NCBI GenBank assembly: GCA_023475025.1
Contig: JAMCWB010000021.1
Span: 1-64,000 of the forward strand
Direction: 5' to 3'
DNA: 64,000 nt
Source of the DNA: Gammaproteobacteria bacterium
GTDB lineage: Bacteria; Pseudomonadota; Gammaproteobacteria; Pseudomonadales; Pseudomonadaceae
Below, one piece after another: positions 1-64,000 of the stretch. The translations under genes were made by a program, and so were the position numbers. Under the pieces are notes generated by a model. It saw nothing but the letters and a program-made list of their open reading frames with translations. It did no database searches and was not told where the DNA came from. Positions within the stretch are counted from its first letter, which is position 1; every line of letters begins with the position of its first letter.

Positions 1-1
1 C

Positions 2-136
2 GCCTCGGTCACGGACAGAGCGATAACTGAGTTCGTTAAGATAGTTCCAAGCCTGATTTACGCTTCGCGCCATCTGGCGCAATAACGGAACCTGTTTGTC
101 TCGGACGCGAACCTTGAGGGTCTTTACATGCTTCAT
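2..136 (-). CDS. tnpB: TnpB-type IS200/IS605 accessory nuclease, N-terminal fragment
   Basis: Only the first 45 codons lie in the window; the gene continues past the left edge. The reading frame begins MKHVKTLKVRVRDK and continues with QMARSVNQAWNYLNEL, which I recognise as the N-terminal (OrfB_IS605/helix-turn-helix-like) start of TnpB proteins. TnpB is the RNA-guided nuclease carried by IS200/IS605 and IS607 transposons; its guide (omega RNA) comes from the 3' end of the element, which is outside the window. The ATG follows directly after a promoter with its -10 box only 6 bases away, so the transcript may be leaderless. Whether the gene is intact cannot be seen. Recognition is from N-terminal pattern only. 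Confidence 0.8.
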   Translation of the reverse strand, partial: MKHVKTLKVRVRDKQVPLLRQMARSVNQAWNYLNELSYRSVRDRG

Positions 137-137
137 A

Positions 138-171
138 CTGTGCTTATATACAGGACTCCAGAGATTGTCAA
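138..171 (-). promoter_or_regulatory. sigma70 promoter of tnpB overlapped by a LexA-like (SOS) box
   Basis: On the minus strand TTGACA (166-171) is followed by a 17-base spacer and TATAAG (143-148). The palindrome CTGTATATAAGCACAG (138-153) covers the -10 box and ends one base before the tnpB ATG. It has both invariant half sites of the enterobacterial/pseudomonad LexA operator (CTGT-N8-ACAG) with an AT-rich core. The promoter match is strong. LexA binding is an inference. Confidence 0.6.
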
Positions 172-188
172 TCGGCATTAACCACAAG

Positions 189-236
189 GGGCTGCTATGC
201 AGCCCGCGCTATCCATCCCCGCACTAAAGTACGGGG
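189..236. mobile_element. Two adjacent hairpins, probable IS200/IS605-type end
   Basis: Hairpin 1 (189-205) pairs GGGCTGC with GCAGCCC across TAT. Hairpin 2 (217-236) pairs CCCCGCAC with GTACGGGG across TAAA with one mismatch. Read on the minus strand, hairpin 2 has the CTTTAG apex and C/G-rich stem often seen at the right end of tnpB-bearing elements, yet it lies upstream of this tnpB. It could be the left end of the present element or the right-end remnant of another. The rest of 137-414 holds a third small hairpin (TCACCC/GGGTGA, 319-334) and no ORF I can support. Confidence 0.45.
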
Positions 237-414
237 CCTTCCGCGCCAAATGGTAACCTGTGATGGCTACTCGAATGTTTTAGTCGTCCATAAGACCCAA
301 TGGCTGCCCCCACCTCAATCACCCAGCCGGGTGATAAGGCAGCCTGCAGGACGGCTACCAGCCTGCATTACCATAGCGCCTGGCCAGCATAGCGGCAAGC
401 GCTAAAGCGCTCGA

Positions 415-2130
<1,716 letters not shown>

Positions 2131-2136
2131 GGTCTA

Positions 2137-2676
2137 TCAACGCTGCCCCTGCAGCCAGTCCAGGTGAATTTCGTGTTGCACATCGGCGTCACTGACATAG
2201 AGCACGCCATCAGTAATCATCACGCCCCAGTCGATGCTGCGCGGCAAGTCAATCGCCAGCGCGGCCAGTGATTCCTGCTCGACCTGGGCAATCGACAGGT
2301 TCTGCAAGCCCGCGACTGCCGGCAGCAATTTGGTCGCCCAGACCTGGTTGCTGCCATAGGCGAGCAAGGACACGCGCTCGGCGCGACGGGAGCACCAGGT
2401 CAGCCGCTCGGCATCCGGCTGACCGACTTCAATCCAGTGCAAGACGCGGTCATCCAGGCTTTTCAACCACAGGGCCGGTTCGTCGACATCCGACAGGCCA
2501 CGACCGAAGGCCAGGCGCTCTTCGTACCAGAGCGCCAGGGCAAGAATCCGCACGGTCATACGCTGCTCAGTTTCCGATGGATGGCGGGCCACCGTCATGC
2601 GCACGTTCTCGTACACCCCGCGATCGGTATCGGTCAGGTTCAGATTGATTTTGTACGGGGTAGCTTGCAGCGCCAT
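2137..2676 (-). CDS. yaeQ: YaeQ family protein
   Basis: This 179-residue protein begins MALQATPYKINLNLTDTDRG and carries the conserved YaeQ segments ERLAFGRGLSDVDEPALW and HWIEVGQPDAERL. YaeQ proteins adopt a compact fold related to PD-(D/E)XK nucleases; their biochemical role is not established. The start at 2676 is chosen because homologues begin at this Met; the open frame extends 33 codons further upstream without similarity. A TATACT -10-like hexamer on the minus strand (2707-2712) could serve this gene and recJ, but no convincing -35 box is visible. Confidence 0.93.
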   Translation of the reverse strand: MALQATPYKINLNLTDTDRGVYENVRMTVARHPSETEQRMTVRILALALWYEERLAFGRGLSDVDEPALWLKSLDDRVLHWIEVGQPDAERLTWCSRRAERVSLLAYGSNQVWATKLLPAVAGLQNLSIAQVEQESLAALAIDLPRSIDWGVMITDGVLYVSDADVQHEIHLDWLQGQR

Positions 2677-2802
2677 GGGCCGGTTCCTGACAATAAGTGT
2701 GGGCGCAGTATAACCCATTGACCCGACCCGACCGCTTGCCGCTGTCACGGATTGCCTACTTACAGAATCAAGCAATACGGGTCAAGTAGGTATTGTGCGA
2801 TA

Positions 2803-2908
2803 CGGCATTGCCGGCCATCTGGGCCAGACACGCTGCAAGCCATCCATGGGGCTCGACGATAGCCATCCATGGCTATCGACGGTCTGGCCCAAATGGCCGG
2901 CAATGCCG
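2803..2908 (+). repeat. Structured intergenic repeat, copy 1 (forward)
   Basis: An outer stem of about 27 bp is formed by 2803-2829 and 2882-2908. Inside lies a core with GACACGCTGCAAG (2827-2839), a small hairpin around the loop ATCCAT, the linker CTCGA, and a second perfect hairpin at 2857-2878 (stem CGATAGCC/GGCTATCG, loop ATCCAT), then GACGGTC. The copy sits between the divergent yaeQ and CoA-transferase genes. The same core occurs at 4732-4829, 4859-4970 and 10885-10994 with different outer-stem sequences. Confidence 0.9.
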
Positions 2909-2967
2909 CTTATACTATTGAAGTTTTGATCGGCATCTTGTTAAACCCATTCAACCAGCGAGCTCCT

Positions 2968-4161
2968 ATGTCCGAACGCCCCCTGGCCGGCCTTAAAGTG
3001 ATTGAACTCGGCACCCTGATTGCCGGCCCCTTTGCTGCGCGCATCTGCGCTGAATTCGGTGCCGAGGTGATCAAGGTGGAAGCGCCCAACGGGGGTGATC
3101 CGCTGCGCAAATGGCGCAAAGTCTATGAAGGCACCTCGCTGTGGTGGTTCGTGCAGGCGCGCAACAAGCAATCACTGACGCTGAACCTGAAAAGCCCCGA
3201 TGGCATCCAGATTCTCAAGCAATTGCTGGCTGAAGCTGACATCCTGATCGAGAACTTCCGTCCCGGCACACTGGAAAAGCTCGGCCTCGGCTGGGACGTG
3301 CTGCACGCGCTCAACCCCGGCCTGGTGATGGTGCGCCTGTCCGGCTTCGGCCAGAGCGGCCCGCTGAAAGATCAGCCCGGCTTTGGCGCGGTCGGTGAAT
3401 CCATGGGTGGGCTGCGTTACATCACCGGCTTTGCCGATCGCCCGCCGGTGCGCACCGGTATCTCCATCGGTGACTCCATCGCCGCCCTGTTTGGCGTGAT
3501 TGGCGCCTTGATGGCCCTGCGCGAGCGGGAAGTGCGCGGCGGTAAAGGGCAAATCGTCGATGTCGCCCTCTATGAAGCGGTGTTCGCCATGATGGAAAGC
3601 ATGGTGCCGGAGTTTGACGTCATGGGCTTTGTGCGCGAGCGCAGTGGCAACATCATGCCCGGCATCACCCCCTCATCGATTCACACCTGCGCCGACGGTC
3701 AGGCGGTACAGATTGGTGCCAACGGTGATGCCATCTTCCAGCGTTTTATGCGCGCCATTGGCCGCGCTGACCTGGCCGACGACCCGCAATTGGCCGATAA
3801 CGCCGGTCGCGATGCCCGCCGCGATGAGCTCTATCAGATCATTGATGCCTGGGCCGCCAGCCTGCCGCTGGATGAGGCGCTGGCCTTACTGAATGCCGCT
3901 GAGGTGCCGGCCAGCCGGATTTATTCCGTTGCGGACATGTTCCGTGACCCGCAGTTTCTGGCCCGTGACATGCTGATCGAGGATAAGCTGCCCGACGGCA
4001 AGCCCTTCAAGATGCCCGGCATCGTCCCCAAACTCTCCGCCACGCCCGGCGGCAGCGACTGGGTTGGCCCGGCTCTGGGTGAACACACCGACGCCCTGCT
4101 GGCACAACTGGGCTATAGCCCTGAGCAGATTGCCGACCTGCGCCAGCAGGGTGTGGTATAG
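2968..4161 (+). CDS. CaiB/BaiF (class III) CoA-transferase
   Basis: A 397-residue family III CoA-transferase, a group that moves CoA between carboxylic acids through an aspartyl-CoA thioester. The N-terminal LIAGPFAARICAEFGAEVIKVE segment and ADILIENFRPGTLEKLG are family signatures. The catalytic Asp is in SIGDS at residue 169, the same number as in formyl-CoA transferase. The C-terminal GEHTDALLAQLGYS is also typical. Substrates cannot be inferred. Start chosen at MSERPLAGLK, which matches family N-termini; the frame is open 33 codons upstream. It stands alone, 60 bp downstream of repeat copy 1, which ends 2 bases before a TATACT -10-like hexamer. Confidence 0.92.
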   Translation: MSERPLAGLKVIELGTLIAGPFAARICAEFGAEVIKVEAPNGGDPLRKWRKVYEGTSLWWFVQARNKQSLTLNLKSPDGIQILKQLLAEADILIENFRPGTLEKLGLGWDVLHALNPGLVMVRLSGFGQSGPLKDQPGFGAVGESMGGLRYITGFADRPPVRTGISIGDSIAALFGVIGALMALREREVRGGKGQIVDVALYEAVFAMMESMVPEFDVMGFVRERSGNIMPGITPSSIHTCADGQAVQIGANGDAIFQRFMRAIGRADLADDPQLADNAGRDARRDELYQIIDAWAASLPLDEALALLNAAEVPASRIYSVADMFRDPQFLARDMLIEDKLPDGKPFKMPGIVPKLSATPGGSDWVGPALGEHTDALLAQLGYSPEQIADLRQQGVV

Positions 4162-4224
4162 CGCCTCAGCGCCAACCGGTTGCCCAGCAGCGGCTGCGCA
4201 ACCGCTGACTGATTAAACACCTGA

Positions 4225-4647
4225 TCAGTAACTCAGCCCCAGCTTGCGAAACACAAAGCCCAGCAACCAGGCCGGCCCGACCAGAAGGAACTGGATATCC
4301 TTGAAGAACGACGGCTTCTTGCCCTCCACCTGATGCCCGTAGAACTGCCCGATCCAGGCCAGCACAAAAATCGCCACCGAAGGCCAGAACACATAGGGCA
4401 TCACGCTCAAAATCAGCAGCATGACCAATCCCAGCACCAGCATGGCGGCACCAATGCGCCAGGACAGGCTGAAGTAGAACACCATCGACAAGGCCAGAAC
4501 CCCCACCGCCGCCCAAGGGTGCAACGCCCACAACATACCCAGCACGCTGAAGGTAATAAGCGGCACACAAATCCAGTGCACCAGTTTATTCACCGGGTTC
4601 TGATGGCTTTCGCCGTAATCCGCAAACCATTGATCAATCGTTTTCAT
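4225..4647 (-). CDS. DUF962/Mpo1-like small membrane protein
   Basis: A 140-residue protein beginning MKTIDQWFADYGESHQNPVN. The N-terminal NPVNKLVHWICVP motif and about four hydrophobic helices identify the DUF962 family, which includes yeast Mpo1, an Fe(II) dioxygenase of 2-hydroxy fatty acid breakdown. The conserved His residues (HQNPVN and HW) are present. Bacterial members are poorly characterised, so a lipid alpha-oxidation role is only a family-based guess. Monocistronic, divergent from thiD. Confidence 0.85.
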   Translation of the reverse strand: MKTIDQWFADYGESHQNPVNKLVHWICVPLITFSVLGMLWALHPWAAVGVLALSMVFYFSLSWRIGAAMLVLGLVMLLILSVMPYVFWPSVAIFVLAWIGQFYGHQVEGKKPSFFKDIQFLLVGPAWLLGFVFRKLGLSY

Positions 4648-4731
4648 GGCTACTCCTGCCTTCGCTTGTTGTTATTTTGACCGGGGAAAAGATACCTTGG
4701 TTTCTTTGCGGATGCACCCTATCAGGAGCGA

Positions 4732-4829
4732 CCTGTGTGCATGGCCTATGTGGACCGTCCATGACCAGGGACGGTCATGGACGAGCATACATGTACTTGC
4801 GGCGTGTCCACAGAGGCAGTGCACGGAGG
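4732..4829 (-). repeat. Structured intergenic repeat, copy 2 (reverse)
   Basis: The outer stem pairs 4732-4755 with 4806-4829 (about 19 of 24 positions). The core on the minus strand runs GACACGCCGCAAG, a small hairpin around TACATGTA, then a perfect 11-bp hairpin at 4756-4783 (GTCCATGACC/GGTCATGGAC plus a closing C-G pair, minus-strand loop GTCCCT) and GGTC. Copies 2 and 3 lie 29 bp apart in opposite orientation. Together they fill most of the 417-bp gap between the DUF962 gene and thiD. Confidence 0.85.
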
Positions 4830-4858
4830 GCGCTGACGCCGGTACAGGACGTGTGCCT

Positions 4859-4970
4859 GGCGGCATTGCCCATCCCCGGATCCCAGACACGCTACGAGCC
4901 ATCCCTGGGGCTCGACGATGCACATCCATGTGCATCGACGGTCTGGAATCCGGGGATGCGCAACACCGCC
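4859..4970 (+). repeat. Structured intergenic repeat, copy 3 (forward)
   Basis: The outer stem of about 30 bp is formed by 4859-4888 and 4941-4970, with a few mismatches. The core has GACACGCTACGAG, a hairpin AGCC/GGCT around a loop containing ATCCCT, linker CTCGA, and a perfect hairpin at 4916-4937 (CGATGCAC/GTGCATCG, loop ATCCAT). Compared with copy 1, three consecutive stem pairs differ but all remain paired. Confidence 0.9.
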
Positions 4971-5064
4971 TACGTAATCCTGCGTTGCTGCGCGAAAAAA
5001 CTGACAAACCCGACAACACATCCACCTCTGCCGGGATGCCCTCAGCAGTGGTAAACTCTCGGCC

Positions 5065-5865
5065 ATGAAAACACTCGCCCCCAATCGCCCCGTCGTGCTC
5101 TGCCTGTCCGGGCATGACCCCAGTGGTGGTGCCGGCCTGCAAGCCGACATCGAAGCCCTGCTCGCCCAACATTGCCATGCGGCCCCGACCGTCACCGCAC
5201 TGACCGTGCAAGACACCGTCGATGTCAGCGACTTTCGCGTACTTGATCGCGACTGGGTGCTGGCCCAGGCCAACAAGGTTATCAGTGACCTGCCCGTCGC
5301 CGCCGTCAAGCTCGGCATGCTCGGCTCGGTCGAGATGGTCGACACCGTACTCGAACTGATGCAACGCCTGCCCGGCATACCCCTGGTCTGTGACCCGGTA
5401 CTGCGCGCCGGTGGTGGTGGCTCACTGGGCAAGGATGATGTCGGCTATGCCATGCGCGAACGCCTGTTCCCGGTCGCCGCCATCGCCACCCCCAACCTGC
5501 CCGAAGCACGCATCCTCGCCGAACTGCCCGAGGGCAGCGCAGATGCGTGCGCCGAGCGCCTGCTGCCGCACATCGAACACCTGCTGATCACCGGCGGTCA
5601 TGGTGATGAAGCCGAGATCCATAACCGCCTGTATACCCGCAGCGGCGAGCGTCATGACTTCACCTGTCCGCGCCTGCCCGGCAGCTATCACGGCTCCGGC
5701 TGCACCCTGGCCAGCGCGCTGGCCGGTCGCCTGGCGCTGGGGGAAGGCCTGGTCAGCGCGGTACGCAGTGCACTGGATTACACCTGGCGCACCCTGCGTG
5801 ATGCCGAACAGCCCGGCCAGGGCCAGTATGTACCGCGCCGCCTGCCACTGGACTTTGGCGCATGA
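5065..5865 (+). CDS. thiD: Hydroxymethylpyrimidine/phosphomethylpyrimidine kinase
   Basis: ThiD phosphorylates HMP and then HMP-P to HMP-PP, the pyrimidine half of thiamine phosphate. The 266-residue ribokinase-fold protein has the diagnostic [17 protein letters not shown] near the N-terminus, [13 protein letters not shown] in the middle and the anion-hole motif [15 protein letters not shown] near 210. It overlaps thiE by 4 bases, so the two are translationally coupled. I looked for a TPP riboswitch in the 94 bp before the start and saw no thi-box. Confidence 0.96.
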
Positions 5866-6497
5866 GCCAGCCCTTGCGCGGCCTCTATGCCATCACCGAC
5901 AGCCAGTTACTGGCGGGCGGCAAGCTGCTGCCCTACGTGGATGCCGCGCTGGCCGGTGGTGCGCGCCTGCTGCAATACCGCGACAAGTCCGCTGATGCTG
6001 GCAAACGCCTCGAAGAAGCCACCGAATTACAGCGCCTGTGCCGATACTATGGCGCCGGACTGATCATCAATGATGACCTGGCCCTGGCAGCCGAACTCGG
6101 CGTTGGCCTGCATCTGGGCCGTGAGGATGGTTCTCTGCGTGAAGCCCGCCAGCAACTGGGCCGTGAAGCCATTATTGGCGCCACCTGTCACGCCAGCCTG
6201 GAATTTGCCGAACAGGCCGCTGCGGAACAAGCCAGCTATCTGGCCTTCGGGCGCTTTTTCCAGTCGGTGACCAAACCCGGCGCACCTGCTGCCACGCCGG
6301 TATTGCTGGAAACCGCCCACAAACGCTTCAGCCTGCCGCTGGTAGCCATTGGCGGCGTCAGCACGCACAATGCACCGCAACTGATCAGTGCCGGCGCCAA
6401 CCTGCTGGCCGTCGTCCACGGCCTTTTTGGTGCCAGCTCAACCGAAGAAGTAGAACGCCGCGCGCGGCATTTCAACGAACTCTTTCAAAGCTTGTGA
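5862..6497 (+). CDS. thiE: Thiamine-phosphate synthase
   Basis: ThiE joins HMP-PP and thiazole phosphate to make thiamine phosphate. The 211-residue TIM-barrel protein shows [10 protein letters not shown] at the start, [10 protein letters not shown] at 33-42, [16 protein letters not shown], and the phosphate-binding [19 protein letters not shown] near the end. Start at the ATG that overlaps the thiD stop; stop lies 8 bases before the hemL ATG. Confidence 0.96.
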
Positions 6498-6505
6498 GAC
6501 ACCCT

Positions 6506-7786
6506 ATGTCACGTTCCGAACAACTCTTCGCCGCCGCCCAGCAACACATCCCCGGTGGCGTCAATTCACCCGTGCGCGCCTTCAAGAGCGTCGGCGGCAC
6601 CCCTCTGTTCTTCAAACATGCCGCCGGTGCCTATGTCACTGATGAGGACGACCGCCAGTATGTCGACTACGTCGGCTCCTGGGGCCCGATGATCCTCGGC
6701 CACAGCCACCCGGACGTACTCGCGGCCGTACGCGCGCAGCTCGAGCATGGCCTGTCCTACGGCGCGCCGACCGAGCTGGAAACTGTCATGGCCAACCGGG
6801 TCTGTGAGCTTGTGCCGTCCATGGACATGGTGCGCATGGTCAGCTCCGGCACCGAGGCCACCATGAGCACCATCCGTCTGGCCCGGGGTTATACCGGCCG
6901 CGATAGCATCATCAAGTTTGAAGGCAACTACCACGGCCATTCCGACAGCCTGCTGGTCAAGGCCGGTTCTGGTGCCCTGACCCTGGGCGTGCCCAACTCC
7001 CCCGGCGTACCGGCGGACTTTGCCAAACACACCCTGACGCTGCCCTATAACGACCTGGCTGCCGTGGAAAAAACCCTGCAGGACGTCGGTGACCAGGTCG
7101 CTTGCATCATCATCGAGCCGGTTGCCGGCAATATGAACTGTATCCCGCCGGTTGAGGGCTTTCTCAGCGGCCTGCGTACGCTCTGCGATGCCCATGGTGT
7201 GGTGCTGATCTTTGATGAGGTGATGACCGGTTTTCGTGTCGCCCTCGGTGGCGCTCAGGCGTATTACGGCGTCAACCCCGACCTGACCACCTTCGGCAAG
7301 ATCATCGGCGGCGGCATGCCGGTCGGCTGTTTCGGTGGCAAGCGCGCCATCATGGAGCATATCGCGCCCCTTGGTCCGGTCTACCAGGCCGGCACCCTGT
7401 CCGGCAACCCACTGGCCATGGCTGCCGGCATCACCACCTTGAAGCTGCTCAGCCAGCCAGGCTTTCACCAGCGCCTGAGCGACTACACCAGTCGCATGCT
7501 CAGCGGATTGCAGGAACGTGCCGATGCCGCTGGTATCCCCTTCACCACCAGCCAGGCCGGCGGCATGTTTGGCCTGTTCTTTACCGAGGCCAAAGAAGTC
7601 ACCACCTTTGATGGCGTGATGGCTTGCGATGTGGAACGCTTCAAGCGCTTCTTCCACGCCATGCTGTCTGGTGGCGTGTATCTCGCACCCAGTGCCTTTG
7701 AAGCCGGTTTCACCTCGATTGCCCATGGCGACAAGGAACTGGAGCTGACGCTGAACGCCGCCGAACAGGCCTTCGCCCAACTATGA
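6506..7786 (+). CDS. hemL: Glutamate-1-semialdehyde 2,1-aminomutase
   Basis: HemL converts glutamate-1-semialdehyde to 5-aminolevulinate, the committed precursor of haem in the C5 pathway. The 426-residue class III aminotransferase has the N-terminal [11 protein letters not shown], the PLP-aspartate segment [11 protein letters not shown], and the Schiff-base lysine in [14 protein letters not shown]. Start chosen at ATG 6506 (MSRSEQLF); a GTG at 6494 in frame overlaps thiE but homologues begin at MSRSE. The stop overlaps the next start by 4 bases. Confidence 0.97.
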
Positions 7787-8439
7787 TCGCCTTGAGTTAC
7801 TTGCTGTTGGCCGCCGCTGCGAGCTTTTTCTGCTTCTGGCTGTGGCCACGCCGCCAGCGCTGCCGAGCCGGCGCGCGCGGCGCTATCACTGCCACCCTGG
7901 TCGCCCTGGTGCTGGTTATCCTCAGCAGCGGGCTGCATGTGCTGGGCCTGGCTGGGGTAAGTAATGATGGCATCGAGCACAGTCAGCGTATTATCGGCCT
8001 GTCTGCCCAGGTAATGACATTGCCGCTGTTCGGCCTGGCCTGCTTTTACCTGGCGCACAACCTGCAATGGTCACCCCCCACCTGGGCCAAGATCATCCTT
8101 GGCCTGATGGCATTTTTCGAGCTGTCACGCTATCTGGAACAGCAGATCGCCTATCAATGGCTGGTCAACCTGATCGGTATCGCTGCCCTGCTGGCCGCCT
8201 GCGTGATCAGCTGGCCCAGGCAGCGGCTGGTCAGCCTGCTGGGCGCCGTCACCGTTGTCAGCGTGCTGCTGCCCGCCTGGTTTGCCAATCAGGTACCGCT
8301 CAGCGCGCTGATGGATGCCAGCGCCCACGCCAGCTGGCTGCTACCGGGCCTGGCTGCCCTTAGCCTGATGGTTGGCCTGCTCGCCGAACAGGCGCACAAT
8401 AGGGAAAGTACCCTTGCCGCGGACAACCGCGAGGAATAA
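7783..8439 (+). CDS. Uncharacterised multi-pass inner-membrane protein
   Basis: A 218-residue protein I do not recognise. It begins with a hydrophobic helix followed by a basic turn ([14 protein letters not shown], consistent with N-out or a positive-inside loop) and contains about six to seven predicted membrane helices, ending in a short charged tail. The ATGA overlap with hemL and the 2-base gap to the next gene put it in the thiD-thiE-hemL operon. No catalytic motif is visible. Confidence 0.8.
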
Positions 8440-8441
8440 GC

Positions 8442-8990
8442 ATGGCCAGCTTCACGCGTCACCCACTTGCCCGCCTGACTGCCGCACTGCTGCTGTCGCT
8501 GCCCGCCTGGCTGGCTGCGCAGACGGGTAACCCATTGCTGATCAGCGCGGAGGATCGCTGCGGTTTCGAGCGGGTCGATGACAACAGCCTGCCGCTGGCC
8601 ATCGAACGCTGCCTGGAAGCCGCCGAAGACGGCGACAGTCAGGCCCAGTTCGAGCTGGGCGACCTCTACTATCAAGGGGATCGGGTAACGCAGGATTACG
8701 CCCAGGCCCTCGACTGGCTGGAAGAGGCCTCATTGCAGGGCCACCCCACCGCCCAGTACCGTCTGGGCATGATGCACTTTCAGGGTGAGGGCGTTGATCG
8801 CAACCTGACTCAGGCCTACATCATCCTGAAAATGTCTGCCGTCAACGGTGAAGATGCCGCCATGGACGCCAGCGACCGCATTGCCCTGCAAATGAACCAG
8901 GAAGAACTGCAGGTAGCGACGCAACTGCTCAGCACCCTGTTTCGCAATTACCTCGAGCAACTGCGCGAAGAGCAGCTGCAAGGCCGCTAG
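8442..8990 (+). CDS. Secreted Sel1-repeat protein
   Basis: A 182-residue protein with an N-terminal signal peptide (hydrophobic ALLLSLPAWLAAQ) followed by at least two Sel1-type TPR repeats: AQFELGDLYYQGDRVTQDYA and AQYRLGMMHFQGEGVDRNLT. Such solenoids mediate protein-protein contacts, here presumably in the periplasm. It is the last gene of the thiD operon. Binding partner unknown. Confidence 0.88.
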   Translation: MASFTRHPLARLTAALLLSLPAWLAAQTGNPLLISAEDRCGFERVDDNSLPLAIERCLEAAEDGDSQAQFELGDLYYQGDRVTQDYAQALDWLEEASLQGHPTAQYRLGMMHFQGEGVDRNLTQAYIILKMSAVNGEDAAMDASDRIALQMNQEELQVATQLLSTLFRNYLEQLREEQLQGR

Positions 8991-9022
8991 GCACAGCGCC
9001 GGAGAAAGCTGAGAGAAAAACC

Positions 9023-9349
9023 TCAGGTTGGTAGCGGCGGCCCCGGAAAGGTCATGATATTACTGCCGCCCTTGGCCTCGCTGACCTTGGGCGCACCCGC
9101 GCGCTCCACCTCATCAATACGCACAATCGCATGTACCGGAATAAAGCTGCGCTTGACACCCTCGAACTGGCTTTTCAGCTTCTCCTCACCCGGATCCACC
9201 AGCATCTGCGACCGCTCGCCAAACACCAGCTCCTCGATTTCCATAAAGCCCCACAGCTCGCTCTGGTAGATCTGCCGGGCGTAAAGCTCGAAGACTTCAC
9301 CCTGATTGAGAAAAATAACCCGAAAGATCGGCTGCCTGTCACCACTCAT
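9023..9349 (-). CDS. DUF1820 family protein
   Basis: A 108-residue protein beginning MSGDRQPIFRVIFLNQGEVFELYARQ, with FMEIEELVFGE and FIPVHAIVRIDEVERAG. These are signatures of DUF1820, a short cytosolic family found in Pseudomonas near miaB. Function unknown. The C-terminus is Gly/Pro-rich (NIMTFPGPPLP). Start chosen at the conserved MSGD; the frame is open 15 codons upstream. Convergent with the Sel1 gene and divergent from miaB. Confidence 0.88.
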   Translation of the reverse strand: MSGDRQPIFRVIFLNQGEVFELYARQIYQSELWGFMEIEELVFGERSQMLVDPGEEKLKSQFEGVKRSFIPVHAIVRIDEVERAGAPKVSEAKGGSNIMTFPGPPLPT

Positions 9350-9443
9350 GATGCGCTCATTGACTGAAAATGAAGGGCGCGAAGCATAGCACACGCCAAC
9401 ACCGACGCAGAATAGCGACCGACCGCTGGTAGCGCCGCAGGCA

Positions 9444-9472
9444 TAACAAAGGTCCCGTCATCCGTGTATAAT
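9444..9472 (+). promoter_or_regulatory. Candidate miaB promoter
   Basis: A perfect -10 hexamer TATAAT (9467-9472) lies 32 bases before the miaB ATG. The hexamer 17 bases upstream (TAACAA, 9444-9449) is a weak -35 match. Only the -10 box is convincing. Confidence 0.5.
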
Positions 9473-9504
9473 CGCGCCTTTTCAGCAAGGTTACGTCTGA
9501 CGCC

Positions 9505-10833
9505 ATGGCCAAGAAACTCTTTATCCAGACCCACGGTTGCCAAATGAACGAGTATGACAGCTCGCGCATGGCCGACCTGCTCGGCGAGCATCAGGCAATG
9601 GAACTGACCGACCAGCCCGACCAGGCCGATATCATCCTGCTCAACACCTGCTCGATTCGGGAAAAAGCCCAGGAGAAAGTCTTCTCCGAGCTCGGCCGCT
9701 GGCGCCCGCTGAAAGAAAAGAACCCCGACCTGATCATTGGTGTCGGTGGCTGTGTCGCCAGCCAGGAAGGCAGCGCCATTCGCGAGCGTGCCAGCTATGT
9801 TGATGTCGTCTTCGGCCCGCAAACCCTGCATCGCCTGCCGGAAATGATCGACGCCGCACGCACCACCAAGACCGCCCAGGTTGATGTCTCCTTCCCGGAG
9901 ATCGAGAAATTCGACCGCCTGCCAGAGCCACGCATCGACGGCCCCACCGCCTTCGTCTCCATCATGGAAGGCTGCAGCAAATACTGCAGCTTCTGCGTCG
10001 TGCCCTACACCCGCGGCGAAGAAGTCAGCCGCCCCTTCGACGACGTCCTCGCCGAAGTTATCCACCTGGCGGAAAACGGCGTCCGTGAAGTAACCTTGCT
10101 CGGCCAGAACGTCAACGGCTACCGCGGCCAGACCCACGACGGCAGCATCGCCGACCTGGCCGACCTGATCCGCGTCATTGCCGCCATCGACGGCATTGAT
10201 CGCATCCGTTACACCACCAGCCACCCGCTGGAATTTTCCGACAGCCTGATCCAGGCCCACGCCGAAGTACCGGAACTGGTCAAATACCTGCACCTGCCGG
10301 TGCAGTCCGGCTCCGACCGCGTACTGGCCGGCATGAAGCGCAACCACACCGCGCTGGAATACAAATCACGCATCCGCAAACTGCGCGCCGCGGTACCGGA
10401 TATCATCATCAGCTCCGACTTCATCATCGGCTTCCCCGGCGAAACCGAGCGCGACTTCGAACAAACCATGAAGCTGGTCGAAGAGATCGGCTTCGACTTC
10501 TCCTACTCGTTCATCTACAGCTCACGCCCGGGCACCCCGGCCGCCGACCTGCCCGACGACACCCCTGCCGAGGTGAAAAAGCAGCGCCTGCAGATCCTGC
10601 AAAACCGCCTCAACCAGCAGGGTTTCGAGAACAACCGCCGCATGGTCGGCACCACCCAGCGCATCCTGGTCAGCGACTACTCGAAAAAAGACCCCGGCAT
10701 GCTGCAAGGCCGCACCGAGCACAACCGCGTGGTCAACTTCCGCTGCGACAACCCGGCGCTGATTGGCCAGTTTGTCGATGTCGAGATTATTGAAGCGCTG
10801 CCGCATTCGCTGCGCGGCGCCTTGTTACATTAG
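9505..10833 (+). CDS. miaB: tRNA-2-methylthio-N6-isopentenyladenosine synthase
   Basis: MiaB adds a methylthio group to i6A37 of tRNAs reading codons that start with U. The 442-residue protein has the N-terminal UPF0004 domain ([12 protein letters not shown]), cluster-binding cysteines in [10 protein letters not shown] and GGCVASQ, the radical-SAM triad CSKYCSFC at about residues 157-164, and a C-terminal TRAM domain. Monocistronic; the next spacer holds repeat copy 4. Confidence 0.97.
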
Positions 10834-10884
10834 GGTTGTCACGATTGATTCTGCTTGTTCCCGGTAATTTGCACGGACTACCGG

Positions 10885-10994
10885 GAGCAGTATGGGTCGG
10901 GCAGCTCTGGACCGTCCGTGACCAGGGACGGTCACGGACGAGCTTACAGGGACGTACTTGCAGCGTGTCCAGAGATGCCCGGCCCATACTGCTC
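10885..10994 (-). repeat. Structured intergenic repeat, copy 4 (reverse)
   Basis: The outer stem of 28 bp pairs 10885-10912 with 10967-10994 (only a few non-Watson-Crick positions). The core holds a perfect 11-bp hairpin at 10913-10940 (GTCCGTGACC/GGTCACGGAC plus closing pair), then on the minus strand GACACGCTGCAAG and a small hairpin around GTCCCT. Relative to copy 2, an A-T pair has become G-C in the 11-bp stem. It fills much of the 285 bp between miaB and phoH. Confidence 0.9.
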
Positions 10995-11043
10995 AAGCAC
11001 ACGACTTCATCCCAACCGACAAAAAACCAGACGAAGCTGATTG

Positions 11044-11057
11044 CTTGCCGCTTGCAG
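11044..11057. repeat. Short heptad repeat upstream of phoH
   Basis: Two adjacent 7-mers, CTTGCCG and CTTGCAG. Their reverse complement, CTGCAAGCGGCAAG, occurs exactly at 36515-36528 in another intergenic gap, so this is a dispersed repeat rather than a chance tandem. Confidence 0.5.
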
Positions 11058-11118
11058 CCACGATTCCCCAGCTTTATGCTTGAATTCACCAATAGCCACA
11101 CGGCGACCACGGATTACC

Positions 11119-12156
11119 TTGAACGCACCCCTGCATATACATCGCTTCACCATTGAACCCGTCGACTCGCGGCGCTTCGCGAGCCTGTGCGGCCAGTTCA
11201 ACGAACACCTACAACTCATCGAGCAACGGCTCGGCATCGAAGTGCGCAACCGCGGCAACGAATTCGAACTGATCGGCGAACAGGCCCTGACCCGCTCCGC
11301 CGAAGCCGTCCTGCGCCAGCTGTACCGCGAAACCCGCGACAACGGCGAACTGACGCCCGACACCGTCCACCTGTTCCTGCAGGAATCCGGACTGGAAAGC
11401 CTCAGCGAAGCGCTTAACGACAGCAGCAGCCACAAGCCCGTCGTCCTGCGCACCCGCAAGATGACCATCCAGCCGCGCGGCCCCAACCAACAGGCCTACG
11501 TACGCTCGATCCTGGATCACGATATCAACTTCGGTATCGGCCCGGCCGGCACCGGCAAGACCTATCTGGCCGTTGCCTGCGCCGTTGATGCCCTGGAACG
11601 GGAACAGGTACGGCGCATCCTGCTGGTCCGCCCCGCCGTTGAAGCCGGCGAAAAGCTGGGCTTCCTGCCCGGCGACCTGGCACAGAAAATCGACCCCTAC
11701 CTGCGCCCGTTGTACGACGCCCTGTATGAAATGCTCGGCTTTGAACAGGTTGCCAAGCTCATTGAAAAACAGGTCATCGAAGTTGCCCCGCTGGCCTACA
11801 TGCGCGGCCGCACCCTGAACAACAGCTTCATTATTCTTGATGAAAGCCAGAATACCACCCTGGAACAGATGAAAATGTTCCTGACACGTATCGGCTTCGG
11901 TTCCACCGCGGTAATCACCGGCGACACCACCCAGGTCGACCTGCCACGTGGCACCCGCTCCGGACTGATTCACGTCACCGAAGTCCTCAAGGGTGTCAAA
12001 GGTATCGGCTTTACCGAGTTCAAATCCAAAGACGTCGTGCGCCACCCCCTGGTGCAACGCATCGTCGAAGCCTACGACCGTTTCGACCAGGCCCAGGAGC
12101 AGGCGCGCCTCGAGCGCAAGGAACGGCACAAGCCGGATGACAGCCATGACGCTTGA
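11119..12156 (+). CDS. phoH: PhoH-like ATPase
   Basis: A 345-residue PhoH/YbeZ-type P-loop ATPase, usually linked with YbeY in RNA metabolism and ribosome maturation. Walker A is [11 protein letters not shown], Walker [12 protein letters not shown], followed by GDTTQVDLP. Start: homologues begin M-NAPL-HRF; the matching codon here is TTG at 11119, since no ATG is available at that position. An alternative TTG at 11041 would add 26 unconserved residues and overlap the heptad repeat. Followed by ybeY with an 11-base overlap. Confidence 0.93.
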
Positions 12157-12604
12157 GCTGGATATACAGCGCGCCACTGACATCACCCCGCAACCTGACG
12201 ACGCCACACTTCTGCAATGGGCCAGCCTGGCCCTGCGCGAGCAGCCTGTCAGCGAACTGACCATTCGTCTGGTCGACGCTGACGAAAGCCAGGCGCTGAA
12301 CCATGCTTATCGTGGCAAGGAAGCGCCAACCAATGTGCTGTCTTTCCCTGCTGACTTGCCGCCCGAACTGGATATCCCGCTACTGGGCGATCTGGTCATT
12401 TGCGTACCCGTCGTGGCCCGCGAAGCCGCCGAACAGGGCAAAAAGGTCGAGCATCACTGGGCGCACATGGTGATTCACGGCTGCTTGCATTTGCTCGGCT
12501 ATGACCATATTGACGATAGCGACGCCGAGGAAATGGAAGCGCTCGAATGCCGACTACTGGCCGAACTGGGGATACCCGACCCCTACATCAGCAATAACGA
12601 GTGA
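12146..12604 (+). CDS. ybeY: Endoribonuclease/rRNA maturation factor YbeY
   Basis: YbeY is a zinc-dependent RNase needed for 16S rRNA 3'-end maturation and 70S quality control. The 152-residue protein has the metal-binding [11 protein letters not shown] near residue 114 and the [13 protein letters not shown] motif. Start taken as MTLELDIQ at 12146; an in-frame ATG three codons upstream is possible. Overlaps phoH and lies 5 bases before corC, so phoH-ybeY-corC-lnt is one operon. Confidence 0.95.
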
Positions 12605-12609
12605 GGATC

Positions 12610-13449
12610 ATGAGCGAAGACCGATCGACCAATGGACACAAGACCTGGCTGGACAAGCTGGTCCAGGCTTTTGTCCATGAACCCAAGAACCAGCAGGACC
12701 TGGTCGAACTGCTGCGTGAAGCACACCAGAATGATGTGCTGGACATTGAAGCCCTGTCGATCATCGAAGGCGCCCTGCAGGTGGCGGATATGCAGGTCCG
12801 CGACATCATGGTGCCGCGCTCGCAAATGACCACCATCAAGATCACCCAGAGCCCGCGCGACTTTCTGCCCAGCGTGGTCGAGGCGGCTCACTCGCGCTAC
12901 CCGGTGATTGGTGAAAGTGTCGATGAAGTCATGGGTATCCTGCTGGCCAAAGACCTGTTGCCACTCCTGCTGGAGGGCAATATCGAGCGTTTTGATATCA
13001 AGGACATCCTGCGCCCGGCTACCTGCGTGCCGGAGTCCAAGCGCCTGAACGTGCTGCTGCGCGAATTCCGCGCCAACCGCAACCATATGGCCATCGTGAT
13101 CGACGAATACGGTGGTGTGTCCGGCCTGGTCACCATTGAAGACGTGCTCGAACAGATTGTTGGCGATATCGAGGACGAACACGATGTTGATGAAGATGAC
13201 CAGATCAAACCCCTGTCCACCGGCGACTTTCTGGTCAAGGGGCTGACCCCGATCGAAGACTTCAACGAGCACTTTTCCACCGACTTCTCCGACGAGGAGT
13301 TCGACACCGTTGGTGGCCTGGTCATGAACGCCTTCGGGCACCTGCCCAAGCGCAACGAAGTGGTTGAAATCGAGGATTTTCGCATCCGCGTACTGAATGC
13401 TGACAGCCGTCGCGTTCATCTACTGCGAGTCAGCCTGATTCAGCCCTGA
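12610..13449 (+). CDS. corC: CorC/HlyC-type CBS-domain protein
   Basis: A 279-residue cytosolic protein with two CBS domains (about 70-190; DIMVPRSQMTTIKI and IVIDEYGGVSGLVTIEDVLEQIVGDIEDE) and a C-terminal CorC_HlyC (transporter-associated) domain ending near VHLLRVSL. Family members bind adenine nucleotides and are tied to Mg/Co efflux or membrane homeostasis. Start at ATG 12610 (MSEDRS); a GTG at 12601 overlaps ybeY but lacks similarity. Confidence 0.94.
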   Translation: MSEDRSTNGHKTWLDKLVQAFVHEPKNQQDLVELLREAHQNDVLDIEALSIIEGALQVADMQVRDIMVPRSQMTTIKITQSPRDFLPSVVEAAHSRYPVIGESVDEVMGILLAKDLLPLLLEGNIERFDIKDILRPATCVPESKRLNVLLREFRANRNHMAIVIDEYGGVSGLVTIEDVLEQIVGDIEDEHDVDEDDQIKPLSTGDFLVKGLTPIEDFNEHFSTDFSDEEFDTVGGLVMNAFGHLPKRNEVVEIEDFRIRVLNADSRRVHLLRVSLIQP

Positions 13450-13463
13450 ACGGAGGCCCACCC

Positions 13464-15002
13464 ATGCACCACCCACGCCGCATGCTGTCCCTTGCCTGGC
13501 TGACCAGCCCCGGTTGGCCGGGCCATCTCGTTGCCCTGCTGGCCGGCGCCTTGAGCACCCTGTCTTTTACCCCCTTTGGCCTCTGGCCGCTGGGGCTGCT
13601 ATCGGTCGCCCTGCTCTACCTGAGCCTGCAGCAACTGAGCCCGGGGCAAGCTGCCTGGCGAGGCTGGGCCTGGGGATTGGGCCTGTTCGCCAGCGGCGCG
13701 TCCTGGGTCTATGTCAGTATCCATGTGCATGGCCATGCCCACCCGCTGCTCGCTGGCCTGCTGACCGCTGGCTTTGTCGCCGGGCTGGGACTGGTTTACG
13801 CCCTGATGACCTGGGTCTGGGCGCGCTGGCTACGGCCTGCTCGGATGGGCTGGCTGAGCCTGTGGGCCTTCAGTGCGCTCTGGGTGGCACAGGAATTCTT
13901 CCGCGGCTGGTTTCTCACCGGCTTTCCCTGGCTGTATCACGGCTATGCGCATACCGATACCTGGCTGGCCGGCTGGGCACCCATTGGCAGTGTCTGGCTG
14001 CTCAGCCTGTTCAGCGTCTTCACCGCCTGCCTGCTGACCCGCCTGGCGGCCTGGCGCCAGCAACCCGTGCAATTGGCTCTGGGTGCCGGCCTGCTGGCGC
14101 TGCTCTGGCTCGGCGGGCTTGGTCTGAAGCAGGTGCAATGGACGCAGCCACACAGCGCGCCACTCAGTGTTGCGCTGATTCAGGCCGATGTGCCGCAAGC
14201 GCAGAAATGGGACCCGGACTATATCGACAACAGCCTGGCCCGCTACCGTGACATGAGCTACGCGGTAGCCGGGGTCGATCTGATTGTCTGGTCTGAGACC
14301 GCTGTCCCGGTGCTGCAAAGCCGCGCTGAACCCTTTGTGCAAACCATGGCAGCCAATCTGCGCGCCGAAGGCAGCCAATTGATTACCGGCATACCGGCAG
14401 ACGAATACCGTGATGGCCGCCTGCACATCTACAATGCCATTACCGTTGCCGGTGCCGACAACCAGACCTATCACAAACACAAACTGGTGCCCTTTGGCGA
14501 ATATGTGCCACTGGAAGACTGGCTGCGCGGCCTGATTGCCTTTTTTGATCTGCCGATGTCGAGCTTTTCCCGCGGCCCGGTCGACCAGCCACCCCTGCTC
14601 GCTGCCGGCCAACGCCTGGCCCCCTATATCTGTTACGAGGTGGTCTACCCGCACTTTGCAGCTCGACTGGCAGCAGACAGCGACTTGCTGATCACCATCA
14701 GCAATGACAGCTGGTTTGGTCGTTCACTGGGGCCTTTGCAGCACCTGCAGATGGCGCGCATGCGAGCGCTGGAAAGTGGTCGCTGGATGCTGCGTGGTAC
14801 CAATAACGGGGTCACTGCACTGATTGATCCACAAGGGCGCGTTGCTCAGCAAATCCCCCAGTTCGAACAGGCTACCCTGGTCGGCGAAGTTCAGCCCTAT
14901 GCGGGGCTGACGCCCTGGTTACGCTGGCGTGCCTGGCCGCTGGCGGCAGCCGTCAGCGGTATACTGCTGTTCAGCCTGCTACGCCGCCGGGGTCAGGCCT
15001 GA
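13464..15002 (+). CDS. lnt: Apolipoprotein N-acyltransferase
   Basis: Lnt adds the third acyl chain to the N-terminal Cys of lipoproteins in the inner membrane. The 512-residue protein has about six N-terminal helices (residues 1-215) and a periplasmic nitrilase domain with the catalytic set: Glu in WSETAVPVL, Lys in KHKLVPFGEYVP, Cys in PYICYEVVYP, then ISNDSWFG. A clear Shine-Dalgarno (GGAGG) precedes the ATG. Its last 24 bases overlap a small convergent gene. Confidence 0.97.
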   Translation: MHHPRRMLSLAWLTSPGWPGHLVALLAGALSTLSFTPFGLWPLGLLSVALLYLSLQQLSPGQAAWRGWAWGLGLFASGASWVYVSIHVHGHAHPLLAGLLTAGFVAGLGLVYALMTWVWARWLRPARMGWLSLWAFSALWVAQEFFRGWFLTGFPWLYHGYAHTDTWLAGWAPIGSVWLLSLFSVFTACLLTRLAAWRQQPVQLALGAGLLALLWLGGLGLKQVQWTQPHSAPLSVALIQADVPQAQKWDPDYIDNSLARYRDMSYAVAGVDLIVWSETAVPVLQSRAEPFVQTMAANLRAEGSQLITGIPADEYRDGRLHIYNAITVAGADNQTYHKHKLVPFGEYVPLEDWLRGLIAFFDLPMSSFSRGPVDQPPLLAAGQRLAPYICYEVVYPHFAARLAADSDLLITISNDSWFGRSLGPLQHLQMARMRALESGRWMLRGTNNGVTALIDPQGRVAQQIPQFEQATLVGEVQPYAGLTPWLRWRAWPLAAAVSGILLFSLLRRRGQA

Positions 15003-15215
15003 GCTTTGCCCCAGGCGCAACAACACCTGGTGCAGCAACAACAGATCATCGGCACTGAGCCCCTGCAATTCGAGCTCCAGGGGCGGCTGATTGAGCCCCT
15101 CCAGCCACTGCCGGGTGCGCGCCATATCCAGCGCCTGATCCAGCCGCCGCAATAGCCGGTCGTAGCCCTGCTGGAGTTGAAGCGCCTCCAACAAGGGCGG
15201 TTCCGCTGATTTCAT
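14979..15215 (-). CDS. Small helical hypothetical protein
   Basis: A 78-residue Leu/Gln-rich, probably all-helical protein (for example LLRRLDQALDMARTRQWLEG) with no family I can name. It is supported by a strong ribosome binding site, AGGAGGT, six bases before its ATG, and by its position filling the gap between lnt and leuS. It overlaps the 3' end of lnt tail to tail. No membrane segment or signal peptide. Confidence 0.68.
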   Translation of the reverse strand: MKSAEPPLLEALQLQQGYDRLLRRLDQALDMARTRQWLEGLNQPPLELELQGLSADDLLLLHQVLLRLGQSSGLTPAA

Positions 15216-15382
15216 CTGCTACCTCCTGCCCGCACAGAATGCGCGAACTGAGCCAATGTCTTCCCCCTGCTTTCAGCATAGTCATCAATTCGGCACCTGC
15301 GCCAAGCCGGCGATGAACGGCATATGACTACCTCCACTGCCTCGGGTGGTGTATCCTGCCGGCTTACTTTTCGACCTTCTGA

Positions 15383-18013
<2,631 letters not shown>

Positions 18014-18038
18014 TCGCCGTTCAAGGAGAACCCAGCGA

Positions 18039-18593
18039 ATGAAAATGCACAGTTCACAGCGCGGTGTGCGCACCCTGGCCAGCGCAGCCCTGCTGCTTGG
18101 CTTGCTGGTTCTTGCCGGCTGCGGCTTCCAGCTGCGCGGTACCGGCGTTGACAGCGTCAAGCTGGATAGCCTGCAGGTCAGTGCCGAAGACCCGCACAGT
18201 GCCATTGTGCGCGAAGTCGTGGATACCCTGACCCGCGAGCGGGTCAACATCAGTTCAGCAGCGGCCTACCATCTGCGCTTGTTCGGCGAGCGCCAGCAGA
18301 GCCAGGCCCTGACCTACACCGGCCGCGCCACGCCGGCGGAAATGTCGTTGACCAGTGAGGTTGCCTTCACCATCAGCGACCGCCAGGGCCGGGTTCTGGT
18401 GGGCCCGGAAACCCTGAGTACCGAGCGCGTCTATGTCAATGACCGCGACAACGTGGTGGGTAGCAGCCAGGAGGCAGACCTGCTGCGCCGGGAAATGCGC
18501 AACGACCTTAGCCGTCAACTGCTGTTCCGCCTGTCCAGCCTGAGTGAAAGTGAACTGCAGGCCCGCGAGCGGGCGCTGGATCAATCGCAGTGA
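18039..18593 (+). CDS. lptE: LPS-assembly lipoprotein LptE
   Basis: LptE plugs the LptD barrel and helps insert LPS in the outer leaflet. The 184-residue protein has a type II signal peptide with lipobox LAGC (Cys 28), followed by GFQLRGTG, typical of LptE. An AAGGAG ribosome binding site precedes ATG 18039. The gene lies between leuS and holA as in many gammaproteobacteria. Confidence 0.95.
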   Translation: MKMHSSQRGVRTLASAALLLGLLVLAGCGFQLRGTGVDSVKLDSLQVSAEDPHSAIVREVVDTLTRERVNISSAAAYHLRLFGERQQSQALTYTGRATPAEMSLTSEVAFTISDRQGRVLVGPETLSTERVYVNDRDNVVGSSQEADLLRREMRNDLSRQLLFRLSSLSESELQARERALDQSQ

Positions 18594-18596
18594 GCC

Positions 18597-19634
18597 ATGA
18601 AGCTCAATAGCCATCAATTGCCACGCCAACTCAATGAGCAGTTGGCGCCGGTCTACATTCTCTGCGGTGATGAGCCCTTGCTACTGGGCGAAGCCGCTGA
18701 TCTGGTTCGCCGCGCCTGCCGCGAAGCCGGCAGCGAAGAACGCCAGGTCTTTCATGTTGAACGCGGTTTTGACTGGTCATTGCTGTATGCCGCCAGCCAG
18801 AGCCTGTCCCTGTTTGCCCAGCGCCGCCTGCTGGAACTGCGCCTGAATGGCAATCCCGGGGATGACGGCAACAAGGCGCTGCAGGCTTACCTGGAAAGCC
18901 CCCCGGACGATACCACCCTGCTGATCACCCTGCCCAAGCTGGACAAGAACGCGGTCAAAACCAAATGGGCCAAAACCTTGATGGAGCACGACAACAGCCG
19001 TTTCGTGCAGATCTGGCCCATCGAAAGCCATCAACTGCCCGACTGGATGCGACAGCGCCTGTCAGCGGCTGGCTTGCAAGCCAGCCCCGAAGCGCTGGAG
19101 CTGCTGACCGAACGGGTTGAGGGCAATCTCCTGGCGGCCGCCCAGGAAATCGAGAAGCTCAAACTTTTTGACCAGGGTGGCCAGATTGATCTGGACACCA
19201 TCCGCCAGGTGGTTGCCGACAGCGCGCGCTTTGATGTGTTTGGCCTGGTTGACGCCTTGCTACAAGGTGATAGCGGGCATGCCCTGCGCATTCTCAATGG
19301 CCTGCGCGGCGAAGGCGTTGAGGCGCCTATCGTACTCTGGGCCATTGCCCGCGAATTGCGCGGCCTGGCGGATATGGCACAACAGGTCGAGCGTGGCATA
19401 CCCGCGGACAAGGTGTTCGCCAGTCAGCGCCCACCGATCTGGGAAAAACGTCGGCCTCTGCTCAACAAGGCCTTGCAGCGCCACCCGGCCAGTCAATGGG
19501 TCAACTGGCTGCAACAGGCACAGCAGGTCGATGAGCAGATCAAGGGCCTGCAACCTGGCTCACCCTGGGATACCCTGGCGCAGATCATTGCCGGCGCAGC
19601 CCGGCGTGGCGCACCGCTGTTGGACACCCACTGA
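18597..19634 (+). CDS. holA: DNA polymerase III subunit delta
   Basis: The delta subunit opens the beta clamp within the clamp loader. The 345-residue protein shows YILCGDEPLLLGEAADLVRR at the N-terminus and the AAA+-like domains with DSARFDVFGLVDALLQGD in the C-terminal half. Starts 3 bases after the lptE stop. Converges on ubiT with a 20-base gap. Confidence 0.96.
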   Translation: MKLNSHQLPRQLNEQLAPVYILCGDEPLLLGEAADLVRRACREAGSEERQVFHVERGFDWSLLYAASQSLSLFAQRRLLELRLNGNPGDDGNKALQAYLESPPDDTTLLITLPKLDKNAVKTKWAKTLMEHDNSRFVQIWPIESHQLPDWMRQRLSAAGLQASPEALELLTERVEGNLLAAAQEIEKLKLFDQGGQIDLDTIRQVVADSARFDVFGLVDALLQGDSGHALRILNGLRGEGVEAPIVLWAIARELRGLADMAQQVERGIPADKVFASQRPPIWEKRRPLLNKALQRHPASQWVNWLQQAQQVDEQIKGLQPGSPWDTLAQIIAGAARRGAPLLDTH

Positions 19635-19654
19635 CACCTCGCTGGCAGACCCGA

Positions 19655-20140
19655 TTAACGGGGCTGGGCCGCACGCCCCAGCGCCTGCAAGCCACGCCAT
19701 AAACGCGGTGGCAAATCGTCAGGGTCCAGACTGTCGAGCAGGTTTTTTACTGCCAGCCCCAGCTCGGTATCGCCCGAGAGCTGCAAGCGACGGCGGAAAA
19801 ACAAGGTATCCGCATCCTCCTGACGACTGACCAACAGCAGAAAGTCTTGCCAATGCCCGCTGATACAGGCATCGGCTGCCTGGTACTGACTGATGCGCAG
19901 ACCCTGCCGGTCACGGCTGACGCACCAGCTCAGGCCGAGGTCAGTCAGAGTCAATTGCAACCAGCGCCCGTGCAGCATATCCAGCTCGCCGTTTGCCAGC
20001 GGCGCGGCCAGTACCCGGTCCAGCAGTGGCTCGAGCAATGCCTGCTGCAGGGTAAAGGGCATCCAGCGGGTGATGGGCAAGACCTGCGAGGCCAGCCGGA
20101 TGCCCAATGTTGCCGGCGCTGCGCGCACTGAGCTCAACAT
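19655..20140 (-). CDS. ubiT: UbiT, SCP2-domain ubiquinone biosynthesis accessory factor
   Basis: A 161-residue protein with an SCP2 lipid-binding domain (residues about 35-140, with LQLTLTDLGLSWCV and FFRRRLQLSGDTELGLAVKNLLD). In E. coli UbiT is needed, with UbiU and UbiV, for ubiquinone synthesis without oxygen and is thought to carry the isoprenoid intermediates. Start at ATG 20140, overlapping the ubiV stop by 7 bases, so the genes are coupled. Third gene of ubiUVT. Confidence 0.92.
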   Translation of the reverse strand: MLSSVRAAPATLGIRLASQVLPITRWMPFTLQQALLEPLLDRVLAAPLANGELDMLHGRWLQLTLTDLGLSWCVSRDRQGLRISQYQAADACISGHWQDFLLLVSRQEDADTLFFRRRLQLSGDTELGLAVKNLLDSLDPDDLPPRLWRGLQALGRAAQPR

Positions 20141-21024
20141 AATCCGGCCTCCTCCACCCGTAACATGCCGGCCTGACCATACCAATAGCCGTTACAGCCA
20201 TCCACCACCAGGGGTGGTTCGCCGCCCTGGCGCACCTGGTCAAAATAGCTGATGACGTGCGCCATGGACTGCATACGCGGACTCAGGCGCAACATATCTA
20301 CGCCCATTTGCTGCAGCTGCGGATACTCGGCCAACAGGTTGCAGACACCCGCTGACAGGGTCTGGATGCCGTTGATGGTAAACAGTGGTTGGCCTTCCTG
20401 GCTCAGCAGTGGCAGGCCCTCGGGGTAATACTGACAGACAAAGTCACAGTTATCCTTGGGCCGCTGCTCGGCACGGGCGGTAAAACAACGGGCTGAGTAA
20501 GCCAGTGGCAGGTATCCCCAGGCAAAGACTTCCAGCTCGGGCAGACTGATCTCTTGCTGCCGGCACTGCTCCAGCAACGCCCGCAACAGGGCAGCAGAAC
20601 ATTCAACCGGCGGCACCCAGCGCTGCATACCTGCGGCCTGCAGCTCAGCCAGGGTAAAGGCGTTATACACGTTCAAGGCCGGACCGCCGACAAAGGGTAC
20701 GCCCTGCTCGCTGAGCATCTGCACCGCGCCCATATCATTGGCCTCGACCCGCACCTCACCATTGGCACACAGACGGCGCAGACTGGCACGCTCTGAGCCC
20801 GCTTCGATCAGTGCCAGGCCAGAAAGCACCACCTCAACTCCGCTGTGCTCACGCAAATCGCGCGCCAGCCCCAGCCAGTCATCCAGCGACAAGGCACGTC
20901 GCTTGCTGCACACGGTTTCCCCCAGATAGATCACATCCAGCGGCTGCTCTGCCATCTCGGCGTAGAATTCCAGCAACTGCTGGCGCGACCAGTAGAACAA
21001 GACCGGCCCAAGACTCAAACGCAT
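20134..21024 (-). CDS. ubiV: UbiV, O2-independent ubiquinone hydroxylation (U32 peptidase-like)
   Basis: A 296-residue U32-family protein. Cys 39, 180, 193 and 197 are present (GETVCSK, SARCFT, DNCDFVCQYYPEG), the same positions as the four [4Fe-4S] ligands reported for E. coli UbiV. UbiU and UbiV together hydroxylate the ring using prephenate as oxygen donor. Start at ATG 21024, preceded by AGGAGG; the longer open frame upstream belongs to a shadow of ubiU. Lies 13 bases after ubiU. Confidence 0.94.
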   Translation of the reverse strand: MRLSLGPVLFYWSRQQLLEFYAEMAEQPLDVIYLGETVCSKRRALSLDDWLGLARDLREHSGVEVVLSGLALIEAGSERASLRRLCANGEVRVEANDMGAVQMLSEQGVPFVGGPALNVYNAFTLAELQAAGMQRWVPPVECSAALLRALLEQCRQQEISLPELEVFAWGYLPLAYSARCFTARAEQRPKDNCDFVCQYYPEGLPLLSQEGQPLFTINGIQTLSAGVCNLLAEYPQLQQMGVDMLRLSPRMQSMAHVISYFDQVRQGGEPPLVVDGCNGYWYGQAGMLRVEEAGLC

Positions 21025-21037
21025 GATCAGCCTCCTC

Positions 21038-22033
21038 CTATTGCCAGGCGCGCTGGTAGGCGCCCAGAGTGGTCTGGCTACCCTCTGACAAAGCAGCCAG
21101 ACGGCGCATCCACAGATCCTCAACGGCGAAGCCGTCTGGGTCTGCGGCATAAGTATCCAGTGCCTGCCGCCAGACCCCGGTGACCTCCTCGACATAGGCC
21201 GGGCTGCGCTGGCGGCCTTCGATTTTCACTGCTGCTACGCCCATCGCAGCGAGCTGCGGAATCAGATCCAGGGTATTCAGGCTGGTCGGTTCTTCCAGCG
21301 CATGGGTGCGCTGACCGTTGACCATAAAGCGCCCCTTGCACAGGGTCGGGTAACCGGCCGGCTCGCCTTTGGCATAGCGGTCGATCAGCACATTGTTCAG
21401 CCGTGCCGACAGGTTATCTGGCTCCTGACTCCAGCGTACCGCGCTGGCCGGCGAACAGACGCCGCACAGGTTGGGCGATTGCGCGGTGACATAGGAGGAC
21501 AAATGACAGCGCCCCTCAGCCATGATGCACAGGCTGCCAAAGGCAAAGACCTCCAGTGGCACCGGACTGAGAGCAGCCAGGCGCGCAACCTGCTGCAGCG
21601 ACAATACCCGCGGCAATACCGCACGGCGAATCCGGTAACGCTGCTGATAGAAGCGCAAGGCTTCCGGATTGGTCGCTGAGGCTTGTACCGATAGATGCAG
21701 TGGCAGGTCTGGATAGCGCTGGCTGGCATAGGCCAGCACACCGGGGTCGGCAGCTATCAGCGCATCCACCCCCAGTTCGGCGGCCTGGTCCACCGCCCGC
21801 TGCCAGCGGCGCCAACCATCCGGCAAGGCGTAGGTATTCACCGCAATATAGAGCGCCTTGCCCTGCGCCCGCACCAGAGCCAAGCCCTGCTCCAGTTGCC
21901 GGTCGGTAAAGTTGAGACCGGCAAAGTGCCGTGCGTTGGTATCATCGCGAAACCCGGTATAGATTGCGTCAGCACCCTGGCGCAGGGCCGATTTGAGTGC
22001 AGGCAGGCTGCCTGCGGGACACACCAGTTGCAT
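21038..22033 (-). CDS. ubiU: UbiU, O2-independent ubiquinone hydroxylation (U32 peptidase-like)
   Basis: A 331-residue U32-family protein with Cys 169, 176, 193 and 232 (FGSLCIMAEGRC, NLCGVC, TLCKGRF), matching the iron-sulfur ligands of E. coli UbiU. First gene of the ubiUVT operon. A perfect FNR/Anr palindrome sits 61 bases before the start codon, which fits induction under low oxygen. The presence of this operon suggests that the organism respires with ubiquinone under anoxia, for example on nitrate; that last step is inference. Confidence 0.95.
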   Translation of the reverse strand: MQLVCPAGSLPALKSALRQGADAIYTGFRDDTNARHFAGLNFTDRQLEQGLALVRAQGKALYIAVNTYALPDGWRRWQRAVDQAAELGVDALIAADPGVLAYASQRYPDLPLHLSVQASATNPEALRFYQQRYRIRRAVLPRVLSLQQVARLAALSPVPLEVFAFGSLCIMAEGRCHLSSYVTAQSPNLCGVCSPASAVRWSQEPDNLSARLNNVLIDRYAKGEPAGYPTLCKGRFMVNGQRTHALEEPTSLNTLDLIPQLAAMGVAAVKIEGRQRSPAYVEEVTGVWRQALDTYAADPDGFAVEDLWMRRLAALSEGSQTTLGAYQRAWQ

Positions 22034-22093
22034 GCCTGGATTCCTCTTCCATCAAGTCAGGCATGACTGTGCGCCAAGGCAGCGAAAATTACC

Positions 22094-22107
22094 TTGATAA
22101 TTATCAA
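22094..22107 (-). promoter_or_regulatory. FNR/Anr binding site upstream of ubiUVT
   Basis: TTGATAATTATCAA is a perfect match to the FNR/Anr consensus TTGAT-N4-ATCAA. It is centred about 67 bases before the ubiU ATG, so a class II promoter would start near position 22059 and leave a leader of about 25 bases. The -10 region at that spacing is not a strong match. The site could also affect the divergent lipA, 140 bp away. Confidence 0.85.
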
Positions 22108-22247
22108 GGCTTGATCGCAGTTGACCGCAAAGCACACGACTGCTTACGGGTTTGCGACCTTGGTGCCATGCAGAGTATCCGTTGGCTATGTTAAACTCAG
22201 GCCATGATTTTGCCGGGCAGTCAGCCCCCACGACGAGAACCCAAGCC

Positions 22248-23303
22248 ATGAGTGAGCAGCCATCCAAGCCGGTTTCCAGCGGTGAAAAATTCCGTACCGA
22301 GCAGGGTATTGCCGCGATCAAGGATGGTCAGAAGCGCCGCAAACAGACCGACGAGGGCGTCAGTCATCAGCCGAAACCCAAGTGGCTGCGGGCAAAAATG
22401 CCCAGTGGTGCCCGTTTTGAAGCGGTCAAACGCAACGTCAAGGAACACCGCCTGAGCACGGTCTGCGAGGAATCGCACTGCCCCAACCAGGGCGAGTGCT
22501 GGGCCAACGGCACCGCCACCATCATGCTGATGGGTTCGGTGTGCACCCGTGCCTGCCGTTTCTGTGCGGTCGATACCGGCAACCCGAATGGCTGGCTGGA
22601 CCTGGAAGAGCCGGCCAACACGGCCAAATCAGTTGAACTCATGGGCCTGCGCTATATCGTGCTGACCTCGGTCGACCGGGACGATCTCGATGACGGTGGC
22701 GCCGCCCATTACGCCGCTTGCGTGCGCGCCATCAAGGAACGCACGCCACAGGTGGTGGTTGAGGCGCTGACACCGGATTTTGACGCTGTACCCAGTGCCA
22801 TTGAAGCGGTGGTCGACTCCGGCCTGGAGGTCTTTGCGCAGAATGTGGAAACGGTAGAGCGCCTGACCCACAAGGTGCGTGACCCACGCGCCGGTTACCG
22901 CAAGACGCTGGATGTACTGGCCCATGCCAAACAGCATCGCCCGCAGGTACTGACCAAGACCAGTCTGATGCTGGGGCTGGGCGAGACGGATGAAGATATC
23001 CTGCAGACCTTTGCCGACCTGCGCGCCATCAAGGTTGATATTGTCACCCTGGGCCAATACCTGCGCCCCACGCGCAACCACCTGGCGGTAGAGCGCTGGG
23101 TATCCCCGGAAGAGTTCAATCGTTACCGCGACATTGGCCTGGAGATGGGCTTTATGGAAGTCGCCGCAGGGCCACTGGTGCGCTCCAGTTACCGGGCTGA
23201 CCGGGTGTTCGAGAAGAACAACCTCGGTCTCGCCGCACCGGCCCGCATACCGGGTCAGGACGATAGCGCAGTGATTGAATTAATCCCCACCAAGGCGCTC
23301 TAG
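22248..23303 (+). CDS. lipA: Lipoyl synthase
   Basis: LipA inserts two sulfurs in the octanoyl chain on lipoyl domains. The 351-residue radical-SAM protein carries the auxiliary-cluster motif [13 protein letters not shown], the SAM motif [13 protein letters not shown], and the C-terminal [11 protein letters not shown] with the terminal Ser ligand. Start at ATG 22248 ([15 protein letters not shown]) as in Pseudomonas homologues; the frame is open 32 codons further upstream. Convergent with lipB. Confidence 0.97.
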
Positions 23304-23314
23304 GACAAACGCAC

Positions 23315-23343
23315 GCAGGCTCAGTGACGAACACCGAGCCTGC
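23315..23343. terminator. Hairpin between lipA and lipB
   Basis: GCAGGCTC (23315-23322) pairs with GAGCCTGC (23336-23343) across a 13-base loop between two convergent stops. There is no U-tract on either side, so it is only a possible bidirectional terminator. Confidence 0.35.
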
Positions 23344-23988
23344 TCAGGCTGTGTATTGCTCTGCTTGATGCTCAGCCAGCAGACGCTGCAGATGCCCCTG
23401 TAAACGCTCGGACACCTCACTGAACACCGGCGGCTCAGTCAATTGATCGCACATCTGGGTCATTTGCAGCCCGGCATAGCCACAGGGGTTGATGCGACGG
23501 AAGGGTTCCATATCCATATCCACGTTCAACGCCAGGCCATGGAAGGAGCAGCCACGGCGAATACGCAGCCCCAGCGAAGCAATCTTGGCCGCACCCACGT
23601 ATACACCCGGAGCATCGGCACGTGGCGATGCGCTGATCGCGTAATCGGCCAGCAGATCGACCAATGCCTGCTCCATCAGGCTGACCAACTCGCGCACGCC
23701 CATACCACGACGGCGGATATCCAGCAGCAGATAGGCCACCAGTTGACCCGGGCCGTGATAGGTCACCTGACCGCCCCGCTCCACCTGCACGACAGGGATA
23801 TCTCCCGCCGCCAGCACATGCTCGGCCTTGCCAGCCTGACCCTGGGTAAACACCCGCGGGTGTTGCAGTAGCCAGATCTCGTCTGGCGTACTGGCATCAC
23901 GCTCGGCGGTCAGCTTGCGCATCGCCTCGAGGGTCGGCAGGTACTCCACCAGGCCCAGATCACGGACCCGTAAATCAGTGCCTGCCAT
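23344..23988 (-). CDS. lipB: Octanoyl-ACP:protein N-octanoyltransferase
   Basis: LipB moves octanoate from ACP to lipoyl domains, giving the LipA substrate. The 214-residue protein shows [19 protein letters not shown], the catalytic Lys in [22 protein letters not shown], and the catalytic Cys in INPCGYAG. Its start overlaps the ybeD stop by one base. The gene order dacA-ybeD-lipB is common in gammaproteobacteria; lipA is nearby but in the opposite orientation. Confidence 0.96.
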
Positions 23989-24260
23989 CAGAGCACCATA
24001 TGCACGCGACCCGTGGCTTTCAGCGCCAGATGCAATGCCTGTAACTGTGTTTCACCCGTCGCCGTGATACGGATGCGCACCGACACAAAACGACCATTCT
24101 TGCTGTCCTGCACATCCACCAGCTCGACATCACCGGCCTCGGTGTGCTGCTCAACCACGGTCACTACCAGATCAGTAAAATCCTCGGCTGCCGTACCTAT
24201 TACCTTGATCGGGTAACGGCAGGGAAACTCGATGGTCGGGGCTTGCGGTGTATCCGCCAT
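23988..24260 (-). CDS. ybeD: YbeD-like DUF493 protein
   Basis: A 90-residue protein with an ACT-like ferredoxin fold, ending [18 protein letters not shown]. Signature [12 protein letters not shown] near the N-terminus. Function unknown, although its fixed place between dacA and lipB hints at a link to lipoate or cell-wall metabolism. Confidence 0.93.
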
Positions 24261-24275
24261 GACTGCTACCTGTAA

Positions 24276-25442
24276 TCAGTTGAACAGGCCGTAGAAGAAC
24301 AGGCGCAGCCCGTCCCACAAACGACCAAAAATGCCGGCGCGCTCAACATCAGCCAGGGCGACCAGCGGTGCTCTATGCACCACCTCATCGCCCATGCGGA
24401 CCTCAACCTCACCCAGCTCGTCGCCCACTACGATGGGGGCGCGCAGGGTTGATTTCAAGTTGACACTGGCTTGCAGACGCTCGGACTGGCCGCGCGGCAG
24501 CGTCAGCAAAAGCCCGTCAGCCAGACCGGCGCGTACCTGGTTATCCACGCCCGCCCAGACACGGGGAGTGGCCAGCACTTCACCCGGCTGATAGAAATTA
24601 CGCGTTTCAAAGAAGCGGAAACCCCAGGTCATCAGTTTCTGTGTTTCCGCCGTGCGCACCTGATCACTACTGGTGCCCATGACTACGGAAATCAGCCGCA
24701 TGCCCTCACGCTCTGCTGAGGCGACCAGACAATAACCGGCAGCCTCGGTATGGCCGGTTTTCAGCCCGTCGACACTGCTGTCACGCCATAACATGCGGTT
24801 GCGGTTGGTCTGCCGGATACCGTTCCAGGTAAACTCGCGCTCTTTGTAGATGTCGTAATACTGCTGATCATCACGGATAACTGCCTGGGCCAGAATCGCC
24901 ATGTCGCGCGCACTGGAGTACATGGCGTCATCCGGCCAGCCGGTAGCGTTGGTAAAGTTGGTATTGCGCATGCCCAGGCGCTGCGCATGGCTGTTCATCA
25001 AGTCAGCGAAGGCATCCTCACTGCCGGCGATATGTTCGGCCATGGCAATGCTGGCATCGTTACCCGACTGGATGATGACCCCCCGCTTGAGATCAATAAA
25101 AGGCACCCGGTCACCAACCTCGATGAACATCTTGGAGCCACCCTTGCGCCAGGCCCTTTCACTGACCAGCACCTCGTCCTGCTCGCTGATACGCCCCTCG
25201 AGCAACTCCAGGCTACCAATGTAGCTGGTCATCATCTTGGCCAGGCTGGCCGGTGGCAGGCGCTCGTCAGCGTTGTGCTCAATCAGTACCTGACCACTGT
25301 TGGCGTCCATCAGGATGTAACTGCTGGCGGCAATTTGCGGCGCGGCAGGGACCACAGGAATGGAGGCGGTTTGCGCCTGCGCAACGGCCGAGAAACCCAG
25401 CGCAAGGCCGGCGATGAGCAGTTTTTTCATTGGTTTCAACAT
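24276..25442 (-). CDS. dacA: D-alanyl-D-alanine carboxypeptidase (PBP5/6 type)
   Basis: Removes the terminal D-Ala from peptidoglycan pentapeptides. The 388-residue protein has a signal peptide ending near AVAQAQ, then the serine-transferase motifs SLAK, SGN (SGNDASIAM) and KTG (LKTGHTEAAGYC), a beta-rich C-terminal domain, and a C-terminal amphipathic anchor (FGRLWDGLRLFFYGLFN). Start chosen at ATG 25442 behind GTGAG; a GTG three codons upstream and an ATG four codons downstream are alternatives. Confidence 0.95.
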   Translation of the reverse strand: MLKPMKKLLIAGLALGFSAVAQAQTASIPVVPAAPQIAASSYILMDANSGQVLIEHNADERLPPASLAKMMTSYIGSLELLEGRISEQDEVLVSERAWRKGGSKMFIEVGDRVPFIDLKRGVIIQSGNDASIAMAEHIAGSEDAFADLMNSHAQRLGMRNTNFTNATGWPDDAMYSSARDMAILAQAVIRDDQQYYDIYKEREFTWNGIRQTNRNRMLWRDSSVDGLKTGHTEAAGYCLVASAEREGMRLISVVMGTSSDQVRTAETQKLMTWGFRFFETRNFYQPGEVLATPRVWAGVDNQVRAGLADGLLLTLPRGQSERLQASVNLKSTLRAPIVVGDELGEVEVRMGDEVVHRAPLVALADVERAGIFGRLWDGLRLFFYGLFN

Positions 25443-25471
25443 GGTTCTCACAAAGTAAAGGGCATGGAATA

Positions 25472-26359
25472 TCAGTTGGTACGGACCAGGGTAGGTGACC
25501 CCAGTTCCGCGAGGCGCAGACGATCCAGCAGCTGTTCAGCCTCGGTTTCACTGGCTACCGGACCAACGCGCACGCGATGCAGGGTCTGGCGCTGCTGCTG
25601 CACCGGTGTCACTGTGACACTGGCATTGACCATGGCCTGCACGCGCTGGCGCAGTTGTTCAGCTCCCTCGCTGTTGGAGAAGGCACCCAACTGCAGATAA
25701 AGTTCCCCGCCCGGAGTGGGCAGGTTCTCCAGGGCTGCATCCACCAACTGGCCATCCGGGTTGTTCTGCTGCTGCCAGACGACCGGATCGATACCCTCAA
25801 CCCTGACCCGGGCCGTACCGCGCTCGGCAAAGCCCAGGCGCTTGGCGGCGGCATAGGACAGATCAATGATGCGATCGGAGTAGAAGGGGCCGCGATCGTT
25901 GACGCGAACAATCACCTCACGGTCGTTCTCCAGATTGATCACCCTGACATAGGTCGGCAAGGGCAAGGTCTTGTGCGCAGCGGTCATGGCATAGAGGTCA
26001 TAGATCTCACCATTGGCCGTATGCCGACCGTGGAACTTGGTGCCATACCAAGAAGCGATGCCCTCTTCGCGGTACCTGCGACCATCCTGCATGGGCTTGT
26101 AACGCACCCCCATCAGGGTATAGGGCGAAGCCTTGTAGGCCCCGGTATGTGGCGTCGGCACTGCATCGGGAATGCGCGAGACATCCAGCAGATAACTCGG
26201 CGCTCCATCCGCAGCGGTCTGTTGAATCCTGGGTGCACTGCTGGTGGAGGCGGCCGTAGCCGTCGGGCTCTCTAGCCGCTGCCCCTTGCCGGAACAGGCT
26301 ATCAGGCCAAGGGTCAGGAGACTGACCAGACAAAGCTGGAAAAGTCGAGCGACTGTCAT
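25472..26359 (-). CDS. rlpA: Septal ring lytic transglycosylase RlpA
   Basis: Outer-membrane lipoprotein that cleaves denuded glycan strands at the division site. The 295-residue protein has lipobox LIAC (Cys 22), a double-psi beta-barrel domain with EEGIASWYGTKFHGRHTANG and VRVNDRGPF, and a C-terminal SPOR domain (about 215-295, LYLQLGAFSNSEGAEQLRQR). Overlaps mltB by 4 bases. Confidence 0.95.
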   Translation of the reverse strand: MTVARLFQLCLVSLLTLGLIACSGKGQRLESPTATAASTSSAPRIQQTAADGAPSYLLDVSRIPDAVPTPHTGAYKASPYTLMGVRYKPMQDGRRYREEGIASWYGTKFHGRHTANGEIYDLYAMTAAHKTLPLPTYVRVINLENDREVIVRVNDRGPFYSDRIIDLSYAAAKRLGFAERGTARVRVEGIDPVVWQQQNNPDGQLVDAALENLPTPGGELYLQLGAFSNSEGAEQLRQRVQAMVNASVTVTPVQQQRQTLHRVRVGPVASETEAEQLLDRLRLAELGSPTLVRTN

Positions 26360-27375
26360 GGGTTACGTGCCTCACGTAGCTGTTGGGCCAACTGATGAAC
26401 GACCATGGCGTACATCACGCTGTGATTATACCGGGTAATCGCATAGAGGTTATCCAGGCCAATCCAGTGCTGCTGGTGATCCCCGGCGTCAAACTCGAAA
26501 CTCATGACCCGCTGCTCGTCCGGCAGTGTGCTGGCCGGCTGCCAGCCAAGAGTGCGCAATTCAGCCACGGTCAGCCGCGCCTGCAGACCGTTATTCAGGG
26601 TGATACCCTCAGCGTACTCATCGCCGGCAACCTCCGCGGCCACCACCACCGGCTCGCCATGCTGCCAGTTGTGCTCCTTGAAGTAGTTGGCCACGCTGCC
26701 GATGGCATCTATCGGGTTGTTCCAGATATCAACCTTGCCGTCACCATCAAAATCCACGGCAAATACCTGATAACTGCTGGGAATGAACTGCGGATAGCCC
26801 ATGGCGCCAGCATAGGAGCCAGTCAGCAGGGTCGGATCCATCTGCTGTTCGCGGGTCAGGACCAGAAAGGCCTTGAGCTGGCGACGGAAAAAGTCGGCAC
26901 GCGGCGGGTAATCAAAACCCAGTGTAGTGAGGGCATCGAGCACGCGGTGGGTGCCCTTGTGCCGCCCGTAAAAGGTTTCCACGCCGATAATGGCGACAAT
27001 CACTTCCGGCTCGACACCATATTCCTGCTCTGCCCGCTCCAGCGCGTCCGCATACTCATCCCAGAATTCCAGGCCTTGCTGCAAGCGCTGCTCGGTCATG
27101 AAAATGGCCCGGTACTCATGCCAGGGGCGAACCCGTTCGGCGGGGCGCGAAATCGCATCAAGGATTGGCTGGCGACGCTCGGCGTCCGCCAGCAGACGCA
27201 ACACATAGTCGGCACTGAAACCATGCTCGCTTTGCATTTCCTGCACAAAGGGCAAGACCGCCGGGTGCTCGACACCGTAGTCGGCAGCCGCGAATGGCGC
27301 CGTGAGGCTGCACGCGACGGCCAGCACTGCGCGCCGCCAATGCCGCGCCACCCGTGAAAAACCCGTTATTTGCAT
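26356..27375 (-). CDS. mltB: Membrane-associated lytic murein transglycosylase B
   Basis: MltB/SltB cleaves the MurNAc-GlcNAc bond with formation of anhydromuropeptides. The 339-residue protein has the catalytic Glu in IIGVETFYGRHKG, and GSYAGAMGYPQFIPSSY. Start taken at ATG 27375, which follows AGGAAA and gives a classical signal peptide (basic SRVARHWRR then a hydrophobic stretch ending AAA); no lipobox Cys is seen at the cleavage region, so this is a soluble periplasmic SltB-like form. Upstream in-frame ATG and TTG codons are alternatives. Confidence 0.93.
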   Translation of the reverse strand: MQITGFSRVARHWRRAVLAVACSLTAPFAAADYGVEHPAVLPFVQEMQSEHGFSADYVLRLLADAERRQPILDAISRPAERVRPWHEYRAIFMTEQRLQQGLEFWDEYADALERAEQEYGVEPEVIVAIIGVETFYGRHKGTHRVLDALTTLGFDYPPRADFFRRQLKAFLVLTREQQMDPTLLTGSYAGAMGYPQFIPSSYQVFAVDFDGDGKVDIWNNPIDAIGSVANYFKEHNWQHGEPVVVAAEVAGDEYAEGITLNNGLQARLTVAELRTLGWQPASTLPDEQRVMSFEFDAGDHQQHWIGLDNLYAITRYNHSVMYAMVVHQLAQQLREARNP

Positions 27376-27424
27376 CTGTTCTTTTCCTGATTGCATCACC
27401 CGATCATGTTGCCGGGCATTCAAT

Positions 27425-28570
27425 TTATCCCTCGGGCATCCATTTGCGGTGGGTATGGATCGACATCAAGATACCGAACCCGACCAGCAGGGTTACCAGA
27501 GATGTACCGCCGTAACTGATCAATGGCAAGGGTACCCCGACCACTGGTAACAAGCCGCTGACCATGCCGATATTGACAAACACATAGACAAAGAAAGTCA
27601 GGGTGATACTGCCTGCCAGCAGTTTGCAGAAGCTGTCCTGCGCCTGCAAGGCAATATATAGGCCGCGCGCAATGATCAACAGATAAACCACCAAGAGCAG
27701 GCAGATACCCACCAGGCCGAACTCCTCACCCAGCACAGCAATGATAAAGTCGGTATGCCCTTCGGGCAGAAAGTCCAGATGCGACTGGGTGCCCTGCAGC
27801 CAGCCTTTGCCATACACCCCGCCGGAACCAATTGCCGCCTTGGACTGGATAATGTTCCAGCCGGCACCCAAGGGGTCCGATTCCGGGTTGAGGAAGGTCA
27901 GAATCCGCTGTTTCTGGTAGTTATGCAGTACGAACAGCCACATGGCGACGGCAGCCGGCACCAGCAAGATAGCCGCGCCAATGATGTAGCGCCAGCGCAA
28001 GCCCGCCAGTAGCAGGACGAAAAAACCCGAGGTCGCGATCAACAGGGAGGTACCCAGGTCCGGTTGCTTGAGCACCAGAAAAACCGGCACGGCAATGATC
28101 AACATACTGACGACGACCTGGGCCAGGGTGGGTCGCAAGGTATGCCGGCCGAGGTACCAGGCCAGCATCATCGGCATCGCCAGCTTCATCAGTTCGGAGG
28201 GCTGAAAGCGAATGACGCCTGGAATACTCAGCCAGCGTTGCGCCCCCTTGGCCTGTACACCAACCACCAACACGGCAACCAGCAAAAGCACGCCGGCCAG
28301 ATAGGCCAAAGGCACCCAGCGCTGCATGAAGCGTGGCTGAAACTGGGCAATCACCAACATAACTGCCAGGCCCACGGCGAAGGCGGCTCCCTGACGATAG
28401 ACCATGCTCAGACTGCGGCCGCTCGCCGAATACAGCACGAAGCCAGCCACAGCGCCCAGTACCAGCAGCAAGAGCAACAACCAGGGGTCAACGTGAATGC
28501 GCTGCCAGAACGGCATCCGCCGGTTATAGCCCTGCCGGGCAGGAGATGCCAGACCCTTAAGCCATTTCAT
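27425..28570 (-). CDS. rodA: Rod-shape peptidoglycan polymerase RodA
   Basis: SEDS-family glycosyltransferase that polymerises lipid II with PBP2 during elongation. The 381-residue protein has ten hydrophobic helices and the motifs KQPDLGTSLL and the C-terminal LPLISYGGTSLVT. Overlaps mrdA by 4 bases (ATGA). A start at the Met of MPFWQRI, 18 codons on, is possible and would match shorter homologues. Confidence 0.96.
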   Translation of the reverse strand: MKWLKGLASPARQGYNRRMPFWQRIHVDPWLLLLLLVLGAVAGFVLYSASGRSLSMVYRQGAAFAVGLAVMLVIAQFQPRFMQRWVPLAYLAGVLLLVAVLVVGVQAKGAQRWLSIPGVIRFQPSELMKLAMPMMLAWYLGRHTLRPTLAQVVVSMLIIAVPVFLVLKQPDLGTSLLIATSGFFVLLLAGLRWRYIIGAAILLVPAAVAMWLFVLHNYQKQRILTFLNPESDPLGAGWNIIQSKAAIGSGGVYGKGWLQGTQSHLDFLPEGHTDFIIAVLGEEFGLVGICLLLVVYLLIIARGLYIALQAQDSFCKLLAGSITLTFFVYVFVNIGMVSGLLPVVGVPLPLISYGGTSLVTLLVGFGILMSIHTHRKWMPEG

Positions 28571-30450
28571 AGGCCTGACTCCAGTACTGCATCCTGCACC
28601 AGCAGATCGCCAGCACCTGCTGGCGGCAGCAACCAGGCATCGAAGAGTGCACGCGCAACGGGGGCGGCAACGCGTCCGCCGGACTCCCCATTTTCTACCA
28701 TCACGGCAACAGCAATCTGCGGATCATCCGCCGGCGCAAAGCCAACAAAGAGCGCATGGTCGCGATGGCGCTCCTGCAACGCTTCAGAATCATATTCCTC
28801 ACCCTGAGCGATCGCCACTACCTGGGCAGTCCCGGTCTTGCCGGCGATACGGTACTCGGCACCCTGAGCGGAGGCACGCGCTGTCCCGTGACTGGCATGC
28901 ATCACATCCTCCATCGCATCAATAATGAAATCCCAATTATCCGGGTTGTTCAGCTCGATATTCGCTGGTGTGTCACTGGTATCCGGCTCGAGCCCCTCGG
29001 CATCCTTGAGCAGACGTGGTCGCATCCAGACACCACGGTTGGCGGTCAGTGCCGTTGAATGAGCCAATTGCAAGGGCGTTGCCATCATATAACCCTGACC
29101 GATACCGGCAATCAGGGTCTCACCGGGATACCAGGGTTGACCCCGTGCCGCGCGCTTCCATTCCCGCGAAGGCAGCAGACCCGCCTGCTCCTCATGCATG
29201 TCCAGAGCAACCCGCTGGCCGAGACCGAACTGGCTGAGAAACTCGTGCATGCGGTCAATACCCAGCTTGTGTGACAGGTCATAGAAAAAGGTGTCATTGG
29301 AGCGTGCGATGGAGAAACGCATATCGACCCAGCCATCACCGCGCCGGTTCCAGTTGCGAAAACGGTGACTGTGATTGGGTAGCTGGTAAAAGCCGGGGTC
29401 ATAGACGCGGCTGGTGCGTGTCGCCACGTTATGCTCGAGACCTGCCAGCGCCACCATTTGCTTGATGGTGGAGCCCGGCGGATATTGCCCGCGCAGCACG
29501 CGATTGAACAGCGGGCGATCAAGCGAATCCAGCAAGGCTGCATAATCGGCGTGACTGATACCGGTGACGAACAGATTGGGGTTGAAGGACGGCTGACTGA
29601 CGAACGCCAGCACACCGCCGGTGGCAGGGTCGATGGCCACAACAGCACCGCGGCGCCCGGCCAGGGCCTCTTTGGCTATCTGTTGCAGACGCACATCCAG
29701 GTGCAGGGTCAAATCGTGCCCGGGCAAGGGGTCAGTGCGCTTGAGCACCCGCAACACGCGGCCGCGAGCATTGGTTTCCACTTCCTCATAGCCCACGGTA
29801 CCGTGCAGCCAGTCTTCATATTGGCGCTCGATGCCGGTCTTGCCGATATAGTGGGTACCGGCATAGGCAACCGTATCGATACGCTGCAGCTCTGCCTCAT
29901 TGATGCGCCCGACATAGCCAATCGCATGGGCAAACATCTCGCCGAGCGGATAATGCCGGACAAAACTGGCCTGCACCTCAACGCCGGGTAAGCGGAATTG
30001 GTTGACCGCCAAGCGGGCAATCTGCTCTTCACTCAGCTCAAACATGATAGGCACAGCTTCAAAGGGGCGGCGGCGCTGTTGCAAGCGTCTGGCCGCGCGC
30101 TGCTTGGATTCGGCATCCAGCTCGAGCAGTTCCTCAAGCAATTCCAGCGTGGCCGGCAGATCCGGTACCCGTTCGCGGGTGATATTCAGGCTGTAACTGG
30201 GCCGGTTTTCCGCCAGCACTATGCCGTTGCGATCATGGATACGCCCGCGGGTCGGCGGCACCGGCTGCACATGCACACGATTATTCTCTGACAGCGTCGA
30301 GTGGTAGTCGAACTGCACCACCTGCAGGTAATACATGCGCGCGACCAAGGCGCCGAGCATGAACAGAATCACCAGCGCGCACAGCAACACACGCCCCTGC
30401 ACGATGCGCGCATCACTCTTGAAATCGGTGAACTGGATCGGTTTGGGCAT
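28567..30450 (-). CDS. mrdA: Penicillin-binding protein 2 (elongation transpeptidase)
   Basis: Class B transpeptidase of the rod complex. The 627-residue protein has one N-terminal membrane helix (about 22-42), a pedestal domain with GRIHDRNGIVLAENRPSYS, and the transpeptidase motifs STIK (PPGSTIKQM), SND (SNDTFFYDL) and KTG (AGKTGTAQV). Its stop overlaps rodA and its start is 3 bases after rlmH, consistent with one long cell-envelope operon. Confidence 0.97.
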   Translation of the reverse strand: MPKPIQFTDFKSDARIVQGRVLLCALVILFMLGALVARMYYLQVVQFDYHSTLSENNRVHVQPVPPTRGRIHDRNGIVLAENRPSYSLNITRERVPDLPATLELLEELLELDAESKQRAARRLQQRRRPFEAVPIMFELSEEQIARLAVNQFRLPGVEVQASFVRHYPLGEMFAHAIGYVGRINEAELQRIDTVAYAGTHYIGKTGIERQYEDWLHGTVGYEEVETNARGRVLRVLKRTDPLPGHDLTLHLDVRLQQIAKEALAGRRGAVVAIDPATGGVLAFVSQPSFNPNLFVTGISHADYAALLDSLDRPLFNRVLRGQYPPGSTIKQMVALAGLEHNVATRTSRVYDPGFYQLPNHSHRFRNWNRRGDGWVDMRFSIARSNDTFFYDLSHKLGIDRMHEFLSQFGLGQRVALDMHEEQAGLLPSREWKRAARGQPWYPGETLIAGIGQGYMMATPLQLAHSTALTANRGVWMRPRLLKDAEGLEPDTSDTPANIELNNPDNWDFIIDAMEDVMHASHGTARASAQGAEYRIAGKTGTAQVVAIAQGEEYDSEALQERHRDHALFVGFAPADDPQIAVAVMVENGESGGRVAAPVARALFDAWLLPPAGAGDLLVQDAVLESGL

Positions 30451-30453
30451 GAC

Positions 30454-30921
30454 TTACTTGTGGTAGGGGTGGCGGTTAAGAATGGTCCAGGCGCGGTACA
30501 GCTGCTCGGCCAGCAGGATACGGACCAGGGGGTGCGGCAGTGTCAGCGGCGACAATGACCAGCGCTGTTCACTGGCCTGACGTACCGGCTCAGCCAGCCC
30601 TTCAGGGCCGCCCACCATCAGGTTGACCGTACGTGCATCCAGCCGCCAGTTATCCAGCTGCTCGGCCAGGGTTTCCGTGGACCACTCCCGACCATTGACC
30701 TCCAGGGTCACGATTCGTTCCCCCGGCTGGGTCGCGGCCAGCATCTGTTCGCCTTCTCGCTTCATCAAGCGGGCCACATCGGCATTCTTGCCGCGATTGC
30801 TGAGCGGTATCTCGACCAGCTCCAGCGGCAATTCGGGCGGCATGCGCTTGGCATACTCCTGATAGCCCTGCTCTACCCAGCGTGGCATGCGCGACGCCAC
30901 GCTGATCAGGCGAATACGCAT
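30454..30921 (-). CDS. rlmH: 23S rRNA pseudouridine1915 N3-methyltransferase
   Basis: SPOUT-class methyltransferase acting on the 70S ribosome at helix 69. The 155-residue protein has the knot motifs [19 protein letters not shown]-like [13 protein letters not shown], and [23 protein letters not shown]. Precedes mrdA by 3 bases and follows rsfS by 5. Confidence 0.97.
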
Positions 30922-30926
30922 ACCAC

Positions 30927-31286
30927 TTACTCCGACGGCTGTTGCGCTGCAGCTCGACGGCTTTCAGCACTCTCCCACAGACGCTCCAGGTCATAGAACT
31001 GGCGGGTGGCCGGTTGCATGATATGCACCACAACATCGCCCAGGTCGACCAGCACCCATTCGCCACCGGCCTTGCCTTCCACACCCAGCGGCTTGCTGCC
31101 GGCTTCCTTGGCTTTCTCAACCACGTTGTCGCTCAGCGCGGCAACATGACGGCTGGAGGTGCCGCTGGCAATCATCATGTAATCAGTAATGCTGGTCTGT
31201 TCGCGCACATCAATGTGCACAATATCTTTCGCCTTGAGTTCTTCCAGGGCGTTGTTGACCAGGGTAAGCAGTTCATCGGTTTGCAT
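30927..31286 (-). CDS. rsfS: Ribosomal silencing factor RsfS
   Basis: RsfS binds ribosomal protein uL14 and blocks 30S joining when nutrients are low. The 119-residue protein has the family core [20 protein letters not shown] and the [16 protein letters not shown] motif. Located between nadD and rlmH as usual. Confidence 0.96.
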
Positions 31287-31295
31287 GGTAATAAG

Positions 31296-31946
31296 TCAGT
31301 CCTGTCTGTCCGGGCGATACAGCCCATGGGTATGAATATAGTCAAGCACCAGGTCAGGCAACAGAAAACGGGCCGATTGGCCGTGCCTGATCAGGTGACG
31401 GATCTGGGTCGCAGAAATCGCCAGCGGCGTCTGTTCCAGGGTAATGATCTGACCGGCAGCCCCTTGCACCGCATCCAGACTGGCTGCAGTTCGGGCTGCC
31501 AGCAGGTCTTTCAGGGCCTCGGGCACATCCTGATCAAAGTCCGGGCGCTGCAGGATCACCAGATGCGCCAGCCCGAGCAGTTCCTGCCAGCGATGCCAGC
31601 CGGGCAAACCACAGAAGGCATCCCAGCCAAGAATAAAGAACAGCGGCACATCGGCACCCAGCTCGGCACGCAAGGACGCCAGGGTATCCACCGTCCACGA
31701 TGGCTTGTCACGCTGCAGCTCACGGTCATCCACCGAGAGTTCAGCGGTATTGGTCAGCGCCAGCTGCACCATGGCCAGGCGCTGCTCGGCAGAGACCTCG
31801 GGCGCATCCCGGTGCGGCGGCCGCGCACTCGGGACCAGGCGCAACTCATCCAGATGCAAGCGCTCACGCACCTCGATCGCACTACGCAGGTGACCGTAAT
31901 GCACTGGATTGAAAGTACCACCCAATAGACCGATACGTCGGGTCAT
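31296..31946 (-). CDS. nadD: Nicotinate-nucleotide adenylyltransferase
   Basis: Makes deamido-NAD from NaMN and ATP. The 216-residue nucleotidyltransferase begins [16 protein letters not shown] (the HxGH motif is HYGH) and has [13 protein letters not shown] near the C-terminus. Start chosen at ATG 31946 (MTRRIG); the frame is open 17 codons further into proA. It starts 7 bases after the proA stop. Confidence 0.96.
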
Positions 31947-31953
31947 GACCGGC

Positions 31954-33219
31954 TCACTGGCGGATATGTCCGTCGCCGAAGACCACATATTTTTCACTGG
32001 TCAGGCCTTCCAGGCCGACCGGGCCACGGGCATGGATCTTGTCCGTGGAAATACCGATTTCCGCCCCCAGGCCGTACTCGAAGCCATCGGCAAAACGGGT
32101 CGAGGCATTGATCATCACCGAGCTGGAATCGACCTCAGCGAGGAAGCGGCGCGCCCGGGTATAGTCCTCACTGACCATGGCATCGGTGTGCTGCGAGCTG
32201 TAGGTATTGATGTGCTCGATAGCCGCGTCCATGTCATCGACGATACGGACGGCCAGAATGGGTGCCAGGTATTCGGTCTGCCAATCCTCTTCAGTGGCCG
32301 CCAACGCCCCGGGCAAGAGTGCCTGCGCACGCGGACAAGCGCGGAGTTCAACGCCTTTTTCCGCATACAACGGTGCCAGGCGCTGCAGACAGTCAGCGGC
32401 AATGGATTCATGCAGCAGCAGGGTCTCCATGGCGTTGCACACGCCATAGCGATGGGTCTTGGCATTCAGCGCAATGGCAGTGGCCTTGTCCAGATCGGCG
32501 CGATCATCCACATAGACATGACAGATGCCATCCAGGTGCTTGATCACCGGCACCCGGGCATCCTGGCTGATACGCTCGATCAGGCCCTTGCCGCCGCGCG
32601 GCACAATCACGTCGACGTATTCCGGCATGGTGATCAGTTCGCCGACCGCGGCGCGGTCCGTGGTATTGACCACCTGCACCACCTCGTCCGGCAAACCGGC
32701 CGCAGCCAGGCCCTGGGCAATACAGGCAGCAATCGCCTGATTGGAGTGGATCGACTCCGAGCCGCCGCGCAGGATACAGGCGTTGCCCGACTTCAGGCAC
32801 AGGCTGGCCGCTTCAACCGTGACGTTGGGCCGCGATTCGTAAATAATGCCGATCACCCCCAGCGGGACGCGCATCTTGCCGACCTGAATGCCCGATGGCA
32901 GAAACTTCATATCACGGATAGCGCCCACCGGATCCGGCAGTGCCGCAACCTGACGCAAGCCTTCGATCATGGCGTCAATACCCGCCGGCGTCACCGCGAG
33001 ACGGTCGACCATGGCCGCGTCCAGGCCACGCTCGCGGGCAGCCTGCAGATCCTTGGCATTGGCCGCCACCAGACGGTCAGCTGCCGCCTGCAGCGCGTCG
33101 GCAGTCGCCAAGAGGGCGTGATTCTTCACTGCGGTCGAGGCCCGACCAATGACCCGCGACGCCGTTCGGGCCTGCTGCCCGAGACCGACCATATATGCCT
33201 TGACCTGCTCGCCTGTCAT
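31954..33219 (-). CDS. proA: Gamma-glutamyl phosphate reductase
   Basis: Second enzyme of proline synthesis, reducing glutamyl phosphate to the semialdehyde. The 421-residue aldehyde-dehydrogenase-fold protein has [16 protein letters not shown], the catalytic Cys in [14 protein letters not shown], and the C-terminal [21 protein letters not shown]. Start chosen at [10 protein letters not shown] (33219), which matches the family; the open frame continues 48 codons upstream across the promoter region. First gene of the proA-nadD-rsfS-rlmH-mrdA-rodA-mltB-rlpA-dacA-ybeD-lipB run. Confidence 0.96.
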
Positions 33220-33252
33220 CTTGTCACCACTGTCGATTAACGCAAAACGGGC

Positions 33253-33258
33253 ATTATA
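33253..33258 (-). promoter_or_regulatory. Candidate -10 box for proA
   Basis: A perfect TATAAT on the minus strand 34 bases before the proA ATG. No good -35 box is seen at 16-18 bp spacing, so the call rests on the -10 alone. Confidence 0.4.
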
Positions 33259-33439
33259 GCGGTAGCGCCCCCATGAAGACAGGTACAACTGCCGCCTGCT
33301 GACGGGCAGGTTGCGCCATTCAGCAAACCAATGAAAGCGGCGCAACAATTGACCCAAAGGCAAGCGGCTGCAACTATGCTGTCAGCGACCGCAGCAATGC
33401 CGGTCGACACCCTCGACAATAATAGCCATGGAGAACGCC

Positions 33440-33895
33440 ATGTCCGCTGTACCCGTTTCCGAACTCACATCCTATATTGGCAAGGATCTCGGCCATTCCG
33501 AGTGGATGACCATCGACCAGGAACGCGTCAACCAGTTTGCCGAGTGCACTGGTGACCACCAGTTCATTCACCTGGATGAAGAAAAAGCCAAGCAAACCCC
33601 CTTCGGCGGCACCATTGCCCACGGTTTTCTGTCCCTGTCACTGCTGCCAGTCCTGTCAGCCGGTTTACTGATCCGTCCTGAAGGTCTGAAGATGGCCGTC
33701 AACTACGGCATGGACAGCCTGCGTTTCATCCAGCCGGTGCGGGTTGGCTCGCGCGTGCGCCTGCAGGCGACCGTGATTGACGTGACCGAGAAGAAGCCCG
33801 GTCAGTGGCTGATCAAGTCACGCTCCACCATGGAAATTGAAGGCCAGGACAAGCCGGCCTTTATTGCTGAAGGCCTGACGCTGTACTTCGTCTGA
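33440..33895 (+). CDS. MaoC-like (R)-specific enoyl-CoA hydratase family protein
   Basis: A 151-residue hot-dog-fold protein with the hydratase-2 motif FAECTGDHQFIHLDEEKA, supplying the catalytic Asp and His, and TIAHGFLSLSLLP. Family members hydrate trans-2-enoyl-CoA; the exact substrate is unknown. Start set at ATG 33440 because GGAGAA lies 6 bases before it; ATG 33428 is in frame but has no ribosome binding site. Monocistronic. Confidence 0.9.
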   Translation: MSAVPVSELTSYIGKDLGHSEWMTIDQERVNQFAECTGDHQFIHLDEEKAKQTPFGGTIAHGFLSLSLLPVLSAGLLIRPEGLKMAVNYGMDSLRFIQPVRVGSRVRLQATVIDVTEKKPGQWLIKSRSTMEIEGQDKPAFIAEGLTLYFV

Positions 33896-33904
33896 TCAGG
33901 CGAT

Positions 33905-33925
33905 GAGCCCCGCCAGTCGGGGCTC
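33905..33925. terminator. Hairpin between convergent MaoC and PagP-like genes
   Basis: GAGCCCC (33905-33911) pairs with GGGGCTC (33919-33925). There is no U-tract, but the position between two convergent stops fits a bidirectional terminator. Confidence 0.4.
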
Positions 33926-33931
33926 TCTGGC

Positions 33932-34480
33932 CTAGAGCCGCACCCCGACATTGATCATTGCCGCGGCCGTCCCCAGCACCACGAAATCCGCACCGACCCG
34001 ACCGTAGTTGACACCCAGCGATGGGATAATCGCCGGGGCTATACCGAAGCGATTAAACGGGATCTTGTCGCGATACTCATTGCGGTACCCATGCAGCAGC
34101 CCCGCAGTCAACTTGGCATGAAAAGGCGTACCGGCAAAATCATAGCGCTTGCCGCCGTAAACATAGGTTGAACGCACGCCAAAGGAGTGCCGGAAAGTAC
34201 TCGCGCCCCACAGGTAACTGTCCGCCCGGTGGCGTTCAAGACCAATCAGATCCTGATTATTGTTGTGATCCGGCTCCGGACTCCAGTGCCGGGTGTACAC
34301 GCTGGTCTGCACATACCAGAAAGGCTCTGCCTCTGCCGGCGCGATCAGCTGCTCAGCTAGCTCGACACCGTTTTGCCAGGCGGAGGCTAGCCGACTTTCA
34401 TGCTCCGCCGCCTTTTCTTCAGCCAAAACCGGCAGGCTTGTCGCCGCCAGCACCAGAGAACCTACCATTAATCGCAACAT
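33932..34480 (-). CDS. PagP-like outer-membrane beta-barrel protein
   Basis: A 182-residue protein with a signal peptide (cleavage near VLAEE). The mature part alternates polar and aromatic residues and has WYVQTSVYTRHWSPEPDHNN, STYVYGGKRYDF and a C-terminal VGVRL, typical of a small outer-membrane barrel. The general layout resembles PagP lipid A palmitoyltransferase and a Pseudomonas family sometimes labelled sn-glycerol-3-phosphate transporter, a label with no support here. Enzyme activity cannot be claimed. Confidence 0.72.
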   Translation of the reverse strand: MLRLMVGSLVLAATSLPVLAEEKAAEHESRLASAWQNGVELAEQLIAPAEAEPFWYVQTSVYTRHWSPEPDHNNNQDLIGLERHRADSYLWGASTFRHSFGVRSTYVYGGKRYDFAGTPFHAKLTAGLLHGYRNEYRDKIPFNRFGIAPAIIPSLGVNYGRVGADFVVLGTAAAMINVGVRL

Positions 34481-34495
34481 GCCAAATTCCGCAAA

Positions 34496-35119
34496 TTAGT
34501 CCTGTGAAAGTGGCTGCTCACCCCAGCGGGCCAACAGCTTTTGTTCAATACCCAATTGATTGAGAATCCGCGCCACCACAAAGTCGATCAGATCCTCGAT
34601 GCTCGCCGGCTGATGATAGAAGCCCGGACTGGCTGGCAAGATCACCGCACCCATCTGACTCAGCTTGAGCATGTTCTCCAGATGCAGTGTCGAATAGGGT
34701 GCTTCGCGCGGCACCAGAATCAGTTTACGCCGCTCCTTCAGGGCCACATCTGCCGCGCGCTCGATCAGATTGTTGCTGGCTCCGGTGGCAATCGCCGACA
34801 AGCACCCGGTCGAGCAAGGGCACACGACCATGGCGCCCGGCGCGCCAGATCCCGAGGCAACCGGCGCCATCCAGTCCTGCTTGCCGAATACCCGGATCTG
34901 ACCCTCGCGGGCACCGAATTGTTCCGTCAAAAAGGCCTGCAGTGCCTGTGGCTTTGGCGGCAAGCGCCACTCGGTTTCAGTCGCCATGACCAGCTGCGCC
35001 GCCTGGGAAATCAGGAAAAACACCTCGACATCCGCCTTGACCAGGCATTCGAGCAGGCGCATGGCGTATTGGGCGCCCGAGGCGCCAGTCACTGCGAGCG
35101 TGACCCGCTGTTCAGACAT
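34496..35119 (-). CDS. ubiX: Flavin prenyltransferase UbiX
   Basis: UbiX makes prenylated FMN, the cofactor of the decarboxylase UbiD in ubiquinone synthesis. The 207-residue Rossmann-like flavoprotein has [15 protein letters not shown] at the N-terminus, and [19 protein letters not shown]. Start at ATG 35119 ([12 protein letters not shown]), overlapping the mpl stop by 8 bases. Complements the ubiUVT operon in the same window. Confidence 0.95.
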
Positions 35120-36473
35120 AATGCTGCTCCAATGCCGCAACCAGTTGACGATGCAAACCGGCAAAGCTGCCGTTACTCATGATCACCACCTGACAACCCG
35201 GCTCGGCCAGCGTCAGGACCCGGTCAATAATCGCTGCCGTCGAGTCCAGTACCTGGGCCGGGACCGGGCTGTCCGCGACCACCTGATCCAGCGACCAGTC
35301 CAGCTCCGGTGGCTGATACCAGATAACTTCGCTGGCATCCGCCACACTGGCCGGCAAGGCAGCCTGATGGCTACCCAGGCGCATGGTGTTGGAACGCGGC
35401 TCGATCACCGCGATGATCTGGCCCTGCCCCACTTGCCTACGCACCCCGGCCAGGGTAGTGGCAATGGCGGTGGGATGGTGCGCAAAGTCGTCATAGACGC
35501 GGATGCCGTTGACCTCGACCAGCAATTCCATACGCCGCTTGACGCTGGCAAAGCGAGACAGTGCGGCCATCGCCTGCTGCGGGCTGACCCCGACATGGCG
35601 CGCGGCAGCCAGCGCCACCAGGGCATTGGCGACACTGTGCTCACCAGTTTGCTGCCAGCGCACCTCACCCTGGCAGACGCCGTGCAGCCAGACTTCAAAA
35701 TGCGAGCCATCCGCGCTGAGCAGGCGCGCCTGCCAGTCAGCATCGGCCCCGGTGGTTTGCAGCGGTGTCCAGCAGCCCTGCGCAATCACCCGCTGCAAGG
35801 CCGCCTCGGTCTTGGGATAAATGATCAGCCCGGAGCCAGGCACTGTGCGTACCAGGTGATGAAACTGCCGCTCGATGGCCGCCAGATCCGGAAAAATATC
35901 CGCATGGTCATATTCCAGGTTGTTCATCACCAGGGTGCGCGGGCGGTAATGGACAAACTTCGAGCGCTTGTCAAAGAAGGCACTGTCATACTCATCTGCT
36001 TCAACCACAAAAAACGGCGTCCCGCCCAGGCGCGCCGAGACGCCAAAGTTCTGCGGCACACCACCAATCAGGTAACCGGGCGCCATGCCGGCATCTTCCA
36101 GCAACCAGGCCAGCATGCTGGCGGTCGTGGTCTTGCCATGGGTACCTGCCACTGCGAGCACCCAACGCCCCTGCAAGACATGATCGGCCAGCCACTGCGG
36201 GCCTGAGGCATAGGGCAGGCCCTGATCCAGCACATACTCTACTGCCGGATTACCCCGCGACAGGGCATTGCCGATCACCACCAGATCCGGAGCCGGCTGC
36301 AGATGCTCGGGGGCATAACCTTCCTGCAGCTCGATACCCTGCGCTGCCAGCTGAGTGCTCATGGGTGGATAGACATTGGCATCAGAGCCGGTAACCCGAT
36401 GCCCCAGCTCGCGTGCCAGCAAGGCCAGCGAGCCCATAAAAGTGCCGCAAATACCGAGGATATGGATGTGCAA
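35112..36473 (-). CDS. mpl: UDP-MurNAc:L-Ala-gamma-D-Glu-meso-DAP ligase (murein recycling)
   Basis: Mpl attaches recycled tripeptide to UDP-MurNAc. The 453-residue Mur-ligase-fold protein begins [19 protein letters not shown] and has the P-loop [12 protein letters not shown] and [11 protein letters not shown]. The start is a TTG at 36473: it matches the conserved Met of homologues and has AGGAG eight bases upstream. Longer in-frame starts lack similarity. Coupled to ubiX. Confidence 0.95.
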
Positions 36474-36499
36474 GGCAAAACTCCTGTTCGGGTGGTCGG

Positions 36500-36549
36500 C
36501 TGCAAGCCAACCAGCTGCAAGCGGCAAGATTATGACTTCTGGCTTCTGG
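36500..36549. repeat. Degenerate heptad repeats between mpl and pfp
   Basis: CTGCAAG (36500-36506), CTGCAAG (36515-36521) and CGGCAAG (36522-36528) run forward; two CTTCTGG units (36536-36549) run in the opposite sense. The 14-mer at 36515-36528 occurs inverted upstream of phoH. The gap lies between divergent mpl and pfp. Confidence 0.5.
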
Positions 36550-36695
36550 CTAACGGCTCAGCCGCAAGTTTACCATGCCCGCCGGACGGCCATGCAAAAT
36601 GGGCGGCTTTGGGCTATCATGCGCGCCATTCAATTTGCCTCTGTGGCCGCTACCCTGTTGCCAGGTCTGGCCAAACGACCATTTATGGAGTCTGC

Positions 36696-37955
36696 ATGTC
36701 CGTCAAGAATGCCTTTTATGCCCAGTCCGGCGGCGTCACCGCCGTGATCAATGCCTCCGCTGCCGGAGTGATCGAAACGGCCCGCAAACACGGTGACCGC
36801 ATTGGTACTGTCTATGCAGGTCGCAATGGCATTATTGGCGCACTGACCGAGGACCTGATCGATACCAGCCTGGAATCAGCTGAAAATATCGCCGCCCTGC
36901 GCCACACGCCCTCGGGCGCCTTCGGCTCCTGCCGCTATAAATTGAAGAGCCTGGAGGCTAACCGTGCCGAATACGAGCGTCTGATCGAGGTGTTCAAGGC
37001 ACACAACATTGGTTACTTCTTCTATAACGGTGGCGGCGACTCGGCTGATACCTGCCTCAAGGTCTCGCAACTGGCGGAAACCATGGGCTACCCGATCCAG
37101 GCCATCCACGTGCCGAAGACAGTGGATAACGACCTGCCGATCACCGATTGCTGCCCGGGCTTCGGTTCTGTGGCCAAGTACGTTGCCACCTCGATCCGCG
37201 AAGCCGGCTTTGATGTCGCCTCCATGGCTGCGACCTCGACCAAGGTATTCATCCTTGAAGTCATGGGCCGGCATGCCGGCTGGATTACCGCCGCTTGCGG
37301 TCTGGCCAGTGAGGCTGAGGGCGAGGCGCCGCACATCCTGCTGTTCCCCGAAATCGAGTTTGATCAGGCCACTTTCCTGGCCCGGGTCGACGAATGCGTC
37401 AAGACCCATGGCTATTGCGTAATCGGCGTATCCGAAGGGATCAAGAACAAGGACGGCAAGTTCCTCTCCGAAACCGGCCTGACCGACGCCTTCGGTCATG
37501 CCCAGCTGGGTGGCGTTGCACCCACAGTCGCCAAACTGGTCAAGGATGAACTTGGCTACAAGTACCACTGGGCGGTAGCCGACTACCTGCAACGCGCCGC
37601 ACGCCACATTGCGGCAAAAGTGGACGTTGAGCAGGCCTACGCCCTGGGTCAGGCTGCCGTGGAAATGGCCCTGGACGGCAAGAACTCGGTCATGCCGGCC
37701 ATCCGCCGCCTGCAGGACAGCCCCTACGAATGGGACATCATTGAAGCACCGCTGAAAGATGTCGCCAATGTCGAGAAATTCATGCCGCGTGAATTTATCA
37801 GCGCTGATGGCTTCCATATTACCGAGGCGTGCCGCCGCTATCTGTCACCGCTGATTCAGGGTGAAGATACCCCACCGTTCAAGAACGGCCTGCCCAGTTA
37901 TGTGCGTCTGGGCAATACCAGTGTCGCCCGCAAGTTGGCGCCGTTCAGCGTCTGA
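36696..37955 (+). CDS. pfp: Pyrophosphate-dependent phosphofructokinase
   Basis: A 419-residue phosphofructokinase that interconverts fructose-6-P and fructose-1,6-bisP. The phosphoryl-donor site reads NGGGDSADT (residues 111-119), with Asp at the position where ATP enzymes have Gly, and PKTVDNDL (140-147), with Lys where ATP enzymes have Gly. Both changes are the known mark of PPi-using enzymes. MGRHAGWITA is also present. Start at ATG 36696 behind GGAG; the frame is open far upstream across mpl. Most Pseudomonas lack phosphofructokinase, so this is notable. Followed by a strong terminator. Confidence 0.93.
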   Translation: MSVKNAFYAQSGGVTAVINASAAGVIETARKHGDRIGTVYAGRNGIIGALTEDLIDTSLESAENIAALRHTPSGAFGSCRYKLKSLEANRAEYERLIEVFKAHNIGYFFYNGGGDSADTCLKVSQLAETMGYPIQAIHVPKTVDNDLPITDCCPGFGSVAKYVATSIREAGFDVASMAATSTKVFILEVMGRHAGWITAACGLASEAEGEAPHILLFPEIEFDQATFLARVDECVKTHGYCVIGVSEGIKNKDGKFLSETGLTDAFGHAQLGGVAPTVAKLVKDELGYKYHWAVADYLQRAARHIAAKVDVEQAYALGQAAVEMALDGKNSVMPAIRRLQDSPYEWDIIEAPLKDVANVEKFMPREFISADGFHITEACRRYLSPLIQGEDTPPFKNGLPSYVRLGNTSVARKLAPFSV

Positions 37956-37973
37956 GCCTCGGCACCTGAACAC

Positions 37974-38010
37974 AAACGGCTCCCTGCGCTGCAGCGGAGC
38001 CGTTTTTTTT
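37974..38010 (+). terminator. Rho-independent terminator of pfp
   Basis: AACGGCTCC pairs with GGAGCCGTT across a 12-base loop and runs into eight T residues (38003-38010). Confidence 0.9.
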
Positions 38011-38108
38011 GTCAGGCCCATTGCGCATTGTCTCGCGCTGAGGCAGGATTTTAACGCTGACCCCATTTAATCTGGCATCCACTAAATGACCAGAACAGAG
38101 GAATTCGT

Positions 38109-38555
38109 ATGCGTATTGTGCAAGCGGGCGTTGAGCGCCTGAATGAAATCACCCCGCTCTTTATCAAGTACCGCGAGTTTTACGGGCAAGCGCCCAAGCC
38201 GGAAGCCTCCGAGCGCTTCCTCCGTGCCCGCCTGCAGGAAGATCAGGCGATCATCTTGCTTGCCGAAGACGAACAGAGCGGCAAGGTACTCGGCTTTTGC
38301 CAGTTCATACCCAGCTTCTCCGCCCTGACCCTGAATGCCAGCTGGGTGCTCAAGGGTATCTATGTGATTGAAGAAGCCCGCCGCCAGCTGGTGGCTGACC
38401 GTATGATCAACCACGCCAAAGAGATGGCCAAGACGCAGGGCATTGGCCGCATGACGGTAATGACCGGTGAAAGCAACGAAGTAGCCCACGGCCTCTATCG
38501 CTCACTGGGCTTCAGTGATGATGTCGACTTCCGCTACTTTGCACTCAAGCTGTGA
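38109..38555 (+). CDS. GNAT family N-acetyltransferase
   Basis: A 148-residue GCN5-like acetyltransferase. The segment SWVLKGIYVIEEARRQLVAD holds the beta4 strand and a modified acetyl-CoA loop, and ESNEVAHGLYRSLGFSDD is the typical C-terminal motif. Substrate unknown. A GAGGAATTC ribosome binding region precedes the ATG. It lies between pfp and ppa without obvious operon links. Confidence 0.9.
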   Translation: MRIVQAGVERLNEITPLFIKYREFYGQAPKPEASERFLRARLQEDQAIILLAEDEQSGKVLGFCQFIPSFSALTLNASWVLKGIYVIEEARRQLVADRMINHAKEMAKTQGIGRMTVMTGESNEVAHGLYRSLGFSDDVDFRYFALKL

Positions 38556-38618
38556 GCCTTGAGTGACAAGCGGCATCCTTGTAGCCGGAAGATTAGACCT
38601 TGGTCGAAGCGTTTATGC

Positions 38619-38647
38619 TTGGTATCAGCGCCGCGAAAGCCTATAAT
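38619..38647 (+). promoter_or_regulatory. sigma70 promoter of ppa
   Basis: TTGGTA (38619-38624), a 17-base spacer and TATAAT (38642-38647), followed by a GC-rich discriminator. The leader to the ppa ATG would be about 37 bases. Confidence 0.75.
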
Positions 38648-38690
38648 GCTCGCGACTTTTTCCTTAATGAATGCCCGAATCAGGTAAACC

Positions 38691-39218
38691 ATGAGCTACG
38701 ACCAGATCCCCGCAGGCAAAGACATCCCCAACGACATCTACGTCGCCATCGAGATCCCCGCCAACCACGCGCCGATCAAATATGAAATCGACAAGGACAG
38801 CAGCGCTCTTTTTGTTGATCGCTTCATGGCCACGCCGATGTTCTACCCGGCCAACTACGGTTACATCCCCAATACCCTGGCCGATGATGGCGACCCGCTG
38901 GACGTGCTGGTGGTAACCCCGCACCCGGTAGCTCCTGGTGCTGTGATTCGCGCCCGCCCGGTTGGCGTATTGCACATGACCGATGATGGCGGTGGCGACG
39001 CCAAGCTGATTGCGGTACCACATGACAAGCTCAGCGCGCTCTACCATGACATCAAGGAATACACCGATCTGCCGCCGCTGCTGATCCAGCAGATCCAGCA
39101 CTTCTTCGAAAACTACAAGGATCTGGAACCCGGCAAATGGGTCAAGATCGACCGCTGGGGCAACGCTGACGAAGCCCGAGCGGAAATTGTAAAGGCCGTG
39201 GAAGCCTATCAAAAATAA
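38691..39218 (+). CDS. ppa: Inorganic pyrophosphatase (family I)
   Basis: Hydrolyses PPi and so drives biosynthetic polymerisations. The 175-residue protein has the family signature [11 protein letters not shown] with three metal-binding Asp residues, [12 protein letters not shown], and KVIVK-like KWVKIDRW near the end. It has its own promoter and terminator. It competes with the PPi-dependent phosphofructokinase encoded 736 bp upstream for the same substrate. Confidence 0.97.
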
Positions 39219-39233
39219 GCTTCCTGCCCCCTG

Positions 39234-39262
39234 AAAAAGCCGGCCACAAGCTGGCTTTTTTT
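39234..39262 (+). terminator. Rho-independent terminator of ppa
   Basis: AAAAAGCCGGC pairs with GCTGGCTTTTT (one G-U pair) across CACAA and ends in a run of T. The A-run on the other side could make it work on both strands. Confidence 0.88.
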
Positions 39263-39337
39263 ATGTCCGCGCGCCAGCCATGTCGCCTCGGGTACACTAC
39301 CCGCACAACCCATCGCAGCAGGGCACAGTACCGCACC

Positions 39338-40102
39338 ATGAACGACCGCTACTTTGACCAACTGGGCAGCCACCTGGCGCGCAAGATCTATGCAGGCCCC
39401 AAAGGCGCCATCCGCCTTGCAGTGCTGACGCGCGATCTGCAGGAGTGGTTGGCCAAGCCTGCCGAGCGGCCGCTGAAGGTGCTTGATGTCGGCGCCGGAC
39501 TGGGCCATATCAGCGCCTGGCTGGCTGAACGCGGTCACCTGGTCACCGTGAGCGAACCCTCCGCGGACATGCTAGAGGCGGCACGCGAGAAGCTTGCCAG
39601 CGCAGGCACACCCGCAGAGGATTACTGGCAAGCAGCACTGCAGGACCTGCCCGCCCGTGGCCAGCAGTTCGACCTGGTCATTTGCCATGCGGTACTGGAA
39701 TGGCTGGCCGACCCGCATGCCGCCCTGGCTCACCTGCATAGCCTGATGCGTCCCGGCGGCAGCCTGTCATTGGCCTTCTATAACCGCGACGCCCTGATTT
39801 ACCGCAATCTGATCAAGGGTCAGTTTCGCAAACTTGAGCGTCAACAACTGGCGGGCGTTGGCCAGCGCGGACTAACCCCGCAACAGCCACTTGACCCTCG
39901 TGAACTGGCGCACTCAGCCGCCGCTGCAGGCCTGCAGAAGGAGCATGAAAGCGGCATTCGGGTCTTTTACGATTACATGCCACCGCACTGGCAGCAATTG
40001 GCCGCAGAGGACGAGGTGATCCGCGAAGAGCTGGCCTACAGCCGCCATCCAGCCTACGCACCACTCGGACGCTACCTGCACTGGTGGCTTACGCGTGATT
40101 AG
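39338..40102 (+). CDS. cmoM: tRNA 5-carboxymethoxyuridine methyltransferase
   Basis: A 254-residue class I SAM methyltransferase (formerly SmtA) that methylates the carboxylate of cmo5U34. It shows YFDQLGSHLARKIYAGPKGAIRLAVLTRDL, characteristic of CmoM, then the SAM motif VLDVGAGLGHISAWLA and ICHAVLEWLADP. Start at ATG 39338; the frame is open 25 codons upstream through the ppa terminator. Confidence 0.92.
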   Translation: MNDRYFDQLGSHLARKIYAGPKGAIRLAVLTRDLQEWLAKPAERPLKVLDVGAGLGHISAWLAERGHLVTVSEPSADMLEAAREKLASAGTPAEDYWQAALQDLPARGQQFDLVICHAVLEWLADPHAALAHLHSLMRPGGSLSLAFYNRDALIYRNLIKGQFRKLERQQLAGVGQRGLTPQQPLDPRELAHSAAAAGLQKEHESGIRVFYDYMPPHWQQLAAEDEVIREELAYSRHPAYAPLGRYLHWWLTRD

Positions 40103-40104
40103 AC

Positions 40105-40473
40105 TCAGCCGCCGCTGCGCTTGACCGCAAAGCCCTGCTCGCGCAACCAGGTGCACAACAGCTCAACCTGGTCACCCTGAATCTCGATCACACCCTGCTT
40201 GACCGCGCCACCGCAGCCGCAGCGGGTTTTCATGCGCTTGGCCAACGCCTTGAGTTCCTCTGCCGGCAGCAACACACCGCTGACAGTGGTGACTGTCTTA
40301 CCGCCACGGCCTTTGCTTTCGCGGCGTACGCGCACGATACCATCGCCCTCCGGCAGAGGCTGATCAGCACAAACACAGTCTGCAACCGGCGCACCACAAC
40401 CGGGGCACATACGCCCACTCTCGGTGGAATAGACCAGGCCACCCAGGGCCTGCAAGCCACTGGCTTTTTTCAT
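40105..40473 (-). CDS. yciH: SUI1/eIF1-like translation factor YciH
   Basis: A 122-residue protein with an N-terminal Cys motif (CPGCGAPVADCVC, about 23-35) and a C-terminal SUI1 domain (VRRESKGRGGKTVTTVSGV and TRCGCGGAVKQGVIEIQGD). Bacterial YciH is related to eIF1 and has been proposed to tune start-site fidelity. Converges on cmoM with a 2-base gap. Confidence 0.93.
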   Translation of the reverse strand: MKKASGLQALGGLVYSTESGRMCPGCGAPVADCVCADQPLPEGDGIVRVRRESKGRGGKTVTTVSGVLLPAEELKALAKRMKTRCGCGGAVKQGVIEIQGDQVELLCTWLREQGFAVKRSGG

Positions 40474-40688
40474 GAATGACTACCCTGTTACCGCTAACAA
40501 TGAGAGACACGCCTGCCACTGGCAGCCGAACACTGCCGATGTTAAGGCAGCGCTGCTTAAATGCAACGTCCGGCAGCAACATCCAGCAACAGCGCTGCAG
40601 CACTATCTTCACCCTGAGACCTTTTGCCACTGGGCATCGGGCTCCTGTGTCATTATGATGGAGCCCTTGCGAATAACCGAGACTTATC

Positions 40689-42536
40689 ATGTTGCTGTTG
40701 CGTGCCCTGCTGATCCTGCTTCTGTTACTGGCCACTCATGTTCAGGCGAACCCCTTTTCGTCAGACAACCGCGGCGGCCTGAGCAGTCTTTTTTCTTCCG
40801 GCAGCAGCTCCCTGCAGTATGACTTCCTGCCGGTCAATGAAGCCTTCCGGCCCATGCTGCGAACGGTGGACGAACAGCAGATCACCCTTTATTTCGACAT
40901 CGCCCCCGAGTATTACCTCTATCGTCATCGCTTTGATTTTGCCCTGACCGATGGCGGCGAGATCACGCGCATTGAACTGCCTCCCGGCAAGGCCATGCAT
41001 GACGAGTTTTTTGGTGATATTGAAGCCTATTACGACGAGGTCAGCGTCACCCTCGAGCATGCACTGAACGAGATCCCTGGCGGCCAGCTGCAAGTCAGCT
41101 TTCAGGGTTGCGCCGATGCAGGCCTGTGCTACCCGCCGGAAACCATTTATCTTGACCTGCCCGGCACCGGCAGCGGACCCAGTAGCCAGGCCAGTCCCGC
41201 AGTGACCACCACTGGTGCGCTGGATGCTGGCGGCGCCAGCCGCTTTCAGTCCTTGCTGCAAGGCGAGCAACTAGGCCTGGCCCTGCTGTTGTTCTTCCTC
41301 GCCGGCCTGGGGTTGACCTTCACGCCCTGCGTGCTACCAATGCTGCCGATTCTCTCCAGCCTGGTGGTCGGCCGCGATGATATCGATCGTCCGCGCGCGC
41401 TGATTCTGGCTCTCAGCTACGTGCTGGCCATGGCCATCAGTTTTGCCCTGGTCGGCGCCCTGATCGGCACCTTTGGGGCGGCATTGAATATCCAGGCGCG
41501 CCTGCAGTCGGTCTGGGTGCTGAGTATCTTTGCCCTGTTCTTTGTGGTCTTTGCGCTGGCGATGTTTGGCCTGTTTGAGCTGCGCCTGCCCGCGCGACTA
41601 CGTGAGCCCGTCGAGCACCTGGCCGGGCGCACACGTGGTGGATCAATACCCGGTGCTGCCGCTATGGGGGCACTCTCCACCCTGGTCGTCTCACCCTGTA
41701 TTTCCGCCCCACTGGCTGGTGCTCTGGTCTATATCAGCGCTACCGGTAACGCCATGAGCGGTGCCGCCACCCTGTTTGCACTCGCCCTGGGTATGGGCCT
41801 GCCGCTGTTGTTGGTGGCCGTGTTCGGTAACGCCTTCCTGCCCCGCTCCGGTGCCTGGCTGGAAACCGTCAAGCAGCTGTTCGGCTTTGGTCTGCTGGGT
41901 GTCGCCATCTGGCTGCTGGAGCGTGTGCTGCCAGGCTCCGTCAGCCTCGCTCTGTGGGCAGCTCTGGCCGCCGGACTGGCGGTTCGTCTGGGCCTGTTTG
42001 ATCGCACGCCCAAAAACGCTCCCGGCAAGATTGCCCAGACGCTGGCCCTGCTCAGCGCCATTTATGCCGCTGCTGCCCTGTTTGGCAGCCTGGCCGGCAA
42101 CTCAGACCCTTTGCGCCCGCTGGCCGGCGTGGGTTCCAGCGCCAGCGTCAGCAGCACCAATACCGGATTTGCCAGCGTCACCGATCAGGCTGGCCTCCAG
42201 AACATGCTGCAACAGGCGCGCGAGCAGCAACGCCCTGCCGTCATCGAGCTCTATGCCGACTGGTGCATCAGCTGCAAGCAGATTGAGCGCGATGTGCTGG
42301 CGCATGCCGACGTCCAGGGCGACATGGAAGCTCTGGGGCTGGTGCGTATCAAGCTCGACCTGACGGCCAACACTGCCGATCAGCGCAACTGGCTGCAGCA
42401 ACAACAGCTGTTCGGTCCACCCGCCTTCCTGTTTTTTACCGCCGATGGCGCAGAAGCCGACGCCCTGCGTATCCAGGGCGAAATCGATCGCCCCGGCTTC
42501 CAGGCACGGCTGCAGGCACTGGCTGCAGGCAACTGA
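40689..42536 (+). CDS. dsbD: Thiol:disulfide interchange protein DsbD
   Basis: DsbD passes electrons from cytosolic thioredoxin to periplasmic DsbC/DsbG and cytochrome maturation. The 615-residue protein has a signal peptide, an N-terminal DsbD-alpha domain ([12 protein letters not shown]), eight membrane helices with [13 protein letters not shown] and [12 protein letters not shown] supplying the transmembrane Cys pair, and a C-terminal thioredoxin-like domain with [13 protein letters not shown] 160-bp gap leads to aroQ. Confidence 0.96.
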
Positions 42537-42696
42537 TCATCTTCTGAGCAATTTCGGCTTTCTTGCGGGCATCATGCCGGCATCTGAGGGCAACCAACAG
42601 ATTCTGGACAGCGCTAACGCTTTCCGGCAAACTCTGCCCATCAACCCTGACCCTATGGTCAGCTCAGTATTCAGGTTTTCAGCCGGACTCAATGCC

Positions 42697-43152
42697 ATGG
42701 CCAGCATCCTGGTTCTGCACGGACCCAATCTCAATCTGCTAGGCACGCGCGAACCTGGCGTCTACGGGGCAACGACCCTGACCCAGATCGATCAGCGCCT
42801 GCGTGAACTGGCCAATAGCCAGGGGCATCATCTGCTCAGCCTGCAGAGTAACGCCGAACATGAACTGATCGAGCGCATTCATGCCGCGCGTGATGAAGCC
42901 ATCGATTTCATCATCATCAATCCAGCAGCTTTTACCCATACCAGCGTTGCCATACGTGACGCATTGCTTGCTGTGAGCATCCCATTCATCGAGGTGCATT
43001 TATCCAACGTGCACCAGCGTGAAGAATTTCGACATCACTCCTTCTTCTCCGACATTGCAGTAGGGGTGATTTGTGGCCTTGGGGCCCAGGGCTACGAACT
43101 GGCCCTGCAGGCTGCCTTAAGGCGCTGCGAAGCAACGAACTCGACTCAATAA
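42697..43152 (+). CDS. aroQ: 3-dehydroquinate dehydratase, type II
   Basis: Third step of the shikimate pathway. The 151-residue protein has [17 protein letters not shown] with the catalytic Arg/Tyr loop, [28 protein letters not shown], and [17 protein letters not shown]. Start at ATG 42697 ([11 protein letters not shown]); the frame is open back into dsbD. Immediately upstream of accB, as in Pseudomonas. Confidence 0.96.
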
Positions 43153-43180
43153 ACAAATACGTACTGGAGTACATACAACA

Positions 43181-43648
43181 ATGGATATTCGTAAAGTAAA
43201 GAAACTGATCGAGCTGCTGGAAGAATCCGGCATTGACGAACTGGAGATTCACGAGGGCGAAGAGTCCGTCCGCATCAGCCGTCACAGCAAGCAGCTGGCT
43301 CCGCAGCAACAGTACTTTGCGCCACAACCCATGCCTGCCGCAGCGCCGTCAGCCGCACCCGCCGCTCCTGCACCGGCTGCAGCCCCGGCTGTTGAAGCTG
43401 CCGAAGCACCGACCGGCCACCTGGTGCGTTCACCCATGGTTGGCACCTTCTATGAAGCGCCTTCCCCTGCTTCACCTGCTTTCGTCAGCGTTGGCCAGAG
43501 CGTCAAGGCCGGCGATGTCCTGTGCATCATTGAAGCCATGAAGATGATGAACCATATCGAAGCCGACAAGAGCGGCGTGATTCAGGCCATCCTGGTTGAT
43601 AACGGCCAGCCGGTGGAATTCGATCAACCCCTGTTCAGCATCGCCTGA
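43181..43648 (+). CDS. accB: Acetyl-CoA carboxylase biotin carboxyl carrier protein
   Basis: Carries biotin between the carboxylase and transferase parts of acetyl-CoA carboxylase. The 155-residue protein starts [20 protein letters not shown], has an Ala/Pro-rich linker (about 53-75), and ends with a biotinyl domain in which Lys of EAMKMMN is modified. Nineteen bases separate it from accC. Confidence 0.97.
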
Positions 43649-43667
43649 GCCCGACCCGGAGCTTCCG

Positions 43668-45008
43668 ATGCAGAAAGTACTGATAGCCAACCGCGGTGAA
43701 ATTGCCTTGCGCGTTATTCGCGCCTGCAAGGAACTGGGGTTGAAGACCGTTGCCGTGCACTCCACGGCAGACCGTGAACTCATGCACCTGGCATTGGCCG
43801 ATGAGTCTGTGTGTATTGGCCCGCCCAATGCGACGGCCTCTTACCTGAATATTCCGGCGATCATCAGCGCGGCAGAAATAACCGGCGCCGATGGCATTCA
43901 CCCCGGCTACGGGTTTCTGGCCGAAAATGCTGACTTTGCCGAGCAGGTCGAGCGCTCCGGCTTTACCTTTATTGGCCCTAAAGCCGATGTCATTCGCCTG
44001 ATGGGTGACAAGGTATCGGCGATTGCGGCGATGAAAGCCACCGGCGTACCCACTGTGCCCGGCTCGGACGGTCCCTTGCCGGACGATGAAGCCGAATGCC
44101 TGGCCATTGGCCGGCGTGTCGGCTACCCGGTCATCATCAAAGCCGCTGGCGGCGGCGGCGGACGCGGCATGCGCGTGGTCCACCAGGAAGAAGACCTGCT
44201 GAAATCCATTCGCCTGACCCAGACTGAAGCCGGTGCTGCATTTGGCAACCCCATGGTCTACCTGGAGAAATTCCTCACCAATCCCCGTCACGTGGAGATC
44301 CAGGTGCTCTCGGACGGCCAGGGCAATGCGGTTCACCTGGGCGATCGCGACTGCTCGCTGCAGCGTCGTCACCAGAAGATCATCGAGGAAGCACCCGCAC
44401 CCGGTATTGATGAACAGGCCCGTGCCGAAGTGCAGGCCCGTTGCGTCCAGGCCTGTATCGATATCGGTTACCGCGGCGCCGGCACCTTCGAGTTTCTCTA
44501 TGAAGATGGCGGCTTCTACTTTATCGAAATGAATACCCGCGTACAGGTCGAACACCCGGTCTCGGAGATGGTCACCGGTGTGGATATCGTCAAGGAGCAA
44601 TTGCGCGTAGCCGCCGGTCATACCCTGAGCGTGAGCCAGGATGATGTCGTCATTCGCGGCCACTCCATCGAGTGCCGTATCAATGCCGAAGATCCGGCTA
44701 CCTTCATGCCCAGCCCCGGCACCGTGACCTTTTTCCATGCCCCTGGCGGCAATGGTGTGCGGGTGGACTCACACCTGTACAGCGGCTACAAGGTCCCACC
44801 GAATTACGACTCGCTGGTCGGCAAGCTGATCACCTACGGGGCAACCCGTGACGAAGCGCTGGCGCGCATGCGCAATGCCCTCGACGAGCTGGTGGTGGAC
44901 GGCATCAAGACCAACACGCCACTGCATCGTGAACTGGTTCGTGATAGCGCCTTCTGCAAGGGCGGCGTGAATATTCACTACCTCGAGCACAAGCTGGGTA
45001 TCAAGTAA
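43668..45008 (+). CDS. accC: Acetyl-CoA carboxylase biotin carboxylase
   Basis: ATP-dependent carboxylation of biotin on AccB. The 446-residue ATP-grasp protein has [19 protein letters not shown], the Gly-rich loop [34 protein letters not shown] and [15 protein letters not shown]. Start at ATG 43668; upstream frame overlaps accB and is not conserved. Followed by a clear terminator, so accBC (perhaps with aroQ) is one unit. Confidence 0.98.
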
Positions 45009-45046
45009 GCCCAGCAGCAGGCTACACGGGGTTGATGCTGTTGTAT

Positions 45047-45076
45047 CGGGAGCGCATGGCGCTCCCGTTGTTTTTT
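45047..45076 (+). terminator. Rho-independent terminator of accBC
   Basis: CGGGAGCGC pairs with GCGCTCCCG around a short ATG loop, followed by TTGTTTTTT. Confidence 0.9.
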
Positions 45077-45126
45077 GCTACTGCCGCTTGCGGCTCTCTG
45101 CCTGATGCCTTTGCGAAGGAAACGCT

Positions 45127-46020
45127 ATGCCCTGGTTACAACTACGCCTGGCCACCACCCCCGATGATGCCGAGACACTGGAAGACCAGCTACTCGCTCT
45201 GGGTGCGGTCTCGGTGACCTTTATGGACGCCGAAGACCAGCCGATTTTCGAACCGGATCTGGGCACAACGCCGCTCTGGCGTAACACCCACGTACTGGCC
45301 CTGTTCGAAGCCGACCAGGACGCTGACAGCCTGCTCAGCCAGCTGCGTGTATTGCGCCACGGCGAGCTGCCGGAGCATGCCCATGAGCTGGTTGCCGACG
45401 AGGACTGGGAGCGCAGCTGGATGGCTGATTTCAAGCCCCTGCGCTTCGGCCGGCGCCTGTGGATTGTGCCCAGCTGGCACGATGCCCCGGAGCCAGATGC
45501 AGTAAATCTGCTGCTCGATCCAGGCCTGGCGTTCGGCACCGGCACCCATCCAACCACCGCGCTCTGCCTGGAATGGCTGGACAGCCAGGCGCTGGAGGGG
45601 TGCTCGCTGATTGATTTTGGCTGTGGCTCGGGCATTCTCGCCATTGCCGCCCTGCTGCTTGGTGCGCGGCCGGCAACCGGTACCGACATAGACTCACAGG
45701 CACTAGAAGCCAGCCGTGACAATGCCCGTCGTAACGGTATTGCCGATACCGACCTGGCACTCTATCTGCCAGCCGACATGCCGCAGACACCTGCCGATAT
45801 TGTGGTGGCCAATATTCTCGCCGGGCCGCTGGTCGAGCTTGCACCTCAGCTGACCCGACTGGTCCGACCCGGCGGGCGCCTGGCATTATCCGGCATTCTG
45901 CAGGAGCAGGCTGACGAGGTTGTCGCCGCCTATGCCACAGCCTTTGCTCTCGACCCGGTAGCCGAGCGTGACGGCTGGGTGCGCATCAGTGGCCGCCGGC
46001 TTGGCGATGCCACCGGATAA
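45127..46020 (+). CDS. prmA: Ribosomal protein L11 methyltransferase
   Basis: Trimethylates L11. The 297-residue protein has the N-terminal substrate-binding domain with [17 protein letters not shown], then [18 protein letters not shown], and the SAM motif [18 protein letters not shown] with [18 protein letters not shown] precedes the ATG. First gene of the prmA-zinc ribbon-dusB-fis order known in Pseudomonas. Confidence 0.97.
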
Positions 46021-46083
46021 CGGCAGAATAGACCTCCATCATCCCTTGTGGCGATCAGATCAGCCAAGGACCCGACACCCAGC

Positions 46084-47376
46084 ATGAGTGCAACCCTGGT
46101 TACCCAGTGCCCCCATTGCCAGACGCGCTTCCGGCTATCGCAGGAACACCTGCGTGCGGCCGCTGGCAACGTCCGCTGCGGTGCCTGCCTCAAGGTCTTC
46201 AATGCCAACCCGCCAGCTGAAAATGAGCAACCGGTAAATGAGGCTGTCAAGGCACTGCCCGAGCAGAAGCCGCGCGCCAAGACCCGACTGGACGATGTAC
46301 TGATCCACGATGATCTGGAGCTGGATGATCTGGACCTGGAAGACCTGGGCCTGGATGAGTCGATCATTGATGAGGTCAATCCGGCCCCACCGCCGCGCCA
46401 GAGCAGTCTGCCTGCCGCCAGTACCCCGGCTGAGCCAGAGCCTGCCAAGCAAGCAGCCACAGCTGCTGCCAGCCAACCAGAGCACAGTGCTGCGCCGGCG
46501 TTCAATGCCATTGACAGCCGGCCGCCAGACGAACAGGCAGCTGCGACCCACAGCGCTGATGTGCCGGTGACCACGACTGAGCTTGCCGAGCCGCTCAGCG
46601 TCCCAACAACCGGGCACCCGGCAAGCACAGCCGAACCAGACAGCCAGTCCGGTGTATTTCTGCGTGACAGGCCTGACCCGCCAACTGCCGCAGCACTGCC
46701 GCTGGACGCCGGCGCTGAGGATGAAGCCCCCGACACGACAATGCACAGCGGCCTGCATGCAGAACGCGATACCCCGCCAGCGCAGAGTCCGCAGGAGAAG
46801 CGCCGCGAACCCTTGCTTGGCGATGACTTTCTGTTGCCGGAACTGGACAGTGAAATGCTGTATCTGGACGAGGACCAACCAACACCCCGTTTGCGCCGAC
46901 GCAATGGACTCTGGAGCCTGCTCAGCCTGCTGGCTCTGCTTGGTCTGATCGGCCAGTTTGGCTATTTCAACTTTGCCGCCCTGGCCCATGACGAACGCAG
47001 CCGTCCAGTGATCGCCAGCTGGTGCAGTGTGGTCGGTTGCCAGCTGCCGCCCCAGGTCGATATCAGCCTGATCCGCAGCAGCAACCTGACCGTTCGCCCC
47101 CACCCAGAGTACCCCAACACCCTGGCCATCGATGTCATCCTCTACAACCGGGCTGATTTTGCCCAACCGTTTCCGCTATTGCGCATGCGTTTCAGCGATC
47201 AGAGCGACCGCGAGCTGGCCACGCGCCTGTTCCGGCCACAGGAATACCTGGGTGGCGAACTGGCCGGCGCCCGGTTGATGCCTGCGCAAACGCCGATTCA
47301 TGTCGGCCTCACTATGCTGGCCCCGGAACAGTCCGCCTCCAGTTACCGCCTGGACTTTCTCAGCCCCGAGCAATGA
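46084..47376 (+). CDS. MJ0042 zinc-ribbon/DUF3426 membrane protein
   Basis: A 430-residue protein with an N-terminal zinc ribbon (CPHC at about 9-12 and CGAC about 20 residues on), a long acidic, Ala/Pro/Glu-rich linker (about 45-265) that is probably disordered, one membrane helix (LWSLLSLLALLGLIGQFGYF, about 278-297), and a periplasmic DUF3426 domain. The linker varies in this family. Function unknown; its steady position between prmA and dusB suggests a translation or envelope role, but that is only context. Start at ATG 46084. Confidence 0.9.
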   Translation: MSATLVTQCPHCQTRFRLSQEHLRAAAGNVRCGACLKVFNANPPAENEQPVNEAVKALPEQKPRAKTRLDDVLIHDDLELDDLDLEDLGLDESIIDEVNPAPPPRQSSLPAASTPAEPEPAKQAATAAASQPEHSAAPAFNAIDSRPPDEQAAATHSADVPVTTTELAEPLSVPTTGHPASTAEPDSQSGVFLRDRPDPPTAAALPLDAGAEDEAPDTTMHSGLHAERDTPPAQSPQEKRREPLLGDDFLLPELDSEMLYLDEDQPTPRLRRRNGLWSLLSLLALLGLIGQFGYFNFAALAHDERSRPVIASWCSVVGCQLPPQVDISLIRSSNLTVRPHPEYPNTLAIDVILYNRADFAQPFPLLRMRFSDQSDRELATRLFRPQEYLGGELAGARLMPAQTPIHVGLTMLAPEQSASSYRLDFLSPEQ

Positions 47377-47426
47377 ACCCGATGCGCGCGCCTGCTCCGG
47401 CTGATTAAAAAACAGCCAGATCAGAC

Positions 47427-47455
47427 TTTATATGGTCATTCTTTACGGGTATGAT
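47427..47455 (+). promoter_or_regulatory. Candidate dusB-fis promoter
   Basis: TTTATA (47427-47432), a 17-base spacer and TATGAT (47450-47455) lie about 90 bases before dusB. The -35 match is weak, so confidence is moderate. AT-rich sequence around it fits a regulated promoter. Confidence 0.4.
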
Positions 47456-47545
47456 GATCGACCTTTTTCACACTTCCCGCACTCGCTCATCTCCACCTCG
47501 CGTGGCAAATGACGGCTGTGGCATTGACGATTGGCAACTACAGGG

Positions 47546-48544
47546 ATGGACCATGCAGTGATCAGTATCGGCCCTTACCAGCTCGCCAACCCGGTCATTC
47601 TGGCACCCATGGCCGGCGTCACCGATCGTCCTTTCCGGCAACTGTGCCGACAGCAAGGCGCCGGGCTCGTCGTATCCGAAATGGTCACCAGTGATGTGCG
47701 CCTGTGGAACAGCCGCAAGTCCCGCCAGCGCCTGGCCCATGATGGCGAAGCCGCACCCCGCTCAGTACAGATCGCCGGTGGTGATCCGCAGATGATGGCC
47801 GAGGCGGCACGCCTCAACCAGCAATTCGGCGCGCAAATCATCGATATCAACATGGGCTGCCCGGCCAAGAAAGTCTGCAACAAGGCAGCCGGTTCCGCCC
47901 TGATGCGCGATGAACTCCTGGTTGCCCAGATCCTGGAAGCGGTGGTTGCCGCCGTCGATATTCCGGTCACACTGAAGATCCGCACCGGCTGGGATCATGA
48001 GCACCGCAATGGCCCACGCATCGCGCGTATCGCCGAGGACAGTGGCATTCAGGCCCTGGCCGTGCACGGACGTACCAAAGCAGATCTCTACCAGGGCGCC
48101 GCCGAATACGACACCATCGCCGACATTCGCCAGCAAATCCGTATTCCGCTGTTCGCCAATGGTGATATCGACAGCCCGGAAAAGGCCCGACAGGTACTCG
48201 ACTATACCGGTGCTGACGCGGTCATGATCGGCCGTGCCGCCCAGGGCAGGCCCTGGCTGCTTGGCCAGATAGCCCATTACCTGGCCCACGGCAGTCACCT
48301 GGCGGAACCTGACCTGCCCGCCCAGCGTGACATCCTGCTCGGGCATATCCGTGCCCTGCATGCTTTTTATGGCGACCTGCAGGGCGTTCGTATTGCCCGC
48401 AAGCATGTCGGCTGGTACCTGAAGACCCTGCCCGGCGCAGAGTCCTTTCGTAGCCTATTCAACCGCATTGACTGCCCCAAGGGACAACAACACGGCATCA
48501 ATGGCTTTTTCGCCCGCGTAATGGAAGGAGACCTGGCGGCATGA
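47546..48544 (+). CDS. dusB: tRNA-dihydrouridine synthase B
   Basis: FMN enzyme reducing U17 in tRNA. About 332 residues, with [17 protein letters not shown], the catalytic Cys in [31 protein letters not shown], and GANGDI-like [12 protein letters not shown]. The exact start is uncertain: ATG 47546 has weak upstream signals, and a TTG at 47531 or GTG at 47558 are possible. Overlaps fis by 4 bases, the classic dusB-fis operon. Confidence 0.94.
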
Positions 48545-48873
48545 CGCTTCTGAACACTTTCCAGATTAACGGAACCCTACCCGTGAGTGACACCACCGAA
48601 CCCAGCCCGGAATCCCTGAATGCCCAGCATTCGACAGCAAGCCCGAATGCCACCTTGCGTGACAGCGTCGAACAGGCTCTGCACAACTACTTCAACCACC
48701 TTGATGGCCAGGATGTCACCGATGTCTACAACATGGTGCTGTCCGAGGTAGAAGCTCCGCTGCTGGAAAGCGTGATGGACTACGTCAAAGGCAACCAGAC
48801 CCGCGCTTCGGAAGTCCTCGGCCTCAACCGCGGTACCCTGCGCAAGAAGCTCAAGCAATATGGACTGCTGTAA
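48541..48873 (+). CDS. fis: Nucleoid-associated regulator Fis
   Basis: Small DNA-bending regulator of rRNA promoters, recombination and replication. The 110-residue protein ends with the highly conserved ALHNYFNHL...[18 protein letters not shown] and the C-terminal helix-turn-helix [15 protein letters not shown]. The N-terminal 35 residues are variable, as in other Pseudomonas. AGGAGA lies about 11 bases before ATG 48541. Confidence 0.96.
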
Positions 48874-48916
48874 ACGGCAAGTAAAATTGAAGCCCCTTTC
48901 ACACGGCCACTTCAAA

Positions 48917-48946
48917 CTAGAAGCTAGAAGCTAGAAGCTAGAAGCT
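48917..48946. repeat. Heptad array CTAGAAG x4 upstream of purH
   Basis: Four perfect tandem copies of CTAGAAG (48917-48944) plus CT, 32 bases before the purH ATG. The unit differs from the CTGGAAG unit of the array at 61045 by one base. Confidence 0.9.
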
Positions 48947-48977
48947 GATTTTCACTGCAAGTAACCCTGGACCCAAT

Positions 48978-50582
48978 ATGACTGACCAAACCACTCGCCT
49001 GCCCGTCCGACGCGCACTGATCAGCGTTTCCGACAAGACCGGGATCGTTGAATTTGCCCGCGCCTTGACCGCCCAGGGCGTTGAAATCCTCTCCACCGGC
49101 GGCACTTTCAAGCTGCTGCGCGAACAAGGCATCGACGCTGTTGAAGTGGCTGATTACACCGGCTTTCCGGAGATGATGGATGGCCGGGTCAAGACCCTGC
49201 ATCCGAAGATCCATGGCGGCATCCTCGGTCGCCGCGCTATCGACGGCGAGGTCATGCAGCAGCACGGCATCAACCCGATCGACATGGTGGTGGTCAACCT
49301 GTATCCCTTTGCGGCCACTGTAGCCAAGCCCGACTGCGATCTGGCCGATGCCATCGAGAACATCGACATCGGCGGTCCGACCATGGTGCGCAGCGCGGCC
49401 AAAAACCACAAGGATGTCGCCATTGTGGTCAACGCCAGTGACTACGCCGGCATCCTCGATAACCTGCAGGCCGGCGGTCTGACCTATGCCCAGCGTTTCG
49501 ACCTGGCACTCAAGGCCTTCGAGCACACCGCTGCCTACGATGGCATGATCGCCAACTACCTGGGCAGTATTGATCAGACCACTGACACTCTGAGCACCGA
49601 AGGTCGCAGCGCCTTCCCGCGCACCTTCAACAGCCAGTTCATCAAGGCGCAGGATATGCGCTATGGCGAGAACCCGCACCAGAGCGCGGCCTTCTACGTC
49701 GAGCATGCCGCCGAGGCCTGCGTGGCTACTGCGGTGCAACTGCAGGGCAAGGAACTGTCGTTTAACAACGTCGCTGATACCGACGCTGCACTGGAGTGTG
49801 TGAAGAGCTTCAGCAAGCCGGCCTGTGTGATCGTCAAGCACGCCAACCCCTGCGGTGTATCTGTTGTGCCGGAAGCCGATGGCGGCATCCGCAAGGCCTA
49901 TGACCTGGCCTGGGATACTGACAACGAATCAGCCTTTGGCGGCATCATCGCCTTCAACCGTGAGCTGGATGGCGACACCGCCCGGGCCATTGTCGAGCGC
50001 CAGTTCGTCGAGGTCATCATTGCACCCAAGGTCTCTGCTGCGGCCCGCGAAGTCGTCGCCGCCAAGGCCAATGTGCGCCTGCTCGAATGCGGCGAATGGG
50101 GTGCCGAGCGCGCTGCCGGCTGGGACTTCAAGCGGGTCAATGGCGGCCTGCTGATCCAGAGCCGTGACACCGGCATGATCACTGAGGCAGACCTCAATGT
50201 GGTCACCCAGCGCGCGCCGACCGAGCAGGAAATGCATGATTTGATCTTCGCCTGGAAAGTGGCCAAGTTCGTCAAATCCAATGCCATCGTCTATGCCAAG
50301 AACCGCCAGACCGTGGGTGTCGGCGCCGGCCAGATGAGCCGGGTCAACTCAGCGCGCATCGCTGCGATCAAGGCCGAACACGCCGGTCTGCAGGTCGCCG
50401 GCGCAGTCATGGCATCCGATGCCTTCTTCCCGTTCCGCGATGGCATCGACAACGCCGCCGCCAACAGCATCAGTGCGGTGATCCAGCCGGGTGGTTCCAT
50501 GCGCGATCAGGAAGTGATCGACGCCGCCAACGAAGCCGGCATGGCGATGGTATTTACCGGCATGCGGCATTTCCGGCACTAG
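48978..50582 (+). CDS. purH: Bifunctional AICAR transformylase/IMP cyclohydrolase
   Basis: Last two steps of IMP synthesis. The 534-residue protein has an N-terminal MGS-like cyclohydrolase domain ([32 protein letters not shown]) and a C-terminal transformylase domain (LRYGENPHQ-like [36 protein letters not shown]). purD follows 172 bp downstream, separated by opposed heptad arrays. Confidence 0.98.
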
Positions 50583-50594
50583 GCAAATTAATCG

Positions 50595-50718
50595 CTGGAG
50601 GCCTGAGGCTGAAGGCTGGAAGAGAGATTGCGCAGTGGGTGGCTGATTTGCGGCCAGACTCGATTAACGAGAGCCTGCGCGGAGCCATGACTTCCAGCAT
50701 CCAGCCTTCAGCTTCCAG
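50595..50718. repeat. Two opposed heptad arrays between purH and purD
   Basis: Forward array (50595-50622): CTGGAGG, CCTGAGG, CTGAAGG, CTGGAAG. Inverted array (50691-50718): CTTCCAG, CATCCAG, CCTTCAG, CTTCCAG. The arrays can pair partly with each other and enclose 68 bp with no ORF. In RNA they could form a long imperfect stem between the two purine genes. Confidence 0.8.
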
Positions 50719-50754
50719 CCTGTAACATCTATCCAATCAGGGCAGGTTGCTCGA

Positions 50755-52044
50755 ATGAATGTATTGATTATTGGTAGCGGCGGGCGCGAGCATGCGCTGG
50801 CCTGGAAGGTCGCACAGGATGCACGCGTGGAGCGTGTCTTTGTTGCTCCGGGCAATGCGGGCACGGCACTGGAGCTGAAATGCGAAAACGTGGCTATCGA
50901 TGTGCTGGAGATTGATCGGCTGGTCGATTTTGCCCGCGATAACCATGTTGCACTGACCATTGTCGGTCCGGAAGCACCCCTGGTTGCTGGCGTAGTCGAT
51001 CGTTTCCGTGCCGCCAACCTGGCCTGCTTCGGCCCCACTGCGGCAGCGGCACAACTGGAGGGGTCCAAGGCCTTCACCAAGGATTTTCTCGCCCGCCAGG
51101 CAATCCCCACCGCGGAGTATGGCAACTTTACCGAGATCGAACCGGCACTCGCCTACCTGCGTGAGAAAGGTGCCCCCATTGTTATCAAGGCTGATGGCCT
51201 TGCCGCTGGCAAGGGGGTCATCGTGGCCATGACCCTGGACGAAGCAGAAGCCGCCGTGCGCGATATGCTGGCTGGCAATGCCTTCGGCGAGGCTGGCTCA
51301 CGGGTAGTGATCGAGGAGTTTCTCGAGGGCGAAGAGGCCAGCTTTATCGTCATGGTCGATGGCGAAAACGTGCTGGCCATGGCTACCAGTCAGGATCACA
51401 AGCGTGTCGGCGATGCCGATACCGGCCCCAACACGGGCGGCATGGGTGCTTACTCCCCCGCGCCTGTTGTCACCCCAGCAGTCCACCAGCGCATCATGGA
51501 TGAGGTCATCTGGCCAACGGTCAAGGGCATGGCCGCCGAAGGCAACATCTATACCGGCTTCCTCTATGCCGGGCTGATGATCGACCCCACGGGGGCGCCC
51601 AAGGTTATCGAGTTCAACTGCCGCTTCGGTGATCCGGAAACCCAACCCATCATGCTGCGCCTGCAATCCAGCCTGGTCGACCTGGTGCAAGCCGCCCTGG
51701 CCGGCACCCTGGACCAGGCAGAAGCCCACTGGGACCCACGCCCAAGCCTGGGCGTCGTATTGGCTGCCGGTGGTTATCCGGGCAGTTATGCCAAGGGCAT
51801 GCCGATCAGCGGGCTTGATCAGGCCACTGCTGCCGACGCCAAGGTCTTTCATGCCGGCACCGCACTGCACGACCAACAGGTAGTGACCAGTGGCGGCCGG
51901 GTACTCTGCGCTACCGCTCTGGGTGACAGTGTCCAGCAGGCGCAACAAGCGGCCTATGACCTGGCGGCCGGCATCCACTGGGATGGCTGCTTTTACCGGC
52001 GGGATATTGGCTACCGCGCGATTGCCCGGGAGCAAAATCGCTAG
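50755..52044 (+). CDS. purD: Phosphoribosylamine-glycine ligase
   Basis: Second step of purine synthesis. The 429-residue ATP-grasp protein begins MNVLIIGSGGREHALAWK and has VIKADGLAAGKGVIVA, EEFLEGEEASFIVMVDG, TGGMGAYSPAP and EFNCRFGDPETQ. Its start follows the inverted heptad array by 36 bases; the own promoter is not clear. Confidence 0.98.
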   Translation: MNVLIIGSGGREHALAWKVAQDARVERVFVAPGNAGTALELKCENVAIDVLEIDRLVDFARDNHVALTIVGPEAPLVAGVVDRFRAANLACFGPTAAAAQLEGSKAFTKDFLARQAIPTAEYGNFTEIEPALAYLREKGAPIVIKADGLAAGKGVIVAMTLDEAEAAVRDMLAGNAFGEAGSRVVIEEFLEGEEASFIVMVDGENVLAMATSQDHKRVGDADTGPNTGGMGAYSPAPVVTPAVHQRIMDEVIWPTVKGMAAEGNIYTGFLYAGLMIDPTGAPKVIEFNCRFGDPETQPIMLRLQSSLVDLVQAALAGTLDQAEAHWDPRPSLGVVLAAGGYPGSYAKGMPISGLDQATAADAKVFHAGTALHDQQVVTSGGRVLCATALGDSVQQAQQAAYDLAAGIHWDGCFYRRDIGYRAIAREQNR

Positions 52045-52150
52045 GACCCAGCCTTAGCTCGCGAGCGCCACCGGCTGACGACAGCCCGTGGCGCACTGCG
52101 CTATACTGGGCGCAGTGAAATTATGCGACCATGGACAGGACTGACCGAAC

Positions 52151-54919
52151 GTGAAGCAAGTACGCTGGTTGTTGTTCGCGAGCCTGCTGCCGCTACTCTT
52201 GAGTCTGCTGCCAAGCGCCGCAGTACTCGCCGATGAGCTTGCGCAGCCACAGGTATTTGTTGATAGCCAGGGCGAGCTGGAACTCGCCGATGTGCTGACC
52301 AACCGCTATGCCAATCGATTTATTCCCCTACCACCCGGACGTATCGCCCTGCCCGGCGGCGATACCGCCGTATGGGTGAAGCTGCGCGGCCCGCTGGCAC
52401 AGGGTCAATGGTTGCACCTGAGCAATCCGGCAATCCAGACCATCGGCTACTACCATCTGGTTGATGGCGTATTGAGCAAGCATACCCAGACCGGCGCCCA
52501 CCAGCCCCCCGCACAACGCGATCAAGCGCACGCTGATTTTGTCTTTGCCCTGCCCTATCTGGGCGCGCGTGACCAGATTCTTGTGCGCCTGCACAACCCA
52601 TACCCGCAGCAAACCAAGCTCGATATCTGGCCGCAGGACAAGGTCCTGTTGTCGCACGGTAACCGCCAGGCCATGGAGGGGTTGTTAGTCGGTCTGGCAC
52701 TGGCCCTGGTGCTGCATGGTCTGCTCCAGGGCGCCAGCAGCCGCGACCCTTTTCATGTGCTGCTGGCAGCGGCTGCCCTGTTGCAAGCACTCGGCGGCAT
52801 GAGCCACGTCGACTGGACGGCGACTCACCTGCCCCGCCTGTATGGACAAAGCGGTGACCTGCTATACCTGCTCAGCCTCCCGTTGGTGTTATTGCTGTTC
52901 CGCTCCTGGTTACCCACCCCGGAACCCCAGCAGGAACAACGCCTGCTTTCTCTGGCAGCACTGGCCACCTTTGTGGTGATCTTGATGATCGCCGTCTGGC
53001 CAACACAGCTTGGGGCACTGGCCCCCTTGATCACCTTGCTGCTACCGCTGGCCGGCGGCGCGCTGCTGATCCATTTATGGCTGCGCCAGCAAGGCTTGCG
53101 GGTAACGGGTCTGCTGGCCTGCCTCGCTTTGTTCGGCAGCGGCCTGCTGCACTTCCATCTGATCAACAGCAGCCTCGCTGAACCCCTGTGTCGGCTGCTG
53201 TTCTGGGTTGCCCTGGTAGCCCTGGCCTGGCATCTGTATGTACGCCAGCAACAGCGCCTGAAGGCGTCCACCCGAGCCCGACACCAGGCTGCCACACGGC
53301 TGGCTGAACGCCGTACCCGGGCAGAGTTTCTCAGCCGTATAAGCCACGAGATACGTACGCCCATGAACGGTGTGCTGGGCATGAGCGAATTGCTCATGGA
53401 TACCGCGCTATCAGCCAAGCAGCGTGATTATGTGCAGACTATTCATGCATCAGGCAGTGACCTGCTGACCCTGCTCAATGAAATTGTCGACATGACACGT
53501 CTGGAAGCCGGTGAACTGCAACTGGAAACAGTGCATTTTGACCTGCATGCCCTGGTCAATGAATGCCTTGACAACTTCCGTACCCGGGCTGACAACCAGG
53601 GCCTTGAGCTGATTGGTTTTGTTCACCCGGACACGCCGCGCCGGGTCAGTGGCGATGCCAACCGGCTGCGCCAGGTGTTATCCAGTCTGCTCAACAATGC
53701 ACTGCAACACACCCACAGCGGTGAAGTGCTGCTGGTCGCAGGACCTGACCAGGCGCTCAAGGAGCCGACGCAAAGTACCGATGTGCACCTGCGCTTTGCG
53801 ATTCAGGACACCGGTCTGGCTCTCTCAGCCAGCCTGCGCCAGCGCCTGCTGGCCAAGCGCGCACCCCGCGTCGACGGCATTCCGGGTACAGAGGGGGATG
53901 GCCAGCTGGCCCTGTTGATCAGTCGCCACCTGATTGACATGATGCACGGGCAACTGGGCATAAAATCCAGTGATCAGGGCAACACCCTGTGGTTTACCTT
54001 GCCACTGGGCTTCATCGAACAGGGTCCGGCACCAAGCGATGATGGCAGTTGCCTGCGCGAACGGCATGCACTGATTGTGGATGACAATGCTACCTGCCGC
54101 AAAGTACTGCAGCAGCAGCTCAGCGCCTGGCAGATGCAGGCACAGAGCGCCTCAAGCGGCAAGGAAGCGCTGGCATTGATGCGCAACCAGGCCAACCTCG
54201 GCCAACCTTTCGATATACTGCTGATTGACCAGTCCATGCCCGGCATGACTGGACTGGAACTGGCCAAACGCATTCAGGATGACCCCACCCTGACCCAGGA
54301 TGTGCTGATTATCATGCTGACCGGTATCAGCCAGATCCCCAGCCGGGTGGTCGCCCGCAATGCCGGCATCAGTCGCATTCTGAGCAAACCGGTCGCCGGT
54401 TACAGCCTGCGCACCACCTTGATTGATGAATGGCTGCAGCATCAGGACCGCCAGCGCCAGCGCCGGCTTGATCAGACCAGCTCATTGCAGCAGGGCCAGG
54501 CATCGCCGAGTCAGAAACCCACTATTCTGGTTGCCGAAGATAACGCCATTTCCACCAAGGTTATCCGCGGCATGCTGAGCAAGCTCGGGCTCGACAGCCA
54601 GGCCGTGGCTAACGGCCGCGAAGCCGTACAACGGGTACGCGAAGCACACGTCGACCTGATCCTGATGGACTGTGAAATGCCTGAGATGGATGGCTTTACC
54701 GCTGCCGAGCAGATCCGCCAGTGGGAACAGGACAACCACCGCCAGCCGGTACCTATCATTGCCCTCACCGCCCACATCATGCCGGAACACCGTGCGCGGG
54801 CCAGCCAGGTCGGCATGAACGGGCACATGGCCAAACCGGTCGACCTGGGTCAACTACAGGAACAGTTAAGCTACTGGCTGGGTACGCGCGTTGGCCACGC
54901 AGAGTCACAGGGCGGATAG
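52151..54919 (+). CDS. retS: RetS-like hybrid sensor kinase (7TMR-DISM)
   Basis: A 922-residue hybrid histidine kinase: signal peptide (1-27), periplasmic 7TMR-DISMED2 sensor (about 35-165), seven-helix 7TM region (about 172-365), HisKA with His 399 (RISHEIRTPMNGVLGM), an HATPase-like domain, and two receiver domains with Asp 693 (LLIDQSMPGM) and Asp 840 (ILMDCEMPEMDG). Order and the place after purD match RetS, which in P. aeruginosa binds GacS and represses the RsmY/Z pathway. The ATP-lid glycines are altered: DTGLAL for the G1 box and GDGQLAL for G2, so kinase activity is doubtful. GTG start. Confidence 0.88.
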   Translation: MKQVRWLLFASLLPLLLSLLPSAAVLADELAQPQVFVDSQGELELADVLTNRYANRFIPLPPGRIALPGGDTAVWVKLRGPLAQGQWLHLSNPAIQTIGYYHLVDGVLSKHTQTGAHQPPAQRDQAHADFVFALPYLGARDQILVRLHNPYPQQTKLDIWPQDKVLLSHGNRQAMEGLLVGLALALVLHGLLQGASSRDPFHVLLAAAALLQALGGMSHVDWTATHLPRLYGQSGDLLYLLSLPLVLLLFRSWLPTPEPQQEQRLLSLAALATFVVILMIAVWPTQLGALAPLITLLLPLAGGALLIHLWLRQQGLRVTGLLACLALFGSGLLHFHLINSSLAEPLCRLLFWVALVALAWHLYVRQQQRLKASTRARHQAATRLAERRTRAEFLSRISHEIRTPMNGVLGMSELLMDTALSAKQRDYVQTIHASGSDLLTLLNEIVDMTRLEAGELQLETVHFDLHALVNECLDNFRTRADNQGLELIGFVHPDTPRRVSGDANRLRQVLSSLLNNALQHTHSGEVLLVAGPDQALKEPTQSTDVHLRFAIQDTGLALSASLRQRLLAKRAPRVDGIPGTEGDGQLALLISRHLIDMMHGQLGIKSSDQGNTLWFTLPLGFIEQGPAPSDDGSCLRERHALIVDDNATCRKVLQQQLSAWQMQAQSASSGKEALALMRNQANLGQPFDILLIDQSMPGMTGLELAKRIQDDPTLTQDVLIIMLTGISQIPSRVVARNAGISRILSKPVAGYSLRTTLIDEWLQHQDRQRQRRLDQTSSLQQGQASPSQKPTILVAEDNAISTKVIRGMLSKLGLDSQAVANGREAVQRVREAHVDLILMDCEMPEMDGFTAAEQIRQWEQDNHRQPVPIIALTAHIMPEHRARASQVGMNGHMAKPVDLGQLQEQLSYWLGTRVGHAESQGG

Positions 54920-54978
54920 CCAGCTGTGGCACAGGCATAACCGGCACAGCATTGGGTCAACAAGCTGAACAGCGTCAT
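54871..54978 (-). CDS. Candidate 35-residue Cys-rich small protein
   Basis: A short ORF starting MTLFSLLTQCCAGYACATAG with Cys at 10, 11, 16 and 24, followed by a Pro-containing tail. Its ATG has an excellent ribosome binding site, CAGGAGGT, 5 bases upstream. It overlaps the last 49 bases of retS on the other strand and begins 99 bases downstream of the ygiQ stop, so read-through from ygiQ could transcribe it. I recognise no family. Support is the strong ribosome binding site alone. Confidence 0.42.
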   Translation of the reverse strand: MTLFSLLTQCCAGYACATAGYPPCDSAWPTRVPSQ

Positions 54979-55077
54979 CGGGCACCTCCTGAGTGGCCGT
55001 CATGAACCTGTTTTCAGCTTAGCTCGACTTCATCCGTATACCAGTTGGGTCTGTCTATCAGACTGATAGCGCTGCGC

Positions 55078-57291
55078 CTATCGTGCTCCCGGTCGTGGTT
55101 TGCCCTTGCCTGGTTTGCGCTTACCGGTTTCCCGTGGTGGCAAGCCGGTGTGCTGAGTCAACAAGCGGCCTGCCTTGGGGCTGCCAGCCGGCGTGGAGTT
55201 CTTACGCCGCGCACTCTGATAGCTGTCAACCGCTGGCTGGAAGCTGGGAATCAGATGCTGCTTGCTATTGCCGATCAGGTCACTGCGGCCCATGGCCTTG
55301 AGTGTTTCGCGCAATAGCGGCCAATTGTTCGGATCATGGTAACGCAAGAAAGCCTTGTGCAGACGTCGCTGGCGCTCGCCTTTCACCGTATCCACCGACC
55401 CGGTTTTATAGCCGACCTTGCGCAGCGGATTCTTGCCGCTATGGTACATGGCCGTGGCGCTGGCCATGGGTGAGGGATAGAACGCCTGTACCTGGTCGGC
55501 GCGAAAGCCGTTACGTTTGAGCCACAGGGCCAGATTCATCATGTCCTCATCGGTGGTGCCCGGATGAGCCGCGATAAAGTAAGGAATCAGGTACTGTTCC
55601 TTTCCGGCTTCCTTGCTGTATTTCTCGAACATCTGCTTGAAGCGGTCGTAGCTGCCGATGCCCGGCTTCATCATTTTGTCCAGCGGACCACTTTCCGTAT
55701 GCTCCGGTGCGATCTTCAGGTAGCCGCCGACATGGTGAGTGACCAGCTCCCTGACATATTCCGGTGATTCCACCGCCAGGTCATAGCGCAGGCCAGAAGC
55801 AATCAGGATCTTCTTCACCCCGGGCAACTCCCGAGCCTTGCGATACAGACCGATCAACGATGAGTGATCGGTATCCAGGTTCTCACAGATGCCCGGAAAG
55901 ACACAGGAGGGTTTGCGGCATGCTGCCTCGATCTCGCGGCTCTTGCAGGCAACCCGATACATATTGGCCGTTGGCCCACCCAGGTCGGAGATCACCCCGG
56001 TAAAGCCCGGAACCTTGTCGCGGATGGCTTCAATCTCGCGAATGATGGAGTCATGCGAGCGATTCTGGATAATCCGCCCCTCGTGTTCGGTAATCGAGCA
56101 GAAGGTACAGCCACCAAAGCAGCCACGCATGATATTCACCGAGAAACGGATCATGTCGTAGGCCGGAATCTTGGCATCACCATAAGCCGGGTGCGGCACC
56201 CGCGCATAGGGCAGATCAAACACATAGTCCATTTCTTCAGTGCTCAGCGGAATCGGCGGTGGGCTGAACCACACCTCCTGATCGCCATGCCGCTGCACCA
56301 GCGCACGCGCGTTGCCCGGATTCGTCTCCAGGTGCAGCACCCGGTTGGCATGCGCATACAACACCGGATCACCTTTGACTTTGTCATAGGCCGGCAGCCG
56401 GATCACGGTACGATCACGCTCAAGCCGCGGATGGGGCAGCAGCTCGAGGACCTGCACATCGGCATCCGTGGTCGGTTCCGCCTCACCCTTGGCCTGCTCC
56501 ACCGCACAGGCAGCAGTATCCTGGGTGTTCACATAGGGGTTGATGATCTTGTCGACCTTGCCAGGCCGGTCGATACGGCTGGAGTCGAGCTCAAACCAGC
56601 CCTGCGGGCTGTCTTTACGAATAAAGGCAGTACCGCGAATATCGGTCATTTCAAGCAGCGAATCGCCGCGACTCAAGCGCTGGGCCACCTCTACGATCGC
56701 ACGTTCGGCATTGCCGTACAGCAGCAGATCTGCGCGTGCGTCGACCAGTATCGAGCGCCGCACCTTGTCCTGCCAGTAGTCGTAATGTGCAATGCGCCGC
56801 AACGAGGCCTCGATACCACCGAGAATGATCGGCACATCCTTATAGGCCTCACGGCAGCGCTGACTGTAGACCAGGCTGGCACGATCCGGACGACTGCCGC
56901 CCTTGCCACCCGGCGTGTAGGCATCGTCCGAGCGCACCTTGCGATCAGCGGTGTAGCGATTGATCATCGAATCCATGTTGCCGGCAGCGACACCAAAGAA
57001 CAGATTGGGCTTGCCCAGCTGCATGAAGGCATCCTTGCTCTGCCAATCGGGCTGGCTGATGATGCCGACCCGGAAGCCCTGAGCCTCGAGCAAACGGCCG
57101 ATCACTGCCATGCCAAAGGACGGATGGTCCACATAGGCATCGCCGGTGACAATGATGATGTCACAGCTGTCCCAGCCAAGCTGATCCATTTCGGCGCGGC
57201 TCATCGGCAAAAAAGGCGCCGGACCAAAACATTCGGCCCAATACTTGGGATAATCGAACAGCGGACGCGCCGCCGGCATACTGAGGGACAT
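55078..57291 (-). CDS. ygiQ: YgiQ family radical SAM protein
   Basis: A 737-residue protein with an N-terminal UPF0313 domain ([21 protein letters not shown]), a B12-binding-like region, and a radical-SAM core with the triad in [17 protein letters not shown]. The C-terminus is a basic, low-complexity tail ([29 protein letters not shown]). The biochemical reaction of YgiQ proteins is not known. Starts 2 bases after the dnaB stop, so it is probably translated from the dnaB message. Confidence 0.93.
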
Positions 57292-57293
57292 GA

Positions 57294-58697
57294 CTACTCC
57301 AGATCACCGTAACCGGAGTAAGCCCCCGGTGCCAGGTTCTCGAAACGGGTGTATTTGCCGAGAAAGGCCAGCCGTGCGGTGCCGATAGGCCCGTTACGCT
57401 GCTTGCCGATAATGATTTCAGCCATTCCCTTGTCTTGACTGTCAGGATGATAGACCTCGTCCCGGTAGACGAACATGATGACATCCGCGTCCTGCTCGAT
57501 GGCGCCCGACTCACGCAAATCCGAGTTGATCGGGCGTTTGTTGGGCCGCTGTTCCAAGGAGCGGTTAAGCTGCGACAAGGCCACTACGGGGGTATTGAAT
57601 TCTTTCGCCAGGGCTTTCAGCGAGCGGGAGATTTCTGAAATTTCATTGGTACGATTTTCCGCACCCCCGCCACCGATCCGCATCAGCTGCAGATAGTCGA
57701 TCATGATCAATGCCAGATCGCCATGCTCACGCACGACGCGGCGTGCCCGCGCGCGCATTTCCATCGGCGACAGGCCGGCAGTATCATCGATGAACAACTT
57801 GCGATCATTCAGCAGGTTGACCGCCGAGGTCAGTCGTGGCCAGTCATCATCATCCAGGCGACCGGAGCGCACCTTGGTCTGGTCAATACGGCCCAGCGAA
57901 GACAGCATACGCATCATCAGCGACTCACCCGGCATCTCCAGCGAAAACACCAGCACACCCTTGTCACTGCGCAGTACCGCGTTTTCCACCAGGTTCATGG
58001 CAAAGGTGGTCTTACCCATGGAGGGTCGACCAGCTACAATCACCAGATCGGCAGGCTGCAATCCCGAGGTCATCTCGTCCAGATCGGTAAATCCGGTCGA
58101 CAGACCGGTAATTGCCCCGTCGCTGTTGAACAGGGTATCAATACGGTCAATCGCCTTGGTCAGCAGCTCGTTGACACCAATCGGCCCGCCGACCTTGGGC
58201 CGGCTTTCGGCGATCGAGAAGATCTTCTGTTCGGCCTGATCGAGGATCTCGGTCGCCTGCAGTCCTTTGGGGTTAAACGCGGTATCGGTAATTTCTGCAC
58301 TGATGCCGATCAACTGGCGCAGGGTTGCGCGCTCACGGATGATCTGGGCATAGGCGGTGATATTGGCGGCAGAGGGCGTGTTCTTGGCCAGCTGGCCAAG
58401 GTAGGGTAAGCCACCGACCTGCTCACTCAAGCCCTCACGGTCCAGCTCTTCAGCCAGGGTCACCACATCAAAGGGTTGGTTGCGCTTGGCCAGGCCGACC
58501 AATGCGCGAAAAATCAGCCGGTGGTCGTGACGGTAGAAATCCCCTTCACTGACCAGCTCGGCAATCCGCTCCCAGGCCATGTTATCGAGCATGACACCAC
58601 CCAGCACGGCCTGCTCCGCTTCGATCGAGTGCGGAGGTACCTTGAGCGAACTGGCTTGCAGGTCCAGCTCATCGGAATAGGCAGAGGGCTGTGTCAT
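57294..58697 (-). CDS. dnaB: Replicative DNA helicase DnaB
   Basis: Hexameric 5'-3' fork helicase. The 467-residue protein has the N-terminal DnaG-interacting domain ([19 protein letters not shown]), Walker [14 protein letters not shown], Walker [13 protein letters not shown], and the C-terminal [23 protein letters not shown]. Follows rplI, as in many gammaproteobacteria. Confidence 0.98.
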
Positions 58698-58727
58698 GGT
58701 CTACACCTGTGCTGACAGCGGAAATGA

Positions 58728-58762
58728 CAACACGGCGCTGCCCAAGGACAGACGCCGTGTTG
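58728..58762. terminator. 10-bp hairpin between rplI and dnaB
   Basis: CAACACGGCG (58728-58737) pairs perfectly with CGCCGTGTTG (58753-58762) across 15 bases. No T-run follows on either strand. It may be an attenuator or processing site between the ribosomal genes and dnaB. Confidence 0.45.
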
Positions 58763-58819
58763 CATAGTCTAGCGGTTGCGTCCGGTTAAATCACCTGACG
58801 GTGACCGGCGCAGCAGGGA

Positions 58820-59266
58820 TCAGCCCGCGACAACAACCAGCTTGACGGTAGCGCTGACATCAGTGTGCAGCTGCACGTCGATATCAAATTCGCCAACAGT
58901 ACGCAGCGGACCTTCCGGCAGGCGCACTTCACTCTTTTCGATGGCAACACCAGCAGCGGTGACGGCATCAGCGATATCACGCGTACCAATGGAACCGAAC
59001 AGCTTGCCTTCTTCGCCAGCGTTGGCAGAGACGGTCACTGTCAGCTCGGCCAATTGCTCGGCACGGGCGTCAGCAGCGGCTTTCTTCTCGGCAGCCAGTT
59101 TTTCCAGCTCGGCACGGCGCGCTTCAAAAGCGGCAACGTTATCTTCAGTGGCCGCAGTGGCCTTGCCGAAGGGGAGCAGGAAATTACGGGCGTAACCGGC
59201 TTTGACCGATACCTTGTCACCAAGGCTGCCCAGGTTTGCGATTTTCTCGAGCAGGATAACTTCCAT
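58820..59266 (-). CDS. rplI: 50S ribosomal protein L9
   Basis: 148 residues, starting [20 protein letters not shown] with the N-terminal domain motif [16 protein letters not shown], a long connecting helix (about 42-75) and the C-terminal domain ([14 protein letters not shown]). Start at ATG 59266; the upstream open frame is unconserved. Confidence 0.98.
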
Positions 59267-59282
59267 TACGATGACCTCTAAA

Positions 59283-60179
59283 TCAGGGTTGGTCGTTTGT
59301 ATTCGTGTCTTGCGGCGGCTCTTGTGGCGGCTGCATGCGACCCCGGATATCAAACAGACTGTCAATTAATGCCAACAACAACAGCAACGGAAAAACAAAC
59401 TGGGCAAACAACACCAGCAGCAGGTAGAACATGACCATCCAGGCCACACCCATACCCTTTAAGCCAGCCACCCCATGCACCAGTGCCAGGCCCACCAGAA
59501 ACAGCGGCAGAGTGGCAATGGGCGCGATCATGGCCAGCTGACCAAGCTGGGCACCGAACAGCGACAGCAGCAAGAAGCCGCCTGCCATCAGCGGTGTCAG
59601 GCGCAGGCGATGAAACTCCGCCCGAAAACCGCCCGGATTGAACAGCCGCGCCTGCAGTGAGCGACCTATCATCACACTCACAATGGCCATCAGTGCATGC
59701 GCACCACCAATCAGGCCCGCCAGCATCGGCAGCAGCAAGCTGTCCAGTCGGCTCAGTGCCGACTCATCCAGCTCACCCATGCCACTGAGCAACTGCGGCA
59801 ACATCTCGCGTACTTCACTGGCCAACGCCTGCATCGGCGCATTCAATGCCATCAGCAAGATGGCACCAAACAGCAAGCCCATGGGCACCATGGCCAACAC
59901 CAGCGGCACCCAATCGTTGCGCTGGCGCAACACAGTAGCCAGGCCGGCGGCACCGGCCAGTGTCAGCACCGGCGTCCAGTCACCGAGAAAGGCCCAGACC
60001 AGGGCCGGCAAGCCGCCCCAGATCATGACGCTCAAAGCGTCCTGCAGACCACGGCGCAGTATCACCAGCGCCAGTGCGGCAGCAGCCAACCAGAACAACA
60101 AAGGCACCGCAGCGCTGACACCCACCACCAGGGTGGCTTGCCGGCTGCCGCGCATGATGTATTCCGCCAGACCGCGCAT
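59283..60179 (-). CDS. DUF2232 (YybS-like) membrane protein
   Basis: A 298-residue protein with about eight membrane helices and a short hydrophilic Pro-rich tail ([15 protein letters not shown]). It sits between rpsR and rplI, the position of a conserved DUF2232 protein in Pseudomonas. Function unknown. An alternative start is the second Met ([10 protein letters not shown]), eight codons on. Confidence 0.88.
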
Positions 60180-60217
60180 CCGCTTGCTCTATTCTGTTGT
60201 GTTGTCCAACAACCGCC

Positions 60218-60448
60218 TCAGCGGCCGTGGCTGTCGGTGTAGGGCAGCAGAGCCAGGTAGCGAGCACGCTTGATAGCGGTAGCCAGCTGACGCTGATAAC
60301 GAGCCTTGGTACCGGTAATACGGCTAGGTACGATCTTGCCGGTTTCGGTGACATAGGCCTTGAGGGTGTTCAGATCTTTGTAATCGATCTCTTTAACGCC
60401 TTCAGCGGTAAAACGGCAGAACTTTCTGCGACGGAAAAAACGTGCCAT
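60218..60448 (-). CDS. rpsR: 30S ribosomal protein S18
   Basis: 76 residues, beginning [20 protein letters not shown] and with the conserved [34 protein letters not shown] precedes the start. It binds S6, the product of the gene upstream. Confidence 0.98.
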
Positions 60449-60489
60449 GGCAGCGTCTCCTTATTGAGTCGGATGGAAAAAGCGAAAAC

Positions 60490-60921
60490 TTACTCGTCGT
60501 CGTTGTCGTCAGCGTTGTCGCTGTCGTCATCGTCGCGGCTGTTATCGTTACTGTCATCATCGTTGCGCTCACGACGCTCACGACGCTCGCCACGACCAGT
60601 GTCTTCAGCTTTCAGCATGTCAGACGGCTCGGTAACGGCTTCATCGCGACGGATCACGAGGTTACGGATAACGGCATCGTTATAACGGAAGTTCTCAGTC
60701 AGCTCTTCCAATGCCTTGGCACTGCACTCTACGTTCAGCATGATGTAGTGTGCCTTGTGGATCTTGTCGATCGGGTAAGCCAGTTGACGGCGGCCCCAGT
60801 CTTCCAGACGGTGCAGCTTGCCACCGTCGTCTTCGATCAGCTTGGTGTAACGCTCGATCATCGCGCTGACCTGCTCGCTCTGATCCGGGTGAACCAGAAA
60901 TACGATTTCGTAATGACGCAT
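60490..60921 (-). CDS. rpsF: 30S ribosomal protein S6
   Basis: 143 residues, beginning [19 protein letters not shown], with [21 protein letters not shown]. The last 35 residues form an acidic Asp/Asn/Glu/Arg tail, a known site of glutamate addition by RimK in some relatives; that modification is inference here. AAGGAG lies upstream of the ATG. First gene of rpsF-rpsR-DUF2232-rplI. Confidence 0.98.
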
Positions 60922-60996
60922 TGTAGCTCCTTACGGGTTATAGCCAGCCACCCAATCATGGTCTGGCAAGGAGTAAAACAGAGAATTGGGGCGCGT

Positions 60997-61025
60997 ATTG
61001 TAGGGGAAGCAGGGAACAGCAGCAA
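60997..61025 (-). promoter_or_regulatory. sigma70 promoter of the rpsF operon
   Basis: TTGCTG (61020-61025), a 17-base spacer and TACAAT (60997-61002) followed by a GC-rich discriminator (ACGCGCCCC), as in stringently controlled ribosomal promoters. The leader to the rpsF ATG would be about 70 bases. The heptad array begins 20 bases upstream of the -35 box. Confidence 0.75.
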
Positions 61026-61044
61026 GCTAAAGCTGATCGCGATG

Positions 61045-61110
61045 AGCTGGAAGCTGGAAGCTGGAAGCTGGAAGCTGGAAGCTGGAAGCTGGAAGCTGGA
61101 AGCTGGAAGC
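61045..61110. repeat. Heptad array AGCTGGA x9 upstream of rpsF
   Basis: Nine perfect tandem copies of a 7-bp unit (AGCTGGA, equal to CTGGAAG in another phase) plus a partial copy, 66 bp in all. It begins the 756-bp gene-free stretch 60922-61677 after the rpsF promoter. That stretch holds this array, the five 33-36 bp palindromic repeats and the inverted heptad array; I see no RNA gene or supported ORF in it. Confidence 0.95.
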
Positions 61111-61191
61111 ATCAAGATGTGGGTGGGTTGTTGGGCTGTCAAGCCTGAATATGGCCCTGGCACATTTGATGCTCTGTGGATTCGTTGAACA

Positions 61192-61506
61192 TGGATTGCC
61201 ACAGGCCTATGGCCTTCGCAATGACGGTGGGAACGACTGACGGCTTGGCCACACTCCCGGCGTCATCGCGAGCCGCATAGCGGCGTGGCGATCCATGGGT
61301 GCGCACTCAACCAAAGGCAACATGGATGACCACAAGCCTTCGGCCTTCGCCATGATGGCGAGAAGGCCTGAAGGCCTGAAGGCGCTTGACGCTGCCTGGA
61401 TTGCCACAGACCTGCACCTTCGCAATGACAGGGCGCATCAACCTCACACCCAGTGATGCCCCACCACTCGGCGTCATCGCGAGCCGCATAGCGGCGTGGC
61501 GATCCA
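61192..61506. repeat. Cluster of five palindromic 33-36 bp repeats
   Basis: The unit reads GTCATCGCGA, a short variable hairpin, then GTGGCGATCCA. Forward copies: 61262-61295 and 61473-61506, identical to each other. Reverse copies: 61192-61225 (TGGATTGCCAC...TTCGCAATGAC), 61397-61429, and a diverged one at 61323-61358. The forward copies share flanks (CACTCAACC). The type resembles widespread proteobacterial intergenic repeats. Placed between rpsF and rlmB. Confidence 0.85.
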
Positions 61507-61589
61507 TTTGGAGGCACTCAACCCAGGTCGGGGCTATCAGAAAACACAATGAACCAGCTTGCTATCCAGCCACTCACACAACTATAAGG

Positions 61590-61617
61590 CTTTAAGCCTT
61601 CAGCCTTCAGCGACCAG
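61590..61617. repeat. Inverted degenerate heptad array downstream of rlmB
   Basis: Units CTTTAAG, CCTTCAG, CCTTCAG, CGACCAG, running opposite to the array at 61045-61110. The two arrays bracket the palindromic repeat cluster. Confidence 0.6.
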
Positions 61618-61677
61618 CCATAGCCCAGAAACCACCACCCACCCCAACATCAGCCCTCCCGCGTCCAGCCCCGCCGG

Positions 61678-62427
61678 CTACAAGCCTGCGGCTTGCCTTT
61701 GCCGAACAGCCTCGAAAAGGCAAATCCCGCTGGCGACCGAGACGTTCAGACTGCTGACACTGCCGGCCATGGGCAGCTTGGCCAGGTAGTCGCAGTGTTC
61801 ACGAGTCAGGCGGCGCATGCCGCTACCTTCGGCGCCCATGACCAGTACGCTGGGTACGCTGAAGTCGACCTGATAGATCATCTGCTCGGCTTCTCCCGCG
61901 GCACCCACGATCCACAAGCCTCGCTGCTGCAGATTTTTCAGGCAGCGTGCCAGGTTGGTGACAGCGACCAGGGGAACCGTTTCCGCGGCGCCACAGGCAA
62001 CCTTGCGCACTACCGGCGTCAGGCCGACTGATTTATCCTTGGGAATAATCACGGCCTGCACACCCGCAGCATCAGCCGTACGCAGGCAGGCGCCCAGATT
62101 ATGCGGATCAGTGACCCCGTCGAGCACCAGCAACAGCGGTGGCGTATCCAGCTTGTCGAGCAGATGGCCGAGCATGTCCTCCGACCACAACTGGCTGGGC
62201 AGCACCTGCGCCAATACGCCCTGATGGACACCATCGGCGCGCTGATCCAGCACATCGACAGTTACACGCTCGACAGTGATGCCTTGCTGCTCAGCCAGAC
62301 TGGCAACAGCCTGCATCCGCTCATCGAGACGGCCGCGCTGCAACCAGAGCGACTTGACCCGTTTCGGGTGGCGCTCCAACAGGGCCTTGACCGCATGCAG
62401 GCCAAAGACATTTTCCAGCTCACTCAT
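61678..62427 (-). CDS. rlmB: 23S rRNA (guanosine2251-2'-O)-methyltransferase
   Basis: SPOUT/TrmH-family methyltransferase. The 249-residue protein has an N-terminal substrate domain (VFGLHAVKALLERHPKRVK) and the knot with LDGVTDPHNLGACLRTADAAG, VLVMGAEGSGMRRL and SLNVSVASGICLFEAVRQR. Starts 9 bases after the rnr stop, forming an rnr-rlmB operon. Confidence 0.97.
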   Translation of the reverse strand: MSELENVFGLHAVKALLERHPKRVKSLWLQRGRLDERMQAVASLAEQQGITVERVTVDVLDQRADGVHQGVLAQVLPSQLWSEDMLGHLLDKLDTPPLLLVLDGVTDPHNLGACLRTADAAGVQAVIIPKDKSVGLTPVVRKVACGAAETVPLVAVTNLARCLKNLQQRGLWIVGAAGEAEQMIYQVDFSVPSVLVMGAEGSGMRRLTREHCDYLAKLPMAGSVSSLNVSVASGICLFEAVRQRQAAGL

Positions 62428-62436
62428 GGAACGCCA

Positions 62437-64000
62437 TCACTCCTTGCTTTTACGCTTGCGTGGCGCCCGGCTGCTTGCCGCAGGCGAGGTCCCGGATTCG
62501 GCCGGTCGACGCCCGGCCTTGCCTTTCTTGCTTTTGCCTGACGGTGCCGAGGCTTTGTCACTTTTCGCTGCTGCAGGCCGTGAAGACTTGCCCGCTGGCG
62601 CCTTGGGCTTTTTACTGCGCGGCTTGGTGGCGGTAGCGGACTTGCCTCTGCCACCAGCAGGCTTGCCAGCTACCGGCCCTCGTCCGGGCAGGGGCGCCGG
62701 CTGCTCGGCGGACATCTCGAAATCGATCTTGCGATCATCCAGATCCACGCGTGCGACCTTGACCCGGATCGGGTCACCCAGGCCATAACGGCGACCCGAA
62801 CCCTCACCGGTCAGCCGGTGATGCACGGCGTCGAAGTGATAGTAGTCGGCCGGCAAGGCGGTGATATGCACCAGGCCTTCGATGTAGATATCCGTCAGCT
62901 CGACGAACAGACCAAAACTGGTTACCGAGGTCACCAGGCCGGCAAAGTCATCACCGACACGATCCTGCATGAATTCGCACTTGAGCCAGTTCACCACATC
63001 ACGGGTGGCTTCATCCGCGCGACGCTCGTTACGCGAACAGTCTTCCCCAAGCCGCTCCAGATCAGCCACTTCATAGGGGTAGATCTTGGCTTTCGGCAAC
63101 AGGCCGGCGCCGGCACGACGCACACAATCGGTCTTGCGGCGCGAACGCACCACGCTGCGAATGGCCCGATGCACCAGCAAGTCCGGATAACGCCGGATAG
63201 GCGAGGTAAAGTGGGTATAGGCCTCGTAATTCAGACCAAAGTGGCCTTCGTTGTGCGGGCTATAGACCGCCTGACTCAGTGAGCGCAGCATTACAGTCTG
63301 GATCAACTGGGCATCCGGACGGCCCTGGATCTTCTGCAACAAGGCACTGAAATCCTCCGGTGCCGGCGAGGCGCTCGGTTTACGGTTCAGCGACAGCCCC
63401 ATGCTGGAGAGAAACTGGGTCAGGCGCTCAAGCTTCTCCGCCTGCGGCGCATCATGCACCCGATACAGCGAAGGAATGTTGTGCTCCTGCATAAAACGCG
63501 CCGTCGCCACGTTGGCGCACAGCATGCACTCTTCGATCATGCGATGCGCATCATTGCGCGTCGTCGGGCGAATCTCGCTGATCTTGCGATCCTTGCCAAA
63601 CACGATCTGGGTCTCGGTGGTTTCAAACTCGATCGCCCCGCGCTGCTTGCGCGCCTTTAGCAACCCTTTGAACAGGTCGTACAGGTTGTGCAGGTGCGGC
63701 AATACTCCGGCGTACTCTGCCGACAATGCCTTGCCTTCCTTGCTGCGCGGATGCTCCAGCATGGCGGAGACCTGATCATAGGTCAGCCGCGCATGGGAGT
63801 TGATCACCGCTTCGTAGAAGCAGTAGTCCGTCAGCTCGCCGCTTTTGGAAATGGTCATTTCACAGACCATGGCCAGACGGTCAACCTTGGGATTCAGTGA
63901 ACACAAGCCATTGGAAATCGCTTCCGGCAGCATCGGAATCACCTGGCTGGGGAAGTACACCGACGTACCCCGCAGCTCAGCTTCCTTGTCCAGTTCGGAG
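62437..64000 (-). CDS. rnr: Ribonuclease R, C-terminal part (5' end beyond window)
   Basis: 3'-5' exoribonuclease that degrades structured RNA. About 520 codons are visible; the N-terminal cold-shock domains and start lie beyond 64000. Visible parts: the RNB catalytic region (GTSVYFPSQVIPMLPE, LNPKVDRLAMVCEM, HFTSPIRRYPDLLVHRAI), the S1 domain (FAGLVTSVTSFGLFVELTDI), and a long Lys/Ala/Pro/Ser-rich basic tail of about 90 residues, which in RNase R helps unwind RNA. Confidence 0.96.
   Translation of the reverse strand, partial: SELDKEAELRGTSVYFPSQVIPMLPEAISNGLCSLNPKVDRLAMVCEMTISKSGELTDYCFYEAVINSHARLTYDQVSAMLEHPRSKEGKALSAEYAGVLPHLHNLYDLFKGLLKARKQRGAIEFETTETQIVFGKDRKISEIRPTTRNDAHRMIEECMLCANVATARFMQEHNIPSLYRVHDAPQAEKLERLTQFLSSMGLSLNRKPSASPAPEDFSALLQKIQGRPDAQLIQTVMLRSLSQAVYSPHNEGHFGLNYEAYTHFTSPIRRYPDLLVHRAIRSVVRSRRKTDCVRRAGAGLLPKAKIYPYEVADLERLGEDCSRNERRADEATRDVVNWLKCEFMQDRVGDDFAGLVTSVTSFGLFVELTDIYIEGLVHITALPADYYHFDAVHHRLTGEGSGRRYGLGDPIRVKVARVDLDDRKIDFEMSAEQPAPLPGRGPVAGKPAGGRGKSATATKPRSKKPKAPAGKSSRPAAAKSDKASAPSGKSKKGKAGRRPAESGTSPAASSRAPRKRKSKE

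Follow-up and report, generated by a model that had tools for sequence, protein, structure and literature searches.

The 64 kb window, by which we mean the whole stretch of DNA analysed, contains four copies of a structured repeat, all present where the initial annotation had placed them (2803-2908, 4732-4829, 4859-4970 and 10885-10994; Table 1). A repeat search recovered inverted arms at 2803-2829/2882-2908, 4859-4888/4941-4970 and 10885-10912/10967-10994, and the copy at 4732-4829 has the same fold as the other three. With the covariance model R1 (E≤0.01), these were the sole sites in the window, with scores between 78.7 and 117.3 bits; two of them also gave a weaker antisense echo. Copies 2 and 3 form a convergent close pair with 24 nt between them. 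Copy 4 lies between a phoH gene and a gene that we take to be miaB, and the element was present at this miaB-phoH site in 4 of the 30 same-genus loci examined. The start of one called frame overlaps copy 1 by 41 nt; the CoA-transferase domain of this frame begins further in.

Table 1. Repeat copies in the window and the genes next to copy 4 (loop letters are those of the strand given)
Feature	Position	Strand	Form	Loops	R1 (bits)
Copy 1	2801..2910	-	hairpin a GAGCCCC..GGCT	hairpin b ATGGAT 2865-2870; hairpin a ATGGAT 2842-2847	117.3
Copy 2	4727..4834	+	hairpin a TAC..GTACTTG	AGGGAC 4767-4772; hairpin a loop lost	78.7
Copy 3	4859..4970	-	GAGCCCC..GGCT	ATGGAT 4924-4929; AGGGAT 4901-4906	110.1
Copy 4	10884..10995	+	TTAC..GTACTTG	AGGGAC 10924-10929 and 10948-10953	94.5
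MiaB-like gene (family by Pfam)	9505-10833				
PhoH gene (family by Pfam)	11119-12156 (start approximate)				

Structure and functional strand

The order of core, hairpin a, linker and hairpin b described for the four copies was broadly kept, but the core varied slightly more than claimed (GACACGCYRCRAG). RTCCMT-like loops were found in 7 of 8 hairpins, the exception being hairpin a of copy 2. We likewise confirmed that three consecutive base pairs of hairpin b distinguish copy 1 from copy 3, and that one A-T pair has changed to G-C between copies 2 and 4. On the strand considered in the initial annotation, each window copy folded better than 200 of 200 shuffled sequences, both as DNA (z -5.9 to -10.9) and as RNA (z -5.8 to -10.8). 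The opposite strand gave similar values (DNA, z -6.0 to -10.9, with 1 of 200 shuffles equalling copy 2; RNA, z -5.5 to -12.1, with no shuffle as good). Its predicted fold comprises a long, variable outer stem leading to a conserved three-way junction, from which both hairpins project. Two features were absent from the initial annotation: the outer stem of 25-30 bp, larger than any other covarying part, and the ANGGAN reading of the loops on the opposite strand.

In the 3.1 Mb genome we counted 71 copies, none of them inside a gene as called by a simple script; the number may be low, because 150 of 1,944 candidates were scored. Double changes occurred in 28 of 44 pairs, against a mean of 17.3 in 500 shuffles, none of which reached that number, and 12-17 in a slid control. 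Seven Marinobacter loci share one orthologous site, and there 13 of 47 pairs carried double changes with pairing kept, again above controls. The structure used in both tests was derived from related sequences, and related copies are not independent. Signs of the suggested selection on a single-stranded structure are seen in compensated changes in excess of both controls, and the covariation at the orthologous Marinobacter site means that the copies are more than recent duplications.

Ungapped mismatches of the outer stem distinguished the two strands. Read on the opposite strand, they were G-T in 33 and A-C in 10 cases among this genome's repeats (70 of 71 copies), and G-T in 80 and A-C in 19 cases in other genomes (93 of 120 copies), a pooled ratio of 113:29. 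Since G·T is favoured over A·C, one strand is the functional strand. The acting molecule may well be a single strand opposite to that of the initial annotation; we hold this with the same middling confidence as the decoy-RNA reading below, of which it is a part.

Loop motif and relation to TwoAYGGAY

On the opposite strand, the loops read C-ANGGAN-G, a hexaloop closed by C-G in which mainly the two free positions vary. A high-affinity CsrA site is defined as a hexaloop of the form ANGGAX that sits immediately on top of a stem, with N and X variable (PMC4005645). By motif, the loops are the hairpin site published as binding CsrA/RsmA with high affinity. The motif CANGGANG occurred at least twice per copy in 61 of 71 copies of this genome and in 108 of 120 copies from elsewhere; it was found once on the other strand in 4 and 3 copies, respectively (expected, about 0.04 per strand and copy). 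These counts lean slightly towards loops because the covariance model contains them, while the patterns used to fetch copies specified no loop letters; the fixed GGA of hairpin a is partly so by construction, as it was scored via the GGA downstream of hairpin b. Usually there were two GGA motifs per copy at a median spacing of 23 nt (24 nt in other genomes), and three were present in 3 of the 71 copies here and in 2 of the 120 from elsewhere. Some copies have lost a site, among them copy 2 and the copies at loci L217 and L226, of which the last has an inverted insert. One CsrA gene was found in the genome.

The repeats had been regarded as a new family. However, TwoAYGGAY (Rfam RF01731), a candidate RNA from 2010, matches the same sites on the same strand, which rules out a wholly new family. 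In this genome RF01731 had six matches (E≤10), each of them on an R1 site in the same orientation; at copy 1, RF01731 matches 2797-2914 with 28.2 bits, on the strand of the R1 hit. Only one of the 71 copies reached the gathering score of 43 (43.7 bits). Across 37 same-genus genomes, RF01731 was detected at E≤0.01 in 12, all among the 29 that were R1-positive, and in none of 14 controls (1 of 14 had a sub-cut-off match at E≤10); the gathering score was passed in 3 of the 37, this genome included, and none of 19 loci from other genera reached 43 bits. Among the matches listed, the three RF01731 matches compared in other genomes overlapped R1 hits on the same strand. The two AYGGAY-loop hairpins were recognizable in a loose sense: ANGGAN occurred in both, with a second letter that was often G rather than Y. 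The repeats appear to be a divergent branch of TwoAYGGAY.

This family is not without a proposed function, as had been assumed: CsrA binding of TwoAYGGAY was put forward in 2014. Two tandem GA pairs are described in one of its stems (PMC4333381). Rfam clan CL00106 unites RF01731 with RsmZ and CsrC. In the portions of the TwoAYGGAY literature available, we found neither a tested function nor a report of many dispersed copies per genome.

Distribution and genomic context

The similar repeats indicated for other bacteria were confirmed in other pseudomonads and marine gammaproteobacteria. We detected the element in 78 of the 293 genomes that were sampled from the order; within the genus, copy number was patchy, from 0 upward, and since 8 of 37 genomes had no match, the element is dispensable. 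The family and order surveys undercount, because they used stricter filters and few candidates were scored per genome. Scanning contigs of other genomes yielded at least 110 stretches, of which 80 (L067-L146) were analysed; 76 contained a model hit and four (L068, L069, L083 and L136) did not. Close pairs in loci from other genomes were divergent in 28 of 28 cases (three loci being one Marinobacter locus, and L071 and L128 near-identical), with exceptions within the genus. Marinobacter sites were kept at orthologous places, including conserved positions near acyl-CoA dehydrogenase and enoyl-CoA hydratase genes. Neighbouring genes otherwise look mixed.

Outer arms (GGAARCACTGATTAA) scored at least 12 in 11 of 71 copies versus 16 of 560 mismatched pairs, and in other species in 8 of 112 versus 4 of 889. 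The copy 1 core (2820-2892) had no match in plasmid and phage collections (E≤0.01), and we discarded carriage by either. A REP-associated transposase, which the initial annotation had proposed to look for as a partner, was not seen. Two Y1_Tnp genes were found (C14:11121 and C21:46047), both away from copies: among the matches listed, R1 had none on C14 and a sole C21 hit at 1502. A phmmer search with L177 queries gave no hit either, and among the results listed a RAYT partner was rejected. In the ORF clusters listed for the surroundings of copies, no transposase or recombinase family recurred; the clusters that did recur were read as frames overlapping the element, as the single Marinobacter locus and as widespread metabolic families.

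In the flanks, sigma-70-like and T-run signals showed no excess over the mirrored flank (70 copies of this genome, 111 others), and in other species a loose -10-like pattern was rarer on the 5' side (18 versus 36 of 111). Intrinsic terminators and stand-alone sRNA genes with sigma-70 promoters were ruled out by these signal-free flanks. The upstream gene lay on the same strand in 38 cases, on the opposite strand in 31 and was unknown in 2; given this unbiased orientation, read-through would yield the wrong strand in about half of all transcripts. The 3' flank has more C than G and more A than T in either direction of the next gene (GC skew -0.13 and -0.10), and likewise in other species.

Discussion

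We favour, with about an even chance of being right, the interpretation that the repeats are CsrA/RsmA-binding RNA decoys carried on a once-mobile, REP/MITE-like repeat. The outer stem would present the three-way junction, and each hairpin would display an ANGGAN site 23-24 nt from the other, so that a single CsrA dimer could bridge the two sites of one copy. Transcription would probably occur by read-through from adjacent genes, as an own promoter was not seen. A transcribed copy would bind and sequester RsmA in the manner of RsmZ and CsrB, dozens of copies would jointly act as a diffuse RsmA sink, and the copies may have spread as non-autonomous repeats, often in close pairs. Against this reading stand the flanks free of promoter- and terminator-like signals, the unbiased orientation, the same-genus genomes with no match, the sub-threshold RF01731 scores in other genera, the weak RF01731 match in one control and the copies that have lost a site; the strand preference might also arise in single-stranded DNA.

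A possible, though less probable, alternative is that the repeats are REP/BIME- or attC-like mobile elements folded as single-stranded DNA, whose junction and loops are read by a strand-specific transposase or recombinase; the likeness to CsrA sites would then reflect coincidence or shared descent. Dispersal between genes without orientation bias, patchy copy number, the consistently divergent pairs of other genomes and a miaB-phoH site that is occupied in some loci and empty in others all fit this idea. DNA, too, tolerates G-T better than A-C, so that the wobble bias fits here as well. However, the ORF clusters listed around the copies include no recurrent transposase or recombinase family, both Y1_Tnp genes are distant, Marinobacter sites are orthologous, and the pattern of free and fixed positions in the loops agrees with the specificity of CsrA. 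Replication template switching offers a far less credible account, in which arms of an inert palindrome are corrected and covariation is mimicked without structural selection. The long, near-perfect outer stem of nearly free sequence would suit such a process, but being strand-symmetric it predicts equal G-T and A-C, against the ratio observed, and it leaves conserved loops on variable stems unexplained.

We also consider it unlikely that the repeats are cis-acting UTR RNAs on which bound CsrA alters the stability of an adjoining transcript, its termination or its translation. The 3' flank, being rich in C and A like a Rho-loading sequence, might assist in this. The absence of copies from called genes, the flank composition irrespective of gene direction and the conserved Marinobacter positions agree with this proposal; the unbiased orientation, which would leave about half of the copies antisense in their transcript, and the mixed adjoining genes speak against it.

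The repeats resemble several known systems. Like TwoAYGGAY, they enclose a pair of hairpins, each with an AYGGAY-like loop on one of the strands, in a poorly conserved outer stem, but they mostly score below the gathering threshold, their ANGGAN loops extend beyond AYGGAY, and dozens are dispersed per genome. With the RsmZ/CsrC clan they share several GGA hairpin loops per molecule. A classic RNA of that type comes from a single gene equipped with its own promoter and a terminator, whereas the repeats are scattered and such signals were not seen. REPs are short intergenic palindromes with many copies and close inverted pairs; the repeats resemble REP/BIME/REPIN elements in all these respects except that they form a three-way junction of about 110 nt instead of a short hairpin, and none is near the two Y1_Tnp genes. 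MITEs are matched in small size, dispersal, the lack of a visible gene of their own and, in some copies, outer inverted arms, although these arms are clear in 11 of 71 copies only and neither target duplications nor a corresponding transposase became evident.

More tentatively, a mobile or once-mobile repeat could have carried modules of CsrA-binding RNA to dozens of positions in the genomes of many marine gammaproteobacteria, where the decoy load summed over the genome would buffer or reset the Csr/Rsm network. If so, copy gain and loss would tune a global regulator. Because each genome offers many diverged copies, the evidence on strand, on structure and on the specificity of the loops is strong. 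Should the copies bind CsrA, a dispersed repeat would feed into a global post-transcriptional regulator, an unusual effect on its host, and network predictions in these genera should take copies into account.

Structure and copy number of the element

The initial annotation had placed four copies of a two-hairpin element in the window, and all four were present at these positions. A repeat search found inverted arms of 27-30 nt at three of them, and folding beat shuffled sequences for all four copies on both strands, except that one of 200 DNA shuffles equalled copy 2 on the opposite strand. Our covariance model, R1, derives from 27 of this genome's copies, taken on the strand complementary to that of the initial annotation, where the loops read ANGGAN (AYGGAY strand). 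Within the window, R1 matched the four copies and nothing else. Across the genome, with antisense duplicates removed, its matches came to at least 71 separate sites, a count that is possibly low because 150 of 1,944 candidates were scored. A loop-free pattern occurred at 30 places in the genome versus none for the reversed control; one of the 30 (L026) is an apparent chance match within a coding sequence.

Coordinates of element copies and related features
Feature	Sequence	Position	Strand	Remark
Copy 1	window	2801-2910	-	
Copy 2	window	4727-4834	+	loop site lost
Copy 3	window	4859-4970	-	
Copy 4	window	10884-10995	+	between MiaB-like and PhoH genes (miaB-phoH site)
RF01731 match	window	2797-2914	AYGGAY strand	28.2 bits, E 0.43; under gathering score of 43
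CoA-transferase family III gene	window	2869-4161		with the Mpo1-like gene, adjoins copies 1 to 3
Mpo1-like gene	window	4225-4647		
Variant copy	L230	2954-3141		different insert, ~75 nt, in hairpin a

The outer stem is near-perfect over 25-30 bp and nearly free in sequence, and the junction order GACCGT - hairpin b - CGAGC - hairpin a - GCGTGTC is conserved. Double changes with pairing kept were found at 28 of the 44 modelled pairs (shuffles: mean 17.3, 0 of 500 reaching 28; slid versions: 12-17), with 96.0% pairing versus 80.1% for shuffled and 31-40% for slid versions. Seven Marinobacter loci share an orthologous site, where double changes affect 13 of 47 pairs (0 of 500 shuffles as high; slid versions at most 4). 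Since hairpin b is invariant in these loci, the covariation there is confined to 12 outer-stem pairs and a single pair of hairpin a.

Some copies carry a ~48-nt insert in the hairpin-b loop, made up of a GGA-loop hairpin and an AGGAG-loop hairpin (L202, L206, L209, L225, L194, L228, L229 of this genome, L234, L236; inverted in L226, L138, L140). Outer inverted arms GGAARCACTGATTAA, possibly transposon ends, lie beyond the element in a subset (L223, L222, L207, L215, L217, L194, L212).

Relatives and distribution

The Rfam family TwoAYGGAY (RF01731) matched six times across the genome at E≤10, always on R1 sites and on the same strand; one match (43.7 bits) passed the gathering score. At this E-value it also matched, under the cut-off, in one of 14 control genomes. 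At E≤0.01, 12 of 37 same-genus genomes had matches, three of them over the cut-off, versus none of the 14 controls. These 12 all fell within the 29 genomes in which R1 found the element (E≤0.001); eight had no R1 match. In 19 loci of other genera, no TwoAYGGAY match reached the gathering score.

The element was found in 16 of 119 genomes of a family sample and in 78 of 293 genomes (36 of 119 genera) of an order sample (both E≤1e-6), which are undercounts owing to stricter filters and few candidates scored per genome. Carriers include Halopseudomonas, Marinobacter, Haliea, Parahaliea, Microbulbifer, Zobellella and Oceanimonas. Four contigs titled Klebsiella pneumoniae MAG (L075, L099, L115, L138) hold elements like the marine gammaproteobacterial ones; the title is probably a mislabel.

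At the miaB-phoH site, matched in 37 genomes, 4 of the 30 loci examined hold the element, in plain (L233, L235) or insert-extended form (L234, L236). The other 26 have gaps of 100-211 nt with no model match, including L242 and L248, where R1 matches elsewhere in the locus.

In seven Marinobacter loci (L077, L085, L092, L101, L120, L121, L139), several elements occupy conserved positions near the genes for acyl-CoA dehydrogenase and enoyl-CoA hydratase (Pfam assignment from L101 only). Most of these loci also have a fatty-acid-desaturase-family gene, which we take to resemble an alkane monooxygenase. Both families adjoining copies 1 to 3 have lipid-related members.

Dispersal and acting strand

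None of the 71 copies lies inside a gene, as called by a simple script (one called frame start overlaps copy 1 by 41 nt). Upstream genes were on the element's strand in 38 cases and opposite in 31 (two unknown), downstream genes in 37 and 34. In the flanks of 70 own and 111 other copies, no promoter or terminator bias was seen (sigma-70-like and T-run signals). Among the ORF clusters listed near copies, no transposase partner was seen. On the AYGGAY strand, the 3' flanks (60-100 nt) of own and other copies are skewed (C>G, A>T) and resemble Rho-loading sequences; within this genome the skew holds whatever the direction of the next gene.

Nine close pairs (<400 nt apart) in this genome comprise five divergent and four convergent ones. 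In other genomes (120 sites; 80 loci of at least 110 stretches), all 28 were divergent, with spacers mostly unlike one another, although partly non-independent (L101, L120 and L121 represent a single Marinobacter locus, and L071 is almost identical to L128). Same-genus exceptions are a convergent pair in G036 and two same-direction copies in G026. Pair partners often differ in subtype, as judged by eye.

A palindrome preserved as duplex DNA should show equal G·T and A·C wobbles. In ungapped outer stems (19 bp, AYGGAY strand), we counted 33 G·T versus 10 A·C in 70 of the 71 own copies (in excess in 23 and 5 copies) and 80 versus 19 in 93 of the 120 others (47 and 5). Thus, the element acts through its AYGGAY strand in single-stranded form; the bias fits RNA and single-stranded DNA alike.

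Loops, CsrA and the alternative

Both hairpins typically show C-ANGGAN-G. Of the 71 own copies, 61 have it at least twice (median spacing 23 nt), as do 108 of the 120 others (24 nt), and it is rare on the opposite strand. The hairpin-b loop contains GGA in 69 of the 71 own copies and in 101 of the 107 others that could be folded by script (13 others undetermined). Downstream of hairpin b, GGA also occurs within 32 nt in 68 of the 71 own and 117 of the 120 other copies; hairpin a was scored through this GGA, which is thus partly fixed by construction. The first loop A is nearly invariant, and variation falls at the second and sixth letters. L217 and L226 have lost a loop site. The corresponding protein site was reportedly described by Duss and colleagues. 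A high-affinity RsmE/CsrA site is an ANGGAX hexaloop set directly on a stem, N and X being variable, according to parts of PMC4005645.

Rfam clan CL00106 holds RF01731, RsmZ and CsrC. The genome (91% complete) yielded one CsrA gene, and an RsmZ-like candidate scored 36.1 bits versus a gathering score of 44, in a search that also gave matches under the cut-off in 8 of 14 controls. Gardner and Eldai are said to have made the motif-based CsrA proposal for TwoAYGGAY. Passages of PMC4333381 propose CsrA sequestration from motif matches and call validation work in progress.

Counting against a CsrA decoy are the promoter/terminator null, unbiased orientation, the eight match-free genomes, the lost sites and that no transposase partner was seen. 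A mobile element acting as folded DNA would account for dispersal, pairs and strand bias too, and we consider it a real though less likely rival; CsrA is favoured by the matching loops and by the clan to which TwoAYGGAY belongs.

TwoAYGGAY is recorded for human gut, gammaproteobacteria and Clostridiales in passages of PMC2864571 (2010). In the main-text portions covered of the literature on TwoAYGGAY, on CsrA in connection with repeats, sponges, REP or MITE, and on Marinobacter repeats, we found no report of dispersed TwoAYGGAY repeats. From its profile matches, we read the element as a divergent, under-detected branch of TwoAYGGAY.
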